Source: Bacteroidota bacterium
GTDB taxonomy: Bacteria; Bacteroidota; Bacteroidia; UBA8524
DNA length: 64,000 nt
Direction of reading: 5' to 3'
Assembly (NCBI GenBank): GCA_008933805.1
Contig: WBUH01000005.1
Span: 1 to 64,000, forward strand
A program made the translations under genes and the position numbers. How positions within the stretch are numbered: the first letter of the stretch is position 1; each line of letters begins with the position of its first letter. The notes under the pieces were generated by a model. The model was not told where the DNA came from. It saw only the letters and a list, made by a program, of their open reading frames with translations, and did no database searches. Of the stretch, positions 1 through 64,000 are shown one piece after another.

Positions 1-1287
1 CAAGCACAGGGCTATGCACAGGTATTTACTGAATTAGAAAACTACTTGGCAGAGATTACCGGCTTTGCAGCCACATCATTACAACCAAACGCAGGTGCGC
101 AAGGTGAGTATGCAGGTTTGTTGGTTATCCGCGAATACCTTATCAATAAAGGCGAAAGCCACCGTAACATCGCGTTGATTCCTGCTTCGGCACACGGTAC
201 TAACCCTGCCAGTGCTGTAATGGCCGGTATGAAGGTGATTGTAACCAAAACCGATGAAAACGGTAACATTGATGTACAAGACCTTCGTGAGAAAGCTGAA
301 GCCAATAAAGACAACCTTGCTTGTTTGATGGTTACCTACCCAAGTACACACGGTGTGTTTGAAGAGACCATTAAAGAAATTACTGCCATTATCCACGGAT
401 TTGGCGGACAGGTATATATGGACGGTGCAAACATGAACGCCCAAGTGGGACTAACCAGCCCCGGTATGATTGGCGCGGACGTTTGTCACTTGAACTTGCA
501 CAAAACCTTCTGTATCCCTCACGGTGGCGGTGGCCCCGGTATGGGACCTATTTGTGTGGCCGAACACTTGAAACCATTTTTACCCGGCCATGCTGTGGTG
601 AAAACCGGCGGTGATAAAGCCATTACAGCTGTTTCAGCAGCACCTTGGGGTAGTGCCAGCATTTTGTTGATTTCGTATTCTTATATCCGCATGATGGGCG
701 GCGATGGCTTAACCAACGCTACCAAATGGGCGATATTTAACGCCAACTACATTGCCAAACGTTTGGAAGGCCACTACGATGTGCTTTACAAAGGCAAAAA
801 CGGACGTTGCGCCCACGAAATGATTTTGGATACCCGTCACTTTAAACAAACTTCAGGTGTTGAAGCAACTGATATTGCTAAACGTTTGATGGACTACGGC
901 TACCACGCCCCTACCATGTCGTTCCCTGTGGCAAATACCATTATGGTTGAGCCTACTGAGAGCGAAACCAAAGCTGAGTTGGATAAATTTATCGACGCGA
1001 TGATTCACATACGTCGCGAGATTATTGAAATTGAGGAAGGCACTGCCGACCGTAACGACAACGTATTGCACAACTCGCCACACACTGCCGAAGTAGTGAT
1101 GGCCGATACTTGGAGCCATGCTTACACTCGCGAGAAGGCCGCATTCCCTACCTCGTGGGTGCGTCACGCTAAATTCTGGCCTGCGGTAAGCCGCGTAGAT
1201 AATACCTACGGCGACCGTAACCTAATTTGCGCTTGTCCTCCGTTGGAAGACTACATGGCTGAGCCTGAAGCAGTGAGCATGAACTAA
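1..1287 (+). CDS. gcvP: Glycine dehydrogenase (decarboxylating), P protein, C-terminal part
   Basis: This is the last 428 residues of the glycine-cleavage P protein. The frame is open to the first base, so the gene begins outside the window (full proteins are about 950 residues). P protein is the cytosolic PLP enzyme that decarboxylates glycine and passes the aminomethyl group to lipoylated H protein. The PLP lysine is visible at about fragment residue 168 in [18 protein letters not shown], the family signature with its glycine-rich loop. The H-protein gene is about 50 kb away at 51316, so the system is not one operon here. A hairpin cassette separates this gene from the convergent next gene. 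The family call is secure. Confidence 0.96.
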
Positions 1288-1291
1288 ACCA

Positions 1292-1391
1292 CGACAGGTT
1301 AAAACCTGCCGCTATTATTATTACCCTTTCAGTAAAGACTTAAGTCCTTACCGAAAGGGTAATTTGTTTTAGCACGGGGTTTCAACCCCGT
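1292..1391. repeat. Three-hairpin repeat cassette, copy A1
   Basis: Three palindromes stand side by side: an ACAGG..CCTG hairpin with centre TTAAAA (1292-1311), a 44-nt hairpin that begins ATTACC, has centre CTTAAG and ends GGTAAT (1320-1363), and an ACGGGG..CCCCGT hairpin with centre TTTCAA (1374-1391). The same arrangement recurs, often in the opposite orientation, at 4293, 41288 and 62041, with different stem letters that still pair. It lies between convergent genes, so it could also end transcription, but it lacks a long T-tract. Confidence 0.85.
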
Positions 1392-1430
1392 ACCTTACTA
1401 AGGAAATTACATTGTATTATCAGTTGGAAA

Positions 1431-2657
1431 TCACCCCAACATACCCGCCACAAAGCCGGTACTCCATGCTGCCTGAAAATTAAACCCGCCCGTAATACCG
1501 TCAACGTCCAGCACCTCACCTGCAAAATATAAATTGGGTATTACGCGGCTTTGCAAGGTTTTCATATCCACATCGTCAAGACTGATGCCGCCTGCCGTTA
1601 CAAACTCTTCTTTGAAGGTGGTTTTGCCTTGCACCGCATACTCATCGTTAAACAAGGTATTTACCAAACGGTTAAAATCCTGCTTACCCATATTGGCCCA
1701 TTGCAACGTAGGGGCTATACCCAACCTATGCAAAAAGAAATCCCACAGACGGCGCGGCAATTCATAAGGTGCTAATGTGCCCACCTGTTTCAGCTTGTGT
1801 GTTGTTCTAAACTCAGTGAGGTAATTCCGTACCTCGTCCTCGTTCTTCGCCTCGTGCCAGTTTACCGATAGCGTGCATTTGTAGTCCTGCTCAGCCATCC
1901 AACGTGCCCCCCACGCCGAAAGTTTAAGCACCGCCGGGCCGCTCATGCCCCAATGGGTAATTAATAAAGGGCCTGTATAACTAAACTTAGTCGCATTTAT
2001 ACGCACCCTTGCATTAGGCACGCTCACCCCCATTAGCTGTGTAACGGGGTTTTTAGGCATATTAAACGTAAACAACGAGGGGACAGGCGTTTCTACCCTG
2101 TGCCCTAACTCCTTCAACCATTGCAGGCCGCTTTCTTTAGGGCTTCCACCCGTGGCTACAATCAGCTTTTCAGTGATTAGGTGGTCGTTATTAGTGGTTA
2201 ACGTGAATCCGTTTTCTATCGGGGTTATTTTATCAATACCCGTATTGGTGAGTATCTCAATTTTTAGTCGGCGGGTTTCAGCCATCAGGCAATCAATAAT
2301 TGTTTGCGAGTCATCCGTTACCGGGAACATCCTGCCGTCGGCCTCCGCTTTCAGTTTCACTCCGCGTACCTCGTACCACTCAATCGTATCTTTCACGGCA
2401 AAGCGGCTAAACACCTGCCGCAGCTCCTTCTCTCCGCGCGGGTAATGGCTGCTTAATTTCTTCGTATCAAAACAGTGGTGGGTAACGTTGCACCTGCCCC
2501 CGCCCGATATTTTCACCTTGGCCAGCAGCTTATTGGTTTTTTCTACAATGGCAACCTTGGCATCGGGATGGTGGTATTTTGCAGAAATAGCTGCAAAAAA
2601 ACCTGCCGCACCACCGCCTATCACAATTACATCGTATTTTGTACCCTGAACTGCCAC
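1431..2657 (-). CDS. HI0933/YhiN-family FAD-dependent oxidoreductase
   Basis: A 408-residue flavoprotein of the HI0933 (BaiN/YhiN) family, cytosolic, whose physiological substrate is generally unknown. The N-terminal dinucleotide-binding loop GGGAAGFFAA is at about residues 15-24, SGGGRCNVTH near residue 50 is the family's second signature, and the C-terminal flavin-binding segment GEVLDVDGITGGFNFQ ends the protein. Length matches the family. The start codon is GTG; no in-frame ATG lies close upstream. The gene is divergent from the OmpA-family gene with only 40 bp between starts, so their promoters must overlap. Automatic annotation often calls such genes aminoacetone oxidase family; that activity cannot be confirmed from sequence. 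Confidence 0.9.
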   Translation of the reverse strand: MAVQGTKYDVIVIGGGAAGFFAAISAKYHHPDAKVAIVEKTNKLLAKVKISGGGRCNVTHHCFDTKKLSSHYPRGEKELRQVFSRFAVKDTIEWYEVRGVKLKAEADGRMFPVTDDSQTIIDCLMAETRRLKIEILTNTGIDKITPIENGFTLTTNNDHLITEKLIVATGGSPKESGLQWLKELGHRVETPVPSLFTFNMPKNPVTQLMGVSVPNARVRINATKFSYTGPLLITHWGMSGPAVLKLSAWGARWMAEQDYKCTLSVNWHEAKNEDEVRNYLTEFRTTHKLKQVGTLAPYELPRRLWDFFLHRLGIAPTLQWANMGKQDFNRLVNTLFNDEYAVQGKTTFKEEFVTAGGISLDDVDMKTLQSRVIPNLYFAGEVLDVDGITGGFNFQAAWSTGFVAGMLG

Positions 2658-2697
2658 GTTAAAATTTTTTACAAATGTGCACGTTTACCCATAAAGC

Positions 2698-4281
2698 ATG
2701 AAATTAGTTTTATCCCTGTTCTCCTTATTTTTATCGGCAGCACTGTTTGGGCAACTCTCAGAGCAACATTACCCCAACGGAAACCTGCAATGGCGAGGAC
2801 AGTATAAAACGTACAGGGTAAAAATTACATTTGGTTACGACATCACAAAAGTGAAAAACGGTACTTGGGAGTATTTTTATGAAGACGGTAACCCCGCCCT
2901 TACCTCCCACTACAAAGCAAAAAAGAAGGGGGCTATACCCAAGGGAGTTTGGGAATACTACAGCACCGACGGTGAGTTGCTGAAAAAAGAAACCTACAAA
3001 CACGGCGACCTTACCCACGAGGAGTTTTTTACCACAGGATTATACAAATACACCACCGACAGTTTTAGGCTGGTGCAGTTGCGACCCGATACCATGCTGG
3101 TAATAAAATACCTGCGTGGCGACCCCTACAGCGATTTGCTGGTGAACAACGGCAAAGGAGTTTATACCTTCCCTAAACGACTGAACGATGAACGCTTGGC
3201 GTATGAAACGCCTGCCCTTGCCGACGATGGTTTTACGTTAAAAGATACGGGCGCAAACATTATTGGCAACTACAGCTTTGAGCTTTGCAAAGACGACGGG
3301 TATTTTGATAATGAAATTCGCGGGGTGGCCGATACTTTCATTCATCATTGGTATGTGGCTACGGGCACACCGGATTATTTCAGGGGGATGAAAAATGCAG
3401 CCCGCACGGGCGATAAGTTTTGCGGTATCCGTATCTACAGCCGCTCAGAATACCTTGAGTACATGGAAAACCAATTTAAACAGCCCTTGCAGGCAGGCCG
3501 AAAATACTGCACGCGGGCGTTTTTCAGGCTGCTGCCCGGTGCAGGATTGGCCACTGATGCCATTGGTTTTAGGTTTGATTCTACGCTGCTCAAATTTTAC
3601 TACCGTGCCGCAGTATTGCCCATGCCCGATATTATCAACAAACCGGGGCAAATGCTGACGGAGAAAAAGCGTTGGATGCAATTAACAGGACTTTATACGG
3701 CTAAGGGTGGTGAACGCTACTTAACCATTGGCGGGTTTAAGGCGTTGGGAGCGCAAAATGCCAAACAAGTGAATGAGAACGAAAAACAGGAAGCCTATTA
3801 TGTAATTGATGATATTTACGTGTGGGAGGTGGAAAAAGAGAGCGATTGCCCCTGCAATGCTTATACGGTGCCCGATAGTTTAAAAACACAGCCTAAAATA
3901 GTTACTACCCGAAAAGACACTACCCAATACACGGTAGGAAAAACTTTTGTGCTAAAGAATATCTTTTTTGATACCGACAAAGCAGAACTATTACCCAAAT
4001 CGTTTGTGGCGTTAGATTCGCTGGCAACGTTGCTATATGAATATCCTACAATGGAGATAGAAATATCAGGTCATACCGACAGTATGGGCAGCAACGAGCG
4101 CAACGTGGTGTTATCATTAGAACGTGCCCAAGCAGTAGTTGAATACTTGAAAGAATGGGGCGTAGAGTCGCACCGACTCACCTTTGCGGGGTATGCCTCT
4201 ACCCGACCCATTGATACCAACCAAACCGAAGCCGGCCGCCAAAACAACCGCCGCGTTGAATTTAGGGTGATTAAAATGTAA
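2698..4281 (+). CDS. OmpA-family outer-membrane protein with N-terminal MORN-like repeats
   Basis: A 527-residue exported protein. Residues 1-18 form a signal peptide ending near LFG-Q. Residues 20-110 contain short YPNGNLQWRGQY / WEYYSTDGELLKKETY type repeats resembling the MORN-variant repeats common in Bacteroidota surface proteins. The middle (about 180-390) has no family I recognise but looks like a carbohydrate-binding-like beta domain. The last 110 residues are an OmpA/MotB peptidoglycan-binding domain, with the start IFFDTDKAELLPKS, the core ISGHTDSMGSNERN and the end QNNRRVEFRV. By analogy with the family, the C-terminus binds peptidoglycan and the rest faces the periplasm. It is transcribed alone and followed by a hairpin cassette. 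Confidence 0.88.
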   Translation: MKLVLSLFSLFLSAALFGQLSEQHYPNGNLQWRGQYKTYRVKITFGYDITKVKNGTWEYFYEDGNPALTSHYKAKKKGAIPKGVWEYYSTDGELLKKETYKHGDLTHEEFFTTGLYKYTTDSFRLVQLRPDTMLVIKYLRGDPYSDLLVNNGKGVYTFPKRLNDERLAYETPALADDGFTLKDTGANIIGNYSFELCKDDGYFDNEIRGVADTFIHHWYVATGTPDYFRGMKNAARTGDKFCGIRIYSRSEYLEYMENQFKQPLQAGRKYCTRAFFRLLPGAGLATDAIGFRFDSTLLKFYYRAAVLPMPDIINKPGQMLTEKKRWMQLTGLYTAKGGERYLTIGGFKALGAQNAKQVNENEKQEAYYVIDDIYVWEVEKESDCPCNAYTVPDSLKTQPKIVTTRKDTTQYTVGKTFVLKNIFFDTDKAELLPKSFVALDSLATLLYEYPTMEIEISGHTDSMGSNERNVVLSLERAQAVVEYLKEWGVESHRLTFAGYASTRPIDTNQTEAGRQNNRRVEFRVIKM

Positions 4282-4292
4282 TGTGATTATGA

Positions 4293-4393
4293 CACCGGGT
4301 TGAAACCCCGTGCTAAAATAAATTACCCTTTTTCGGCAGACTTAAGTCCGCCGCAAAAGGGTAATTGCAAAAGCGATAGGTTTTAACCTGTCG
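4293..4393. repeat. Three-hairpin repeat cassette, copy A2 (opposite orientation to A1)
   Basis: The order is mirrored relative to the copy at 1292: a CACCGGG..CCCCGTG hairpin with centre TTGAAA (4293-4312), a 44-nt ATTACC..CTTAAG..GGTAAT hairpin (4322-4365) and a CGATAGG..CCTGTCG hairpin with centre TTTTAA (4374-4393). The arms of the central hairpin (GGCAGA / TCCGCC side) differ from the other copies but remain largely complementary. It sits between convergent genes. Confidence 0.85.
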
Positions 4394-4412
4394 CACCAAA
4401 GTAAAAGTACTG

Positions 4413-5369
4413 TTATTTCGTCAAACCAATCTCGCGCAAGCGTTCGTGCAGGTACTCTCCAGCAGTAATATCATCCCATTGTTTAGGGTGGTTTTCATCA
4501 ATACAAGAGGGTAAACAATCTAAACGCATGGTACTGCGCGGGTGCAAAAAGAAGGGAATAGAATAACGGCTGGTATGCCACAACTCACGCGGCGGATTCA
4601 CCACACGGTGGGTAGTGCTTTTTAGCCTGCCGTTGGTATGGCGTTGCAACATATCGCCCACATTCACAATAATATGTTCGGGTAGGGCTGTAACAGCTAC
4701 CCACTCACCTTTTTTGTTCAATACTTGCAAACCGTCGGCACTGGCACCCATCAACAGCGTAATCAGGTTAATATCTTCGTGCTCACCTGCACGCACACTG
4801 TTTTGAGGCTCTTGGGTAATAGGCCCGTAGTGTATAGGGCGCAATATGCTGTTACCGTTCTTTATCTTATCGTCAAAGTAAAATTCGTCAAGACCCAAAA
4901 ACAACGCTATGGCTTGTAGCATTTGCTTGCCTGTACTTTCAAGCGTGCGGTATGCTTCAATACCGGCTTTGTTAAAACCGGGTACCTCTTCGCACCATAC
5001 ATTCTCAGGGTATTCATTTTTTATCGGGTCACCGTCGGTAACCTCTTGGCCAAAGTGCCAAAACTCCTTCAAATCCGGTGCTGGACTGCCTTTTGCATGT
5101 TCCCTGCCAAAACTTGTATAACCGCGCTGCCCGCCCTGTCCTTCAATTTCATACTTACGTTTCACATCTTCCGGCAAGGCAAAAAAGTTTTTCACCTCGG
5201 CGTACAAACGCTCGCGTAGTTCATCACTAAAGTTGTGGTTTTTTATGGCCACAAAACCAATTTCTTCGTAAGCATGGCCTAATTGCTGCACAAATGCTTG
5301 CTTGCGGGCCTCATCACCCGAAACAAAATCAGATAAATCTACTGAAGGTATCCCCAATGAGTGTAACAT
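4413..5369 (-). CDS. 2-oxoglutarate/Fe(II)-dependent dioxygenase, isopenicillin N synthase-like
   Basis: A 318-residue non-haem iron oxygenase of the isopenicillin-N-synthase-like family. An N-terminal DIOX_N region (about residues 5-120) begins IPSVDLSDF. The catalytic jelly roll has the iron ligands HxD in GEHEDINLITLL and the distal His in STTHRVVNPP, followed by the cosubstrate-binding Arg in SRYSIPFF. The substrate is unknown; the family covers many small-molecule oxidations. I chose the ATG giving MLHSLGIPSVDLSDF because homologues begin near IPSVDL. An ATG ten codons upstream (5399) is possible, and longer versions would run into the divergent lptB. It is transcribed alone. Confidence 0.88.
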   Translation of the reverse strand: MLHSLGIPSVDLSDFVSGDEARKQAFVQQLGHAYEEIGFVAIKNHNFSDELRERLYAEVKNFFALPEDVKRKYEIEGQGGQRGYTSFGREHAKGSPAPDLKEFWHFGQEVTDGDPIKNEYPENVWCEEVPGFNKAGIEAYRTLESTGKQMLQAIALFLGLDEFYFDDKIKNGNSILRPIHYGPITQEPQNSVRAGEHEDINLITLLMGASADGLQVLNKKGEWVAVTALPEHIIVNVGDMLQRHTNGRLKSTTHRVVNPPRELWHTSRYSIPFFLHPRSTMRLDCLPSCIDENHPKQWDDITAGEYLHERLREIGLTK

Positions 5370-5484
5370 ATTTTTACTAAAAAGCACAAATATAGCCATT
5401 GACTGTTTCTTCAATATGATTAAAATCACCGTAAAAAAGCCTTTGGCATAATTTTTTATAAAGCTTAGGTTTGAAGAATAATTT

Positions 5485-6210
5485 ATGATACTGCGAACCG
5501 AACACCTTGTGAAACAATACCGCAAACGCCGTGTGGTGAATGATGTGAGTGTGAATGTGCAACAGGGCGAGATTGTGGGACTGCTTGGCCCTAACGGTGC
5601 AGGCAAAACCACTACTTTTTATATGGTGGTGGGCCTGATAAGCCCGGATGAGGGAACTATATTTTTAGAAGATGAAGATATTACCCGTTTGCCCATGTAT
5701 AAGCGTGCCCAAAAGGGTATTGGGTATTTGCCCCAAGAAGCTTCTGTATTCAGAAGGTTGACGGTGGAAGATAACATTAAGGCCGTGCTTGAGATGACGA
5801 AACTAAGCAAGGCCGAACAAAAGGATAAACTGGAGGTGCTGCTGGAGGAATTTAGCCTGAACAGAGTGCGCAAAAACATGGGAAATGTACTAAGCGGAGG
5901 TGAACGCCGTCGTACCGAAATTGCCCGTGCATTGGCAGTTGATCCCAGCTTTATTTTGTTGGATGAGCCTTTTGCAGGGGTTGACCCTATTGCGGTGGAG
6001 GATATACAAAACATTGTATCGAAATTGAAGCAAAAGAACATCGGGATATTGATTACCGACCATAATGTGGATGAAACGTTGGGTATTACTGACCGTGCTT
6101 ATTTGCTGTTTGAAGGTAAACTTTTGAAACACGGCAGTCCCCAAGAATTGGCCGACGATGAAATGGTGCGCCGTGTGTATTTAGGACAGAATTTTAAACT
6201 GAAACGATAG
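5485..6210 (+). CDS. lptB: LPS export ABC transporter ATP-binding protein LptB
   Basis: A 241-residue ABC ATPase that powers LPS extraction from the inner membrane together with LptF/LptG. Walker A is [11 protein letters not shown] (about residues 35-45), the Q-loop is LPQEASVF, the signature is [15 protein letters not shown], Walker B is [13 protein letters not shown] and the switch His lies in [13 protein letters not shown] in place of the general GQ/GQRQR and AGVDP after Walker B are typical of LptB rather than other ABC ATPases. Length is normal. No other lpt gene is adjacent, as is usual in Bacteroidota. It is divergent from the oxygenase gene and followed by a small palindrome and a bidirectional terminator. 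Confidence 0.93.
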
Positions 6211-6216
6211 CTCAGG

Positions 6217-6237
6217 CATCGGGAATAAATCCCGATG
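6217..6237. repeat. Single short palindrome, ATCGGG..CCCGAT
   Basis: Arms CATCGGGA and TCCCGATG flank an AT-rich centre (ATAAA) seven bases after the lptB stop. It has the same design as the hairpins of the composite cassettes (GC-rich arms, AT centre) but stands alone. Confidence 0.6.
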
Positions 6238-6302
6238 TTATTGATAGAATGATGGGCTATCTATCCGTAGCATTGGGTCTATGCACTTAATGCGCTATAA
6301 TA

Positions 6303-6340
6303 AAAAAGCCCCTTGCAAGTATGCAAGGGGCTTTTTGTTT
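6303..6340. terminator. Bidirectional intrinsic terminator between lptB and the NHL-repeat gene
   Basis: A perfect 15-bp stem AAAAAGCCCCTTGCA / TGCAAGGGGCTTTTT with a 4-nt loop (AGTA) is followed by TTTTTGTTTT on the plus strand and by a T-run on the minus strand. It serves the two convergent genes. Confidence 0.92.
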
Positions 6341-6355
6341 TATGGTTGGCGCAGA

Positions 6356-8296
6356 TTATTCTACTACAACCGTTTTAGAAGCTTTGTTATAACCATCAAA
6401 CACAGTTACAAAGTACATTCCTTTGGCACGGCCTTCAAGATTTACCTCAAGGGTACCGGGGTTGTTTTGTAAAGTGTTGGTGTAAACAGTTTTTCCGTTA
6501 ATATCATACACAGCAACAGTAAGTGTATTGCCTACTGGTACACGACCCATATCAATAGTAACTTTACCGGTTGATGTAGGGTTAGGGTACACATTTACCA
6601 ACTCATCCAACGTGATGGTTTCTATTCCCAATGGGAACACATAAATGTAATTGGCTTTGGTTTTGGTATTATTACCCAATGGGTTGGTTGCTTTTAGGGC
6701 AATGGTATAAATACCGGTTTGGGTAAACTTCAGTTTAGGATTTTGGCTGGTTGATGTAGTACCGCTAACGTACTGTGCATTACCGGGGGCAACAGTCCAT
6801 TCCCATTGGGTAGGGTTGTTGGTGGTAGCATCAGTAATCACCAAGGTATCGCTTGGAGATAGTTTGGTACGGTTTACATTAAAGTCAGCTATTGGAGCAT
6901 TACCGCCTGTGTTGCTCACTGTAATGTAGTTAGTTACGGTTTTCACATCGCTGCCATACACGTTACCTACTGTTAGTTTCACAGTATAAGTTCCGGTTTG
7001 GGTAAATGTTACTTTAGGGTTTTGACTGGTATTGCCTGTGCTGCCGGTGAAGCTAAATCCGGTTGAAGGTGTAATCTCCCACAGGTAAGATGTAGGGGTG
7101 TTTTTTGATTTATCTTCAAGGGTAATTTCAACGTTCACATTTACAGTAGTGCTAAAGGTGCTGAAATCAGCAACGGGTTTTAAGGTTATTTTACGGATGG
7201 TGTGGTTTAACACATCTGTTACGTACAACTCATCTTTAGCAGCGTTAAACGCCAACGAGCCGGGGAAGTTAAAACGGGCATTTTCACGTTGTCCGTCAGC
7301 AGTACCTGATTCGTTAAATTTACCTGCAATGGTAGATACTTGTCCGTTGCTTATTTTACGAATGGTATTAGCTTGTCCGTTACGGCCATCAGCTACATAA
7401 ATATTTCCGAAAGCATCAACAGCCAAACCGTTGGGCGAAGAGAAGGTTGCTGCGTTTGCAGAACCATCTGTGCCGCCTGTGCTACCGTTTCCGGCCACTG
7501 TGCTTACAGTAAGGTTGGTTAAATCAATACGACGGATACGGCGGTTGTTTGCATCAGCTACTAATAGTGATGTGCTGCTTTCCAACTCAACAGCTATAGG
7601 CAAATCAAACTTGGCAGAAGCGGCTGCACCGTCGGCAAAACCAAACGAGCCGGGAGTACCCGCTAATAGGGTCACGTTTCCGTTAGCGTCAATTTTGCGG
7701 ATACAATCGTTAAACGCATCGGCTACGTACATAACACCGCTTGCTTCATCAATAGCTATATCAGTAGGTGAATTAAAACGGGCGGCAGTGCCTTGTCCGT
7801 TCACATAATCACCAACAGAATTTCCGTTTTGGTCTTCCCCTGCATAAGTAGTTACCACCTGTCCGCTACCGGCTGAGGTAAACTTGCTTATTTTACGGAT
7901 AGAGTGGTTTAGCATATCTGCTACAAATACATCTCCGTTTGAGTTAACGGCCATACCCATAGGAGTATTAAAGCGAACGTTAATCCCTGTTCCGTTAATG
8001 TAATTGGCATTCATGCCGTTGGCAGGGTCGGCTGTAGAACCCACGCGAGGGTACAAGTTACCGTCGGCAGGGTTGTACATCAATACACGGTGACCGAATT
8101 GCTCAGAAACATACATTCTTCCGCTGGCGTCAAAAACAATCCCGTAAGGTTCATTAAATTTTCCATTGGCAAGGGTTACCGTAGAAATACCGGTAGAAGC
8201 TGAACCGGCTTGTCCTGCAAAGGTAGTAACGGTTTGTGCGTTAGCAAATAAGGTAATAAAAATACTAAAAGTAAGTACAGCAAGTTTTTTCATCAT
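6356..8296 (-). CDS. Secreted NHL-repeat beta-propeller protein with two PKD domains and T9SS tail
   Basis: A 646-residue extracellular or surface protein. A signal peptide (about residues 1-21, ending FANAQ) is followed by five to six NHL repeats (residues about 30-370). Each has the pattern FNxPxGxAVDxxGNxYVADxxNHxIRKI, and together they should form a propeller. Then come two PKD-like domains (about 375-465 and 470-560, each with NPKVTFTQTGTYTVKL-type strands) and a type A T9SS sorting domain starting VYPNPTSTGKVTI and ending SKTVVVE. I chose the ATG-ATG pair at MMKKLAVL because the signal peptide starts there; upstream codons add no plausible sequence. Propeller and PKD domains usually bind protein or sugar ligands; the ligand is unknown. 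It is transcribed after the S74-type gene but separated by a terminator. Confidence 0.9.
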   Translation of the reverse strand: MMKKLAVLTFSIFITLFANAQTVTTFAGQAGSASTGISTVTLANGKFNEPYGIVFDASGRMYVSEQFGHRVLMYNPADGNLYPRVGSTADPANGMNANYINGTGINVRFNTPMGMAVNSNGDVFVADMLNHSIRKISKFTSAGSGQVVTTYAGEDQNGNSVGDYVNGQGTAARFNSPTDIAIDEASGVMYVADAFNDCIRKIDANGNVTLLAGTPGSFGFADGAAASAKFDLPIAVELESSTSLLVADANNRRIRRIDLTNLTVSTVAGNGSTGGTDGSANAATFSSPNGLAVDAFGNIYVADGRNGQANTIRKISNGQVSTIAGKFNESGTADGQRENARFNFPGSLAFNAAKDELYVTDVLNHTIRKITLKPVADFSTFSTTVNVNVEITLEDKSKNTPTSYLWEITPSTGFSFTGSTGNTSQNPKVTFTQTGTYTVKLTVGNVYGSDVKTVTNYITVSNTGGNAPIADFNVNRTKLSPSDTLVITDATTNNPTQWEWTVAPGNAQYVSGTTSTSQNPKLKFTQTGIYTIALKATNPLGNNTKTKANYIYVFPLGIETITLDELVNVYPNPTSTGKVTIDMGRVPVGNTLTVAVYDINGKTVYTNTLQNNPGTLEVNLEGRAKGMYFVTVFDGYNKASKTVVVE

Positions 8297-8346
8297 AGCC
8301 TTTAACAAATATTTATGCAATACTAATATAAATAATATCAAAACAG

Positions 8347-8371
8347 AAAAGGATGCCCGTAGCATCCTTTT
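8347..8371 (-). terminator. Intrinsic terminator after the S74/T9SS gene
   Basis: A stem AAAAGGATGC / GCATCCTTTT with loop CCGTA. Read on the minus strand it lies directly after the gene ending at 8399 and is followed by TTTTCTGTTTTG. Confidence 0.85.
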
Positions 8372-8398
8372 CTCAACTTATTATAGCAAAGCCGTTTT

Positions 8399-10156
8399 CT
8401 ATTGTTGTATCATCTTCTTTTGGTCAACAACAACATCGTTGATAATAAGCTTATACACCAGTGTATTGGGTATAGCTCCTTGCGCTGTGTATTCCACTTG
8501 TCCGTCACCTTTAATACCTGCTACATTGTACGTTGTGATTGCTTTGTTGGTAGCCACATCATACACTTCAATGGTTGCGGTTTTAGCTTGTGCAGGAATA
8601 AAGAACTTTATAGTGGTTGAGTTGCTAAAAGGATTGGGTACGTTTTGGTACAACTTTGCTACCTCGGTAGCACTTAAGTTTCCGCTTTCAGGCGATACCA
8701 CAGTCTCCTTTTTACCCAAACTTTCCAGCAAAGCATCTATGCGTTGATTGGTTTTAACCAGTTCTTCGGTAAGAGCTTTTATTTGTTTGTCTTTCTCCTC
8801 AATTTGTGCTTGCTGTTCTTTGATGGCGTTGATGGTAATGTACTTAATAGCATCCCCGTCAAAGCTCAGGTACTCTTCCTTGTTTTCGTTTTGGTCGATA
8901 TAAGTATGCTTTCCTACCATGTAAGGAGCAACTTCCTTAATTTCTTGTGCCAATACACCCACAAACTCTTGGTTGGTACTGATGCCTGCTGCGCCATTAT
9001 ATTTAAACCAAACAGGATTGATTTTATTAATTGTGCTCAAACCTTCGGTAAAGGGTTTAATATCTTTTTTCAAACGTTGGTCTGATACTATTACCCATGA
9101 ACCGCTACCTACTTTAGCACCATCGCTGGTAGAAAGTTGCAATTGATGGGTAGGGGCATTGGTACCAATACCCACGTGGTAAGTTCCGTTAACGGTAGTA
9201 TCACCCAATACCATGCAGCTATCACATAGCACCGTTCCTTTGTGCGCTATAACAGCTCTGTTTACACTATTATCAGGCAACGCAGCATTGTTTCCTATTA
9301 CTATGTTGTTATCAGAGTTATCACTAGCTGTTGAGCCTGAACCTATACAAATGTTACTATCGGAACTTAGAGAGTTTGAACCCGCATCAGAACCTAAATA
9401 TGTATTTTCATAGCCTGATGCATTATATCCTGTTGAGTAACCTAACAAGGCGTTGTTTGAACCTTGAATTGAATACCCTGAACCGTAACCGATAAAAGTA
9501 TTGAATTTCCCTATCGCGTCAAACCCCGTAGCACTGCCAATAAAAGTGTTATTCTCAGCCAAAGAATCTTTTTTACCTGCATTATTGCCCACATAAACAT
9601 TACTCCTGCCGGTAGTTAAACCGTACCCTGTTTCATGTCCCATCACCAAGTTGTTACTACCTGTCGTATTATTATACCCTGCGCTATAGCCTATAAATGT
9701 ATTTCTTGAATATGTATTTGTGCTTGTGTTACACTTATAACCTGCATAGGCACCTATAAAAGTGCTGCCTTTTGAGATAGTACTGCTGTAACCGGCATTA
9801 TAACCGATAAAAGTGTTGTACTCTCCGGTTGTGTTTGAATAGCCTGCTCCGATACCAAAAGCTGACCCGAATTTACCTGAGGTATTGCTCTGACCTGCTT
9901 GCATTCCTACAAACAAGTTGTTAGAAGTTTGAACCACAAACGGGGTATCGTTGTAGCGGAATACGCTGCCTGCCGATATATTAAAATCACCTGCAAGGTC
10001 TAGTTTCCAAACCGGGGTTACTCCAATACCTACTAAATCGGTTGAGGTTTGCAAAACAGTGGTTCCTGAACCACCAGAAATAAATTGTGCTGAAAGTTGC
10101 TTTTGAGCAGATAACAGTAAAATACCGCCTGCGACTAATAGTTTTAATGATTTCAT
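8399..10156 (-). CDS. Surface protein with head-like repeats, S74 intramolecular chaperone domain and T9SS tail
   Basis: A 585-residue exported protein. After a signal peptide (about 1-23) come roughly fifteen degenerate repeats of about 14-22 residues built on NTFIGYNAGYS / NNLVMGHETGY (about 65-290), resembling trimeric adhesin head repeats. About residues 350-450 carry an S74 (endosialidase chaperone) domain with SDQRLKKDIKPF and GVLAQEIKEVAPYMV. The Ser-Asp start of the S74 domain is where autocleavage occurs in phage tail spikes. A coiled coil (EEKDKQIKALTEELVKTNQ) and a T9SS type A sorting domain (YQNVPNPFSNSTTIKFFIP to KKMIQQ) follow. The order suggests a trimeric fibre. If the chaperone cleaved itself, the T9SS tail would be lost with it, so cleavage may not occur or may happen after export. 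Confidence 0.88.
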   Translation of the reverse strand: MKSLKLLVAGGILLLSAQKQLSAQFISGGSGTTVLQTSTDLVGIGVTPVWKLDLAGDFNISAGSVFRYNDTPFVVQTSNNLFVGMQAGQSNTSGKFGSAFGIGAGYSNTTGEYNTFIGYNAGYSSTISKGSTFIGAYAGYKCNTSTNTYSRNTFIGYSAGYNNTTGSNNLVMGHETGYGLTTGRSNVYVGNNAGKKDSLAENNTFIGSATGFDAIGKFNTFIGYGSGYSIQGSNNALLGYSTGYNASGYENTYLGSDAGSNSLSSDSNICIGSGSTASDNSDNNIVIGNNAALPDNSVNRAVIAHKGTVLCDSCMVLGDTTVNGTYHVGIGTNAPTHQLQLSTSDGAKVGSGSWVIVSDQRLKKDIKPFTEGLSTINKINPVWFKYNGAAGISTNQEFVGVLAQEIKEVAPYMVGKHTYIDQNENKEEYLSFDGDAIKYITINAIKEQQAQIEEKDKQIKALTEELVKTNQRIDALLESLGKKETVVSPESGNLSATEVAKLYQNVPNPFSNSTTIKFFIPAQAKTATIEVYDVATNKAITTYNVAGIKGDGQVEYTAQGAIPNTLVYKLIINDVVVDQKKMIQQ

Positions 10157-10194
10157 TTATTCGATAGATAAGTGTACTGCAATATAAAAACGCA

Positions 10195-10216
10195 AAAGGG
10201 GGCTTGCGCCCCCTTT
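10195..10216 (-). terminator. Intrinsic terminator after purC
   Basis: A perfect 9-bp stem AAAGGGGGC / GCCCCCTTT with loop TTGC. On the minus strand it follows the purC stop and is trailed by TTTTGCGTTTTTATATT. Confidence 0.88.
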
Positions 10217-10253
10217 ATGTAAATTTTATATTTCTTTTCGATAAACTTTTCTA

Positions 10254-11225
10254 TCAGGCAAACAATGGGTTTGAGTTGATATAGTCGTTCACATTACCTT
10301 CAATATCATCCAAGATGTGCTCATAACTGCGTTTCTCAAATTTATCGCCGGTAATTTTTTCAAACAGCTCAATGTAGCGTTCAGTAATACTGTTCACCAC
10401 TTCATCGGTCATATCGGGCAGCTTTTGATCTTTTTCGCCGTAAAAGCCGTTTTCCATCAACCACTCGCGCACAAATTCTTTTGAAAGTTGCTTTTGCTCC
10501 TCCCCTTTCTTTTGGCGCTTTTCATAGTCATCTTTATAAAAATACCTCGATGAATCAGGGGTGTGCACCTCATCAATCAAGATTATCTTTTTCTCGTCGT
10601 TAAAACCAAATTCATACTTGGTATCCACAAGAATAAGTCCCCTGTCGTTTGCAATTTCGCTACCCAAGGTGTACAATTTCCGTGTGTACGCTTCAAGTTG
10701 CTCCAGGTCTTTCTTCTTAAGCAACTTTTGGGCAAGGATATCCGCCATTGAAATGTCGGTATCGTGGCCTACGTTGTTTTTAATGGTAGGGGTAATGATT
10801 GGCGCAGGAAGCGGGTCGTTTTTCTTTAACCCTTCGGGCAAAGTAACTCCGCAAATCTCGCGACCGCCTTTTTCGTACACGCGCCAAGCGTAGCCCGCCA
10901 AGTATCCACGTATTACAAACTCAATCAAAATAGGTTCGCATTTAATACCTACCGTCACGTTAGGATCGGGGGTGGCAATTTTCCAATTGGGCACCTCGTG
11001 TGCGGTAGCATCTAAAAACTTAGCAGCTATTTGGTTAAGTATTTGTCCTTTATAAGGTATCGGACGTGGCAGCACGTGGTCGAACGCCGAAATACGGTCG
11101 CAAGCAACTACTACAAGGTGCTTGTCTTTAATGTTGTAAATGTCGCGCACCTTGCCCCTGTGAAACGATTTCTGGTTTTTCAGGAAGAAGTTGGTGGCTA
11201 TTAGTTGTGATGTGGTAGTATTCAT
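10254..11225 (-). CDS. purC: Phosphoribosylaminoimidazole-succinocarboxamide synthase
   Basis: A 323-residue SAICAR synthetase, the cytosolic enzyme that joins aspartate to CAIR with ATP in purine synthesis. It shows the N-terminal GKVRDIYNI nucleotide loop, IEFVIRGYLAGYAWRVYEKG, the conserved LVDTKYEFG and the late motif TPDSSRYF. It is longer than the E. coli enzyme (237 residues), as in the longer SAICAR synthetase subgroup found in yeast and many Bacteroidota. I start at MNTTTSQL (11225); an ATG five codons upstream is possible but adds no conserved sequence. purK-purE lie together at 49.6 kb and guaB at 36.8 kb, so purine genes are scattered. Confidence 0.95.
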   Translation of the reverse strand: MNTTTSQLIATNFFLKNQKSFHRGKVRDIYNIKDKHLVVVACDRISAFDHVLPRPIPYKGQILNQIAAKFLDATAHEVPNWKIATPDPNVTVGIKCEPILIEFVIRGYLAGYAWRVYEKGGREICGVTLPEGLKKNDPLPAPIITPTIKNNVGHDTDISMADILAQKLLKKKDLEQLEAYTRKLYTLGSEIANDRGLILVDTKYEFGFNDEKKIILIDEVHTPDSSRYFYKDDYEKRQKKGEEQKQLSKEFVREWLMENGFYGEKDQKLPDMTDEVVNSITERYIELFEKITGDKFEKRSYEHILDDIEGNVNDYINSNPLFA

Positions 11226-11337
11226 AAGATTGCGGTGCAAGTATAAGCACTTTCTATTAAAGCTATAAAAAACAGTAAGTTAAAAAATACCCACAAATAA
11301 TCAAGGGACACCCCTTAATTAATTGAATAATAATTTA

Positions 11338-12309
11338 TTAACGTTTATTCTTTCCTTCCTCTTCGTGGCTCTTATCGTAGGCTTTCACAATTTCTTTCAC
11401 AATTTTGTGACGCACTACATCATTAACGGTAAGGTAGGCTATTTTAATCCCCTTAATCTTATCCAAAATTTTAACCGCCTTTATCAAGCCTGATGGCATG
11501 TTGCGCGGCAAATCTACTTGAGTAAGGTCGCCGGTGATAATTACCTTAGCATGAGGCCCCATACGAGTAAGGAACATTTTTAACTGTGAGTCGGTAGCAT
11601 TTTGTGCCTCGTCCAAAATCACATAACAATTGTCCAGCGTACGCCCGCGCATAAACGCCATCGGAGCAATCTCGATGATGCGGTTCTCAATCATGCTTTT
11701 CAGCTTATCAGGGGGCAGCATATCATCCAACGCATCGTACAAAGGGCGCAAGTAAGGGTCTATCTTCTCCTTCAAATCACCCGGTAAAAAGCCAAGGTTC
11801 TCCCCTGCTTCTACCGCGGGACGCGCCAGTATAATGCGTTTAATTTCTTTGTCCTTCAAAGCCTTCACCGCACAAGCAACCGCAGTGTAGGTTTTTCCCG
11901 TACCCGCAGGCCCTATGGCAAACACCACATCGTTCTTGGCCACATACTCCACCATTTTGCGTTGGTTGGCCGTACGTGCCCTCACAATTTTACCGTGGTT
12001 ACCATATACCAGCACATCGTCTTTGCCGGGGGGCAATACATCTGCTATATCTGCTTCTTGTGCATCCAAAATTTCGTGTACTGTGGTTTCTTCCAGTTTA
12101 CCCGACCTTTTAAGCGCAAGCAACAGTTTATCAAATTTTTCGCTAAAGTCGGCGATATCTCCGGCCTCACCGTTCAACTTCACCGCATTTCCCCTCGAAA
12201 CAATTTTTATCCCGGGATATTTTATTTGTAACAATTTAAGGGTGCTGTTGTTAGCTCCCCATAGCTCCACGGGGTTTACCCCGTCAAGCAGAATGAATTT
12301 TTCGTTCAA
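11338..12309 (-). CDS. PhoH family ATPase (YbeZ type)
   Basis: A 323-residue cytosolic P-loop ATPase. Walker A is GPAGTGKTYTAVA at about residues 135-147, Walker B is NCYVILDEAQNATDSQ and the downstream element VIITGDLTQVDLP is typical of PhoH/YbeZ. Residues 1-100 form the small N-terminal domain (NPVELWGANNSTL). YbeZ partners the ribosome-maturation nuclease YbeY in many bacteria; ybeY is not in this window. The reading frame has no ATG near the expected start, and TTG at 12309 gives the N-terminus expected from the family, so this is probably a TTG start. It is divergent from the SAM hydrolase gene. Confidence 0.93.
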   Translation of the reverse strand: MNEKFILLDGVNPVELWGANNSTLKLLQIKYPGIKIVSRGNAVKLNGEAGDIADFSEKFDKLLLALKRSGKLEETTVHEILDAQEADIADVLPPGKDDVLVYGNHGKIVRARTANQRKMVEYVAKNDVVFAIGPAGTGKTYTAVACAVKALKDKEIKRIILARPAVEAGENLGFLPGDLKEKIDPYLRPLYDALDDMLPPDKLKSMIENRIIEIAPMAFMRGRTLDNCYVILDEAQNATDSQLKMFLTRMGPHAKVIITGDLTQVDLPRNMPSGLIKAVKILDKIKGIKIAYLTVNDVVRHKIVKEIVKAYDKSHEEEGKNKR

Positions 12310-12321
12310 CAGATTTAAAAC

Positions 12322-12329
12322 TAATTTTG
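12322..12329 (+). promoter_or_regulatory. Putative Bacteroidota -7 box upstream of the SAM hydrolase gene
   Basis: TAATTTTG matches the TAnnTTTG element used by the primary sigma factor of Bacteroidota and lies 28 bases before the GTG start. No convincing -33 TTTG was found, so this rests on the -7 box alone. Confidence 0.4.
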
Positions 12330-12357
12330 CTGCTAATTTAACTCATATTTACCCACT

Positions 12358-13185
12358 GTGCCAATATTTACACTCACTACCGACTTAGGAAAAGATACGC
12401 ACTTATTGGCAAAGGCAAAAATGAGGTTGCTGGCAGCCTTGCCAACGGCCACTATTATTGATGTTGCACACCACATCACACCTTTTTCTATCGATGAAGC
12501 CGCTTACATGATGCGCACCTGTGTAGATGATTTTGAACAGGGAACCATTCACCTTATATCGGTTGATGTAGATTTTAAAAAGTATCCCAACTTATTGGCT
12601 TGTGTGTACAAGGGTCAGATTTTTATTACTGCCGATAACGGATTGCTCACCCTTTTTGCCCCAGCCGACGAAACGGTATATTATAAATTGCCCTACGAAG
12701 AGATGCCCGAAGGTAATTTCTTCCCCCTTAAGCACGCACTGGTGCCTGCTGCCATTGCCATTGCACAAAATGGTATTGAGAAGGTGGGTAAACGCATTGA
12801 CCACGTGCTTGAAAAATTATTAGAGCAACCGCTGGAGAGCAAAGACAAGTTGCGCGGACATATACTGTATGTGAACAACTACAACAATGCCATTACCAAT
12901 ATTACCCGTACCATGTTTGATAATGTGAGGGCTGGTCGCAATTTTGAGGTGGTGCTGAATTACTTTGACAGTATTAATAGCATCAGCGAACACTACAGCG
13001 ATGTGGAAGAAGGCGAGAGCCTTTGCTTTTTTAATGAAGACGGTTTGCTTGAAATTGCTGTGAACCGTGCCGAAGCCAGCCAACTGTTGGGACTTGAAAA
13101 AGGCAAACGGGTAACAGTAGAGTTTTTTGACAGCAACCCGTCTAGTAGTGCTGCCAAAACCCCCAAAACAGGAAGTTTGTTATAA
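12358..13185 (+). CDS. S-adenosyl-L-methionine hydrolase (DUF62 / SAM hydroxide adenosyltransferase family)
   Basis: A 275-residue cytosolic enzyme of the DUF62 family, which splits SAM to adenosine and methionine using water/hydroxide. It shows the N-terminal FTLTTDLGKDTHLLAKAKMRL, GTIHLISVDVDF, the adenine-site segment FITADNGLLTLF, and a C-terminal small domain with VNNYNNAITNI and FNEDGLLEIAVNRAEA. The start is GTG, with no in-frame ATG near. It is followed by an antibiotic-biosynthesis-monooxygenase-like gene 23 bp downstream on the same strand and may share its transcript. The family call is firm; the reaction is inferred from characterised archaeal and bacterial members. Confidence 0.88.
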   Translation: MPIFTLTTDLGKDTHLLAKAKMRLLAALPTATIIDVAHHITPFSIDEAAYMMRTCVDDFEQGTIHLISVDVDFKKYPNLLACVYKGQIFITADNGLLTLFAPADETVYYKLPYEEMPEGNFFPLKHALVPAAIAIAQNGIEKVGKRIDHVLEKLLEQPLESKDKLRGHILYVNNYNNAITNITRTMFDNVRAGRNFEVVLNYFDSINSISEHYSDVEEGESLCFFNEDGLLEIAVNRAEASQLLGLEKGKRVTVEFFDSNPSSSAAKTPKTGSLL

Positions 13186-13208
13186 AATCAGAGAGTGTTT
13201 TTTAGGAT

Positions 13209-13505
13209 ATGATTACCCGTATAGTTAAAATGACGTTTAGGCCGGATGCCACGCAGGATTTTTTGCAGGTGTTTGAAGAATCAAAAGAGTTGATACGCAA
13301 CTTTGAAGGCTGCCAATACCTTGAGTTGCTGCGCGAAAAACCCGATGGTAATGTGTTTTTTACCTACAGCCGCTGGAATGCTGAGGAAAACCTTGAAACG
13401 TATCGACACTCTGAATTGTTTGCTACCACCTGGGCACGCACCAAAGTGTTGTTTGCCGGTAAACCGGAGGCTTGGACGGTGGACGTGCTGCACAGCCTGA
13501 AATAA
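13209..13505 (+). CDS. Antibiotic biosynthesis monooxygenase (ABM)-fold protein
   Basis: A 98-residue protein of the dimeric alpha-beta-barrel ABM superfamily. It shows the usual opening MITRIVKMTFRPDATQDF, the central NFEGCQYLELLREK and NVFFTYSRWNAEENLETYRHS. The fold serves cofactor-free quinol monooxygenases but also many proteins of other or unknown function, and no catalytic residue can be assigned confidently. It sits between the SAM hydrolase and the rluA-type gene, eight bases before the latter's ATG, so the three probably form one transcript. Confidence 0.8.
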   Translation: MITRIVKMTFRPDATQDFLQVFEESKELIRNFEGCQYLELLREKPDGNVFFTYSRWNAEENLETYRHSELFATTWARTKVLFAGKPEAWTVDVLHSLK

Positions 13506-13513
13506 ACACCCCG

Positions 13514-14401
13514 ATGCACATCCGCGAAACCATTGTTGTTGAAAACCTTGCTCGCCCAAAGGGATTAGAGCAATACCTGCTACACAACCGCAGGGGGTTT
13601 AAAAAAGAGCGGGTGTTATTGCTGTTTCATAAAAACTGGTTACTGCTGAATGATGCGCAACCCAATGAGGAGGATTTGGTGAAAAACGGGGACGTGATAA
13701 AAATCTTATCGCCCTATACCTCTCACGAAAAAATATTTGCCGAAAACATTCCCCTTGAAATAATTGCCGAAAGCCCACATTGGATTGTGATTAACAAGCC
13801 ATCCGGCATGGCCTGCCACGGGGGATTGGGCACCTATTACGGGACTTTATTAAATGCCTTGGCCTATTACTACCAAAGCACGGTGCAAACTACCGAGCTG
13901 GAAAACGGCTTAGTACATCGTTTGGATAAACATACTTCGGGCTTGATTGTGGTAGCCAAAACCATTGAAGGCAGGGAATTACTTATTCCCCAGTTCAGGG
14001 AAAAGGTTGCATTACGTAAGTACACCGCATTGGTGCATGGCATTGTAAGTGCTGATGAAGGCACGGTGAATATTCCTATCGGTCGCAATCCCGATAATCA
14101 TTTAGACATACGTGCTTACCCTGACGGTAGCCACGGCAAAGAAGCTATTACCCATTACACCGTTCTTAGCCGCAATACGGATACCTCTTTGCTTGAATGT
14201 GTGTTGGAAACCGGCCGCACCAACCAAATACGCATCCATTTGCAATTTACCGGCCACCCCATTGTGGGCGATAAACGTTACCCGCCCCTCAATTACGAGG
14301 TAACCGAACCCCGTTTAATGTTGCATGCTCATTTACTCCGCTTTAATGGTGAAAACGGAAACCCGCTTCAATTTGAGGCAGCTATGCCTTTTACGGTATA
14401 A
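13514..14401 (+). CDS. RluA-family RNA pseudouridine synthase
   Basis: A 295-residue pseudouridine synthase that isomerises uridines in rRNA or tRNA. Residues 1-80 form an S4-like RNA-binding region ending GDVIKIL, and the catalytic domain starts at PHWIVINKPSGMACH. The catalytic Asp is in VHRLDKHTSGLIVVAKT (about residue 137), and the closing motif is LETGRTNQIRIHL followed by GDKRY. Which RluA paralogue it is (RluC/RluD-like) cannot be decided by eye. I begin at ATG 13514 because the upstream extension would overlap the previous gene without conserved sequence. The gene is followed by a 350-bp repeat-filled gap. Confidence 0.92.
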   Translation: MHIRETIVVENLARPKGLEQYLLHNRRGFKKERVLLLFHKNWLLLNDAQPNEEDLVKNGDVIKILSPYTSHEKIFAENIPLEIIAESPHWIVINKPSGMACHGGLGTYYGTLLNALAYYYQSTVQTTELENGLVHRLDKHTSGLIVVAKTIEGRELLIPQFREKVALRKYTALVHGIVSADEGTVNIPIGRNPDNHLDIRAYPDGSHGKEAITHYTVLSRNTDTSLLECVLETGRTNQIRIHLQFTGHPIVGDKRYPPLNYEVTEPRLMLHAHLLRFNGENGNPLQFEAAMPFTV

Positions 14402-14698
14402 CCTGAATATAAAATCCAGGGCTTTTGCGATGTAACATCGCGAATGGTTTAAAACCATTCGCGATGCACCCCTACAATAGCGGCGGGCTTTATGCCCGTC
14501 GGGGGGATGAGATGCCCATCGGGGTTCGACAGGTATAAAACCTGCCGTTATTGAGAGTTTGCAGCACAAAAAACACGGCGTTTGCCCCAATATTACCCTG
14601 AATATAAAATTCAGGGCTTTTGCGATGAACATCCCGAATGGTTTTAAACCATTCGGGATGCAACCCTACAATAGCGACGGGCTTTATACCCGTCTTCC
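14402..14698. repeat. Two tandem composite hairpin cassettes, class B
   Basis: This fills the 356-bp gap before trmB. Each unit has in order a CCTGAATATAAAAT..CAGG hairpin, a GAATGG..CCATTC hairpin with centre TTTAAAA or TTTTAAA, a GGGCTTTATGCCCGTC or GGGCTTTATACCCGTC hairpin and, in the first unit, a GACAGGTATAAAACCTG hairpin. The outer stem of the GAATGG hairpin is CATCGC..GCGATG in the first unit (14436-14466) and CATCCC..GGGATG in the second (14630-14660), a compensatory change. No coding sequence is seen in the gap. Confidence 0.85.
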
Positions 14699-14757
14699 CT
14701 ACCAAGTACAAAATATTCTTTCGTCAAATACACGTTAATTAGTTATTTCGCAGCAAA

Positions 14758-15402
14758 ATGGGTAAGAATAAATTAAAACGCTGGGATTTACTGCTCACCT
14801 TTCCGCACGTGTTTCAATTCCCCGAAGGGATGCAAGGCACTTGGGGCGAAAAGGTATTTAAAAACAACAATCCCATTGTGCTTGAGCTTGCTTGCGGCAA
14901 GGGCGAGTACACGGTGAATTTGGGCAAGGCTTTCCCCAAAAAAAATTTTATTGGAGTAGATATTAAAGGCCACCGTATGTATAACGGGGCTAAACTGGCG
15001 TTGGACGCAGGAATGGGCAATGCAGCATTTTTGCGCACCGACATTGAAAAGATTGACCAATACTTTGCCCCTGAAGAGGTGAGCGAGATATGGATTACCT
15101 TCCCCGACCCGCAGCCCCAACTGAGCCGTGCCAAGAAACGTCTTACTCACCCTCGTTTTCTTAACCTTTACAAAAACATTTTACGTAAAGGCGGCACTAT
15201 ACACCTAAAAACAGATAACACACCCTTGTACGAGTTTACAATGGAAGTGATAGAAGAGCTTTGCCTGCCTGTGATACGCAACACTGCCGATTTGTACAAA
15301 GCACCGTTTTTGGATGATTACCTATCCATTAAAACCACTTACGAAAAGATATTTACCGAAAAAGGTGAGGTAATTAAGTATGTGCAGTTTGTGCTGCATT
15401 AA
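14758..15402 (+). CDS. trmB: tRNA (guanine(46)-N7)-methyltransferase
   Basis: A 214-residue SAM-dependent enzyme that makes m7G46 in the tRNA variable loop. Motif I is VLELACGKGEYTVNLG (about residues 40-55). The acidic end of strand 2 is in NFIGVDIKGHRMYNGAK. The catalytic region is IWITFPDPQPQLSRAKKRL, in which the usual TFPDPW motif has Q in place of W, and it ends HLKTDNTPLYEFTMEV. Length is normal for bacterial TrmB. A TTATTTCG box eight bases before the ATG could be a promoter -7 element. A second methyltransferase gene follows after 12 bp. Confidence 0.95.
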   Translation: MGKNKLKRWDLLLTFPHVFQFPEGMQGTWGEKVFKNNNPIVLELACGKGEYTVNLGKAFPKKNFIGVDIKGHRMYNGAKLALDAGMGNAAFLRTDIEKIDQYFAPEEVSEIWITFPDPQPQLSRAKKRLTHPRFLNLYKNILRKGGTIHLKTDNTPLYEFTMEVIEELCLPVIRNTADLYKAPFLDDYLSIKTTYEKIFTEKGEVIKYVQFVLH

Positions 15403-15414
15403 AAGCAAAACACT

Positions 15415-16137
15415 GTGAGCGTAAAACACCACTACGACAGCCATTTGGGCAACTTTTACAGTTGGATGGCCGGCGATTTTGCTGCCCAGCAGCAAGCACA
15501 GCAAGCCATCTTTAAACAGTTTAAAATAAAGCCCCCTAAAAACAACATTGCGGTTGATTTGGGTTGCGGGCACGGTTTGCATGCTGTTTCGCTGGCCAAT
15601 TTGGGTTTTAGTGTGGTAGCTATTGATTTTAACAAGCAATTACTGCAAGAACTTAAAAGCAATAAGGGCGGGCTGGATATAGATGTTATAGAAGACGATT
15701 TCACCAAGTTTAAAACCCGCATACTCACAGCCGGGTTGGCTGTTTGTATGGGCGATACCATTGCCCACCTGCCATCGGTTGAAGTGCTGTTGCAATTTTT
15801 TAAAGATGTATACGAGCGGCTTGAAAAACGGGGGAAATTTATTGTTTCGTACCGTGATTACGGCGTTGCACTTACTGATGAACAACGGTTTATCCCCGTA
15901 CGTAGTGATGAAAACCAAATACACACCTGTTTCTTAGAGTATTTTGCCGATAGGGTTCGGGTGACTGATATATTGCACCAAAAAGACGGGAAAGGCTGGA
16001 AACAGTCGGCAAGTTCGTACTACAAACTACGCCTTGACAGGGCATTGGTGGATGAATTGCTTGAAAAAGCCGGCTTCACTATTGATACCACTGAAAACAT
16101 CAACCGTATGTGGTATTGCGTGGCTAAAAAGGGATAG
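15415..16137 (+). CDS. Class I SAM-dependent methyltransferase, substrate unknown
   Basis: A 240-residue methyltransferase with motif I VDLGCGHGLHAVSLANLGF at about residues 47-65, an acidic strand-2 end in VVAIDFNKQLL and post-motif AGLAVCMGDTIAHLPS. The rest of the fold is visible, but nothing points to a substrate. It begins with GTG 12 bp after the trmB stop, indicating cotranscription. Codon use looks like the neighbours. It may act on a small molecule; an RNA role by association with trmB is only a guess. Confidence 0.85.
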   Translation: MSVKHHYDSHLGNFYSWMAGDFAAQQQAQQAIFKQFKIKPPKNNIAVDLGCGHGLHAVSLANLGFSVVAIDFNKQLLQELKSNKGGLDIDVIEDDFTKFKTRILTAGLAVCMGDTIAHLPSVEVLLQFFKDVYERLEKRGKFIVSYRDYGVALTDEQRFIPVRSDENQIHTCFLEYFADRVRVTDILHQKDGKGWKQSASSYYKLRLDRALVDELLEKAGFTIDTTENINRMWYCVAKKG

Positions 16138-16153
16138 CTTTCCGATACTATCT

Positions 16154-16263
16154 ACCCCGACTCCGGGGGGACATGGAACGTCGGGCAAGTTTAGATACCA
16201 GCAGAAATTTTGAATAAAGCTTGCTCCCCAATGTCCTCCTCGAGAGGAGGATTTAGGAGGAGG
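16154..16263 (+). repeat. Upstream diverged copy of the DUF559-associated 141-bp repeat
   Basis: This copy shares with the array downstream of the DUF559 gene the blocks CCCCGACT..CGGGGG, GAACGTCG..CAAGT, GATACC..AATTTTGAATA and CCCCAATGTCCTCCTCG, AGGAGGATTTAGGAGGAGG. It is more diverged and lacks the tail of the unit. Together with the array at 16732 it brackets the DUF559 gene in direct orientation. Confidence 0.85.
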
Positions 16264-16329
16264 TTATTGAGTTTCAACATAATTCACAATCTTCATTTAC
16301 AATCCGTCAATAAAACGAAATAAACGGCT

Positions 16330-16776
16330 ATGAAAATAGCTGATAAAACAAACAACTATGCTTACAACAAAAAACTGAAGCCTTTTGCTAACTCACTAAG
16401 GAAGAACATGACCAAAGCTGAAGCCTGCTTATGGAAGTATGTTTTGCGTGCAAGGAAAATGAAAGGGTATCTATTCAGACGGCAGCGACCTGTTTCAACT
16501 TACATAGCTGATTTTATGTGCAAGGAGTTAAAATTGGTAATTGAGGTAGACGGGTGGACACATACAAGAGATTATGTTTATCGAAAGGATATCGTTAAGC
16601 AACAAGAACTGGAAAGACTTGGATTTACATTAATACGATTTACGGATAATGAAGTACTTAACGATATTAATAACGTTGCATTGTATATCGAACGATGGAT
16701 TGAGGATAATGAAACCCGGATTTTCCACCCCCTACCCCCGCCTGCGGGGGACAATCAACGTCGAACAAGTGTTTGA
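16330..16776 (+). CDS. DUF559 (Vsr-like fold) endonuclease domain protein
   Basis: A 148-residue protein of the DUF559 family, a small restriction-endonuclease-fold group related to very-short-patch repair nucleases. It shows the family opening LRKNMTKAEACLWKYVLRARKMKGYLFRRQ, then the catalytic region VSTYIADFMCKELKLVIEVDGWTH with the acidic IEVDG, and LGFTLIRFTDNEVL. The final 15 residues (from about FHPLPP) are encoded by the first bases of the downstream repeat array, so the natural C-terminus may have been altered by the repeat. The biological role of the family is unknown. The protein is flanked on both sides by copies of one repeat, which suggests a small mobile or repeat-propagating element. 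Confidence 0.88.
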   Translation: MKIADKTNNYAYNKKLKPFANSLRKNMTKAEACLWKYVLRARKMKGYLFRRQRPVSTYIADFMCKELKLVIEVDGWTHTRDYVYRKDIVKQQELERLGFTLIRFTDNEVLNDINNVALYIERWIEDNETRIFHPLPPPAGDNQRRTSV

Positions 16777-17301
16777 TACCCAAGGAAATTTTGAATACGG
16801 TTTGCACCCCAATGTCCTCCTCGGGAGGAGGATTCAGGAGGAAGAAAACAGAAGCAAGTCAAAAAGTGAAATCAAGCCCCGACTGCGGGGGACAATGAAC
16901 GTCGAACAAGTATGTGATACCCAAGGGAATTTTGAATACGGTTGGCACCCCAATGTCCTCCTCGGGAGGAGGATTTAGGAGGAGGAAAACAGAAGTAAGT
17001 CAAAAAGTGAAATCAAGCTCTCGGCTACGGGGGACAATGAACGTCGAACAAGTATATGATTCCCAAGGAAATTTTGAATACGGTTTGCACCCCAATGTCA
17101 TCCTCGGGAGGAGGATTTAGGAGGAGGAAAACAGAAGTAAGTCAAAAAGTGAAATCAAGCCCCGACTGCGGAGGACAATGAACGTCGAATAAGTGTTTGA
17201 TACCCAAGGAAATTTTGAATACGGTTTGCACCCCAATGTCCTCCTCGGGAGGAGGATTTAGGAGGAGGAAAACAGAAGTAAGTCAAAAAGTGTAATCAAG
17301 C
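16732..17301 (+). repeat. Tandem array, four units of about 141 bp
   Basis: Units begin near 16732, 16877, 17018 and 17160 and end at 17301 (periods about 145, 141, 142, 141). Each contains a GC-rich palindrome at the start, GGACAATGAACGTCGAACAAGT, the palindrome CCTCCTCGGGAGGAGG and the tail CAAAAAGTGAAATCAAG. Differences are mainly point substitutions. The array fills most of the gap to the next gene; 17302-17396 shows nothing further. Short open frames across the units are by-products of the repeats. There are no unique spacers, so it is not a CRISPR. Confidence 0.93.
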
Positions 17302-17396
17302 CCCGACCCGCTTAGGAGAACGAACGAATCTTAACAATCGAAAACGCTACTCAAAAAGTTTGCTCCTTCGAGCGTGGTGATTATTGCGTAAAGACT

Positions 17397-17771
17397 TTAC
17401 GCCATCAAGACAAGTATGAATCCGACCAATGCCGGAACTCCTTGTTTGAAAAATATACTCTTATCGGCTGAAATGGCTCCGAAAATTGCAGCCACAATAA
17501 TACAGCCAAGGAAAAATAATGCAATATTATGTTGCCATATACTATCTGTGATGAGTAGCGACCAAATAAGACCCGCAGCCAAAAAACCGTTATAAAGCCC
17601 TTGATTAGCAGCTAATCCTTTTGTGTCGTGAAATAAATGTTCCGGCAAGGACTTGAATGTTTTTTTGCCTTTGGTTTCCCAAGCAAACATTTCAATCCAT
17701 AAAATGTACAAGTGCTCAAGTGCTACTGCTCCAACAATTATTTTTGCAATAATTCCTACGGTTCCTTCCAT
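17397..17771 (-). CDS. DUF1304 family membrane protein
   Basis: A 124-residue integral membrane protein with four predicted transmembrane helices (about residues 4-24, 54-72, 79-97, 104-123). The family signature AVALEHLYILWIEMFAW is in the first helix region, and NQGLYNGFLAAGLIWSLL is in the second. DUF1304 proteins are small inner-membrane proteins of unknown function. It is transcribed alone, and its 3' end meets the DUF559-associated array. Confidence 0.9.
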   Translation of the reverse strand: MEGTVGIIAKIIVGAVALEHLYILWIEMFAWETKGKKTFKSLPEHLFHDTKGLAANQGLYNGFLAAGLIWSLLITDSIWQHNIALFFLGCIIVAAIFGAISADKSIFFKQGVPALVGFILVLMA

Positions 17772-17950
17772 AAATACATTGATTATTGAAACAAATTTAC
17801 AAAATATCTTTTGCCCTGAGCTAACAGAAACATATTGAAAATCAAATCAATAAGCTACCCTACTAAATCACGCCTTCACTTTTTTTGATGCCCTTCATAA
17901 AAGCCTAATTGTCAACCGACAACGCCTTTTATAAACACTTTAAAATAAAA

Positions 17951-17971
17951 AAGCACCCTTGTGGGGTGCTT
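17951..17971 (-). terminator. Intrinsic terminator after ndk
   Basis: A stem AAGCACCC / GGGTGCTT with a 5-nt loop. On the minus strand it follows the ndk stop and is trailed by TTTTTTATTTTA. Confidence 0.88.
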
Positions 17972-17999
17972 AGTATCTTAAAAAGGCAAAAGCCTTAAA

Positions 18000-18419
18000 T
18001 TAAAACCTCTCTAGTTGTGAGAAGAAGAAATTACCTTCAATAGCGGCATTTTCGTCGCTATCGCTACCGTGTATTGCGTTAGCATCAATGCTTTTTGCAT
18101 ACAGGTTACGGATAGTACCGGGTTCAGCTTTTTGAGGGTCAGTGGCGCCAATTAGCTTACGGAAATCTTCAACTGCGTTGTCTTTTTCCAAAATTGCAGC
18201 TACAATAGGTCCGCTGCTCATAAAATCAACCAACTCTTTGTAAAAAGAGCGTTCTTTATGCACCTCGTAAAATTGTCCGGCCCTTTCAGGGGTAAGGTAG
18301 GTGTACTTCATGGCTTTGATAGCAAAGCCGGCTTCAGTAATCTTGTTCAAAATGTTGCCTATGTGGCCGTTCTTCACGCCATCAGGCTTAATCATTGTAA
18401 ATGTCTGGTTGGTAGCCAT
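18000..18419 (-). CDS. ndk: Nucleoside diphosphate kinase
   Basis: A 139-residue cytosolic enzyme that moves the gamma-phosphate among nucleoside di- and triphosphates. It opens with [16 protein letters not shown]. The catalytic His is in [12 protein letters not shown] (about residue 115), the canonical NxxHGSDS motif. Length is normal for bacterial Ndk. It is divergent from nrnA with 72 bp between starts and ends in its own terminator. It balances nucleotide pools with guaB and the pur genes elsewhere in the window. Confidence 0.96.
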
Positions 18420-18491
18420 TCTTCTTAAATTTTCCGCGAAATTATGATTTAATCTTCATTTTAGCGACATTTGCGCCAAATTTAAAATTAC

Positions 18492-19502
18492 GTGAACGCC
18501 GCATCGAGGGTAAAAGAAATTCTAGAAAAAACGCGCTCGCCGCGCATTGTTATCACCACCCACCACAAACCCGATGCCGACGCATTAGGCTCATCGCTGG
18601 CCTTGTATAACTTTTTCAAAAAGCTGGGGTACTTCACCACTGTTATCTCGCCTACTGATTATCCTTCGTTTTTAAACTGGATGCCGGGCGAAGAAAAAGT
18701 TTTTGTGTACGAGTTTCATCCTGAAAAATGCCGCGATTTTGCATTGAACGCCGATATCATCTTCTGCCTTGATTTTAACTCTTTAAAACGTATTAACGAG
18801 TTTGGTAACGATGTGCGTGAAAGCAAAGCGGTAAAAGTGCTTATTGACCACCATCTTGAAAAAGAAGGTTTTGAAGATATTGACCTTTGGGACACTACTG
18901 CCAGCTCTACCGCTGAGTTGATATACCGCTTTATTGTTGATTTTGGCGGTAAAGAGCACGTAGATAAAGACATTGCCGGATGCTTGTATGCTGGTATTAT
19001 GACCGATACAGGTTCTTTCCGTTTTGATAGTGTTAAACCCAACACCCACCGCATTGCGGCTGAATTGTTGGAAACCGGTGTTGAGCACTGGAAAATACAC
19101 AACCACATTTTTGATAGTTTCACGGCATCGCGTTGGCAATTTGTAGGCTATATCCTTAGCAACAAAATGGAAGTGCTGGAAGGATTGAACACAGTAATAA
19201 TAACAGTTACTGCCGAAGAGTTGAAACAATACAACATAAAAACGGGTGATACCGAAGGATTGGTTAACTTTGGCCTGAGTATTAAGGGCATCGAGTTGGC
19301 CGTGTTGATAGTTGACCGTACTGTGTTGGTGAAGATGAGTTTTAGAGGCAAGGGACGTTTCCCTGCCAATAAATTTGCCCGTGAGTTTTTTGAAGGCGGC
19401 GGCCACTTTAGCGCAGCAGGCGGACAATCAAGCCTGTCGTTAGAAGAAACCGTTGCCAAGTTTAAAAACGCAATTGTTAGCTACAAAGAATATTTAACTT
19501 AA
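18492..19502 (+). CDS. nrnA: DHH/DHHA1 phosphoesterase, NrnA-type oligoribonuclease / pAp phosphatase
   Basis: A 336-residue cytosolic phosphoesterase that degrades oligoribonucleotides of two to a few bases and can hydrolyse 3'-phosphoadenosine 5'-phosphate. It shows the N-terminal DHH domain with HHKPDADALGSSLAL, IFCLDFNSLKRI and VLIDHHLEKEGF, then the DHHA1 domain ending FFEGGGHFSAAGGQSS. It starts with GTG, 72 bp from the divergent ndk; an ACATTTGCG box 14-22 bases upstream could be the -7 element. The first FKBP gene follows after 9 bp, so the two may be cotranscribed. Confidence 0.93.
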   Translation: MNAASRVKEILEKTRSPRIVITTHHKPDADALGSSLALYNFFKKLGYFTTVISPTDYPSFLNWMPGEEKVFVYEFHPEKCRDFALNADIIFCLDFNSLKRINEFGNDVRESKAVKVLIDHHLEKEGFEDIDLWDTTASSTAELIYRFIVDFGGKEHVDKDIAGCLYAGIMTDTGSFRFDSVKPNTHRIAAELLETGVEHWKIHNHIFDSFTASRWQFVGYILSNKMEVLEGLNTVIITVTAEELKQYNIKTGDTEGLVNFGLSIKGIELAVLIVDRTVLVKMSFRGKGRFPANKFAREFFEGGGHFSAAGGQSSLSLEETVAKFKNAIVSYKEYLT

Positions 19503-19511
19503 ACCGCATAA

Positions 19512-20882
19512 ATGAAAATTAACACCCTTGCAGGCCTTTTTGCAGCACTGCTTATTGTTGTTACAAGTGCTTGTAACAAAGGTTTTAGAACCACCGACGA
19601 AGGTCTGAAATATATGTACCTTGTAGAATCTGACACCAGCGAAGTAGCCGGTGAAGGCGGGTACTTAAAATTCCATTTCGTAATTAAAAGTGCTACCGAT
19701 TCATTAATCAACAGCACTTACCAAAATGGAGCTTTGCCAACTGAAATGTTGGTGCCTCCTCCTACTTACGATGGATGTTTGTTTGGCGGTCTTGCTTTGC
19801 TAAAAGGCGGTGATAGCGTTCAGTTTAAAGTAGTGGCTGATTCATTCTTCTCTAAAACAGCTCGCGGCACAATGCCTCCGTTTGTAAAAGCAGGTGAAGA
19901 AATTACCATTACTGTAGCAGTAGTAGCCAGCAAAAGCAAAGAAACTTTTGATAAAGAACAAGCTGATAAAAAGCAAAAAGAAGTAGAAGAAGCTCAAAAA
20001 GTATTGGTAGCTGAAACTAAACAACTTGAGCAAGCTGCTAAAATGTATGGTGTTGCTGATAAATTACAGCGTACTCCTAGCGGTTTGATGTATGTGAAAA
20101 TGAAAGAAACCACCGGCAAAACTGCTATAAATGGTGATGTTGCAGGGTTCTTCTACCGTGGTACATTCTTAGACGGTAAAGAGTTTGACAGTAACATTGG
20201 CAAAGAAGCCTTTACGGTAGCAGTTGGCCAAGGCGGTGCTATTGCAGGCTGGATGGAAGTAGTTGATAAGATTAAAGTAGGCGAAAAATGGATGCTGTTT
20301 GTACCCTCAAGCCTTGCTTATGGTAAAGAAGGTGCTGGTCCGATAGGTCCAAACACCCCGCTTATTTTTGAAATGGAGTTGAACAGCATTAAAACTGCTG
20401 AGCAAATACAAAAAGAACGCGAAGAGAAAGAAAAGAAACTGAAAGCCGAAGAAGCTCAAAAAATTTCATCTTTCTTAAAGAAGAAAAACTACAAAAACCT
20501 TCAAAAACTAACCATTGGTGAAGGTACAGTACATTACGTGATTGAGAATGCCGGTATTGGCGGTTTGCCAATGGAAGGCGATAACATCAGCGTAAAAGTA
20601 CGTGCGTTTGATTTGGACGGTAAAGCAATTGCTGACCTTACTATGGAAAACCCTCCTGTAAATGGTCCGTTAAGCAAAAACATGTTGCCTCCTGCTATGT
20701 ACGAAGTAATGCTGAAAATGAAGAAAAGCGGCACTGCCCGTTTTGTTTGTGCATCTGAGTACTTCCAAGGCAGCCAAGGCGGCGGTGCAATACCTCCCTT
20801 CACTCCTGTAATGGTTGAGCTTGAATTGTTAGACATTTCAAAAGAAGCTCCCAAAGGTGCTGCTCCCCAACATGGTAACTAA
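19512..20882 (+). CDS. FKBP-type peptidyl-prolyl isomerase lipoprotein with three FKBP-like domains
   Basis: A 456-residue exported lipoprotein. Lipobox VTSAC places the lipidated Cys at about residue 21. There are three FKBP-like segments: residues about 45-140 (degenerate), about 185-295 (canonical, with GTFLDGKEFDSN, AIAGWMEVVDKIKVGEKW, LAYGKEGAGPIGPNTPLIFE) and about 350-450 (degenerate). Two lysine/glutamate-rich helical linkers join them (about 145-180 and 297-325). Only the middle domain keeps the residues expected for catalysis, so the outer two may bind chains or dimerise, as in FkpA/Mip relatives. It probably folds proteins in the periplasm. A second FKBP gene follows 11 bp downstream. 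Confidence 0.9.
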   Translation: MKINTLAGLFAALLIVVTSACNKGFRTTDEGLKYMYLVESDTSEVAGEGGYLKFHFVIKSATDSLINSTYQNGALPTEMLVPPPTYDGCLFGGLALLKGGDSVQFKVVADSFFSKTARGTMPPFVKAGEEITITVAVVASKSKETFDKEQADKKQKEVEEAQKVLVAETKQLEQAAKMYGVADKLQRTPSGLMYVKMKETTGKTAINGDVAGFFYRGTFLDGKEFDSNIGKEAFTVAVGQGGAIAGWMEVVDKIKVGEKWMLFVPSSLAYGKEGAGPIGPNTPLIFEMELNSIKTAEQIQKEREEKEKKLKAEEAQKISSFLKKKNYKNLQKLTIGEGTVHYVIENAGIGGLPMEGDNISVKVRAFDLDGKAIADLTMENPPVNGPLSKNMLPPAMYEVMLKMKKSGTARFVCASEYFQGSQGGGAIPPFTPVMVELELLDISKEAPKGAAPQHGN

Positions 20883-20893
20883 TTAAAATCTCT

Positions 20894-21730
20894 ATGATAC
20901 TTAAAAAAGGCAGGCTACTACTAACCCTCGGGTTGCTGCTCAGTAGCCTGCCTTTTTTTGCTCAAGATACTATCAGCGGCAGTGCTGGCATACAGGTAGT
21001 TTTTAAAGAACACGGCTCAGGCCTTAGCCTTGCCGGAAAAAAATTTGCCAATTGCCATTTTGTAATAAAAACCCAACAAGGTGTTGAGATTAAAAACACC
21101 TATAAACAAGGCAGCGCTCAAGTAATTTCGTTAGTTGACGACCCCTGGAAACAGGCATGGATAAACACCCTACGCTTGCTTAAAGTGGGCGACGATGTGC
21201 GCATAAACATCCCCGATACAACAGTTGTAAAATACTGGCAGGCGTTTTTACCTACCCAGCCTTTTAAGCCATTCCCGCTTCAAATACGTTTTTTGGTGTT
21301 AGGCACTTATGATGAATTACCCCCCGATGTAGTGGTGGTTGATGATAAACAAACCAAAATACCGCCTCCGTTTAATATTATCGGTAAAGACACCATAAAG
21401 CTAAAAAGCGGGTTGAAATACATAATAGCGCACGATAACCCCGAAGGCGATCAAGCCTACAACGGGCGTACGGTAGAGGTGCATTACACAGGCTATTTTG
21501 AAGACGGCAGCGTTTTTGATGCTTCGTACCCTACGGGGCATACGTTTAAATTTATACTGGCAAACGCCCATGTAATTGCAGGTTGGGATGAGGGCATACG
21601 TTTGATGAAAACCGGTGATAAATTCCGCTTTATCATTCCGCCTAAATTGGGTTACGGTGATAAAAAAGAGGGCTTGATACCGCCCAATAGTACCCTTATA
21701 TTTGATGTTGAACTGATTTCTGTTGATTAA
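20894..21730 (+). CDS. Secreted FKBP-type peptidyl-prolyl isomerase
   Basis: A 278-residue protein with a signal peptide (about 1-23, ending FFAQD). An N-terminal degenerate FKBP-like region (about 30-135) precedes a canonical C-terminal FKBP domain (about 165-278) with EVHYTGYFEDGSVFDASY, VIAGWDEGIRLMKTGDKFRF, LGYGDKKEGLIPPNSTLIFD. It is expected in the periplasm. The layout repeats that of the preceding gene, which suggests duplication; the pair is probably cotranscribed with nrnA and perhaps rfbB, which begins nine bases after it. Confidence 0.9.
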   Translation: MILKKGRLLLTLGLLLSSLPFFAQDTISGSAGIQVVFKEHGSGLSLAGKKFANCHFVIKTQQGVEIKNTYKQGSAQVISLVDDPWKQAWINTLRLLKVGDDVRINIPDTTVVKYWQAFLPTQPFKPFPLQIRFLVLGTYDELPPDVVVVDDKQTKIPPPFNIIGKDTIKLKSGLKYIIAHDNPEGDQAYNGRTVEVHYTGYFEDGSVFDASYPTGHTFKFILANAHVIAGWDEGIRLMKTGDKFRFIIPPKLGYGDKKEGLIPPNSTLIFDVELISVD

Positions 21731-21738
21731 TACCTTTT

Positions 21739-22800
21739 ATGGCTGATAAAAAAATATTGATAACCGGTGGTGCCGGCTTTATAGGCTCACACGTAGTGAG
21801 GTTGTTTGTAAACAAATACCCTAACTACCAAATTTTTAACCTTGATAAACTTACTTACGCAGGCAACCTTAAAAACCTGACGGATATTGAAAACAGCCCT
21901 AACTACACGTTTGTAAAAGCTGATATTGTTGACGGGGAAGCCATGAAACGTTTGTTTGAAGAACATCGTTTTGACGGGGTACTGCATTTGGCTGCCGAAT
22001 CGCACGTTGACCGCTCTATTACGCATCCTTTGGATTTTGTGAATACGAATGTAATTGGTACGGTTAATTTGTTGAACGCTGCCCGCGATGTATGGAAAAC
22101 CGACGGTATGGAAAGCAAACTGTTTTACCATATTAGTACGGATGAGGTATACGGCTCGTTAGATGAAGGTGGATTTTTTTACGAGACTACCGCCTACGAC
22201 CCGCAATCGCCCTACTCTGCTTCAAAAGCCAGCAGCGACCATTTTGTACGTGCCTATAACAATACCTACAAACTGCCGATTGTAATTACTAATTGCAGCA
22301 ATAACTACGGCCCTAACCAGTTTCCTGAAAAACTGATACCCCTTTGTATTAACAACATTCTTAACAATAAGCCATTGCCCATTTACGGTAAGGGTGAAAA
22401 CGTACGCGATTGGTTGTACGTGGTTGACCACGCCCGCGCTATTGATGTGGTATTTCACCATGGAAAAATGGGTGAAACTTATAACATCGGCGGTTTTAAC
22501 GAGTGGAAAAACATTGATTTGGTGAAGGTGATTTGCCGCGTGATGGATAAGAAACAAGGCAATCCTGAAGGTACGGCTGAAAAGCTGATTACCTACGTTA
22601 CCGACCGTGCCGGCCATGACCTTCGTTATGCGATTGAAGCCCATAAAATAATGAACGAACTGGGCTGGCAACCATCATTACAGTTTGAAGAAGGGATTGA
22701 AAAAACCATTGATTGGTACCTTGCCAACAAACAATGGATGGAAGAAATTACCAGTGGTGATTACATGAACTATTACGAGAAGATGTACTCTTCTCGATAA
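21739..22800 (+). CDS. rfbB: dTDP-glucose 4,6-dehydratase
   Basis: A 353-residue short-chain dehydrogenase/reductase of the extended type that makes dTDP-4-keto-6-deoxyglucose for LPS and exopolysaccharide sugars. NAD loop ITGGAGFIGSHVVRLF is at about residues 7-22; AAESHVDRSIT and the catalytic region ISTDEVYGSL and YSASKASSDHFVRAY (YxxxK) follow, with the substrate-binding NCSNNYGPNQFPEKLIPL and GHDLRYAIEA. Length is normal. The usual partners rfbA, rfbC and rfbD are not nearby, so it stands apart from its pathway. A repeat-rich region follows. Confidence 0.94.
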   Translation: MADKKILITGGAGFIGSHVVRLFVNKYPNYQIFNLDKLTYAGNLKNLTDIENSPNYTFVKADIVDGEAMKRLFEEHRFDGVLHLAAESHVDRSITHPLDFVNTNVIGTVNLLNAARDVWKTDGMESKLFYHISTDEVYGSLDEGGFFYETTAYDPQSPYSASKASSDHFVRAYNNTYKLPIVITNCSNNYGPNQFPEKLIPLCINNILNNKPLPIYGKGENVRDWLYVVDHARAIDVVFHHGKMGETYNIGGFNEWKNIDLVKVICRVMDKKQGNPEGTAEKLITYVTDRAGHDLRYAIEAHKIMNELGWQPSLQFEEGIEKTIDWYLANKQWMEEITSGDYMNYYEKMYSSR

Positions 22801-22822
22801 GATACAGAGAGACCGCTTTAAT

Positions 22823-22954
22823 GTCTTTCTGAGCGATAGCGAAGAACCTTATTACAACTGTGTTAACAAAACTGGATAAAATGCTTCCTTCGTCGGCATG
22901 ACAGCGGCAAGTGCGGCTGCCCTGTCCTGAGCCTGTCGAAGGAGTGCGGCTGGC
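22823..22954 (+). repeat. Left arm of the inverted repeat around the GIY-YIG gene
   Basis: From GTCTTTCTGAGCGATAGCG to GGAGTGCGGCTGGC. Its reverse complement is found at 23321-23516 with few mismatches over about 98 bp (GTTAACA and GACAGCGGCAAGTGCGGC blocks) plus the distal TTCG-rich part, where the right arm has an extra insertion. Confidence 0.9.
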
Positions 22955-22992
22955 TAAGATTTACAATTACCAATAACTGCGTATTAACGGCT

Positions 22993-23295
22993 ATGAAACA
23001 ATACGTTGTTTACATATTACGATGCGCGGATAACTCCTATTATATTGGGTTTACAACAGATGTTGAGAGACGGCTTGCCGAACACCAAAATGGCAAGTAC
23101 GAACGTGGTTATACATTTAGTCGCAGACCTGTTAGGTTGTTATATTTTGAATATTACGCAACCAAGCTACAGGCTACTTTGCGTGAAAAACAGTTGAAAG
23201 GTTGGAGCAGGGCTAAAAAGCAGGCTTTGATTGCTGAGAGCTATGAGCGTTTAGAACGCTTATCAAAAAACTATACCCAATTTCTAAAACTGTAA
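22993..23295 (+). CDS. GIY-YIG nuclease domain protein (URI/YhbQ-like)
   Basis: A 100-residue single-domain protein of the GIY-YIG nuclease superfamily. The two halves of the motif are YVVYIL and YYIGFTTDVERRLAEH. The catalytic Arg is in ERRL, and the conserved Glu appears in LQATLREKQLKGWSR, followed by the usual C-terminal helix. Small stand-alone members are common, and their natural substrate is not established. It is the only gene between the two arms of a long inverted repeat, which makes it a candidate for the protein that moves or maintains that repeat. Confidence 0.9.
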   Translation: MKQYVVYILRCADNSYYIGFTTDVERRLAEHQNGKYERGYTFSRRPVRLLYFEYYATKLQATLREKQLKGWSRAKKQALIAESYERLERLSKNYTQFLKL

Positions 23296-23320
23296 AATCA
23301 TGGAGAGCTAATTGAGTCAC

Positions 23321-23516
23321 GCCAGCCGCACTCCTTCGGCAAGTTCAGAACTTTGCCGCGTACTCTTCGGCAGGCTCAGGACAGGGCAGCCGCACTCTTT
23401 TGGAAAGCTCAGGACTTTGTCGCCGCACTTGCCGCTGTCATGCTGACGAGGGAAGCATCTTATCCAGTTTTGTTAACACAGTTGTAATAAGGTTCTTCGC
23501 TATCGCTCAGAAAGAC
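23321..23516 (-). repeat. Right arm of the inverted repeat around the GIY-YIG gene
   Basis: This starts GCCAGCCGCACTCCTTCGGC and ends GCTATCGCTCAGAAAGAC. It pairs with 22823-22954 and is longer by insertions of a CTCTTTTGGAAAGCTCAGGA type block. The two arms enclose about 370 bp that hold only the GIY-YIG gene. Confidence 0.88.
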
Positions 23517-23900
23517 AGGGAGGGTACTGATAGCATTCCGTCATTCCCGCGCAGGCGGGAATCTATCCACTAAAAAGTTGTGTATGATAACAACCAACCG
23601 CACTCCTTCGACAGGCTCAGGACTTTGCAGCCGCACCCTTCGGCAAGCTCAGGATTTAGCAACCGCACTCTTTTGGAAAGCTCAGGACTTTGCTGCCGCA
23701 CTTACCGCTGTCATGCTGACGAAGGAAGCATCTTATCTCGCTTTGTTAACACAGTTGTAATAAGGTTCTTCGCTATCGCTCAGAAAGACAGGGTGGGTGC
23801 TGATAGCATTCCGTCATTCCCTCGCAGGCGGGAATCTATCCACTAAAAAATTGTGAATGACAACAACCAACCGCACTCCTTCGGCAGGCTCAGGACAAGT
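23422..23900. repeat. Direct repeat with period about 273 bp, downstream of the GIY-YIG gene
   Basis: The block with GCTGTCATGCTGACGA, GTTAACACAGTTGTAATAAG, CGCTATCGCTCAGAAAGACA, GATAGCATTCCGTCATTCCC and GCGGGAATCTATCCACTAAA occurs at 23434 and again at 23707. It is interleaved with CTTCGGCAGGCTCAGGAC type elements seen four or more times between 23330 and 23900. Together with the right arm this fills the 745-bp gap before gyrB; no gene is supported there. Confidence 0.88.
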
Positions 23901-23968
23901 CAACCGCACTCTTGGCAGGCGTAAGGTAAAGCGGTTGCGAAGGCATTTGTGAAAAGAAGCAAATAAAA

Positions 23969-23999
23969 AACCCCGTTGCTACTGATGAGCAACGGGGTT
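23969..23999. terminator. Intrinsic terminator after gyrB (bidirectional design)
   Basis: A stem AACCCCGTTGCT / AGCAACGGGGTT with loop ACTGATG. T-rich runs flank it on both strands (TTTTAGTTTT plus; TTTTTTATTT minus). It follows the gyrB stop on the minus strand. Confidence 0.92.
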
Positions 24000-24040
24000 T
24001 TAGTTTTATACGGATTAACTAATTTCTGATAACCTGATAA

Positions 24041-26032
<1,992 letters not shown>

Positions 26033-26078
26033 CTAAACGCTGAATATTCAAAGGTTTGCAAGGGTTTTAAGTACCCAA

Positions 26079-26100
26079 TTATCCACGCGCTTGTGGATAT
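26079..26100. promoter_or_regulatory. Inverted pair of DnaA-box-like sites upstream of gyrB
   Basis: TTATCCACG on the plus strand and ATATCCACA on the minus strand are near-matches to the TTATNCACA box. They are arranged head to head as TATCCAC-GCGCTT-GTGGATA, about 80 bases upstream of the gyrB start, in the 264-bp gap between divergent genes. This could be a DnaA-controlled promoter or an isolated palindrome; two sites are too few to call an origin. Confidence 0.4.
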
Positions 26101-26232
26101 GTTTTGGCAGTCAGTAATAGCACCGCCCTATACATGCAAATGTTATGCTAGAAATGTACTTATGAAAACTTATGCCATATCCGTAAAGTGTAAAATTATG
26201 ATGGTCATTTCTTAAAATACCCTGCAATTTTC

Positions 26233-26241
26233 TACCTTTCG
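26233..26241 (+). promoter_or_regulatory. Putative -7 box upstream of the exported orphan gene
   Basis: TACCTTTCG resembles the TAnnTTTG element and lies 19 bases before the ATG at 26261. No clear -33 element was found. Confidence 0.3.
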
Positions 26242-26260
26242 CCTCAGGTTTTATCGTGGT

Positions 26261-27688
26261 ATGAAAAAAACGGTTTTTAGTTTCTTCTCAATAGTTTGTT
26301 TCTTGGGGGCTTTTGCACAAAACGACTCCATTATTACGGTGCATGAATGGGGTACTTTTACTTCGCTTACCACTTCGGGCGGAAAACAACTCACAGGGTT
26401 GTACCTTGACGAAGAGGCACTACCTCCTTTTGTATATAATTTGGATATGCGCGGTGCTACGGATTCTCAAGCCAAAATAATCACCCCGAAAAACTGCGAG
26501 TTGAAAAACGTAACCGTGAAAATGGAAACGCCAGTGCTATACTTTTATTCGCCCAAAGAAATGGATGTGAAGGTAAAAGTTGGGTTTAAGGGCGGGCTTA
26601 TCAGCCAATGGTACCCGCAACGCAGCGGGGGCAGCGAAGGTATTACTAAATGTACTAAACCCATTGATTTTACAGGCGGTGCGCAAGAAGGATTTATTGA
26701 GTGGGCCGGACATTTACAAAAACCGGGCATTGCTGAAAAATATACCGAACCGGCACTAAACAATCCGGTATGGATGAGCCCGAGGGCTACAAAATCAAAC
26801 CTGATAACTACAAAAGACACCCTTGCCCAAACTGAAAAGTACTTGTTTTATAGAGGCATTGGCAATTTTGAGGTGCAAATGAAAACCTATTTTAACGAGC
26901 ACGGTTTGTTTGCAATTACTAATAACAATAGTAACGATGAGGTTTTGTATGCGATGGTATATCACAAACCTATGAACGGCCCTGCTGAAATTTGGTGGGC
27001 TGGCAGCATGGGCAAGGGAGTGATGGTAACCATGTACCCCAAAGCGGTGCAAGGATTGACGGTGGAACGGGTGAAAACCAACTTTAAAAATGCGTTGGTA
27101 GCTGCTGGTTTGTATAAGGATGAAGCGGAAGCAATGCTGAAAACATGGCAACACAGCTATTTTGATGTACCCGGCTTAAAGGTATTTTGGATTGTACCCC
27201 GCCCTGTTACCGATGCCATTTTGCCGCTACAAATAGAGCCGTTGCCGCTTAGTACACAACGGGTGCTGGTAGGCCGTAGCGAGGTACTTACTCCCAATTT
27301 TGAAGAGTTTATCTATCAGGTGTACCAAAATGCAAGTGAGGATGTGTTTTTTGGCGACCGATATATTGCAGCTTACCGTGAGTGCCATGAGCAACAAAAA
27401 ACCAGAACCCGCATGGAGGATAAAACCACCGAAAAGTTGTATGCCTATCCCAACTACTTAAACGGCAAGGTGCATGTGATTGCAAAGGTGGCGGCCCCCG
27501 AAGGCGACAGTGTGCAGGTGGAAATGCAAACCGTAGCTGGGGTATCTGTAAGTAGCCAAATGGTTGCGCTGAACAAGAAAGGGTACTTTTATCACCCATT
27601 TTATTACCTTGGCCAGCCTGCGGGTGAATACGTTGTAAAGGTGCGCTACAAAGACCGCATGCTTACCGAAAAAGTATTGATTAAGTAG
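26261..27688 (+). CDS. Exported protein with HEWGTFTS motif, function unknown
   Basis: A 475-residue protein with a signal peptide (about 1-19, ending GAFAQN). The mature N-terminus reads ITVHEWGTFTSLTTSGGKQL. I have seen such a HEWGTFTS opening in large uncharacterised exported proteins of other phyla, but I cannot name a domain. The body is rich in beta-strand-like segments with several WYPQ, EFIEWAGHL and AEIWWAGSM stretches; the last 80 residues look like an Ig-like or T9SS-like beta module (GEYVVKVRYKDRMLTEKVLIK), though the sorting consensus is weak. It is monocistronic, transcribed away from gyrB. No catalytic motif was recognised. Confidence 0.8.
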   Translation: MKKTVFSFFSIVCFLGAFAQNDSIITVHEWGTFTSLTTSGGKQLTGLYLDEEALPPFVYNLDMRGATDSQAKIITPKNCELKNVTVKMETPVLYFYSPKEMDVKVKVGFKGGLISQWYPQRSGGSEGITKCTKPIDFTGGAQEGFIEWAGHLQKPGIAEKYTEPALNNPVWMSPRATKSNLITTKDTLAQTEKYLFYRGIGNFEVQMKTYFNEHGLFAITNNNSNDEVLYAMVYHKPMNGPAEIWWAGSMGKGVMVTMYPKAVQGLTVERVKTNFKNALVAAGLYKDEAEAMLKTWQHSYFDVPGLKVFWIVPRPVTDAILPLQIEPLPLSTQRVLVGRSEVLTPNFEEFIYQVYQNASEDVFFGDRYIAAYRECHEQQKTRTRMEDKTTEKLYAYPNYLNGKVHVIAKVAAPEGDSVQVEMQTVAGVSVSSQMVALNKKGYFYHPFYYLGQPAGEYVVKVRYKDRMLTEKVLIK

Positions 27689-27695
27689 TGGGTTG

Positions 27696-27926
27696 CTAAA
27701 AGCCCCCGTACTTAATGGTTACTATTAAACCTATGTAAGCCAAAACTATCAACATGGCAATTATAAAGACTGTTATAAGGGTAATACGCAACCAAAACAG
27801 TTTTTGCGGATGTATATCTTTACCTAAAGTAAGGTACTTATAACCTGCAAACAAGAACAACGCTATTATGAGTCCTATAAATACCATTGTATAAACAATG
27901 GATGCGTATGGGTTAACAATTTCCAT
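27696..27926 (-). CDS. Small two-helix membrane protein, function unknown
   Basis: A 76-residue protein with two hydrophobic helices (about residues 9-27 and 45-70), separated by a short charged loop with KDIHPQK. I recognise no family. It is the last gene of the operon headed at 30831, six bases after the stop of the lipoprotein gene, and ends eight bases from the convergent exported orphan gene. Being at the end of the Thg1/kinase operon may indicate a shared role, but nothing in the sequence shows it. Confidence 0.7.
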   Translation of the reverse strand: MEIVNPYASIVYTMVFIGLIIALFLFAGYKYLTLGKDIHPQKLFWLRITLITVFIIAMLIVLAYIGLIVTIKYGGF

Positions 27927-27932
27927 TGTGTA

Positions 27933-28688
27933 TTAATTAGAAAAGTAAGTAAAATAGCTGTTGGGCTTGCGATACGGGTATGCATAATCAACGTAAGTTG
28001 CATCCGCATCTTCAACCAAAACTGGCATCCCCTCGTATTGCTTTTTAGCCATTATTACTGATTGAGATACCCAAAATTGGTGATCCACATAAAACTCCTC
28101 TGAGAAATCATGCTTAAGGGATAGCGTTAGAAAGTTTCTGAAACTAACCGGACTGTTTTCTTTGGTAAATGCCACCTCATGCACCTTTGTTGTCCCCCTT
28201 TTTTTATAGCTTTTACTTACTACTTTCTCATTCGTGCCTTTGGCGTGGATAGGAGGACTGATATTGAATTTAGACATTGTAACAGCTGTACGAGGCGGGA
28301 TAAAAGTTATCTGCTCCTGTTGGGTCATTACGCCTTGGGTATAGTATTTTCTTTGTGAATACGCAGATAACCACGAAATATTATAGTCGGCCGTGGTTTG
28401 TGTGTTGATTATTATATCGCCGTCCCAATAATCCTGTTTTTGCATACCACGGATAAACGCGCTACGTTTCCAGTCTATGTACAAGGGTACATTTGATTTG
28501 TTAAACACAATAAACGATAGTTGTCCGTTTTTGCCATAGGTGTTATACACTATTTCAAACGTATCGTTGCTATAGCGCAGTAAGGTATCTTGTTGGGCGA
28601 AATCAGCGTTTACGGTTAATACCTGCACCTGATAGCTGCAAGCCGACCAAACCAGTGCGGCAGTGAATGCTAATAATAGGTTTTTCAT
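27933..28688 (-). CDS. Predicted lipoprotein, function unknown
   Basis: A 251-residue protein with a lipoprotein signal; lipobox ALVWSAC puts the lipidated Cys at about residue 17. The body is beta-rich (FEIVYNTYGKNGQLSFIVFNKSNVPLYIDW) and has no named domain that I recognise. Its ATG overlaps the stop of the Thg1-like gene (ATGA, 28685-28688), so translation is probably coupled. A cell-envelope protein in an operon with RNA-processing enzymes is unexpected. Confidence 0.75.
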   Translation of the reverse strand: MKNLLLAFTAALVWSACSYQVQVLTVNADFAQQDTLLRYSNDTFEIVYNTYGKNGQLSFIVFNKSNVPLYIDWKRSAFIRGMQKQDYWDGDIIINTQTTADYNISWLSAYSQRKYYTQGVMTQQEQITFIPPRTAVTMSKFNISPPIHAKGTNEKVVSKSYKKRGTTKVHEVAFTKENSPVSFRNFLTLSLKHDFSEEFYVDHQFWVSQSVIMAKKQYEGMPVLVEDADATYVDYAYPYRKPNSYFTYFSN

Positions 28689-29449
28689 TTTTGCGCAGTT
28701 AAAATACTCCCTATAAATTTATTATAGTCGTCCTTCATTGGCAGCTCAAAATCAACTTTAATCCTTTTCTTAATCGAGACCACTTTGTCCTTAGTTTTAG
28801 GATTATAACCTTCCTTTTCAAATTCCTCCCAATACAATCCAGTGCCTCTTTTTTGCCAATTTGGTAGTGTATTGAAGTTTATTCCCCCATCAAACAACAG
28901 CTCATTCTTTTGGGCGGTTGTTAGTCTCTCAATTTGCTTCGTTGCTTCGTTTTTTGTTTTGTTTTGCCCGCGCAACATCCAATAGCAGTGAGCATTAAGT
29001 GCATTCCTATGCGCATCCTCATGTCTCCATCTAAAATAATCTATCACTAGTTGCTCATTGGGAAACTCGCACACCCTACAATCAAAAGTTGCCAGTGTAT
29101 TCATCAGTAAAGAGAATTTTGCACTTGCTTCACCAGCCAATATAGAGTTTATTTTTCGATGTTTCCTGCCAAAAGATGCGTCCCCGAGGTCAAACAATAA
29201 TGATATTTCATCGCTTTGTGTATAGCCATATATCACTTTAAACCCGCTCTCCATAAGGTGTTGAACGGTAGCAACCATTGCGTCCCTAAACCTACTGTCA
29301 AAAGGGGCGTCTAGTTCAAGAGTTTCTTTGGTTAATTTGGTAAATCCCCTGCCATCAATCCTTGCAACAATATACATATCCGGCAATACACATACATCGT
29401 GAGCGGTTTCATATACCCGCATCTTTTTATCTAAATCATCAAACTTCAT
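28685..29449 (-). CDS. Thg1-like tRNA 3'-5' nucleotidyltransferase
   Basis: A 254-residue member of the Thg1 family, the only known polymerases that add nucleotides in the 3'-5' direction. In eukaryotes Thg1 adds G-1 to tRNA-His; bacterial Thg1-like proteins are known to repair or edit truncated tRNA 5' ends. Metal ligands are visible in VARIDGRGFTKL (Asp about 32) and GYTQSDEISLLF (Asp80, Glu81), and the DAHRNALNAHCYWML segment (His147) corresponds to the conserved HxxxLxN region. Length is full. The gene overlaps the upstream kinase by 11 bp and the downstream lipoprotein by 4 bp. Because most bacteria encode G-1 in tRNA-His, a repair role is more likely than G-1 addition. Confidence 0.9.
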   Translation of the reverse strand: MKFDDLDKKMRVYETAHDVCVLPDMYIVARIDGRGFTKLTKETLELDAPFDSRFRDAMVATVQHLMESGFKVIYGYTQSDEISLLFDLGDASFGRKHRKINSILAGEASAKFSLLMNTLATFDCRVCEFPNEQLVIDYFRWRHEDAHRNALNAHCYWMLRGQNKTKNEATKQIERLTTAQKNELLFDGGINFNTLPNWQKRGTGLYWEEFEKEGYNPKTKDKVVSIKKRIKVDFELPMKDDYNKFIGSILTAQK

Positions 29450-29885
29450 TACTCCAATCCGATATAATAAATTCGTTATTCTTTAATTCAACGTAATATA
29501 ATTCATCAAACCCCTCATCAAATGAAGGCGTCTCAAGCTTTGAATATGTGCCCCGCAAACCTGCGTCCGGTATCCGTTGCTTCCCCTCTCTGGTAGCATT
29601 TCTTTGTAAAGCATCAACTAATTTTGATTGAAAGTAATACCCTACCACTCTGTAGGATTTTTGCTTAGCCCTGCCTATATATAGCTCTCTCTCCTTTACT
29701 GTAGGGTTTGTATTATCTACTACAAAAGGCATTTGTGTACTTAAACAATACTCTAACAATAAGTTTTCCCTGTTTCTTGTTTTGAGCAAATCAAGCGATA
29801 TACGTAAATGTGTATGGAAAAATCTTTCTTTGAAGAAAGATGATTTTCCTGTTGCCTGAAGACCGCAAAATAGTATTGCCTGCAT
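29439..29885 (-). CDS. Small P-loop kinase, polynucleotide-kinase-like
   Basis: A 148-residue P-loop protein. Walker A is GLQATGKSS (residues 8-16). An acceptor-side Asp lies in RISLDLLKTRN (about 29-39), VVDNTNPTVKERELYI (about 56-70) is the motif of the Pnkp/AAA_33 kinase group, and the lid arginines are in LQRNATREGKQRIP. It resembles the 5'-kinase domain of polynucleotide kinases, without a phosphatase or ligase domain. I use the ATG at 29885 (MQAILF), which leaves a 1-base gap to the upstream stop; a TTG four codons earlier is less likely. It overlaps the Thg1-like gene by 11 bp, strong evidence for a shared pathway. The RNA 5'-OH kinase role is inferred. Confidence 0.85.
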   Translation of the reverse strand: MQAILFCGLQATGKSSFFKERFFHTHLRISLDLLKTRNRENLLLEYCLSTQMPFVVDNTNPTVKERELYIGRAKQKSYRVVGYYFQSKLVDALQRNATREGKQRIPDAGLRGTYSKLETPSFDEGFDELYYVELKNNEFIISDWSNEV

Positions 29886-29886
29886 A

Positions 29887-30831
29887 TCAATAGCCAAAAT
29901 AGAAATCTTCGGCCAGTTTTAGTTCATAGCTGCTGATAAAATTCGACAAATGAGGGATAATAGGGTATTCTTTTTTCCAGCGGTACTTCTTCCATCGGTA
30001 TTTGTCTACCCATTCTTTTACAGGATAATCGCGATAAGTGACTTTTTTTAGCAAGCCGTTGCACTTGTACTTCATTGCCCACGTTTCGTACTTCTCTACG
30101 TTTTCGTGTTTGCGGTTGGCTTGCAACATCCGCCCCTTTTTATCATAGTCAAAAGCCATCACAATTCTTTTGCCTGCATTGCCAATAAACACCGTATCAA
30201 TAAGTCCTTGCGCGTTTCGGTGGTAGTTTTCAGTATACTCCCGTTCTGGTAGTGCATTAAACTGTGAATAGTAGTAGGCAAACCTCCGTCCGGTAATATT
30301 CCCCGCAGGGTCGCGGTAAAAAGTAACACGCTCAAAACAGGTAGTATTTTCGGGCAATTCAACGCCCTTTTCAGCAGGCTTTTGATTGACAATCTTACAC
30401 ACCGTACCCAAATACACCTTCTCAACGCTTTGTAACAGCTTATTTTGATAGATGTAGGTAGTAGTCAGCCCGTAATCGCTACGATGGCTTATCAGGGTAT
30501 CATCCCCTTCCCAACCGTACAAATAATTATAAATATGCCGCACGCCTGTTGCCAGTTGTAACGATACCTCGCGGGTTACATGACCTGTTATACTGTCATA
30601 AAAAAACTCCGATTTGGTAAGCCATCCGTCGTTGGCAATTACCACATAGCGACGTCCGACGGTATCTATTCTAAATCCCAAGCCCCATCCGGGGGTTTCA
30701 TTCTGTCCGCCGTTGCTGTAGTTGTATTTTACCAACGCCTCCAAATAAGGGCCATTGTAGGCTGCTTGTCCCATGCAGCACACCGTAAACAAACTAAAAA
30801 TAAGCAGGTAAAAGGTCTTTGTCCTGTTCAT
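29887..30831 (-). CDS. Exported protein with YD/RHS-like strands, function unknown
   Basis: A 314-residue protein with a signal peptide (about 1-21, with VCCMGQAA at its end; a Cys-Cys pair leaves lipidation possible). The body contains repeated beta-hairpin-like segments such as YRDPAGNITGRRFAYYYSQ, IVMAFDYDKKGRMLQANRK and MKYKCNGLLKKVTYRDY, like single YD or RHS units common in Bacteroidota proteins. It is the first gene of the operon that includes the kinase and Thg1-like genes. I do not recognise a specific family. The repeat array 30884-31945 sits immediately upstream, where its promoter should be. Confidence 0.72.
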   Translation of the reverse strand: MNRTKTFYLLIFSLFTVCCMGQAAYNGPYLEALVKYNYSNGGQNETPGWGLGFRIDTVGRRYVVIANDGWLTKSEFFYDSITGHVTREVSLQLATGVRHIYNYLYGWEGDDTLISHRSDYGLTTTYIYQNKLLQSVEKVYLGTVCKIVNQKPAEKGVELPENTTCFERVTFYRDPAGNITGRRFAYYYSQFNALPEREYTENYHRNAQGLIDTVFIGNAGKRIVMAFDYDKKGRMLQANRKHENVEKYETWAMKYKCNGLLKKVTYRDYPVKEWVDKYRWKKYRWKKEYPIIPHLSNFISSYELKLAEDFYFGY

Positions 30832-30883
30832 TGCATTTTCAAACGTGGCAAATATGCAGTTTGTTGCCTTTAAAACTTACTTA

Positions 30884-31945
30884 CCCTGAATATAAAATTC
30901 AGGGTTTTGCTAATACCATCCCCAATGGTTTAAAACCATTCGGCCTGCACCCTATCAATAGAGGCGGGTTTCATACCCGTCGTGATACCCGTTTGGTTGC
31001 GACAGGTATAAAACCTGCCGCTATTGAGAAAGCGCAGCGCAAGAAGCATCTTTTTTTGTTTTTGCCACGAAGTCGCAAAGTCACAAAGTTCCCTAATTTA
31101 TATCTGCTTCGTGTCTTTGCGCCTTTGCAGCATAAGATTAAAGCGCAGCGGCCGGAATGGTTTAATACCATTCGGGGCTAACCATATCAATAGAGGCGGG
31201 TTTTATACCCGTCGGGAATGCCAACCTTAATACCCGTTTGATTGCGGCAGGTATAAAACCTGTCGCTATTGAGAAAGCGCAGCGCAAGAAGCATCTTTTT
31301 TTGTTTTTGCCTCGAAGTCGCAAAGTCACAAAGTTCCCTAATTTATATCTGCTTCGTGTCTTTGCGCCTTTGCAGCATAAGATTAAAGCGCAGCGGCCGG
31401 AATGGTTTAATACCATTCGGGGCTAACCATATCAATAGAGGCGGGTTTTATACCCGTCGGGAATGCCAACCTTAATACCCGTTTGATTGCGGCAGGTATA
31501 AAACCTGTCGCTATTGAGAAAGCGCAGCGCAAGAAGCATCTTTTTTTGTTTTTGCCACGAAGTCGCAAAGTTCCCTAATTTATATCTGCTTCGTGTCTTA
31601 GTGCCTTTGCGGCATAGGAAAGAAATAACAAATGGTTTAAAACCATTCGGGCTGCACCCTATCAATAGAGACGGGTTTTATACCCGTCGTAATACCCGCC
31701 TTAATGCCCGTTTGGTTGCGACAGGTATAAAACCAGTCGCTATTGAGAAAGCGCAGAGCAAGAAGCATCTTTTTTTTGCCACGAAGTCGCAAAGTCACAA
31801 AGCTCCCTAATTTATATCTGCTTCGTGTCTTAGTGCCTTTGCGGCATAAGAATAAAGCGCAGCGGCCGGAATGGTTTAAAACCATTCGGGACGAGCCTCT
31901 ATCAATAGAGGCAGGTTTTATACCCGTCGTGATGCCCGTCGTTTA
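30884..31945. repeat. Large array of composite hairpin cassettes, class B, about four units
   Basis: This fills the 1.18-kb gap between divergent genes. GAGAAAGCGCAGCGCAAGAA recurs at 31026, 31271 and 31516, with a slightly changed copy at 31745, giving periods 245, 245 and 229. Each unit carries a GACAGGTATAAAACCTG hairpin, a block with CCACGAAGTCGCAAAG and its partial inverse CTTCGTGTCTTTGCGCC, a GAATGGTTTAA(A/T)ACCATTC hairpin and a GGCGGGTTTTATACCCGTC hairpin. A CCCTGAATATAAAATTCAGG hairpin opens the array. The second and third units are almost identical, so duplication is recent. Open frames across it repeat with the units and are not genes. Confidence 0.93.
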
Positions 31946-31985
31946 AACCTTCGGCGCTCCATGATACACAATACCGCAAAATGCC

Positions 31986-31993
31986 TAATTTTG
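31986..31993 (+). promoter_or_regulatory. Putative -7 box of fabD
   Basis: TAATTTTG lies 17 bases upstream of the fabD ATG, directly after the repeat array; it fits TAnnTTTG. Evidence is limited to this box. Confidence 0.4.
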
Positions 31994-32010
31994 CCATCAA
32001 ATTCACACCA

Positions 32011-32889
32011 ATGAAAAAAGCATACGTTTTCCCCGGCCAAGGCGCACAGTTTGTGGGCATGGGCAAAGATTTGTTTGAGACCAACGACTTAGCCCGCAAC
32101 CTTTTTAACGAGGCTAACGGCATATTAGGCTTCCGTATTACCGATGAAATGTTTGAAGGTACCGAAGAGGCGTTGAAAGAAACCCGCGTTACCCAACCCG
32201 CCATCTTTTTGCACTCAGTAATATTGGCAAAAACCTTGGGCGAAAGCTTTAAACCCGATATGGTTGCCGGTCACTCATTGGGCGAATTTTCAGCCCTTGT
32301 AGCCAACGGTACATTGAGTTTTGAAGACGGTTTGGCATTGGTTGCCAAACGTGCCTTTGCCATGCAAAAAGCTTGTGATATTAAACCTAGTACAATGGCT
32401 GCCATTTTGGGGTTAGACGATGCCAAAGTTGAAGAAATTTGTGCAGGGATAAACGGCGTGGTAGTACCCGCTAACTACAACTGCCCCGGCCAATTGGTAA
32501 TATCAGGCGAGGTTGAAGCCGTGAACGCCGCTTGCGAAGCCCTAAAAGCAGCAGGTGCAAAACGTGCATTGGTACTTAATGTGGGGGGTGCGTTCCACTC
32601 ACCGTTGATGGAACCTGCCCGCGAAGAATTGGCGGCTGCCATTGAAAGTACCCGTTTTAGCAACCCTATTTGTCCTGTTTACCAAAACGTTACTGCAAGT
32701 GCAATTTTCAATCCTGACGAGATTAAGAAAAACCTTGTGGCTCAATTAACCGCTCCTGTACGTTGGACACAAAGCGTACAAGCAATGGTGATTGACGGTG
32801 CTACCCACTTTACTGAGGTAGGTCCCGGCAAAGTATTGCAAGGCTTGGTGAAAAAGATTGCCCCCGAGGCCGAAGCAGCCAGCGCATAA
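32011..32889 (+). CDS. fabD: Malonyl-CoA:ACP transacylase
   Basis: A 292-residue cytosolic enzyme that loads malonyl groups onto acyl carrier protein for fatty-acid synthesis. It shows the opening YVFPGQGAQFVGMGKDLF, the nucleophile in MVAGHSLGEFSALVA (Ser about 90), and the downstream FHSPLMEPAREELA with catalytic His. I start at ATG 32011 (MKKAYVF); the ATG ten codons earlier lies within the promoter box. It is monocistronic, followed by a strong terminator. fabG is at 53.8 kb, not linked. Confidence 0.95.
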   Translation: MKKAYVFPGQGAQFVGMGKDLFETNDLARNLFNEANGILGFRITDEMFEGTEEALKETRVTQPAIFLHSVILAKTLGESFKPDMVAGHSLGEFSALVANGTLSFEDGLALVAKRAFAMQKACDIKPSTMAAILGLDDAKVEEICAGINGVVVPANYNCPGQLVISGEVEAVNAACEALKAAGAKRALVLNVGGAFHSPLMEPAREELAAAIESTRFSNPICPVYQNVTASAIFNPDEIKKNLVAQLTAPVRWTQSVQAMVIDGATHFTEVGPGKVLQGLVKKIAPEAEAASA

Positions 32890-32912
32890 ACATTATTTAT
32901 AGCTACTATTTG

Positions 32913-32952
32913 CTGTTTGGGCAAACATCAGTGTTGCCCAAACAGTTTCTTT
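32913..32952 (+). terminator. Intrinsic terminator after fabD
   Basis: A perfect 12-bp stem CTGTTTGGGCAA / TTGCCCAAACAG with a 9-nt loop, followed by TTTCTTT, 23 bases after the fabD stop. Confidence 0.9.
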
Positions 32953-33116
32953 AAAAAACCGACCCAAGGATGCTGATTTTAGACGATTGGGTAATTGCAT
33001 TGTAACCATACTTGCCCAAAATCCCAGCTCGGACATGCCGGGTAAATTTCATCAACTAACACACAATTTTATTTTACAATCTTATCTTCACGACAGAATT
33101 TTTACCCGTTCTGAAC

Positions 33117-33689
33117 ATGGATATTAGAATGTTAACCGTTGCTTGTTTACTATTGCTACTGGCTGCCTGTGGCAATAATAATCGAACAAAACCCACCGGC
33201 GAAAGCGCCGCCGCCTATAACGAGAAGTTAATCGACAGGCAACGTGCATTCATTAATGCGGTGAATGATCTAAATGCCGCCATAGGAAATTATGAATACG
33301 AAGAGGCTGAAAAGAACCGCGTGCGTTGCATAGCGCTTTGCGATAGTGCCATTGCCTCACTAAAAGCAGAAGGACCGTATGCCAACGATGAGGAGTTTTG
33401 GATGTCTGCATTAAAGTACTTTGAGGCCGAACGTAAGCTGTATATTTTTCATTGGAAAGAAGCGTTTGAAATTATAAGCAGTCTTAAAAATCAGCAAGGA
33501 CATGATAATGAACTGGATATAAAGCAAAAACGGTTGGATGAACTTGCTACTGAAATTGACCGCAAAAACATAAAGTATCAAGATGATTTAATTGCGGCAC
33601 AAAGAGCTTTTGCAGAAAGACACCAGTTTTTACTTTCTGATAATACTGACAGCTTGCCTGTACTTGAAGATATTGAACAAGAAGAATAG
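33117..33689 (+). CDS. Predicted lipoprotein, function unknown
   Basis: A 190-residue protein with lipobox LLAAC (Cys about residue 18) followed by an Asn-rich linker. The remainder is predicted almost wholly helical (KLIDRQRAFINAVNDLNAAIGNYEYEEAEKNRV and later NIKYQDDLIAAQRAFAERHQF), resembling the helical-bundle lipoproteins of unknown role often called DUF-type in Bacteroidota. A GNAT gene begins three bases after its stop, so the two are cotranscribed. Confidence 0.8.
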   Translation: MDIRMLTVACLLLLLAACGNNNRTKPTGESAAAYNEKLIDRQRAFINAVNDLNAAIGNYEYEEAEKNRVRCIALCDSAIASLKAEGPYANDEEFWMSALKYFEAERKLYIFHWKEAFEIISSLKNQQGHDNELDIKQKRLDELATEIDRKNIKYQDDLIAAQRAFAERHQFLLSDNTDSLPVLEDIEQEE

Positions 33690-33692
33690 AAA

Positions 33693-34121
33693 ATGATGCT
33701 GCGCAAAGCTTTGCCCGCCGATATGGATAGGGTAAATAACATTTATAAGCAAATTGAGTTTTTACCTTCGGTATATGAGAAGGAGTATGTAGCCGTTGCC
33801 GAAGAAGGCAACAACTTGTTTGGTGTAGGAAGGCTGATAACCCTTGCAGACGACAGCTACGAACTTGGGGGGATGTATGTGGATGAAAGCCTACGTGGCA
33901 AAGGCATTGCACGAGCTATTGTAATGCACTTGCTGCAACAAGCCCCCGAAGGGAGAACCGTGTATTGCATTCCCTTTGCACACCTTGAGGGATTTTATAA
34001 AAGTTGTGGTTTTGGCGATGCTGAAATAAGCGACGCCCTGCCTGCTGAAATCAAACAAAAAATAGGGTACTGCAACCAAACATTTGCTGCTAAAACATTG
34101 CTGTTGAAATTGATACGCTAA
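33693..34121 (+). CDS. GNAT-family N-acetyltransferase
   Basis: A 142-residue acetyltransferase of the GNAT fold. The acetyl-CoA loop is seen in MYVDESLRGKGIARAIVMHL (motif A R-G-K-G-I-A), the preceding strand in YELGGMYV and motif B in HLEGFYKSCGFG. Length equals a minimal GNAT domain. The arrangement (short PSVYEKEYVAVAEEG N-terminal part) resembles the ArgA-like single-domain GNATs, but the substrate cannot be told. It begins three bases after the lipoprotein gene. Confidence 0.85.
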   Translation: MMLRKALPADMDRVNNIYKQIEFLPSVYEKEYVAVAEEGNNLFGVGRLITLADDSYELGGMYVDESLRGKGIARAIVMHLLQQAPEGRTVYCIPFAHLEGFYKSCGFGDAEISDALPAEIKQKIGYCNQTFAAKTLLLKLIR

Positions 34122-34159
34122 ACCGTATTTGCAACGGATTAAAAACCACTGCTTTTGTA

Positions 34160-34720
34160 ATTACCTACCTGCAAAGGACTTAAGTCCTTTGCAAGTAGGT
34201 AATTTTGATAGCATGGGGTTTCAACCCCTTGTTTTTAACGCCGAATGGTTTTATACCATTCGGGGGTAACCCCACTAATAACGGCGGGCTTTATGCCCGT
34301 CGGGGAAACGGAATGCCGTCAGGGTTGCGACAGGTATAAAACCTGTCGCTATTGAGAGCGTGCAGTACAAGAAGTATCTTTTTTGTTTTTGGCACGAAGC
34401 CACAAAGCTCCCTAATTCATATCCGTTTTGCGCCTTAGTGCCTTCGTGGCATAAGAAAGAAACCCCAGCATTCTGGATGGTTTAATACCATTCGGGGCGA
34501 GCTCTATTAATAGAGGCGGGCTTTATGCCCGTCGGGGAAACGGAATGCCGTCGGAGTACGACAGGTATAAAACCTGTCGCTATTGAGAGCGTGCAGCACA
34601 AGAAGCATCTTTTTTGTTTTTGCCACGAAGTCGCAAAGCTCCCTAATTCATATCCGTTTTGCGTCTTCGTGCCTTCGTGGTAAAAGAAACAACGTCGGGC
34701 TTTATGCCCGTCGTGAACGT
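34160..34720. repeat. Mixed repeat block: one class A hairpin pair and two class B units
   Basis: Most of the 638-bp gap before the transporter gene. It begins with a 44-nt ATTACC..CTTAAG..GGTAAT hairpin (34160-34203) and a GGGGTTTCAACCCC hairpin (34215-34228). Two class B units with period about 231 follow (GAGAGCGTGCAG at 34354 and 34585), each with GAATGG..CCATTC type, GGCGGGCTTTATGCCCGTC and GACAGGTATAAAACCTGTC hairpins and the CACGAAG..CACAAAG or CACGAAGTCGCAAAG block. This is the only site where class A and class B elements are contiguous. No gene is seen. Confidence 0.9.
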
Positions 34721-34743
34721 TAGTTATTTACTGTACCCCGCAC

Positions 34744-34751
34744 TATCTTCG
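34744..34751 (+). promoter_or_regulatory. Putative -7 box of the DMT transporter gene
   Basis: TATCTTCG lies eight bases before the TTG start, close enough for a leaderless or near-leaderless transcript. Confidence 0.3.
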
Positions 34752-34759
34752 CACCCGTT

Positions 34760-35653
34760 TTGGGTACACGGCTAAAGGTTCATATATCACTTTTCATCGT
34801 CTCGTTAATATACGGGGCCACCTTCTCCTTAGCCAAAGAAGTAATGCCCAAATACATATCACCGCTCACGTTCATCGTACTGAGAGTAGGGTGTGCCTTG
34901 ATACTTTTCCTTATTTTTCATTCCCTTTTTATCCGAGAAAAAATTGAACGTAAAGACATAGGCGGTTTGGCGCTTTCGGCCCTGTTTGGGGTAGCTGCCA
35001 ATATGCTGATGTTTTTTGAGGGATTGGCCAACACCACGCCCATCAATGCCTCAGTGCTAATGATGGTTACGCCCGTGTTTGTGTTTGTCATCCATACCGT
35101 AGTGAATCGCCAAGGTATAAACGGAGTAAAAGCCGCTGGCATCGTTCTCGCAGCAGTAGGGGCAATGATGCTGATGGGCGGTAAACGCCTCAGCTTTAGT
35201 AAAGATACCCTGTACGGAGACGTTTATATAATCCTGAATGCCCTAAGTTACGCCGTGTATTTGGTGTACGTTAAAAAGTTTATCAAAAAGTACAACCCTA
35301 TCACCGTAAGCAAGTGGAACTTTATTTTCGGTTTCCTTTTTGTGTTACCCTTTGGTATGGGCGGTCTTGAGCCGATTGATTGGGCAAGCTTTACCCCTTT
35401 TATATGGTTTTGCTTTTGGTTTGTGCTGGTAGCCACCACATTTATTACGTATTTACTTAATGCGTGGGCGTTGCAGCACGCACCTTCAACGCTTGTAGGC
35501 TCATACATATACCTGCAACCCGTTATTGCAACCATTATAGCCCTTGCCAGCCAAAAAGACGTACTTACGTCAGAAAAGATTATATTTATCCTGTTAATAT
35601 TTACGGGGGTGTATTTAGTATCCCTCACACCTAAAAAAACAATCACTGAATGA
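34760..35653 (+). CDS. EamA/DMT-superfamily transporter
   Basis: A 297-residue inner-membrane protein with ten predicted helices in two EamA halves (about 8-135 and 150-290). The N-terminal SLIYGATFSLAKEVMPKYISP and the second-half ILNALSYAVYLVYVKKFIKKYNP are typical. The family exports or takes up small metabolites; the substrate is unknown. An in-frame stop at 34721 and lack of ATG leave TTG at 34760 as the best start. The stop overlaps the start region of yicC (ATGATGA), so the two genes are coupled. Confidence 0.88.
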   Translation: MGTRLKVHISLFIVSLIYGATFSLAKEVMPKYISPLTFIVLRVGCALILFLIFHSLFIREKIERKDIGGLALSALFGVAANMLMFFEGLANTTPINASVLMMVTPVFVFVIHTVVNRQGINGVKAAGIVLAAVGAMMLMGGKRLSFSKDTLYGDVYIILNALSYAVYLVYVKKFIKKYNPITVSKWNFIFGFLFVLPFGMGGLEPIDWASFTPFIWFCFWFVLVATTFITYLLNAWALQHAPSTLVGSYIYLQPVIATIIALASQKDVLTSEKIIFILLIFTGVYLVSLTPKKTITE

Positions 35654-36531
35654 TGAAATTACGCTCGATGACGGGGTTTGGCGGTGCCGAGGCAGCCAAT
35701 AACCGAATAGCAGTGAAGGCCGAGTTAAAATCGCTGAACGGAAAATTTATGGACCTTAACCTGCGTATGCCCCGCAATGTGCAGAACAAAGAAATAGCCT
35801 TACGCCGCGAACTAAGCAAACGCATTGAACGCGGAACAGCTACCTTGTTCTTAAACATTGAGCGCAACGTAACAGGGGCGGATGCTCCGCTAGTAGATGG
35901 CGAAATGGCTAAAAAGCTGTTTGGTGAGATTGAACAACTGCAACAGACTTTGAATTACCAAAGCGGTAATATTTTAGATAGAGTACTGGCGTTTCCCGGT
36001 GTGATAAATACCGATGATACCGAAGAGTTGGACGAAGACGATTGGAAACTGGTGGAAGCTACTATCGACCAAGCCTTTGATGCGTTTGACGCTTTCCGTT
36101 TGCAAGAAGGGGATGCCTTGAAGCAGGATTTACAGAAGTTTGTTGAAAACATACAGAACTGCCTGCCAGAGATTGAAAAGTTTGAAGGCGAACGTATTAC
36201 TGCGTTGCGCGACCGTATTTATAACCAGTTGCAAGCCACCCTTGACGATGAAAAGCTGGACAAAGACCGCTTTGAGCAGGAAATGATATATTACCTTGAA
36301 AAAATTGATTTTAGCGAAGAAAAATCGAGGTTGATACAGCACTGCCGCTACTTTACCGATACCCTTGCCAAAGAACCCGGAGGTAAGAAACTGGGCTTTA
36401 TCGCGCAAGAAATGGGTCGTGAAATAAATACGTTGGGTGCCAAAGCTTCTCACTTCAACATCCAACAACTGGTGGTAGTGATGAAGGACGAGCTTGAAAA
36501 GATAAAAGAGCAGGTAAACAACGTTTTGTAG
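35653..36531 (+). CDS. yicC: YicC family endoribonuclease
   Basis: A 292-residue cytosolic protein of the YicC family, in which E. coli YicC is reported as an endoribonuclease. It opens with LRSMTGFGGAEAANNRIAVKAELKSLNGKF, the family signature, then a helical middle, and ends in the DUF1732 part with LIQHCRYFTDTL, GKKLGFIAQEMGREINTLGAKASH. ATG-ATG at 35650/35653 leaves the exact start open by one codon. The stop of the transporter gene overlaps it. A class B hairpin set follows in the gap to guaB. Confidence 0.92.
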   Translation: MKLRSMTGFGGAEAANNRIAVKAELKSLNGKFMDLNLRMPRNVQNKEIALRRELSKRIERGTATLFLNIERNVTGADAPLVDGEMAKKLFGEIEQLQQTLNYQSGNILDRVLAFPGVINTDDTEELDEDDWKLVEATIDQAFDAFDAFRLQEGDALKQDLQKFVENIQNCLPEIEKFEGERITALRDRIYNQLQATLDDEKLDKDRFEQEMIYYLEKIDFSEEKSRLIQHCRYFTDTLAKEPGGKKLGFIAQEMGREINTLGAKASHFNIQQLVVVMKDELEKIKEQVNNVL

Positions 36532-36545
36532 GGGCCTTACCTATG

Positions 36546-36646
36546 TTCAGAATATAAAATTCTGTCTGTTATTATATAGAGCGTCGAATGGTTTTAAACC
36601 ATTCGACGCATATAATTTCCAAGCGGGGGACTTCATGTCCTTCGCT
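36546..36646. repeat. Class B hairpin cassette, copy between yicC and guaB
   Basis: TTCAGAATATAAAATTCTGT, then GCGTCGAATGG / CCATTCGACGC around TTTTAAA (36581-36609), then an AGCGGGGGACTTCATGTCC..TTCGCT palindrome. The outer stem GCGTCG..CGACGC differs from the CATCCC..GGGATG and CATCGC..GCGATG stems of the 14.4-kb copies but pairs perfectly. Confidence 0.85.
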
Positions 36647-36671
36647 AAATACAGTAACTCTAATTTTCTTC

Positions 36672-38231
<1,560 letters not shown>

Positions 38232-38257
38232 TTGGTTTGCAAAAGGATTATTAAAAC

Positions 38258-38295
38258 AAAGGCCACACTTGCGTGTGGCCTTTGTTGTTTTTGGA
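38258..38295 (+). terminator. Intrinsic terminator after guaB
   Basis: A perfect 11-bp stem AAAGGCCACAC / GTGTGGCCTTT with loop TTGC, followed by GTTGTTTTTGG, 26 bases after the guaB stop. It may also serve the convergent lnt gene. Confidence 0.92.
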
Positions 38296-38314
38296 GTCTA
38301 ATGTGTAATATCTT

Positions 38315-39901
38315 TTAATGCCCTTTGCGTACTATTCTTTTCACAAAGGTTGAAAGGAAAATAATAATGCCTATCCAAGCACCTATTTTACCAATATAGT
38401 CGCCGTTTTGGGCATACCATGTCATATCCTGCTTCAAATAAGTAGTTCTGTTTAATTGGGCAGGTACCCACCAGTTGGTGTGTTCTTCAATCTCACCCTT
38501 ATAATTTATAAAAGCAGAGATACCTGTGTTTGCACTACGAGCAATATTCCGGCGCATTTCTATGGCACGCAGGCGGGCGTAGTGCAAGTGCTGACGGTAG
38601 CCGGGTGTATTGCGCCACCATCCGTCGTTGGTAATAATGCACAGCAAATCAGCCCCCTGGCGAACGTATCTTCCCACCCAATCCCCATAAACGCTTTCGT
38701 AGCAAATAATCGGGGCAATGTGCATGCTATCGGCAGTAATAAATACTTCGGCATCGTCTTGTATGCCCAAACTGCCCGATGTTCCCCCCAAGTCAAACAG
38801 CTTTTCAATTGGACGGAAAACAGACGGGTAGGGCAAAATCTCAACTCCCGGCACCAGTTTACTTTTGTGGTATATCTTCACACTATCCGTGCTATCAATC
38901 AGCAAGGCAGTATTATAAGCATCAAAATACACATCCGCGTCACTGTATTTTCTTGCCGTAGCTGTTAACTTTTCTCCTTCTTTAAAGTGGTGTCTTGTAT
39001 CAGCTCCCGTTAAAATGCTCACTTTGTGCTTGCGGCAAAACTCACGCAATTGCAGTATGGCTGATGAGTTGTTTATTTCTTCTTCCTCAATAGGCTGTGT
39101 TAGTGATGTTTCAGGAAACATTACCAACCGTGTTTTCGGGGTAACGCTCTCCTCGGCCAGTTGCAGCATAATCTGTACCTGCTCCTGCGGGGTTTTCCCG
39201 CCAAATTTATCCGTGTACGGGTCGATATTGGGTTGTATTACACTCACGTTGGCTACATCTTGCTCGCGTGTGCCGTCGGTTGTGGTTAATGCATTTAGGA
39301 TGATGTACGACGAAATCAGTGGCAACAACACAGTAACCGCAAGGTTAATTACCCGTGGGCGGGTATAACTTTGAATGAGTTTAAACACCAAAATATTGGT
39401 AAGCAACACCCAAAGGCTGCCACCCAAAAATCCTGTAAACTCATACCATTGCACCATGTTGGGCAGGGTAGCAAACACATTGCCCAGCGTGAGCCAAGGC
39501 CACGATATTTGCCAGTTGAGGTGTAAATATTCAAACGCCAGCCAATAGCAGATAAAAGCAGGGTAAGCCAGTTTATCGCCAAAGACTTTACGCGTGAGGT
39601 GGAAACCTAACCACGGTAACGTCATTAGTAGTGCATTGAGAACAAATGCCGCCACCGCCGCGGGCGAAGCATGATATACCCACCACGTAGTGGCTAAGTT
39701 CCACATCAGCATGGCTACAAATACATAAAAGAAAAGCACGCGGTTTTTAAGGTTATTTTCTTGTATTTGCTGTTGCAGCATAAACAAGGGTACAAAACCT
39801 ATGAAAGCCAAAGGGGCAGTAACAAACGGCGGCCATGCCAGCCATAATAAGAGGCCGGCGGCAAGACTTAAAAACAAGTAGTTATTCGTCAGTTTCTTCA
39901 T
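38315..39901 (-). CDS. lnt: Apolipoprotein N-acyltransferase
   Basis: A 528-residue inner-membrane enzyme that adds the third acyl chain to lipoproteins. Seven or eight helices occupy about residues 5-200 (LAAGLLLWLAWPPFVTAPLAFIGFVPLF first). The periplasmic nitrilase-like domain has Glu in VMFPETSLTQ, Lys in YHKSKLVPGVEILPY and the nucleophile in APIICYESVYGDW. The final helix is IGAWIGIIIFLSTF. The start at MKKLTNNY avoids a long overlap with rsmI (remaining overlap 20 bp), implying cotranscription. Lipoproteins in this window (FKBP, 27933, 33117) would be its substrates. Confidence 0.93.
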   Translation of the reverse strand: MKKLTNNYLFLSLAAGLLLWLAWPPFVTAPLAFIGFVPLFMLQQQIQENNLKNRVLFFYVFVAMLMWNLATTWWVYHASPAAVAAFVLNALLMTLPWLGFHLTRKVFGDKLAYPAFICYWLAFEYLHLNWQISWPWLTLGNVFATLPNMVQWYEFTGFLGGSLWVLLTNILVFKLIQSYTRPRVINLAVTVLLPLISSYIILNALTTTDGTREQDVANVSVIQPNIDPYTDKFGGKTPQEQVQIMLQLAEESVTPKTRLVMFPETSLTQPIEEEEINNSSAILQLREFCRKHKVSILTGADTRHHFKEGEKLTATARKYSDADVYFDAYNTALLIDSTDSVKIYHKSKLVPGVEILPYPSVFRPIEKLFDLGGTSGSLGIQDDAEVFITADSMHIAPIICYESVYGDWVGRYVRQGADLLCIITNDGWWRNTPGYRQHLHYARLRAIEMRRNIARSANTGISAFINYKGEIEEHTNWWVPAQLNRTTYLKQDMTWYAQNGDYIGKIGAWIGIIIFLSTFVKRIVRKGH

Positions 39902-40604
39902 GGGTTTGCGGGGCGTTGGGTTGATAGCCTTTTCCGGCAATTACAAGTACCAGTTCTCCTTTAACGGGCTTTTTGGTAAAATGTGTATGTAGTTCAGCCA
40001 ATGTGCCGTTTACAGTTTCTTCGAACATTTTGGTAAGCTCCCGCGATACGGAAGCGGGTCGGTCATCACCAAAATAGGCAGCAAAATCTTTCAGAGTTTT
40101 AAGCAACCTGTATGGCGATTCGTAAAAAATCATGGTACGCTCTTCGTTTTCCAATGCTTTCAAAGCCGTTTGGCGGCCTTTCTTTTGGGCCAGGAATCCC
40201 TCAAAACAAAAGCGTGTGGCAGGCAAGCCGCTTTTTACCAAAGCAGGTACAAACGCGGTAGCACCGGGCAAGCATTCAACTTTTACGTTGTGTCGCAGGC
40301 ATTCTCGCACCAATAAAAAACCGGGATCGCTGATAGCGGGTGTTCCCGCATCGGTTACCAAGGCCATTTTTTCGCCCGCAGCCATGCGGTGTACCAATCC
40401 TTCCAACTCGCGGTGCTCGTTGTGTTGGTGGTAAGCTTGCAGTTTAGCAGTTATACCGTAATGTTTCAGCAGCAAGCCGCTGGTGCGGGTATCTTCTGCC
40501 AATACTACGTCAACGGTTTTTAAAATCTCCAGTGCGCGCAGGGTAATATCCTGCAAATTGCCGATGGGTGTAGGGACTAAATAAAGCAAAACAGGTGTTT
40601 GCAT
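39882..40604 (-). CDS. rsmI: 16S rRNA (cytidine(1402)-2'-O)-methyltransferase
   Basis: A 240-residue SAM-dependent enzyme of the tetrapyrrole-methylase fold, modifying C1402 of 16S rRNA. It opens with LYLVPTPIGNLQDITLRALEIL and continues VLAEDTRTSGLLLKHYGI, MALVTDAGTPAISDPGFLLV and the MIFYESPYRLLKTLKDF block of the family. Length is a little under the E. coli protein (286). It is upstream of lnt with a short overlap. Confidence 0.94.
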   Translation of the reverse strand: MQTPVLLYLVPTPIGNLQDITLRALEILKTVDVVLAEDTRTSGLLLKHYGITAKLQAYHQHNEHRELEGLVHRMAAGEKMALVTDAGTPAISDPGFLLVRECLRHNVKVECLPGATAFVPALVKSGLPATRFCFEGFLAQKKGRQTALKALENEERTMIFYESPYRLLKTLKDFAAYFGDDRPASVSRELTKMFEETVNGTLAELHTHFTKKPVKGELVLVIAGKGYQPNAPQTHEETDE

Positions 40605-40657
40605 ACCTACGCGAAGGTAGGTTTTTTGGAGGTTATGGACTTTATGTCGTTTATTAA

Positions 40658-41191
40658 TTATTGGCGCGAGAAGGTATAGGCGGCTGTTACGGTGTTTTGC
40701 ACTAAGTTCAAGTTGTTTTCTCCTTTTATAAACTCATGTCCGTAGTACAATGAGAATTTACCGTATCCCAATCCGGCTTGCGGCCTCAAAGCCCAAATAC
40801 CCGAAGCAGCGTTTTCGTAGCGAAGTCCCTTTATACTGCTTGTGATGTAAAAGCCTTTACCGATAAATAGGTTATTCCATACCGCTATACTGCTTGCAAA
40901 ACGCTTTTCATTAAATAAACGACCTACAGAAAGGTTGCATCCGTAACTTAAAGGTAGTTGTGGGGATAATACTATTAATGAAGCACCGATGAAACCGGCT
41001 TCGTTACCCGATTGCAATTCAGCAATAAGACCTAAGAACCGAGTTTGGGTACATCTGATTGAACCTGTACCACACTGAGGCCTGAACCACATTGATTTTG
41101 AAGAAACAAAAAGAGGCTCTGCGCTTCTTTGTGCATTTAATGCAGTTACTCCCAATAGGATTACAACAGCAAGGGCGGTTAGTTTTTTCAT
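40658..41191 (-). CDS. Secreted protein, possibly small beta-barrel, function unknown
   Basis: A 177-residue exported protein with a signal peptide (about 1-20, ending TALNAQ). The mature part alternates hydrophobic and polar residues in strand-length segments (LIAELQSGNEAGFIGASLIVL, GYGKFSLYYGHEFIKG, VTAAYTFSRQ) and ends in an aromatic residue two before the last, like outer-membrane beta-barrels. Two cysteines lie in RPQCGTGSIRCTQTRF. I recognise no named family. It is transcribed with rsmI-lnt or alone; the gap to rsmI is 53 bp. Confidence 0.7.
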   Translation of the reverse strand: MKKLTALAVVILLGVTALNAQRSAEPLFVSSKSMWFRPQCGTGSIRCTQTRFLGLIAELQSGNEAGFIGASLIVLSPQLPLSYGCNLSVGRLFNEKRFASSIAVWNNLFIGKGFYITSSIKGLRYENAASGIWALRPQAGLGYGKFSLYYGHEFIKGENNLNLVQNTVTAAYTFSRQ

Positions 41192-41287
41192 AAAGACCTC
41201 TTAACCTTATAACGGCAAAGAGCATTTTTTATTAGGCTTTTTTATCGAAAAGATAATAGTGGTGTGGTGGGGGTATACCAAAAGTCT

Positions 41288-41384
41288 TGGGGTTGAAACC
41301 CCATGCTACCAAAATTACCTGCTTGCAAAGGGCTTAAGTCCTTTGCAAGCAGGTAATTTTAACAGAGACAGATTTTAATCTGTC
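41288..41384. repeat. Three-hairpin repeat cassette, copy A4
   Basis: TGGGGTTGAAACCCCA (41288-41303), a 44-nt ATTACC..CTTAAG..GGTAAT hairpin (41314-41357), and GACAGATTTTAATCTGTC (41367-41384). Orientation is as at 4293. The arms GCTTGCAAAG / CTTTGCAAGC of the central hairpin pair perfectly and differ from those of the other copies. Confidence 0.88.
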
Positions 41385-41398
41385 ATAAAAAATGCTGT

Positions 41399-42418
41399 TT
41401 ACAAAACCAAGCCTTCAAACAAACCGTCTGTCGTGCGGATTTCTCCGGTTACATACTGGTTAAAGTTTTTCAGCTCTTCGCGCTCGTAGTGTTTTAACGG
41501 AGCCAGTTGTTCAGGGGTGAAAATGCCTGTGGCTTCAATAAACCGTTGTGCCACGTTGTATTGAGGCAGCATTTCGCCGTCATCAATTTTAATGGCAACA
41601 CCAATTTTTTCTTCGGTCAATCCCATGCAAAAAACCCCTTCGGCACCTGTTTTACCAATAATACGCGGAGCACACACCTGCATCATTTCAGTGCAGTAGC
41701 GGTTACGTCCGGCCACCATATAGGGATATTTACTCACTGCTTCAATAATTGTGGCGCAGGCTTTTTGTCGTTCAGGACTGAATTTTACAGGATGTACCAA
41801 GTTTTTATACCCTACCGCCTGATGGTACACCGATATGGAAAATATAGGTGCCGAACATCCGTCAAGTGCCACCACCATACTTTCTTTAGGATATTCGTAC
41901 AACTCTGAAGTAGCCTGCATAATGGCCTGCTGTGCAGGGTGATTAGGGTTTATATAATCTTGTACCGGCCATCCCATAAACACACAATAGGCCAAAAATC
42001 CGGCATGCTTACCACTGCAATTATTGTGGATGTGATGCGGCTTGCCGCTATCTTTTATTAACTGGTTGGCTGTTTTTCGGTCGGTGGGGTATTGCGGGCC
42101 GCAAAACAGGCTTTCTTTATCCAACCCTATCTTAGTCAAAATAGAGTTTACCACCCGTTGATGTTCCTCCTCACCGTTATGGCTGCCGCACATAATGGCT
42201 ATTTCTTCTAAAGTGAAACCAAAATGCTCAACTGCACCACTCTCAAGCAAGGGTAATACTTGGATTAGTTTTAATGCCGAGCGGGGGTAGCATATTTGCT
42301 GCACATCGCCTTCGCTGTATATAATATTGTTATCCCTGTCTACCACACATACCACCCCGCGGTGAAAGCTCTCAAGCACATTGTTGCGGTATATTTCTAC
42401 TAAAATCGGGTTTGTCAT
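41399..42418 (-). CDS. Asparaginase II-family protein
   Basis: A 339-residue protein of the Asparaginase_II family (the group typified by Rhizobium etli AnsA-type enzymes, unrelated to E. coli AnsB). It shows the opening LVEIYRNNVLESFHRGVVCVVD, SALKLIQVLPLLESG, the MCGSHNGEEEHQRVV block, HIHNNCSGKHAGFLAYC and the VALDGCSAPIFSISV segment with conserved cysteines and serines. The family hydrolyses asparagine; the substrate here is inferred. I start at MTNPILVEI; upstream residues overlap the DnaJ gene. It lies 10 bp after the DnaJ-like gene and belongs to its operon. Confidence 0.9.
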   Translation of the reverse strand: MTNPILVEIYRNNVLESFHRGVVCVVDRDNNIIYSEGDVQQICYPRSALKLIQVLPLLESGAVEHFGFTLEEIAIMCGSHNGEEEHQRVVNSILTKIGLDKESLFCGPQYPTDRKTANQLIKDSGKPHHIHNNCSGKHAGFLAYCVFMGWPVQDYINPNHPAQQAIMQATSELYEYPKESMVVALDGCSAPIFSISVYHQAVGYKNLVHPVKFSPERQKACATIIEAVSKYPYMVAGRNRYCTEMMQVCAPRIIGKTGAEGVFCMGLTEEKIGVAIKIDDGEMLPQYNVAQRFIEATGIFTPEQLAPLKHYEREELKNFNQYVTGEIRTTDGLFEGLVL

Positions 42419-42428
42419 TGTTGTTGGT

Positions 42429-43523
42429 TTAATACGGTTGTATCGTCTCTTCGGGTTTTTCGTCCACCCAGTGCACTTCATAATCCTTTAGCACTCTAAG
42501 TCCTAATATACCCCTCTTAAAGTAAAGGGTTGCTTGATTACCCATCTTCACCTTATCATAGCTGGCAAAAGTGCGCAACCCGTGATAATTGGAATATTCA
42601 CCTTTCACAAAACGCATGGTACTGCTTCGCCTGTAAGAAAAGTCGGCACTATCGTCAACTTTAGAAATATACCTATAAGTTTCCGTATGCGGATTAAAAC
42701 TGACTAAGTAATTAATTAAAAACAAACTATTTAGCAACAAAGGAGCAAACAAAAACCCATAAATAGATTGTATATGACGGTCGTATATCTTTTTTCTGTA
42801 AGCCCACCAATAGCCGCCTACAATAGCACCTATGTACAAAGGCACAATAACAAAAGTGGGCAGTACTGTACTAAGGGTGATTTTAAGTATAATCGCGCCG
42901 TTTACAAGTAATGAAAACCCCATAAGATAAACAGGGTTCTCTTTGATAGAATCGAGCCAAGTAAACTTAAGTAGGTATTTAACTGCTGAGGGAAAATTAC
43001 GTACAGACTCGCGCAGTAATTTGGTTTGTATCAGCACGGCAAGACTTAGCGGCAGCGTAACTAATATTACTACTACGCTTAAAAAAAATCCAACCCAGCC
43101 GTGGGTAATAACGGCCCATACCGGTGCTATAAACAGTATGACTACCGTGAGAGCAGTAAAAAAAACATTGGTAAGGGTGTCTTTAGCGGTTTCAAGCTTA
43201 TACTCTTCTGAGTTTACAAACTCTTCGTAGCGCATACGGGCACGTTCTTGTGCTTGGCGACGTGTGTTATCCTGCTCGCGCTGCCACCAGCGGGCAAACT
43301 CTGCCTCTTGGGTGCTGCCGCTTTGTGCAACTTTCCCTTCTTTTAAATTCTTAAGGTATTTATATGCTTCTTCTAACAATATAAACTGTTGAGTAGCATC
43401 AGGGGCAGGGTTACGGTCGGGGTGCAGCTGCATCGCCTTTTTGCGGTATGCACGCACAATCTCCTGTATTGAGGCATTGGGGCTTACCCCAAGTATATCA
43501 TAGTATTGCTGTACGGTTGCCAA
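42429..43523 (-). CDS. DnaJ-domain membrane protein
   Basis: A 364-residue protein with an N-terminal J domain (about residues 5-70: YYDILGVSPNASIQEIVRAY, and the HPD tripeptide in MQLHPDRNPAPD), a charged helical linker (about 75-130), then four to six transmembrane helices (about 135-285, e.g. TVVILFIAPVWAVITHG), and a soluble tail. J domains stimulate Hsp70 ATPase, here presumably at the membrane. The frame has no nearby ATG after the in-frame stop, so TTG at 43523 is the likely start, two bases after the stop of the GNAT gene. The middle and tail are unlike any family I can name. Confidence 0.85.
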   Translation of the reverse strand: MATVQQYYDILGVSPNASIQEIVRAYRKKAMQLHPDRNPAPDATQQFILLEEAYKYLKNLKEGKVAQSGSTQEAEFARWWQREQDNTRRQAQERARMRYEEFVNSEEYKLETAKDTLTNVFFTALTVVILFIAPVWAVITHGWVGFFLSVVVILVTLPLSLAVLIQTKLLRESVRNFPSAVKYLLKFTWLDSIKENPVYLMGFSLLVNGAIILKITLSTVLPTFVIVPLYIGAIVGGYWWAYRKKIYDRHIQSIYGFLFAPLLLNSLFLINYLVSFNPHTETYRYISKVDDSADFSYRRSSTMRFVKGEYSNYHGLRTFASYDKVKMGNQATLYFKRGILGLRVLKDYEVHWVDEKPEETIQPY

Positions 43524-43525
43524 TT

Positions 43526-44047
43526 CTATTTCTTATTTAGGGCTTCCCAATCATTGCGCGTTATTTGATGTATGGCACAATAATCTTCTTCAAACCAGCG
43601 GTGTTCAGTAAACACAAATCCCATTCGTTGATAAAAGCGTATGGCATTGGTATTACTTGCCAATGGGTCAATAATTACAGCCGTAACCTTTGGATTGCTA
43701 AAACACCGTTCCAATGTTTGTTGCATCATTTGTGTGCCGTAGCCTCTGTTCAGGTCGGTACTTTCACCAATCCAAATATCCAATGCCCGCAAATTAGGCG
43801 GTGCATCACCCCAATAGTGGGTTTCCTCTTTTTCAGGGTCAATTACCATTATAAAGCCCACCGGACGGCCATTTACTTCGGCTATCAATAACTCGCGCCA
43901 ATCGTGTATACGGGGCAATTCATACTCCCAATCCCATACGTCGTTGGGTGAAGATTCTATCACATGGGGCTGTTCGTCCCAACTGCGCAATACATCAATA
44001 TCGGCAATAGTGGCTGGCCGTAATATTACTTTTTCACCGGAACTCAT
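43526..44047 (-). CDS. GNAT-family N-acetyltransferase, AAC(6')-like
   Basis: A 173-residue GNAT enzyme. It opens with [26 protein letters not shown]; the acetyl-CoA loop is in [16 protein letters not shown], and [24 protein letters not shown] is motif B. The residues before the loop (LDIWIGES) and overall length resemble the aminoglycoside 6'-acetyltransferase-type branch of GNATs, but resistance cannot be claimed from sequence. Its ATG overlaps the rdgB stop by four bases; the DnaJ gene follows directly. Confidence 0.87.
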
Positions 44048-44619
44048 CGCTTCAAATGTTCTTTCATTTTAGCAAATGCCTTAGCGCGATGACTCAACTC
44101 GTTTTTTTCATCCAAAGTCATCTCAGCAAATGTGCGGGTATGCCCGGCAGGTACAAACACAGGGTCGTAGCCAAAACCTTCTTCTCCCCTTTTGCTGCTT
44201 ATTATTTCTCCTTCGGCTATACCATCAAACGTGTATTCTTTACCTTCTATTATTAAGGCTATCACTGTTCTAAAACGGGCTTTGCGATTGCTGTGCGGTT
44301 GAAGCTTTTCAAGCAGCAAGCGTATATTATCCTCAGGATTTTTTTGAAGGCCGGCATAGCGGGCACTGTAAACACCCGGTTCACCGTTTAGGGCTTCTAC
44401 TTCAAGTCCTGTATCGTCTGCAAAACAATTCCTGCCTGTTTTTTCATACACGTAGCGGGCTTTCATCAGCGCATTACCTTCAAGTGTGGGCGCAGTTTCA
44501 GGTATTTCTTCAGTAATACCCAGTGTATCTAAACTTATAATTGTAAACCCATCGCCCAGCTTTGCCTCAATTTCTCGGGCTTTGTGGGGGTTTTGGGTAG
44601 CAAAAACCAATTCCATCAT
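44044..44619 (-). CDS. rdgB: XTP/dITP diphosphatase (HAM1/RdgB)
   Basis: A 191-residue cytosolic pyrophosphatase that removes deaminated purine triphosphates. It opens with [20 protein letters not shown], then [23 protein letters not shown], a family signature, and [23 protein letters not shown] and [12 protein letters not shown] start at [10 protein letters not shown]. The start overlaps the stop of the upstream unknown gene by about four bases and its stop overlaps the next ATG, so the operon is tightly coupled. Confidence 0.95.
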
Positions 44620-45083
44620 TGTAAAAAATGTTGTTTCAAAATGCTCCACAGTTTCTTCTTCAACTCGTCGTTGCTTTCAATCTCCGGTAAGCTGTCTAAG
44701 CAAATCACCTTCACCTTATCAAACAGTATAGGTTCATATTTATTAGCCTTTATGCCCAACGTTTGCGGTTCAATCCCCCACAAAAACAAAGCTGCGGGCA
44801 CAAAATATCCCTTCAAATCTTCAAACGCTGGTTGTGTATTGGCAATGTTCATCATAGCCACATCCTTAAAAGTCATTTTTACCGCTCCCAAAATCTTTTC
44901 TAAAAAAGGTTTGTTCTTAGCCGGTAATGCCCCTTTTTCTCCGTGGTTAAAGAGCATTAGTATATACCGGTTGTTCTCTCCTTCGTACTCAAAAGCAACC
45001 CCTTCGGCCTTTTTTTGCTTGGGCACATACAAGGTGGTTCCTTCAAAAAACAACCTCACTGCACCTTCCTGCATTTTTAGCAT
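44616..45083 (-). CDS. Unknown conserved-looking protein upstream of rdgB
   Basis: A 155-residue cytosolic protein ([20 protein letters not shown] at the start) with a mixed alpha/beta pattern and a helical tail [16 protein letters not shown]. No signal peptide or transmembrane helix is visible, and I recognise no family. The body ([40 protein letters not shown]) has the feel of a small Rossmann-like or uracil-glycosylase-like fold, but this is a guess. It heads the operon whose second gene is rdgB, with a four-base overlap; a nucleotide-pool or DNA-repair link is possible. The start at 45083 avoids an upstream extension without homology. Confidence 0.75.
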
Positions 45084-45223
45084 AATATCAATTTGTTTGT
45101 ATTGGAAAATATGTAAACTTGCACGCAAATTATAATGCCGCTGCGTAAGGTTATACACAGTTTTTACTTGTTACCCCGCCGGCTTGTTCTTTGTATTACC
45201 TGTGTGTTTAATTTTTTATTGAA

Positions 45224-46297
45224 ATGAGCGAAAGTGCAACAAGGCTTCCTATTGCAATTACCCGTGTTACCGAGTCTAATATCGGAAAGGTTGACTTTAA
45301 CAATATTCAATTCGGTAAGGTTTTTTCTGACCACCAACTGATTATTGATTACCAAAACGGTGTTTGGACGGATGCGAGGATTTTGCCTTATGGGGAAGTG
45401 CCTATGAGCATGGCTATATCGGCCATCCACTACGGACAAGCAATTTTTGAAGGGATGAAAGCGCAAAAGGGGCCTGATGGAGCGCCACTTTTGTTTCGCC
45501 CGACGGATAACCTGAAACGGCTAAACATATCGGCAGCCCGTATGTGTATGCCTGAATTGCCCGAAGATTATTTTATGGAAGCCCTTACTGCATTGGTGAA
45601 AACCGACAGTAATTGGATACCAACAACTGAAGGCAGCGGTTTGTACATTCGTCCGTTTATGTTCGGTACCGATGCGTTTATTGGGGTAAAACCTAGTGAA
45701 ACTTACCGTTTCAGCATTTTTACCTGCCCTGTTAATGCTTATTATCTGCAGCCGTTAAAGGTAAAAGTAGCTACCCAGTACTCACGCGCTTTTAAAGGCG
45801 GTGTTGGGTTTGCAAAATGTGCCGGTAATTACGGCTCGCAAATGTTGGCAACTCGTGAAGCACAAGCTCAAGGATACATGCAGGTGTTGTGGACAGACGC
45901 TGAGGAGCATAAGTATATTGAAGAAACTGGTACAACCAACGTGTTTGTGCGCATAGGTGATAAGGTAGTTACACCTAATCTTGACGGTACAATATTGGCA
46001 GGTATTACCCGCGACAGCGTGATACAGTTATTGAAAAGCTGGGGCGTGGAAGTGGAGGAAAGACCTGTTTCAATCATTGAGATTATTGAAGGGATTGAAA
46101 ACGGCACTGTAACAGAGGTGTTTGCCACAGGAACTGCTGCAACACTGGTGCCTATTATTGTTATTAATTACAACGACAAGGATTATACCCTAAACGGGCA
46201 TGAGACTTGGGAATACTCAAACAAACTGAGCAAAACGCTTACCGATATAAAAACCGGTAAAGCTGAAGACCCGTTTGGTTGGGTAGTGCGTATATAA
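45224..46297 (+). CDS. ilvE: Branched-chain amino acid aminotransferase
   Basis: A 357-residue PLP enzyme that transfers amino groups between leucine, isoleucine, valine and 2-oxoglutarate. Features are GQAIFEGMKAQKGPDGAPLLFRPTDN, LYIRPFMFGTDAFIGVKPS, the PLP lysine in GVGFAKCAGNYGSQM (about residue 200), the EETGTTNVFV block and TVTEVFATGTAATLVP. It is the longer, class II-type BCAT of about 350 residues. It stands alone with a short terminator after it. Confidence 0.95.
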   Translation: MSESATRLPIAITRVTESNIGKVDFNNIQFGKVFSDHQLIIDYQNGVWTDARILPYGEVPMSMAISAIHYGQAIFEGMKAQKGPDGAPLLFRPTDNLKRLNISAARMCMPELPEDYFMEALTALVKTDSNWIPTTEGSGLYIRPFMFGTDAFIGVKPSETYRFSIFTCPVNAYYLQPLKVKVATQYSRAFKGGVGFAKCAGNYGSQMLATREAQAQGYMQVLWTDAEEHKYIEETGTTNVFVRIGDKVVTPNLDGTILAGITRDSVIQLLKSWGVEVEERPVSIIEIIEGIENGTVTEVFATGTAATLVPIIVINYNDKDYTLNGHETWEYSNKLSKTLTDIKTGKAEDPFGWVVRI

Positions 46298-46302
46298 ATT
46301 AC

Positions 46303-46320
46303 AGCCCCTAAGGGGCTTTT
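46303..46320 (+). terminator. Short intrinsic terminator after ilvE
   Basis: Stem AGCCCC / GGGGCT with loop TAA and TTT tail, six bases after the ilvE stop. The stem is only 6 bp. Confidence 0.65.
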
Positions 46321-46440
46321 CAAGATTTTCGGTACGTGTGTGTAGTGTATGGATTTTAGATTATTGCCCTTGCTTATGTAAAGGTGCAAAGCCTGTATAT
46401 TTATTAACGTTGATAGTTTTTAACCTTTTAGTTTTTATTA

Positions 46441-47046
46441 ATGATTAGCCTTAGAGTTGCCCGAAAAGAGGATGCTGAAGGAATTTTGGCCATTTATTCA
46501 CCATTTGTAAAAAACACAACAGTTTCATTTGAATATGAGGTGAGCGATGTCTCCAACTATGCAACGAAAATAGAAGAGCTATTAATTAATTTTCCTTGGC
46601 TGATTGCCGAAGCAGACGGTGTGATTGTGGGATATGCCTATGCAAGCAAACACCGCGATAGACCGGGGTACGCATGGAGTGCCGAAAGCTCAATTTACGT
46701 ACACGATGATTTTATGAGAAAAGGTATTGCAACAGTACTATACAATGCCTTGTTTGAAATACTTGCAGCACAAAATTTTATAAACTTATACGCCGGTATT
46801 GCCCAACCTAACGAGGGCAGCACCATGTTTCACGTTAAAATGGGTTTTACACCTGTGGGCGTATATAAAAAGGTGGGATACAAAAACGGTAACTGGGTTG
46901 ATGTAGTATGGTTGCACCGCACCTTACTGAAACACCCAGCCGAACCTAAAGCTACCATTGCTTTTTCAAGCCCTGCTATTCAATCAAACACCCAAGAAAT
47001 TCTTTTAGCTGCAACAAACCTGCTTAATCAAAAAGGACAATCCTAA
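46441..47046 (+). CDS. GNAT-family N-acetyltransferase, phosphinothricin acetyltransferase-like
   Basis: A 201-residue GNAT enzyme. Residues 1-165 match the PAT/YwnH-like group: LRVARKEDAEGILAIYSPFV, TTVSFEYEV, the VGYAYASKHRDRPGYAWSAESSIYV strand block, RKGIATVLYNALFE with the acetyl-CoA loop, NEGSTMFHVKMGFTPVGVYKKVGYKNG and VVWLHRTL. The last 35 residues are an extra tail of low complexity not usual for the family. The RidA gene starts two bases after it. It probably acetylates a small amine such as an amino acid analogue; resistance is not implied. Confidence 0.88.
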   Translation: MISLRVARKEDAEGILAIYSPFVKNTTVSFEYEVSDVSNYATKIEELLINFPWLIAEADGVIVGYAYASKHRDRPGYAWSAESSIYVHDDFMRKGIATVLYNALFEILAAQNFINLYAGIAQPNEGSTMFHVKMGFTPVGVYKKVGYKNGNWVDVVWLHRTLLKHPAEPKATIAFSSPAIQSNTQEILLAATNLLNQKGQS

Positions 47047-47048
47047 GT

Positions 47049-47507
47049 ATGAATATTGCTGTAAAGCTTACTGAACTCGGTCTGGAACTTCCGCAAATAT
47101 CAACTCCGGGTGGTTCATACGTTTCAGTAAACGTGAGAGGAAATATTGCCTATGTGGCCGTTCAGTTTCCAATATTTAACGGAAACTATTTGTATCAAGG
47201 CAGACTGGGGAATGAAATTACTACCGATGAAGGCTATAAAGCTATGCAACTGTGCGCTTTAAATGTGATTGCACAAGTGCACGAGAAAATAGGCTTTGAT
47301 GCTATACTTGGGCTAAACCATATTGAAGCGTTTTACCAAAGTACCGACGATTGGGACGATGCCCCGATAGCTGTTAACGGTGCCTCGGATTTATTCTTAA
47401 CTGTATTGGGAGATAAAGGCAAGCACACCCGCACTATTTTCGGCGTTCACAAACTGCCCCGCAATTTTTGCATTGGGCTTACAGCCTCCTTTACCCTAAA
47501 CCCTTAA
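47049..47507 (+). CDS. RidA/YjgF family protein
   Basis: A 152-residue cytosolic protein of the RidA superfamily (subgroup YjgF_YER057c_UK114-like 1). It shows the ITTDEGYKAMQLCALNVIAQVHEKIGF core, HIEAFYQSTDDWDDAP and HTRTIFGVHKLPRNFCIGL. The Arg needed for imine hydrolysis in canonical RidA (in the R-A-x-V motif) appears replaced: the segment reads TIFGVHKLP, so the deaminase activity is uncertain. Cotranscribed with the GNAT gene. Its stop overlaps the convergent XRE gene's stop by four bases. Confidence 0.86.
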   Translation: MNIAVKLTELGLELPQISTPGGSYVSVNVRGNIAYVAVQFPIFNGNYLYQGRLGNEITTDEGYKAMQLCALNVIAQVHEKIGFDAILGLNHIEAFYQSTDDWDDAPIAVNGASDLFLTVLGDKGKHTRTIFGVHKLPRNFCIGLTASFTLNP

Positions 47508-48172
47508 TTAACGTTGATTGAAATTTGACCGCGTACTTTAAACAGGCGTAGTATAGAGTCAACGGGTATCTCCACATCATCAAACGAAGGGTTTTCACTG
47601 CACAATAATACTTTGCTCACATCACCGGGATGCTTGCGTATGTATTTCACTGTGCGGTAATCTTCGGTTATCACCAAGTAAATCTCGCCGTACAATATCA
47701 CCCCTTTGTTTTTCACCTCTTTCACTGCCACAATGTGCCCGTTCTTAATTTTGGGGTACATGCTATCGCCGTATATAGGCACTGCAAAATCGCAATCTTT
47801 AAAGGCCGGAATAGAAATAAAATACTCGGGTTCTTCGCGCTCATCAGCAAACACAGGAAATGCCGAGGCTGTAACGTCAACATTATAATAGGGTATCTGT
47901 GGCTCGTTTACCGTTAGTCCGGTTTCTTCAGCCACGGTATAGGGCTTGCCCTTTTTGTTTTCGGGATGACGTTGAGAAAGGATTTGCAGCAATGTATCAA
48001 CAGGTTCGTTGATGGCTGATGCCAGTTTTTCGGCTTGCGATAGCTTAATGTCTTTAGCTGTAAGTAAGCGGTTAAGGTTTTGATAGCTCATGCCCAACCG
48101 TTGGCTAACATCCTGCAGGGTTAGCCCTTTTTTATAAGCAAGCTCTTTGTATGCTTTATTTAAGGCTTCCAT
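47504..48172 (-). CDS. XRE-family transcriptional regulator with S24 (LexA/CI-like) peptidase domain
   Basis: A 222-residue repressor. An N-terminal helix-turn-helix (about residues 5-62, with LTLQDVSQRLGMSYQNLNRLL) precedes a C-terminal S24 domain. The nucleophile is in VPIYGDSMYPKIKNGHIVAV, the lysine in VITEDYRTVKYIRKHPGD. The usual Ala-Gly cleavage bond is not obvious; the hinge reads VDVTASAFPVF (about 98-108). Such regulators control SOS-type or stress genes, but no phage genes surround it and there is no clear operator or target nearby. It is divergent from the methyltransferase gene at 48447 with a 274-bp AT-rich gap. Confidence 0.9.
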   Translation of the reverse strand: MEALNKAYKELAYKKGLTLQDVSQRLGMSYQNLNRLLTAKDIKLSQAEKLASAINEPVDTLLQILSQRHPENKKGKPYTVAEETGLTVNEPQIPYYNVDVTASAFPVFADEREEPEYFISIPAFKDCDFAVPIYGDSMYPKIKNGHIVAVKEVKNKGVILYGEIYLVITEDYRTVKYIRKHPGDVSKVLLCSENPSFDDVEIPVDSILRLFKVRGQISINVN

Positions 48173-48434
48173 TTTATTTCTATTTCAGCAACAAATGTAA
48201 TGATACATTTAGCGGATTTTCAAATTAATAAACATTTTTATTTCTTTTTAAAGAAACATATTTGTTTATAAATCGTTGAAAAAATCGAGAAACAGAGTCA
48301 ACTACCTGTTATTAAGACACTTAAAAATGTATAGAAATGATTACAATGGTATTGCATGCTTTTATGAACAAAAAACTGCCATGAAAAGTAACTTTTATAC
48401 TGTATTCGGCTGTATGCAAAGAGAATAGCCCCTG

Positions 48435-48442
48435 TATCTTTG
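48435..48442 (+). promoter_or_regulatory. Putative -7 box of the methyltransferase gene, implying a leaderless transcript
   Basis: TATCTTTG ends four bases before the ATG at 48447. Transcripts starting about seven bases after the box would begin at or next to the start codon. Confidence 0.45.
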
Positions 48443-48446
48443 TGGC

Positions 48447-49058
48447 ATGGATATGAAAACCCACTGGGAAACAGTGTACGCAACCAAGCAGCCCAATGAA
48501 GTAAGTTGGACACAGGAAAGGCCACAAACATCGTTAGATTTAATTAACGGACTTAACTTGCCCGAAAGCGCAGCCATAATTGATATTGGCGGCGGTGATA
48601 GCAAACTTGTTGATTGTTTGCTTGAAGCCGGATATGAAGATATCACGGTGCTTGATATATCGGCAAATGCTATTAAAAGAGCCCAACAACGTTTAGGTAA
48701 AGACGCAGAGAAGGTTACATGGATTGTATGCGATATTAATGAGTTTAAGCCTACAAAAACTTATGATGTATGGCACGATAGAGCCGCTTTCCATTTTCTT
48801 ACCACACCTGAAAATATTGCTGCATACATAGCCCTGACAAGTAAATGGGTGAATGAACAGTTGATAATCGGTACATTTTCAACCGAAGGACCCAAAAAAT
48901 GTAGTGGTCTTGATATTACCCAATACAGTAAAGAAGAGTTGCAACACCTGTTTGCCGCTAATTTCACGCCGCAGGAGTGTTTCACTATAAACCACACTAC
49001 CCCGTTCAATACTGTTCAAAACTTTGTGTTTTGCAGTTTCAAACACAAAGCAGTGTAA
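48447..49058 (+). CDS. Class I SAM-dependent methyltransferase, substrate unknown
   Basis: A 203-residue methyltransferase. Opening MKTHWETVYATKQPNEVSWTQ is characteristic of a small-molecule methyltransferase subgroup found across bacteria. Motif I is AIIDIGGGDSKLVDCLLEAG (about residues 42-61), then ITVLDISANAIKRAQQRL, and post-motif TYDVWHDRAAFHFLTTPENI. Substrate unknown (thiol/thiopurine-type acceptors are possible for this group). Monocistronic, with a -7 box almost abutting the ATG. It ends 17 bases from the convergent small membrane-protein gene. Confidence 0.86.
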   Translation: MDMKTHWETVYATKQPNEVSWTQERPQTSLDLINGLNLPESAAIIDIGGGDSKLVDCLLEAGYEDITVLDISANAIKRAQQRLGKDAEKVTWIVCDINEFKPTKTYDVWHDRAAFHFLTTPENIAAYIALTSKWVNEQLIIGTFSTEGPKKCSGLDITQYSKEELQHLFAANFTPQECFTINHTTPFNTVQNFVFCSFKHKAV

Positions 49059-49075
49059 CTTAAAATAATGCGTAC

Positions 49076-49453
49076 TTAATATATAATCTGCGATTTGGAT
49101 GAATACCCTTTAAAAAACTGGATGGCCCCCCAAATAATAGCTCCGTAGGTTACCACATAGCGCCCGCCACCTGATGCAGCAGCATATGTAAATATAGTAA
49201 CAGCAATACCTCCCACGCACCATAAAGCCCCAAAGAGCATATCTTTATTGGCCTTTTTAATAATCATCGAGTTGAATCGCTGTTTAGCTGTATCTACTAC
49301 TTTAGCAGCGGCTTCAGGGGTTGCACCTTGTTCAACCAGCATATTTTTTACTTCCCATGTTTTCTTCTTCTCAATCACCAGTAGATTTAAAGTATAGTCA
49401 AACAATGTTTCTACCGATTGCTCTTGCGAATTGTTTGTGTTATTGTTTTCCAT
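49076..49453 (-). CDS. Small membrane protein, function unknown
   Basis: A 125-residue protein. Residues 1-65 are soluble and helical (SVETLFDYTLNLLVIEKKKTWEVKNMLVEQGATPEAAAKVV, resembling a UBA-like helix bundle found in Bacteroidota membrane proteins), and residues 70-115 form two transmembrane helices (MLFGALWCVGGIAVTIFTYA, VVTYGAIIWGAIQFF). The start at MENNNTNNS matches the beginning of the conserved helix. No family is recognised with certainty. It is alone on the minus strand. Confidence 0.72.
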   Translation of the reverse strand: MENNNTNNSQEQSVETLFDYTLNLLVIEKKKTWEVKNMLVEQGATPEAAAKVVDTAKQRFNSMIIKKANKDMLFGALWCVGGIAVTIFTYAAASGGGRYVVTYGAIIWGAIQFFKGYSSKSQIIY

Positions 49454-49569
49454 CAATAACAAATCTATTAAAGACTTATCTAATCAAATAGTTAATAAAT
49501 ATTTATTCGATAAAAGGCCCAATAAGTATTGCTCACACTTCATCCCTACAAGATTAAAAACTGTTTATT

Positions 49570-49577
49570 TACCTTTG
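49570..49577 (+). promoter_or_regulatory. Putative -7 box of purK, implying a leaderless transcript
   Basis: TACCTTTG ends four bases before the purK ATG at 49582, the same geometry as at 48435. Confidence 0.45.
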
Positions 49578-49581
49578 CCGC

Positions 49582-50742
49582 ATGCAAGCCGACTTGAATA
49601 CCCGCATAGGGATAATTGGAGGAGGGCAATTGGGTAAAATGCTGATAGAAGCAGCCCAACCCCTTAATATATATTGTAATATTTTAGAAAACGATGCCCA
49701 TGCCCCTGCATCACGCATAGCCGATGAACAAATAGTGGGCACCCTTACCGACGCGGATAAAATACGTCAACTTGCTGCCATAAGTGATGTGCTTACCTAT
49801 GAAATTGAACACGTAGGAGTTGACACCCTGCACCAATTAGAAGCAGAAGGAAAACTGATTATCCCATCACCCAAAATACTTGAGATTATAAAAGACAAAG
49901 GACTGCAAAAGCAGTTTTATGCCAATAATAATATACCCACTGCACCTTTTGTATTGGTAAACTCTCCCGCCGATTGGAAGGAAGCCCTTACCACATCAGG
50001 GTTTACAAAATTTGCAGCCAAAAGCCGCACCGATGGGTACGATGGCAAAGGCGTAGCCCTTTGCAATGCTGCCGATATTCTGAGCGGTGCCGCTTCCATC
50101 CCTTTTGACAGCCCCTGTATGCTGGAGCAATTTGTGGAGTGCGAAAAAGAACTGAGCGTAATTGTAGCCCGCGACCGTGAAGGAAAAACAACTACTTTTC
50201 CCTTGGTTGAAATGGAGTTTGACCCAATTGCCAACCTTGTTGAGTATTTGGCCTGCCCTGCACAAGTGAGCAACGCCGTTGAGGACGAAGCCCGCCGCAT
50301 AGCCACGCTAACCATTGAAAAAATGCAGGGCATAGGCATTTTTGCGGTGGAGATGTTTTTAGACAAGGCAGGGAATATACTTGTAAACGAAGTAGCGCCC
50401 CGCCCGCACAACAGTGGCCACCATACTATTGAAGCCTGTTATACCTCGCAGTATGAGCAATTACTTCGCATTTTAGTAGGATTGCCTTTGGGCGATACTA
50501 CCCTTATCCAGCCTGCGGTTATGCTCAATCTTTTAGGTGCCGAAGGCTTTAGCGGAAAATACCGCTTAAGCGGCATTGAAGAAGTAATGGCAATGCCGGG
50601 CATTTACATCCATTTATACAATAAAAAAGAAAGCCGCCCCATGCGTAAAATGGGGCACGTGAGTATTATAGCCCCCACATTGGAGGAGGCAAAGCAAAAA
50701 GCTACCTTTGTTAAAAACACCCTTACCTTTATACCTGCCTAA
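49582..50742 (+). CDS. purK: 5-(carboxyamino)imidazole ribonucleotide synthase
   Basis: A 386-residue ATP-grasp enzyme that makes N5-CAIR from AIR, bicarbonate and ATP. N-terminal [21 protein letters not shown], the ATP-grasp core with [67 protein letters not shown]. It is full length and followed two bases on by purE, its metabolic partner. A TACCTTTG box nearly touches the ATG. The PurK/PurE pair shows the bacterial two-step route rather than the vertebrate class II PurE. Confidence 0.96.
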
Positions 50743-50744
50743 TC

Positions 50745-51263
50745 ATGAGTGATACCCCTATAATTGGAATAATAATGGGCAGCGACAGCGATTTGCCTGT
50801 AATGCGTGCTGCTGCTGAAATACTTGACGAGTTTAATGTACCGTACGAAATAAGCGTAGTAAGTGCCCACCGCACACCTGAGCGTATGTATATCTATGCC
50901 AAAAATGCACATTCACGCGGGCTAAAACTTATTATAGCCGGTGCCGGCGGTGCTGCACACCTGCCCGGTATGGTAGCTGCCATTACTCATGTGCCCGTTA
51001 TTGGCGTGCCTGTTCAATCAAAAGCAATGAGCGGTATCGATTCATTATACTCTATTGTACAAATGCCGGGGGGCATACCTGTTGCTACCGTTGCCATCAA
51101 CGGTGCTAAAAATGCCGGGTTATTGGCTGTGCAAATACTTGCCACTACCGATAGTGTGTTGAATGATAAAATGGTAGAGTACCGCCAACAAATGAAACAC
51201 GAGGTAGAAGAAAAGGCTGGCCGCTTAGAAAAACTAGGCCATAAAAATTATTACGAAGGCTAA
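50745..51263 (+). CDS. purE: N5-carboxyaminoimidazole ribonucleotide mutase
   Basis: A 172-residue cytosolic mutase that converts N5-CAIR to CAIR, the substrate of Pur[21 protein letters not shown] opens the protein, [20 protein letters not shown] and [19 protein letters not shown] are the class I signatures, with the catalytic His in SAHRTPER. It starts two bases after purK. PurC, the next enzyme, is encoded at 10254 on the other strand. Confidence 0.96.
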
Positions 51264-51315
51264 CATTTGTTGGCACTATTATTTTAAATTTGACCGCTTC
51301 TTTAATTAAAAACGA

Positions 51316-51696
51316 ATGAATATACCTGATACCCTTAAGTACACCAAAGACCACGAGTGGGTTAGCATTGAAGGAAACATTGCTACCGTAGGCATTACAG
51401 ATTTTGCACAAGGCGAACTTGGCGATATTGTGTATGTTGAAATTGAAACTGTTGGCGAAGGATTGAACCAACACGATGTTTTTGGTACAGTAGAGGCTGT
51501 AAAAACCGTTAGCGATTTGTTTTTGCCCCTTAGCGGTACTGTAATTGAAAAAAATGACGGGCTTGATTCAAACCCCGAAAGTGTAAACCAAGACCCTTAC
51601 GGTAGTGGTTGGATGGTGAAAATAGAAATGAGCAACCCTGCTGAAGTTAGCGATTTACTTACCGCTGCCCAATACGCTGAACTTATAAACGCGTAA
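51316..51696 (+). CDS. gcvH: Glycine cleavage system H protein
   Basis: A 126-residue lipoyl carrier of the glycine cleavage system. YTKDHEWVSIEGNIATVGITDFAQGELGDIVYVE opens it, and the lipoylated lysine is in FGTVEAVKTVSDLFLPLSG (about residue 63). Length normal. The VanZ gene overlaps its stop by one base. The P protein is encoded at the start of the window and no gcvT is present here. Confidence 0.96.
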   Translation: MNIPDTLKYTKDHEWVSIEGNIATVGITDFAQGELGDIVYVEIETVGEGLNQHDVFGTVEAVKTVSDLFLPLSGTVIEKNDGLDSNPESVNQDPYGSGWMVKIEMSNPAEVSDLLTAAQYAELINA

Positions 51697-52091
51697 TGCG
51701 TAACTTTTTTAAATATTATCGAAATGCCCTTATATGGGCATTTTTGATTTTAGTGCTGTGCACTATGCCTGTTAAAGGTATAGTTACCTTTAAGCTCATT
51801 GATTTAATATCGTTTGATAAACTGGCCCACATGGGATTGTTTGCCATACAGTTTTGGTTTTTGGCAATAGCCCACCTAAAACAGTATGTGTTTTCGTATA
51901 AACGTAACGCTGTGGGCATAAGAGCCTTTATCATCACTGTTTTATACGGTGGCTTTATTGAACTTTTGCAGGGCTACGCACTTAGCGGGCGTACTATGGA
52001 TATCATGGATATGCTGGCAAACATAATAGGTGCTATAGCCGGGTGGCTGGTGTTCTTTTATTTCAAGCAACGCGCAAAAAAAAGAGACTGA
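51696..52091 (+). CDS. VanZ-family membrane protein
   Basis: A 131-residue inner-membrane protein with four helices (about 10-27, 44-62, 70-88, 100-124). The VanZ pattern is visible in LISFDKLAHMGLFAIQFWFLA and the GGFIELLQGYALSGRTMDIMDMLANIIGAIAG region. Its function is unclear outside teicoplanin resistance, from which the family takes its name; resistance should not be inferred. The ATG shares a base with the gcvH stop, so the genes are cotranscribed. Confidence 0.88.
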   Translation: MRNFFKYYRNALIWAFLILVLCTMPVKGIVTFKLIDLISFDKLAHMGLFAIQFWFLAIAHLKQYVFSYKRNAVGIRAFIITVLYGGFIELLQGYALSGRTMDIMDMLANIIGAIAGWLVFFYFKQRAKKRD

Positions 52092-52157
52092 TTTAAACTT
52101 TTCACTAAAAAAAATCGTTTACCATTTACCCTTCACTGTGTATTAACAAAAAGGGTT

Positions 52158-52165
52158 TATATTTG
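52158..52165 (+). promoter_or_regulatory. Putative -7 box of the first TonB gene
   Basis: TATATTTG lies 12 bases before the ATG at 52178. Confidence 0.4.
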
Positions 52166-52177
52166 AAACGTAATTTT

Positions 52178-52858
52178 ATGGAACTAAAAAAGAATCCGAA
52201 ATACGATTTAAAGAGGTACGTATCTACCTTTTTTCTTGCAGGGTTTCTGATAGCAGAGCTTATTACGCTGTATGCTTTCACTTTCACCCAATACGAAGAA
52301 GTTGTAGTTGAAGAGGCGACATACGACGTTCAGAGCGATAACGAAGAATTACCCGATATTACTCAACAAAACGAGCCTCCCCCACCGGCTCCTCCCCCAC
52401 CACCGCCAACAACCGTTGAAGTGGTAGAAGATGACGTTGAAACACAAGATATCGACTTAGACTTGCCTGAAGACACTGAATATCAAACAACTACCTACGC
52501 TGCTCCTCCTACTCCTGAGCCGGAGCCTGAAAATACAAATGAAAATGAAGTTTTTGAAATTGTTGAGAAGCCAGCTGAATTTCCGGGTGGTGATGCTGCA
52601 AGGCAAGCCTTTATTGTAAAACACCTTGTTTACCCTCCTTTGGCGGTTGAAAACAACAAACAAGGAACTGTAGTACTACAGTTTATTGTTGAGAAGGATG
52701 GTTCACTAAACGATATTAAAGCAGTAAAATCATTTGATGATGATTGCGCAGCTGAAGCTATCCGTGTTGCCAAAATGATGAGGTGGACACCGGGCGAACA
52801 AAGGGGCAGACCTGTAAGGGTAAAAGTTTCTATGCCTGTTAAATTCCGTTTGAAATAA
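52178..52858 (+). CDS. TonB-family energy transducer
   Basis: A 226-residue protein. MELKKNPKYDLKRYVST is the standard Bacteroidota TonB opening, followed by one transmembrane helix (about 15-40), an acidic then proline-rich periplasmic linker (EPPPPAPPPPPPTTVEVVE, about 65-120) and a C-terminal TonB domain (about 140-226) with PAEFPGGDAARQAFIVKHL and GTVVLQFIVEKDGSLNDIK. It would carry the proton-motive force to outer-membrane receptors with ExbB/ExbD, which are not in this window. The ATG is preferred over a TTG five codons upstream. Confidence 0.9.
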   Translation: MELKKNPKYDLKRYVSTFFLAGFLIAELITLYAFTFTQYEEVVVEEATYDVQSDNEELPDITQQNEPPPPAPPPPPPTTVEVVEDDVETQDIDLDLPEDTEYQTTTYAAPPTPEPEPENTNENEVFEIVEKPAEFPGGDAARQAFIVKHLVYPPLAVENNKQGTVVLQFIVEKDGSLNDIKAVKSFDDDCAAEAIRVAKMMRWTPGEQRGRPVRVKVSMPVKFRLK

Positions 52859-52878
52859 TACTAAGAGAACAATAAAAG

Positions 52879-52917
52879 AAAACCCCGCTAGGATTTACTA
52901 GCGGGGTTTTCTTTTTA
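52879..52917 (+). terminator. Intrinsic terminator between the two TonB genes
   Basis: Perfect 12-bp stem AAAACCCCGCTA / TAGCGGGGTTTT with an 8-nt loop, followed by CTTTTTATT. Confidence 0.92.
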
Positions 52918-53000
52918 TTGACATATACCAACTTCTTCTTTAAACTTTTCGTTAACTATGTAAACCTACTAAAAGTCCGACTATTTAAACGGATATACCT

Positions 53001-53663
53001 ATGAAAACAAATAAAGGTAGAACTGCTATTATTACTCTAAGTCTGCTTTTAATAAGCTTGGTATCGCTATATTTTTATCTTAGGCAAGAAAACAAATCAC
53101 TTGCAGAGAAACTAAATACAGTAGCTGCCCCCCATTTGTATTCCGGTATTGATACTTTAAAAAAAGAAAGTAAAACAACGCTGGATACTACCGACACGAC
53201 TTCAAAAGACAAAAAGAACAAGGAAAGGGTAGTGATGGATATTTTAGATCCTCTTTATGATCCATCTGACCCGCTTTATCCGGAGCCTGATTCTATATAC
53301 TCTGAGCCTGTATTATACTCTGAACCCCCTGTTGATAATAGTAATAACATTTTTACCATCGCTGAACAAATGCCTGAGTTTATTGGTGGTGAAACTGCCT
53401 TTAAGACTTTTATAGCCCAAAAAATAGTGTATCCTGAAATTGCTGTTGAAATGGGAGTTGAGGGAAATGTTTTCTTGGGGTTTGTAGTTAACAAGGATGG
53501 TAGCATTAGTGATATAAAAATGTTGAAAACCCCTCATGAGTCTTTAACAAACGAAGCTATCCGAGTGTTGAAACTGACCAATAAGATGTGGAATCCCGGA
53601 AAACAAAACGGCAACCTTGTTCGCGTGGAAATGCGTGTCCCCATAAAATTCAGATTAAATTAA
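53001..53663 (+). CDS. TonB C-terminal-domain protein, second copy
   Basis: A 220-residue protein with an N-terminal helix (about 8-28) that anchors it in the membrane, a Lys/Asp/Thr-rich linker with repeated DPLYDPSDPLYPEPDS segments (about 80-110), and a TonB C-terminal domain (about 130-220): AEQMPEFIGGETAFKTFIAQK, NVFLGFVVNKDGSISDIKML. It resembles the preceding gene in layout but lacks the Bacteroidota MELKKNP opening and the Pro-Pro stretch. It has its own promoter region after the terminator. Orphan TonB-like proteins of unknown partner are common in the phylum. Confidence 0.85.
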   Translation: MKTNKGRTAIITLSLLLISLVSLYFYLRQENKSLAEKLNTVAAPHLYSGIDTLKKESKTTLDTTDTTSKDKKNKERVVMDILDPLYDPSDPLYPEPDSIYSEPVLYSEPPVDNSNNIFTIAEQMPEFIGGETAFKTFIAQKIVYPEIAVEMGVEGNVFLGFVVNKDGSISDIKMLKTPHESLTNEAIRVLKLTNKMWNPGKQNGNLVRVEMRVPIKFRLN

Positions 53664-53770
53664 TACCGTCTGTCTTTCGCCAAAAACTAAAAACCCGCAA
53701 AGGTTTTTACCGTTGCATTTATATCTTTTGCAATAATTAAATTAGGTTTGCTGCGCCACAAACTACTACT

Positions 53771-54520
53771 ATGAAATTATTGGAAAATAAAGTAGCCCTC
53801 ATTACAGGTGCTTCTCGCGGGATAGGACGCGGAATTGCTGAAAAATTTGCCGAGCAAGGCTGCAATATTGCTTTCTCGTTTGCATCAAGTGTTGAAAAAG
53901 CCCGTGCTTTTGAAGCAGAGCTTGCCGAAAAATACGGTGTAAAGGCCAAAGGCTACCAAAGCGATGCTGCAGTATATACACAAGCCGAAGAGTTGGTGAA
54001 CAATGTATTGGCTGATTTCGGTCAATTGGATGCACTGATTAACAACGCAGGGATTACCCGCGATACCTTGTTGATGCGTATGACCGAAGAGCAATGGGAC
54101 GAGGTAATAAACACCAACCTTAAATCAGTATTCAACCTTACCAAAGCTTCATTAAAACCCTTCTTAAAGCAAAAGAAAGGCTCAATCATTAACATGACCT
54201 CAGTAGTAGGTGTGATGGGTAATGCGGGACAAGCCAACTATGCCGCCTCAAAAGCAGGTATGATTGGTTTTACCAAATCAATAGCCAAAGAATTAGGCAG
54301 CCGCAACATCCGTTGCAATTCGGTTGCTCCCGGTTTTATTGAAACTGAAATGACTGCTGCGCTTGACCCCGAAGTAGTAAAAGGCTGGGCCGATGCAATT
54401 CCTTTGAAACGCGGCGGAACTACCGAAGATGTAGCCAACCTGTGCCTGTTTTTGGCCAGCGATATGAGTACGTATATTACCGGCCAAACCATTAACGTGG
54501 ACGGTGGTATGCTGATGTAA
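53771..54520 (+). CDS. fabG: 3-oxoacyl-[acyl-carrier-protein] reductase
   Basis: A 249-residue short-chain dehydrogenase that reduces 3-oxoacyl-ACP with NADPH in fatty-acid elongation. The cofactor loop is ALITGASRGIGRGIAEKFAE, then INNAGITRDTLLMRMTEEQWD, the catalytic triad in INMTSVVGVMG and YAASKAGMIGFTKSIAKELG, and the C-terminal SDMSTYITGQTINVDGGM. The highly specific NAGITRDTLLMRM favours FabG over a generic SDR. The O-methyltransferase gene begins 18 bp downstream. Confidence 0.94.
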   Translation: MKLLENKVALITGASRGIGRGIAEKFAEQGCNIAFSFASSVEKARAFEAELAEKYGVKAKGYQSDAAVYTQAEELVNNVLADFGQLDALINNAGITRDTLLMRMTEEQWDEVINTNLKSVFNLTKASLKPFLKQKKGSIINMTSVVGVMGNAGQANYAASKAGMIGFTKSIAKELGSRNIRCNSVAPGFIETEMTAALDPEVVKGWADAIPLKRGGTTEDVANLCLFLASDMSTYITGQTINVDGGMLM

Positions 54521-54537
54521 TTAAGGGATAACACACC

Positions 54538-55182
54538 ATGGATTTCTTAGACCCAAAAATCAACCAGTACGCCGAAGACCACACCAGCCCTGAGAACTCA
54601 GTATTGCAGGCGCTGAACCGTGAAACGTATGCCAACGTACTGATGCCCCGTATGCTTAGCGGGCACATACAAGGCCGCATACTTGCTATGATTAGCAAAA
54701 TGCTGCGTCCCCGCCGTATTTTAGAAATCGGCACCTACACAGGTTACAGCGCTTTGTGCTTTGCCGAGGGACTTACCGAAGACGGTGTTCTGCATACCAT
54801 TGATATCAACGAGGAGTTGGAAACAATGGTACGTAACTACATAAATCAAGCAGGTTTAGAGAATAAAATCAAGTTTCACATCGGCAATGCGTTGGAGATT
54901 ATTCCTACGCTTGATGAAACGTTTGATTTGGTGTTTTTGGACGCTGATAAAGAAAACTACGCCGCGTATTACGATTTGGTAATTGATAAACTTAGTACGG
55001 GCGGCATAATTGTGGCTGACAACGTATTGTGGAGCGGAAAAGTGCTGGATGAAAAAGAACTGGCAAAAGACGTTGAAACCAAAGCCCTGAACGAGTTTAA
55101 CAAAAAAGTGCTGGCCGACCTACGTGTAGAAAACGTGTTAATGCCTGTGCGTGACGGGTTAAACGTTATCCGCAAAAAATAA
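54538..55182 (+). CDS. SAM-dependent O-methyltransferase (catechol/caffeoyl-CoA OMT-like)
   Basis: A 214-residue methyltransferase of the O-methyltransferase-3 family. ILEIGTYTGYSALCFAEGL (about residues 61-79) is motif I, IDINEELETMVRNY motif II, LVFLDADKENYAAYYDLVIDKL the metal-binding block (Asp-Lys region) and VADNVLWSGKVLDEKE the next. The family acts on catechols or carboxylates with a divalent metal; bacterial members also modify small metabolites or tRNA (TrmR-like). The substrate is not clear. Probably cotranscribed with fabG. Confidence 0.9.
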   Translation: MDFLDPKINQYAEDHTSPENSVLQALNRETYANVLMPRMLSGHIQGRILAMISKMLRPRRILEIGTYTGYSALCFAEGLTEDGVLHTIDINEELETMVRNYINQAGLENKIKFHIGNALEIIPTLDETFDLVFLDADKENYAAYYDLVIDKLSTGGIIVADNVLWSGKVLDEKELAKDVETKALNEFNKKVLADLRVENVLMPVRDGLNVIRKK

Positions 55183-55220
55183 CTGTAGTTTTTAGCAAGC
55201 GTAGCTTGTTATACCTATTT

Positions 55221-55262
55221 ATTACCTGCCCAAAGGATTTCACAGTCCTTTAGGCAGGTAAT
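55221..55262. repeat. Single class A hairpin, shortened copy A5
   Basis: ATTACCTGCC..GGCAGGTAAT with arms AAAGGA / TCCTTT; 42 nt instead of 44, and the centre TTTCACAG replaces CTTAAG. The flanking hairpins of the full cassette are absent. It lies 39 bases after the O-methyltransferase stop. Confidence 0.8.
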
Positions 55263-55330
55263 TTTTTTATGCTCTTGAAGGGTTGACATGGGTAGAAAGC
55301 TTAAATTTGGTTTTCGTGGTGGGCTTTTTG

Positions 55331-55358
55331 TTTACTTTTTGCCCAAACAAAAAGTAAA
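55331..55358. repeat. Inverted repeat TTTACTTTTTG / CAAAAAGTAAA
   Basis: Perfect 11-bp arms around CCCAAA. I have seen this element near genes in other Bacteroidota and judge it a phylum-wide dispersed repeat; not a terminator of the expected type because the T-run sits within the stem. The gap 55183-55446 holds this and the hairpin at 55221 and no gene. Confidence 0.6.
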
Positions 55359-55446
55359 AGACAGTAATAGCCTGCTTTACTGCAATCCTTGCCAATGCTA
55401 TACCCAATGTCTTTAGTATTGTTTACTATCCTGTTGTTATGTATGA

Positions 55447-56763
55447 TTGCAAAAAGAAACTCACTGCTTGGCACAGCAAACCTTTATAGTATCTACGGAA
55501 GTACTCACTACCTTTAAACAGCGGTTGTATGCCTATGCAAACCGTTTTGAGACCTCGGTGTGTTTGGATAGCAACAGCAACAAAGCTGCCTGCAACTATA
55601 ACCGTTTCGAAATGCTGGCCGGCATAGGAGCCAAAGCAATATTGAAGCTGGAAAATACCGAGGGGGCTTTTGAACAGCTAAAACGGTTTCAGACACAGCA
55701 CAACGATTGGCTACTGGGTTATTTAGGCTATGACTTAAAAAACGGCTTAGAAAAGCTATCGTCAGAAAATGCCGATGGGTTGGGCTTCCCTACTCTCTTC
55801 TTTTTTGTACCGCAGCAATTAGTCTCCATTAAAGGAAACGAAGTTGAAATTATGGCCGATGCCCCCCAAGCAGTGTATGATGCCATAATGGCGAGTGAAG
55901 TTGGCTACGAAAGCAACCGACAGCATATTACGTTTACCCCCCGCATCAGTCAAGAGAATTATATTAAAAAAGTAGAGAGCGTACGCCAACACATTGAAGA
56001 AGGTGATGTGTATGAGATGAACCTGTGCATGGAGTTTTTTGCTGAAAATGCTTCTATAAGTCCCCTGCACACCTATTTAGATTTACTTGCCATCTCACCC
56101 GTACCCTTTGCCGCCTTTGGTAAGTTTGAAGGCGAACGATACGCACTAAGCGCCAGCCCCGAACGATTTTTGATGAAAGACGGCAGCAAACTTATTTCAC
56201 AGCCCATCAAAGGGACGGCCAAACGTGGCAGTACTACCGATGAAGATGAAACGATGAAGCGAAACCTGCGCAATTCTATCAAAGAGATGGCTGAAAATGT
56301 GATGATAGTAGATTTGGTACGCAACGATTTCGCCCGCAGTGCTGTTGCTGGTACGGTGAAAGTAGAAGAACTGTTCGGCATTTATACCTTCCCCCAAGTA
56401 CACCAAATGATTTCAACCGTAACTGCACAACTGAAAGAAGGTGAACATTGGGCAGATGCCATTGCAAGGGCTTTCCCGATGGGCTCTATGACGGGTGCGC
56501 CCAAAGTAATGGCCATGCAGTTGATTGAACGGTACGAAGAAAGTAAAAGAGGCTTGTTTTCAGGAGCAATGGGCTACATCACCCCGCAAGGCGATTTTGA
56601 TTTTAATGTAATGATACGTTCATTGCTGTATAACGCCGCTAACGGCTATTTATCCTACCACGTAGGCGGTGCTATTACCTACGATTCTATTCCGCAAGAA
56701 GAATTCGACGAATGCATGTTGAAGGCTTTGGCAATTAACAGTTTGTGGGGTGGGAAAATTTAA
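55447..56763 (+). CDS. pabB: Aminodeoxychorismate synthase component I / anthranilate synthase-like
   Basis: A 438-residue chorismate-utilising enzyme that makes aminodeoxychorismate for folate. N-terminal FETSVCLDSNSN fits PabB; the chorismate-binding domain (about 170-435) has YEMNLCMEFFAE, FAAFGKFEGERYALSASPERF, PIKGTAKRGST, MIVDLVRNDFARSA and GSMTGAPKVMAMQLIERYE. KGTAKRG (Lys of the PIKGT motif) favours aminodeoxychorismate synthase over TrpE. An in-frame stop ends at 55446, and no ATG lies before residue 55, so the likely start is TTG at 55447 or a nearby TTG. No pabA or pabC is adjacent. Confidence 0.88.
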   Translation: MQKETHCLAQQTFIVSTEVLTTFKQRLYAYANRFETSVCLDSNSNKAACNYNRFEMLAGIGAKAILKLENTEGAFEQLKRFQTQHNDWLLGYLGYDLKNGLEKLSSENADGLGFPTLFFFVPQQLVSIKGNEVEIMADAPQAVYDAIMASEVGYESNRQHITFTPRISQENYIKKVESVRQHIEEGDVYEMNLCMEFFAENASISPLHTYLDLLAISPVPFAAFGKFEGERYALSASPERFLMKDGSKLISQPIKGTAKRGSTTDEDETMKRNLRNSIKEMAENVMIVDLVRNDFARSAVAGTVKVEELFGIYTFPQVHQMISTVTAQLKEGEHWADAIARAFPMGSMTGAPKVMAMQLIERYEESKRGLFSGAMGYITPQGDFDFNVMIRSLLYNAANGYLSYHVGGAITYDSIPQEEFDECMLKALAINSLWGGKI

Positions 56764-56821
56764 TTAGTTACTTTTAGGTGAAAGTTTATTTTTGTCACAC
56801 ATTAAATACCTCTTTCTCACA

Positions 56822-57379
56822 ATGAAAAAATATTTATTAATAGTACTTGCCTTTACGGCTTTGGCATCAACTGCTGTAGCCCAAAACGGCGCAAAAAACA
56901 AGAAAGCCGCTCCTCCGGCTTCTGAAACCTACTCATTGCCGGGTTTCAGGGATATCTTATGGGGAACGCACATAGATTCAGTATTTGTTGACGGGGTGAA
57001 ACTTACCTTTGAAAAATCAACCCAATACAGCGATAAAAGTAAAAACGCTTACTTTATTGCCAATGATGATATGATGGTGGGCACTGTGTTGCTAAAAACT
57101 TTGTACTATGTATTTAATAACAACGACCGCTTTATTGGTGTGATAATGACCGGCGAAAGCAAGCAATTTGGCGAGATGAAGTACATTTTGCTAAACAAAT
57201 TCGGTCAACCGACTAAAGAAGAAGACGCGGTTTCGGGCAAACAATACTACTGGAATATTGACGATGTGCGCATTTCACTAGTTAATGAAAGTATCAACCA
57301 GTTGTTTACTGTAGATTTTACCAGCGATTACGAATTGAGCGAAAGCAAGAAAGTAAACCGCAATGTGGATGATTTTTAG
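56822..57379 (+). CDS. Exported protein, function unknown
   Basis: A 185-residue exported protein with a signal peptide (about 1-20, ending TAVAQN) and a Lys/Ala/Pro-rich linker. The mature part (about 45-170) has the pattern DILWGTHIDSVFVDGVKLTFEKS and IGVIMTGESKQFGEMKYILLNKFGQPTKEE, a short alpha/beta domain that I have seen as a hypothetical in Bacteroidota but cannot name. Monocistronic with a terminator. The ATG at 56822 starts the signal peptide; an upstream extension of ten codons has no merit. Confidence 0.75.
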   Translation: MKKYLLIVLAFTALASTAVAQNGAKNKKAAPPASETYSLPGFRDILWGTHIDSVFVDGVKLTFEKSTQYSDKSKNAYFIANDDMMVGTVLLKTLYYVFNNNDRFIGVIMTGESKQFGEMKYILLNKFGQPTKEEDAVSGKQYYWNIDDVRISLVNESINQLFTVDFTSDYELSESKKVNRNVDDF

Positions 57380-57400
57380 TACAAAATATTAATTATACAC

Positions 57401-57432
57401 AAAAGGCTGCCCAAGGGCAGCCTTTTGTTTTT
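57401..57432. terminator. Bidirectional intrinsic terminator
   Basis: Perfect 12-bp stem AAAAGGCTGCCC / GGGCAGCCTTTT with loop AA, then TGTTTTTA. It lies between the exported-protein gene and the convergent M23 peptidase gene. Confidence 0.9.
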
Positions 57433-57455
57433 ATATCCTCACAGGATTTTGTGTT

Positions 57456-58454
57456 TTACTTGACTCGGAGCCGCTTTCCCGGTCGCAGGATAGAGTTTTT
57501 CTTTATCCCGTTCAGCTGGCATATTTTGGTAATAGTAGTACCATGTTTCACCGCTATGGATGATAAGGTATCGCCTGAACGTACCGTGTAATATTTTGCT
57601 CCGCCCTTCTCGGTTGATTTATCTTCCCCCTTTTTCTTCTTCTTATCTTTTTTATCCTTGCTCTTTTTTGATTTTGAGCTCTTGGTTTTTGACAAGTGAG
57701 GAAAAAAGCTCTTATCAATGTAGATGGTGTCGCTGTTTAGCTTACCCGTTTCAAAATCAATAATGCGGGTAGCATCAAACGCAATTCCTTTAAAACGTAT
57801 CTCAAAGTGCAAGTGGCTACCGTACGAACGTCCGGTATTACCGCCCAGCCCAATCGGGTCTCCTGCACGCACCACCATGCCGGGTTTGGTAAGCAACTTA
57901 CTAAAGTGGGCATATATCGTCTCCAACCCATTGTAGTGGCGCACTACCACTACGTAACCATAACTGCTGCTGTATTGGGCAATGCGCACCACACCGTCAA
58001 ACGTTGAGTACACAGGGTCGCCCGTGTACAGCTTCACATCAGTACCATAGTGCATACGTCCCTTGCGGCGGCGGCGCATTTGGCGATAACCAAAACTTGA
58101 GGTTACATAGCCAAAACAAGGCGGATGGAAAAAACAATCACCGCCATCCTGCAATACCACCATAGTAGTATCGCTGATTTGTGAAATATCTTGGTCGTAA
58201 ACGTGTATGCGTTTCGTATCCCAAACAGGATAAAGATTAGATGCGGGTATAAGGGTAGTATCAAAATAATACCCGATTGTACTTAGGTATTCTTCAAAAG
58301 TTGAATCAGGCTCATCGTCCAGTTCGCCATCATGTTCTTCGGCGTCTCCGGTTTCTTCCTCTTCCTCGTCAATTTGGGCACGCAGGGGTATTTGTGGTAT
58401 TGTAAATACCATCCAAAAGCATACCAGTGCTTTAAGCCAGTTTTCTATTCTCAT
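57456..58454 (-). CDS. M23-family peptidase with C-terminal LysM domain
   Basis: A 332-residue exported protein. Signal peptide (about 1-25), an acidic linker (EEEEETGDAEEHDGELDDE, about 30-55), an M23 (lysostaphin-like) peptidase domain at about 110-235 with zinc-site residues in MHYGTDVKLYTGDPVYS (H..D) and GRSYGSHLHFEIRFKG (HLH). A Lys/Ser-rich linker (KTKSSKSKKSKDKKDKKKKK) precedes one LysM (YYTVRSGDTLSSIAVKHG). Cleaves or binds peptidoglycan during growth. Starts at ATG 58454, overlapping ribF by 23 bp; the TTG one codon earlier is unlikely. Confidence 0.92.
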   Translation of the reverse strand: MRIENWLKALVCFWMVFTIPQIPLRAQIDEEEEETGDAEEHDGELDDEPDSTFEEYLSTIGYYFDTTLIPASNLYPVWDTKRIHVYDQDISQISDTTMVVLQDGGDCFFHPPCFGYVTSSFGYRQMRRRRKGRMHYGTDVKLYTGDPVYSTFDGVVRIAQYSSSYGYVVVVRHYNGLETIYAHFSKLLTKPGMVVRAGDPIGLGGNTGRSYGSHLHFEIRFKGIAFDATRIIDFETGKLNSDTIYIDKSFFPHLSKTKSSKSKKSKDKKDKKKKKGEDKSTEKGGAKYYTVRSGDTLSSIAVKHGTTITKICQLNGIKKNSILRPGKRLRVK

Positions 58455-59382
58455 CAATTGTCAAAACGTTTCGGGCAGTATTTTCATCCTGCTTCAGTTG
58501 GGCAATTAGGGCATCTACCCCGCTAAACTTCATTTCGCTGCGCAAGTGCGCCACAAACTCAACCCTTATAATCCTGCCATAAATATCGGCATTAAAATCA
58601 AAAATATGAACTTCAAATGCGTGGTTACGGTTATCAAACGTAGGTTGTTTACCCATGTTTGCCATCCCACCGTAAATCTCCCCGTCCACAATCACCCGCA
58701 CCGCATACACACCATCGTTGGGTATCAGCTTATAGGTTTCCTCCACCACTATATTAGCCGTAGGAAACCCGATGGTTTTACCCAGGCTGTTACCGGCAAC
58801 TACCTTGCCACTTATGGGATAATGATAGCCCAAAAACTTTGCGGCCACGTCCACTTCGCTCTCTTGCAAGGCATTGCGTATTTTGGTAGAGCTTACGGTT
58901 ACATCGTCAATATCCTGCGGGGGTATTTCTTCTACCTCAAAACCATACACCTGCCCCAGCTCGTGCAAATCTTCCATGCTTCCTTCACGGTTTTTGCCAA
59001 AACGATGGTCGTATCCAATAACGAGGGTTTTCACCCCGATAGTATTTACCAGCACATCCCGCACAAACTGCATTGATGACTGGCGAGAAAACTCAAGGGT
59101 AAAAGGTATCACCAGCAAATGGTCGATACCTGCTTTGCGCAAGCGTTCAATTTTTTCTTCGGTAGTGCTAAGCAAGCGTAGTGTATTATCATCAGGCTGC
59201 AACACCATACGCGGGTGCGGAAAAAAGGTAAGCAGCACGCTTTCGCCACCTTTTTGGGCGGCAATATTGCGCACACGGTCTAAGATTTTTTGGTGGCCTA
59301 TATGTACCCCGTCAAAAGTGCCCTGCGTAACTACAGCATTGGCCAACGGTTCAAACTCTTCAAGGCTTCGGTAAACTTTCAT
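58432..59382 (-). CDS. ribF: Bifunctional riboflavin kinase / FAD synthetase
   Basis: A 316-residue cytosolic enzyme. The N-terminal FAD synthetase has VVTQGTFDGVHIGHQKILDRV and VIGYDHRFGKNREGSMEDL, and the C-terminal riboflavin kinase has VAGNSLGKTIGFPTANIVVE and VYAVRVIVDGEIYGGMANMGKQPTF. Length normal. Flavin made here serves enzymes such as the flavoprotein at 1431. The peptidase gene overlaps its 3' end by 23 bp and is probably cotranscribed. Confidence 0.95.
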   Translation of the reverse strand: MKVYRSLEEFEPLANAVVTQGTFDGVHIGHQKILDRVRNIAAQKGGESVLLTFFPHPRMVLQPDDNTLRLLSTTEEKIERLRKAGIDHLLVIPFTLEFSRQSSMQFVRDVLVNTIGVKTLVIGYDHRFGKNREGSMEDLHELGQVYGFEVEEIPPQDIDDVTVSSTKIRNALQESEVDVAAKFLGYHYPISGKVVAGNSLGKTIGFPTANIVVEETYKLIPNDGVYAVRVIVDGEIYGGMANMGKQPTFDNRNHAFEVHIFDFNADIYGRIIRVEFVAHLRSEMKFSGVDALIAQLKQDENTARNVLTIDENRKLA

Positions 59383-59415
59383 TACAGGGACAAGTGGTAA
59401 AAAAGTAGGGCAAAG

Positions 59416-59985
59416 TTAAGGCATATTGTTTACTTGCCCGTAACGGAAACAGGGTAAAATATGGTCGTTTACCATTCCGGCAGCCTGCATATAGGCATAG
59501 CAAATGGTTGAGCCTACAAACTTAAACCCTTCTTTTTGCAGGGCTTTGCTCATGGCATCGCTTTCGACGGTTTTAGCAGGGATGTGGCCTGAGGTTTCCC
59601 AACTGTTTTGCAGGGTTTTGTGCCCTGTAAACTGCCAGATGTACGCATCAAAACTGCCGTGTTGTTTTTGCAAGCGCAAAAACTGTTGCGCATTGGTAAC
59701 CGCCGCATTTATTTTAAGTTTATTGCGGATAATACCCGCATCGGCCAGCAAGCGGCCTACATCCTCTTCGCCATACTTTGCTATTATTTCAGGGTCAAAA
59801 TTGTGAAACGCGCTGCGAAAGTTTTCGCGGCGGTGCAAAATGGTTTTCCAACTCAAACCCGCCTGAAAAGCATCCAACACCAAAAACTCAAAGTGCTTGC
59901 GGTCGTCGTGCAGCGGCACACCCCACTCCTCATCGTGGTAGCGGTTCATCAATTCATCGTTTTGTGTCCAATTGCAACGGTGCAT
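59416..59985 (-). CDS. tag: DNA-3-methyladenine glycosylase I
   Basis: A 189-residue base-excision-repair enzyme that removes 3-methyladenine. The zinc-site residues of Tag are visible: Cys4 in MHRCNWTQND, His17 in RYHDEEWGVPLHDD, and the C-terminal pair in MVNDHILPCFRYGQV. ELVLDAFQAGLSWKTIL and GFKFVGSTICYAYMQA complete the signature. Length normal. It is alone; the next gene on the same strand ends 240 bases upstream, separated by repeats. Confidence 0.95.
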   Translation of the reverse strand: MHRCNWTQNDELMNRYHDEEWGVPLHDDRKHFEFLVLDAFQAGLSWKTILHRRENFRSAFHNFDPEIIAKYGEEDVGRLLADAGIIRNKLKINAAVTNAQQFLRLQKQHGSFDAYIWQFTGHKTLQNSWETSGHIPAKTVESDAMSKALQKEGFKFVGSTICYAYMQAAGMVNDHILPCFRYGQVNNMP

Positions 59986-60077
59986 AGTGATATGGTAAAC
60001 TCAAATATAGGACGAGTTAGGTATTTGTGCGAGCGGAAACGGACTTTTAATTTGCTTGGGAAAACTCCAAAAAAGAT

Positions 60078-60202
60078 CCCCTGAATATAAAATTCAGGGC
60101 TTATAAAAGCAGCGTCCCGAATGGTTTAAAACCATTCGGGACGCAACATTGCAACAACGGCGGGCTTTATGCCCGTCGGTACAAACGGGTATAAAACCCG
60201 TT
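60078..60202. repeat. Complete class B hairpin cassette
   Basis: Four hairpins in order: CCCTGAATATAAAATTCAGG (60078-60098), GCGTCCCGAATGG..CCATTCGGGACGC (60112-60144), CGGCGGGCTTTATGCCCGTC (60158-60178) and AACGGGTATAAAACCCGTT (60184-60202). The last keeps the TATAAAA centre of the ACAGG element elsewhere but has changed both arms together. It lies between tag and the universal stress gene. Confidence 0.9.
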
Positions 60203-60224
60203 GCTATTGAGACAGGCACATGAA

Positions 60225-61118
60225 TTAGAAACCTGACCAACCAATGGGCACCAAGCCTGTGTTACGGGGCACGATACACATTACGGGTACGCTTGAGTGG
60301 TAGTTTACAATCTGTTGTGCGTATGAACCAATCAAAAACTCGCTAAAGCCTTTTTCTTGTTGGGTCATAATCATAATAAGGTCGGCGTTTATTTCGTCAG
60401 CAAATTGCAGGGTATCTAAATAAAACTTACCGGGGTATTTCTCATCGTCCAATATCTTGCTGGTAAACTTCACATTGTTTTTAATCAACACCTCTTCAAT
60501 AGCTTTCAGGTTAGCCAACAATTTGTTGCGCAAAAACTGGTCGCTTTCATGCTCACCGATAATGTGAATGGTAGAATCAAATTTCTTAGCCAAATGGATG
60601 GCCCACCATGTTTTTTGTTTGCTTTCCAAGGTTAAATCCACAGGGAAAACAATGTTTTTATATCCTTCGCCTATTTGTTTTTCTTTTACAACAACTACAG
60701 GCACTTCGGCTTGCGAAATTACTCGCGATGAGTTACTTCCTGTTATTTGTCCCAAACCTTCAGCACCCATAGTACCCATTACAATACTATCGCAATCAAT
60801 CTCACCGGCAACCTCTAAAATTGTTTTGTATATACGGCCTTCACGGATAATCCCGTTGGCTTTCACACCGCTGGTTTCCATAATATTTTTGCAAACTTCG
60901 TTCAATTTATCTTGCAACATTTGGCCTACAAGCCCTTCTTTAATGTTGTTTTTTGAGCCGAAAAGGGAACCTAAGAAACTCTCTTCAACAATGTGCAGCA
61001 GCAAAATTTCGTTTCCGTAGGTTTTAGCTATGGCTACAGCGTGGTGCATTGCATTGTCAGCCACCTTTGAAAAGTCTGTGGGAACCAGTATGGTGTTATT
61101 TTTTTTCCCTTCTTGCAT
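60225..61118 (-). CDS. Universal stress protein with two UspA domains
   Basis: A 297-residue cytosolic protein with tandem UspA domains (about 8-155 and 163-297). The first has ILVPTDFSKVADNAMHHAV and the ATP-loop motif GTMGAEGLGQITGSNSSRVI (G-2x-G-9x-G-S/T); the second has IVFPVDLTLESKQKTWWAI and a degenerate loop (TQQEKGFSEFLIGSYAQQIV). Homologues help cells survive stress; the ligand is probably ATP on the first domain. I start at MQEGKKNN (61118) because upstream codons run into the divergent nucleoside phosphorylase gene region. Confidence 0.92.
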   Translation of the reverse strand: MQEGKKNNTILVPTDFSKVADNAMHHAVAIAKTYGNEILLLHIVEESFLGSLFGSKNNIKEGLVGQMLQDKLNEVCKNIMETSGVKANGIIREGRIYKTILEVAGEIDCDSIVMGTMGAEGLGQITGSNSSRVISQAEVPVVVVKEKQIGEGYKNIVFPVDLTLESKQKTWWAIHLAKKFDSTIHIIGEHESDQFLRNKLLANLKAIEEVLIKNNVKFTSKILDDEKYPGKFYLDTLQFADEINADLIMIMTQQEKGFSEFLIGSYAQQIVNYHSSVPVMCIVPRNTGLVPIGWSGF

Positions 61119-61173
61119 AATTATAGTTTTTTGGTTTGTGCACGAATTTAAAGATTTTACCTTAGCAACGCGC

Positions 61174-62025
61174 ATGACAAATCTCAGCCCTTCAGAATTA
61201 ATCATCAACCCTGATGGTTCTATTTATCACCTGCACCTTTGCCCCGGTGATATTGCCGATACTGTTTTTTTTGTGGGCGACCCTGAAAGGGTGGCTAAAG
61301 TAACTAAGTTTTTCGACCGGATTGAGCTGGAACGCCACCACCGCGAGTTTGTTACACACACGGGATACATTGGTAATAAACGCCTATCGGTAGTTAGCAC
61401 TGGGATTGGGACGGATAACATTGATATTGTGCTTACCGAGCTGGATGCGTTGGTGAATATTGATTTTGACAGCCGGCAGGTGAAACCTGAATTGCACAGT
61501 TTGAACATTATACGTTTAGGGACTACAGGCAGCCTGCGACGGGATATTCCGGTGGATTCACTGCTGGTATCGGCCCATGCGGTGGGGTTGGATGGCTTTA
61601 TGGCTTTTTATGATTTTGCGGGAAATACTGATTTGTTAAATGAGTTGAAACACAATGCCCCCGAAATTTTTAACCTGTGTGTGCCGTATGCCGCTAATGC
61701 TACATTAGAACTTCCGCTGGGGAATGAATTTGGTAAAGGTATCACCCTTACCTGCCCCGGGTTTTACGGCCCGCAAAACCGCCACGTGCGTTTGTTTTCA
61801 ACCTTGTTTGGCTTGTTTGAGAAGATGGACAAAGTAAATTATAACGGTTTCCGCCTATCAAACATGGAGATGGAAACAGCGGGTATATACGCTATGGCCG
61901 ATATTTTGGGGCACAAAGCCATATCGGTTAATGCCATATTGGCCAACAGGGTTACAAATGAGTTTTCTAAAAACCCTGAAAAGATTGTGGAGCAGATGAT
62001 AGAGAAGGTGCTTACTACTATTTGA
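61174..62025 (+). CDS. Nucleoside phosphorylase, uridine phosphorylase-like
   Basis: A 283-residue enzyme of the PNP/UDP phosphorylase family. FVGDPERVAKVTKFFDRIE, TGIGTDNIDIVLTELDALV, RLGTTGSLRRDIPVDSLLVS and the late NMEMETAGIYAMADILGHKAIS all belong to the family; the E-M-E-T-A run is the nucleoside-binding glutamate region. Phosphorolysis of uridine or purine nucleosides; which base is uncertain. ATG at 61174 follows a TTACC stretch that may be part of the promoter. Divergent from the stress gene. Confidence 0.9.
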   Translation: MTNLSPSELIINPDGSIYHLHLCPGDIADTVFFVGDPERVAKVTKFFDRIELERHHREFVTHTGYIGNKRLSVVSTGIGTDNIDIVLTELDALVNIDFDSRQVKPELHSLNIIRLGTTGSLRRDIPVDSLLVSAHAVGLDGFMAFYDFAGNTDLLNELKHNAPEIFNLCVPYAANATLELPLGNEFGKGITLTCPGFYGPQNRHVRLFSTLFGLFEKMDKVNYNGFRLSNMEMETAGIYAMADILGHKAISVNAILANRVTNEFSKNPEKIVEQMIEKVLTTI

Positions 62026-62040
62026 TATTTTTATTTGAAT

Positions 62041-62138
62041 ACAGGATTGAAATCCTGTTCTGTTGCGATTACCTTGTGAAACGGGACTTAAGTCCCGTTT
62101 CACAAGGTAATTTCAATAACAATGGGTTTAAACCCATT
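62041..62138. repeat. Three-hairpin repeat cassette, copy A6
   Basis: ACAGGATTGAAATCCTGT (62041-62058), a 44-nt ATTACC..CTTAAG..GGTAAT hairpin (62068-62111) and AATGGGTTTAAACCCATT (62121-62138). The central arms TTGTGAAACGGGA / TCCCGTTTCACAA pair without a mismatch and share little with the arms of the other copies. It sits between convergent genes. Confidence 0.88.
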
Positions 62139-62159
62139 GCCCACAACACAAACACAAAA

Positions 62160-62176
62160 CCCCGCGTGGGGCGGGG
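62160..62176 (-). terminator. Putative terminator after the VOC gene
   Basis: Stem CCCCGC / GCGGGG with a 5-nt loop; on the minus strand followed by GGTTTTGTGTTTG. Short stem, so only moderate support. Confidence 0.5.
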
Positions 62177-62206
62177 CTGCAATAGATAGTTTTATTATAG
62201 TGGTGC

Positions 62207-62584
62207 TTAGTTATTGTTTTCAGCAAAGGTGATTACAAAACCGTCAGGGTCTAGCGCGCTAAACTCAACCGCCCCGTAAAAGGTGGTTTCCAAGCTGGTT
62301 AAAATGGCGTCTTTGTAAACAAACCCATCGTAAAACTGCTGTATGTTTTGCATATTGATATACAGCAACAGCGAGCCTCCGGGTTCACGGTGTATTTGGG
62401 GTAGTGTGTTACCCAAACTCGTCATGGTTTGCAACATTATCGTAACGCTGCCGTTCACCAGCATAGCCCAATCGTAGGGAACAGCTTCGGGCATAGTTAC
62501 AACGGTTAAGAAACCAAGCGATTTGTAAAACTCAATAGACGCATTAATGTCTTTAACAAATAAATTAGGGGCTAATCGTTCCAT
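62207..62584 (-). CDS. VOC-family protein (glyoxalase/bleomycin-resistance fold)
   Basis: A 125-residue protein of the vicinal-oxygen-chelate superfamily, in one beta-alpha-beta-beta-beta double motif. LFVKDINASIEFYKSLGFLTV opens it, GSVTIMLQ, GGSLLLYINMQN and VEFSALDPDGFVITFAEN follow (the DPDG turn and final Glu are typical). Metal ligands are not all clear, so enzyme or binding roles are both possible. No partner gene is evident. Confidence 0.85.
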   Translation of the reverse strand: MERLAPNLFVKDINASIEFYKSLGFLTVVTMPEAVPYDWAMLVNGSVTIMLQTMTSLGNTLPQIHREPGGSLLLYINMQNIQQFYDGFVYKDAILTSLETTFYGAVEFSALDPDGFVITFAENNN

Positions 62585-62652
62585 AGTTTGATTGTTTAAA
62601 TTTTCAACTTTATTATGATGATAATATAAATACGATTATCTAAAAAACAAAA

Positions 62653-62680
62653 AAGCCCGGATAAAAATTTATCCGGGCTT
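62653..62680 (-). terminator. Intrinsic terminator after clpC
   Basis: Perfect 13-bp stem AAGCCCGGATAAA / TTTATCCGGGCTT with loop AA. On the minus strand it lies just after the clpC stop and is followed by TTTTTGTTTTTTA. Confidence 0.93.
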
Positions 62681-62702
62681 AACTTATTGGTGGACATAAA
62701 TT

Positions 62703-64000
62703 TTAGTTCTCTTCAGCAGGAGTATCTTTTTTGCGTTTGCTTTCCTTTTTAGGGGCTGCGCCAAACTTCAACTCCTCGGCATCTTTCTCATGCGATACCT
62801 CAATTACCTCACCTTCAGCCAACTCGTGTTTCAAAATTTCCTCGGCAATAGGGTCTTCCAAGTATTTTTGAATGGCACGGTTCAACGGGCGGGCACCAAA
62901 ATCGGCGTCAAACCCTTTATCGGCCAAAAACTCTTTAGCACTATCGGTAAGTTTAATTTTAAAACCAACGCTCTCAATGCGTTTCTCCAACTTAGCCACA
63001 GCTATATCCAATATCAATATAATATCTTCTTTCGTCAACGGATTGAAGATAATTACATCATCGATACGATTTAAGAACTCAGGCGAGAAGAAACGTTTCA
63101 ACGCTGTTTCTATCACCGATTTTGAGTTGGTATCTGTAGCTGTTGATTTGGCTGTTGTACTGAAACCAACACCTTGTCCAAAGTCTTTCAACTGGCGTGA
63201 ACCGATGTTTGAAGTCATTAGGATAATGGTATTCCTAAAATCCACCTTACGGCCAAGGCTATCCGTTAAAAAGCCTTCGTCCAACACCTGCAACAGTATG
63301 TTAAATACATCGGGGTGAGCTTTTTCAATCTCATCCAACAAAATAACGCTGTAAGGTTTGCGACGTACTTTTTCAGTAAGCTGTCCGCCTTCTTCGTAAC
63401 CGATATATCCCGGAGGTGCACCCACCAACCTTGATACGGCAAATTTTTCCATGTATTCGCTCATATCAATACGTATCAGGGCTTCTTCGCTGTCAAACAA
63501 ATAACGTGAAAGGGCTTTAGCCAATTCGGTTTTACCCACACCGGTAGGCCCTAAGAATACAAACGAACCGATGGGACGGTTGGGGTCTTTCAATCCCGCA
63601 CGGGTACGTTGGATGGCTTTGGCCAGTTTTTCAATGGCTTTGTCCTGTCCTATTACCCTACCCTTCAATTCTTCCGACATTTTAAGCAAACGCAAACCTT
63701 CGCTTTGTGCAATACGCTTAGCAGGCACACCTGTAATCATTGCTACCACTTCGGCTACGTCTTCTTCGGTTACGGTAAATTTCTGGGTTTTGGTTTCTTC
63801 TTCCCAACGGGCTTTTTCGGCGTCCAACTGCTCTATCAGTTGTTTTTCTTTATCGCGCAGTTTAGCAGCCTCTTCGTATTTCTGGCTTTTCACTACACGG
63901 TTTTTCTCAACCTTAATGTCCTCAATCTTACGCTCCAAGTCCAAAATACCTTCGGGCACGTGTATATTGTTCAAATGCACGCGGGCACCTGCTTCATCCA
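62703..64000 (-). CDS. clpC: ATP-dependent Clp protease ATP-binding subunit ClpC, C-terminal part
   Basis: The visible 432 residues are the C-terminal half of ClpC, an Hsp100 unfoldase that feeds ClpP. The frame is open to the window edge, so the N-terminus and the first AAA domain are missing. From the edge come [11 protein letters not shown] (end of D1), the UVR motif helix ([29 protein letters not shown]) and then D2: Walker [16 protein letters not shown], Walker [16 protein letters not shown], sensor and lid region with [35 protein letters not shown]. The UVR motif and lack of the ClpB middle coil favour ClpC. The tail is charged ([14 protein letters not shown]). Confidence 0.94.

Follow-up and report, generated by a model that had tools for sequence, protein, structure and literature searches.

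The question raised by this locus is whether five closely packed genes form an operon for the repair of RNA 5' ends, as the first-pass annotation had proposed, and which of them could take part in such a process. In the window (the whole stretch of 64,000 nucleotides of Bacteroidota DNA that was analysed), positions 27696-30831 carry five ORFs on the minus strand (30831-29887, 29885-29439, 29449-28685, 28688-27933 and 27926-27696), of which the second and third overlap by 11 nt (29439-29449; ATGAAGTTTGA) and the third and fourth by 4 nt (28685-28688), with gaps of 1 nt and 6 nt at the remaining junctions; this packing is present in the sequence just as it had been described. The overlap of 11 nt joins the 3' end of a gene for a 148-aa P-loop kinase resembling polynucleotide kinases (PNK; 29439..29885) to the start of a gene for a 254-aa Thg1-like protein (TLP; 28685..29449), a member of the 3'-5' RNA polymerase family. 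The pair is preceded by a gene for a 314-aa protein (29887..30831) with a weak, sub-threshold similarity to DUF4595 (5e-5, below the Pfam cut-off), and followed by genes for a 251-aa protein (27933..28688), to which no Pfam family could be assigned over the cut-off, and a hydrophobic protein of 76 aa (27696..27926), for which neither Pfam nor NCBIfam gave a family over the cut-off.

Identity of the kinase and of the polymerase

The reading frame of the kinase begins with the ATG at 29885, which yields the 148-aa product and is backed by the aligned homologues; the TTG at 29897, chosen by the ORF lister, finds no support in them. The protein contains the Walker A sequence GLQATGKSS and the VVDNTN motif, both previously pointed out, and it matches the AAA_33 family at 3.5e-9, over the Pfam cut-off, as well as the kinase part of the NCBIfam PNK-3'Pase model (1.8e-7). 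Profile comparisons with proteins of known structure place mammalian PNKP first (3.7e-19), followed by the PNK of C. thermocellum (8.5e-9) and, more weakly, by L-seryl-tRNA(Sec) kinase (about 5e-6) and T4 PNK (6e-4). The AlphaFold model (pLDDT 93) agrees with this picture: in Foldseek searches its TMq reaches 0.84-0.86 for the best chains of mammalian PNKP and about 0.78 for the C. thermocellum kinase, and polynucleotide kinases are closer to it than seryl-tRNA kinase. Twelve positions are invariant in 76 homologues (G8, G13, K14, F17, D32, T59, R66, N96, R99, P120, E124 and F126), among which D32 and R66 correspond in the HMMER alignment to the Asp of the VNRD motif and to the Arg of the PSR motif of PNKP, respectively. 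Thus, the predicted structure has the polynucleotide-kinase fold, and with it come the Walker A motif, the catalytic Asp and the lid Arg of PNK-type enzymes. The kinase domains of PNKP, T4 Pnkp and C. thermocellum PNK share with it the fold and the positions of the P-loop, of the catalytic Asp and of the lid Arg; unlike them, however, the window protein is a stand-alone kinase of 148 aa, with neither a phosphatase nor a ligase domain.

The product of the third gene matches the Pfam families Thg1 (8.8e-32) and Thg1C (1.1e-16); 5axk, itself a TLP, is both its best match among PDB sequences (1.4e-31) and the top Foldseek match of its AlphaFold model (TMq 0.84; pLDDT 93.6). The metal ligands D32, D80 and E81, earlier described as intact, are indeed present and are invariant in 83 homologues. 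The HINNLYN motif, which separates the eukaryotic tRNA-His-specific Thg1 from TLP, is absent, as judged from the alignment to human Thg1 (3otb), DCHINNLYNTVFWAL versus DAHRNALNAHCYWML. Sequence comparison and the structural model both identify the predicted polymerase as one of the TLP type. It shares the fold, the metal ligands and the lack of HINNLYN with the bacterial and archaeal TLPs of known structure (BtTLP, 4kgk, and M. acetivorans TLP, 5axk), and is nearer to the archaeal 5axk (113.2 bits) than to BtTLP (76.9 bits). Two TLPs of Bacteroidota that appear BtTLP-like by eye (in genomes G431 and G044) have no such kinase alongside. Characterised TLPs favour 5'-truncated tRNAs, and templated 3'-5' extension of such tRNAs has been demonstrated for homologues of the protein (PMC6471195; PMC3701042); the in vivo role and substrates of the bacterial TLPs are still unsettled (PMC6471195).

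Conservation of the pair and status of the flanking genes

A scan of GTDB genomes returned 424 candidate stretches encoding relatives, and the best 80 of these (L015-L094) were used; as these are the sequences closest to the window protein, the fractions obtained from them should be read for this set and not for Thg1 proteins at large. Among the best 80 of 424, the kinase is found at 75 loci, and at 73 it lies upstream of Thg1 on the same strand and abuts or overlaps it. Conserved adjacency in other genomes, which the first-pass annotation had named as a check of its proposal, is therefore found far beyond chance. In two of these 80 loci the kinase is 560 and 2675 nt away from Thg1, and in five it is missing (L038, L066, L076, L081 and L085). 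An overlap of exactly 11 nt recurs at 63 of the best 80 of 424 loci, and at 68/80 when all kinase-bearing loci measured are taken together; its sequence is near-constant (ATGAAATTTGA and close variants), which suggests that the two genes are translationally coupled. The hosts of the adjacent pair span about nine named phyla (Bacteroidota, Pseudomonadota, Myxococcota, Cyanobacteriota, Bacillota, Acidobacteriota, Spirochaetota, Lentisphaerota and Thermodesulfobacteriota) and include cultured genera, e.g. Chitinophaga, Mucilaginibacter and Corallococcus. Most branches of the Thg1 tree follow the phylum of the host; there are exceptions, for instance a roseobacterial bin placed within Bacteroidota, and these out-of-phylum placements may also reflect mis-binned contigs. 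The distance matrices of the kinase and Thg1 are correlated (r = 0.66 for 73 pairs; the best of 1000 permutations gave 0.17), which may in part be due to shared species history.

The association was also approached from the side of the kinase. In 395 sampled Bacteroidota genomes there are four kinase matches above 200 bits (205-246 bits), all of them beside Thg1, and every other match scores 34 bits or less. Thg1 itself occurs in five of these 395 genomes, the fifth of which (G431) contains another type of TLP with RtcB as the adjacent gene, and in 3 of 100 relatives. The pairing is thus near-obligatory among the nearest relatives and extends over many bacterial phyla. There are exceptions: in one relative (G005; L009 8851-9198) the kinase frame is disrupted and its P-loop region is gone next to an intact Thg1, possibly owing to an assembly error, and this broken copy together with the five kinase-less loci indicates that a TLP can persist without a neighbouring kinase. 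Other arrangements were also encountered. On the Thiodictyon plasmid pTs417 (L142 6016-7774) Thg1 overlaps a gene for an RlaP nucleotidyltransferase, with a BREX gene nearby and the kinase absent; at the G431 locus (L013 102-2122) the different TLP type directly adjoins RtcB and a metallophosphoesterase is encoded nearby; and plasmid pSCAT of Streptantibioticus cattleyicolor (L143 3764-4462) contains a kinase-family match of 91 bits with no Thg1 within 4 kb, possibly an orphan kinase in Actinomycetota.

The PNK fold also takes in DNA kinases, and PNKP, the closest solved relative of the kinase, is a DNA repair enzyme; searches of the open-access literature gave no assay of the kinase. It could be argued that its substrate is a different one, for example the 5'-OH end of DNA, a nucleoside or some group bound to tRNA, and that its tie to Thg1 stems from regulation or history and not from sequential catalysis, given that both L-seryl-tRNA(Sec) kinase and the DNA-repair PNKP, which have the same fold, are among its matches. 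We regard this as unlikely, because the closest structures are those of polynucleotide kinases, ahead of seryl-tRNA kinase, and because an almost exclusive pairing, in conserved phase, with a 5'-phosphate-using enzyme is best explained by substrate supply.

Of the proposed five-gene RNA-repair operon, the two-gene kinase-Thg1 module stands and the larger unit does not. Clustering of all ORFs from the best 80 of 424 loci revealed no additional gene shared by more than close relatives; the other large clusters seem to consist of reading frames antisense to the pair or shadowing it. No homologues of the upstream 314-aa and downstream 251-aa genes were found at the other Thg1 loci examined, and four genomes of the same family contain a single match of 23% to the downstream gene. 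A functional unit of five genes was rejected on account of this failure of the flanking genes to recur. That all five belong to one operon with a common function, as their overlaps and gaps of 1-6 nt might imply, is in our opinion highly improbable, for the first and fourth genes do not accompany Thg1 elsewhere, and the base composition of the pair (GC 0.37-0.39, GC3 0.32-0.38) departs from that of the window (GC 0.43). More probably, a kinase-Thg1 module sits among genes of the host, with which it may be transcribed. The lower GC content and the absence of Thg1 from four searched genomes of the same family are consistent with horizontal acquisition, but they do not prove it. A phage origin was not upheld: in 50,697 phage records there is no close kinase-Thg1 pair and the kinase matches two distant records, and two phage Thg1 regions that we inspected lack such a kinase. 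One IMG/VR contig (L095) bears the pair, and it may represent bacterial or prophage DNA.

The DNA around the pair was searched for additional features. No structured RNA was detected near it at Rfam gathering scores, and the defence-system models of PADLOC gave weak matches only at the locus. A 245-bp repeat is present at 30985-31936 in four tandem copies (87% matches) with palindrome-like segments; BLAST-type searches find 54 full or partial matches to it in the genome, with additional long copies at 34325-34675 and 73197-73652 of the same contig, and it has no match in Rfam.

Putative mechanism and the other RNA-repair genes of the genome

The pair is intact in the window and its two active sites are preserved, and the two genes stay together in hosts of different phyla. 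We consider it probable that it constitutes a translationally coupled two-gene module for the repair of RNA 5' ends, in which the action of the kinase is followed by 3'-5' extension by the TLP. The small PNK-type kinase would phosphorylate 5'-OH ends of RNA; the TLP, by analogy to the chemistry of its homologues, would use ATP or GTP to activate the 5'-phosphate thus formed, and would extend the activated end 3'-5' along the opposite strand. The most likely outcome would be the restoration of the acceptor stem of 5'-damaged tRNAs.

A role in the maturation or maintenance of tRNA-His through the addition of G-1 would be in line with membership in the Thg1 family and with the ability of bacterial and archaeal TLPs to add G-1 opposite C73 in vitro (PMC6471195). 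The tRNA-His of this genome, however, already encodes G-1 opposite C73, together with CCA (base assignment by eye), which would make the addition superfluous and favours a role in repair; the lack of HINNLYN from the TLP and of Thg1 from almost all relatives likewise speaks against such a role, to which we give very little credence.

The absence of ligase and phosphatase genes, which the first-pass annotation took as a sign of a minimal end-repair system, holds at the locus and fails for the genome as a whole. RtcB is encoded on contig C3 and an ATP-dependent RNA ligase on contig C10, and on contig C4 (G000:C4:146156-148051; L150 2657-4552) a ligase of the RNA_lig_T4_1 family is directly followed by a PNKP-type kinase-HAD phosphatase, the two forming a classic healing-and-sealing pair. 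The notion of a minimal system is weakened by these genes, and the kinase-TLP locus is not the sole end-healing system of the cell; with another kinase-phosphatase and three RNA ligases available, the need for a second 5' kinase is not evident. An alternative is that the pair serves as a front end for ligation, with the TLP converting the kinase-made 5'-phosphate into App- or Gpp-RNA for a separate RNA ligase, or as a cap, and with polymerisation being secondary. This alternative was already raised by Anantharaman et al. 2010 (PMC2904730), and it draws on the presence of RtcB and of two ATP-dependent RNA ligases in the genome, as well as on the proximity of Hen1 (L033, L052 and L141), RlaP (L011, L141 and L142) or RtcB (L058 and L090) to some related loci; on a Deinococcus plasmid, for instance, the kinase-Thg1 pair is followed by Hen1 and two RlaP nucleotidyltransferases. 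These neighbours, which also count in favour of a role in RNA repair as such, are scattered cases, counted as raw occurrences; a ligase is never a conserved neighbour of the pair in the best 80 of 424 loci, one of the ligases of the genome already has its own kinase-phosphatase alongside, and the polymerase metal ligands are invariant. We therefore find the ligation scheme rather unlikely, and continue to favour 3'-5' extension of kinase-treated ends. It is even conceivable, and we suggest this tentatively, that the near-obligate module represents a dedicated, ligase-independent route for rebuilding RNA 5' ends across phyla, which, separate from the cell's RtcB and ligase/PNKP systems, channels 5'-OH ends into 3'-5' resynthesis. 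The pairing predicts that the damage carries a 5'-OH, and a near-obligatory, overlapping kinase that also occurs in cultured genera makes the repair of RNA 5' ends by TLPs directly accessible to experiment.

Relation to known systems

A conserved gene neighbourhood of Thg1 and a polynucleotide kinase, with the kinase supplying the 5'-phosphate for Thg1, was described by Anantharaman, Iyer & Aravind 2010 (PMC2904730), and the window pair matches it in both families, in their adjacency and in the proposed logic. The participation of a PNK-like kinase and a Thg1-like polymerase in RNA 5'-end repair is thus supported by the conserved adjacency, the fold and the active-site residues, but its novelty is not: the observation holds up and the reasoning is sound, yet the idea has been published before. 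The present analysis adds the count showing how nearly obligatory the pairing is, the conserved overlap of 11 nt, and the ligase-based repair genes located elsewhere in this genome. The MACRO and RNA-ligase genes that occur in a subset of the Thg1-PNK neighbourhoods (PMC2904730) are absent from the five ORFs at 27696-30831; being a feature of some members, they do not define the family. With the bacterial Pnkp1-Rnl-Hen1 RNA repair complex (PMC4411300) the locus would have in common the healing of RNA ends, and Hen1 lies near the three related loci named above; unlike that complex, it encodes no Rnl, Hen1 or phosphatase, and none of its five genes matches them. The two systems would also differ in their chemistry, which is ligation in Pnkp1-Rnl-Hen1 (PMC4411300) and, as proposed here, 3'-5' extension in the kinase-TLP module.
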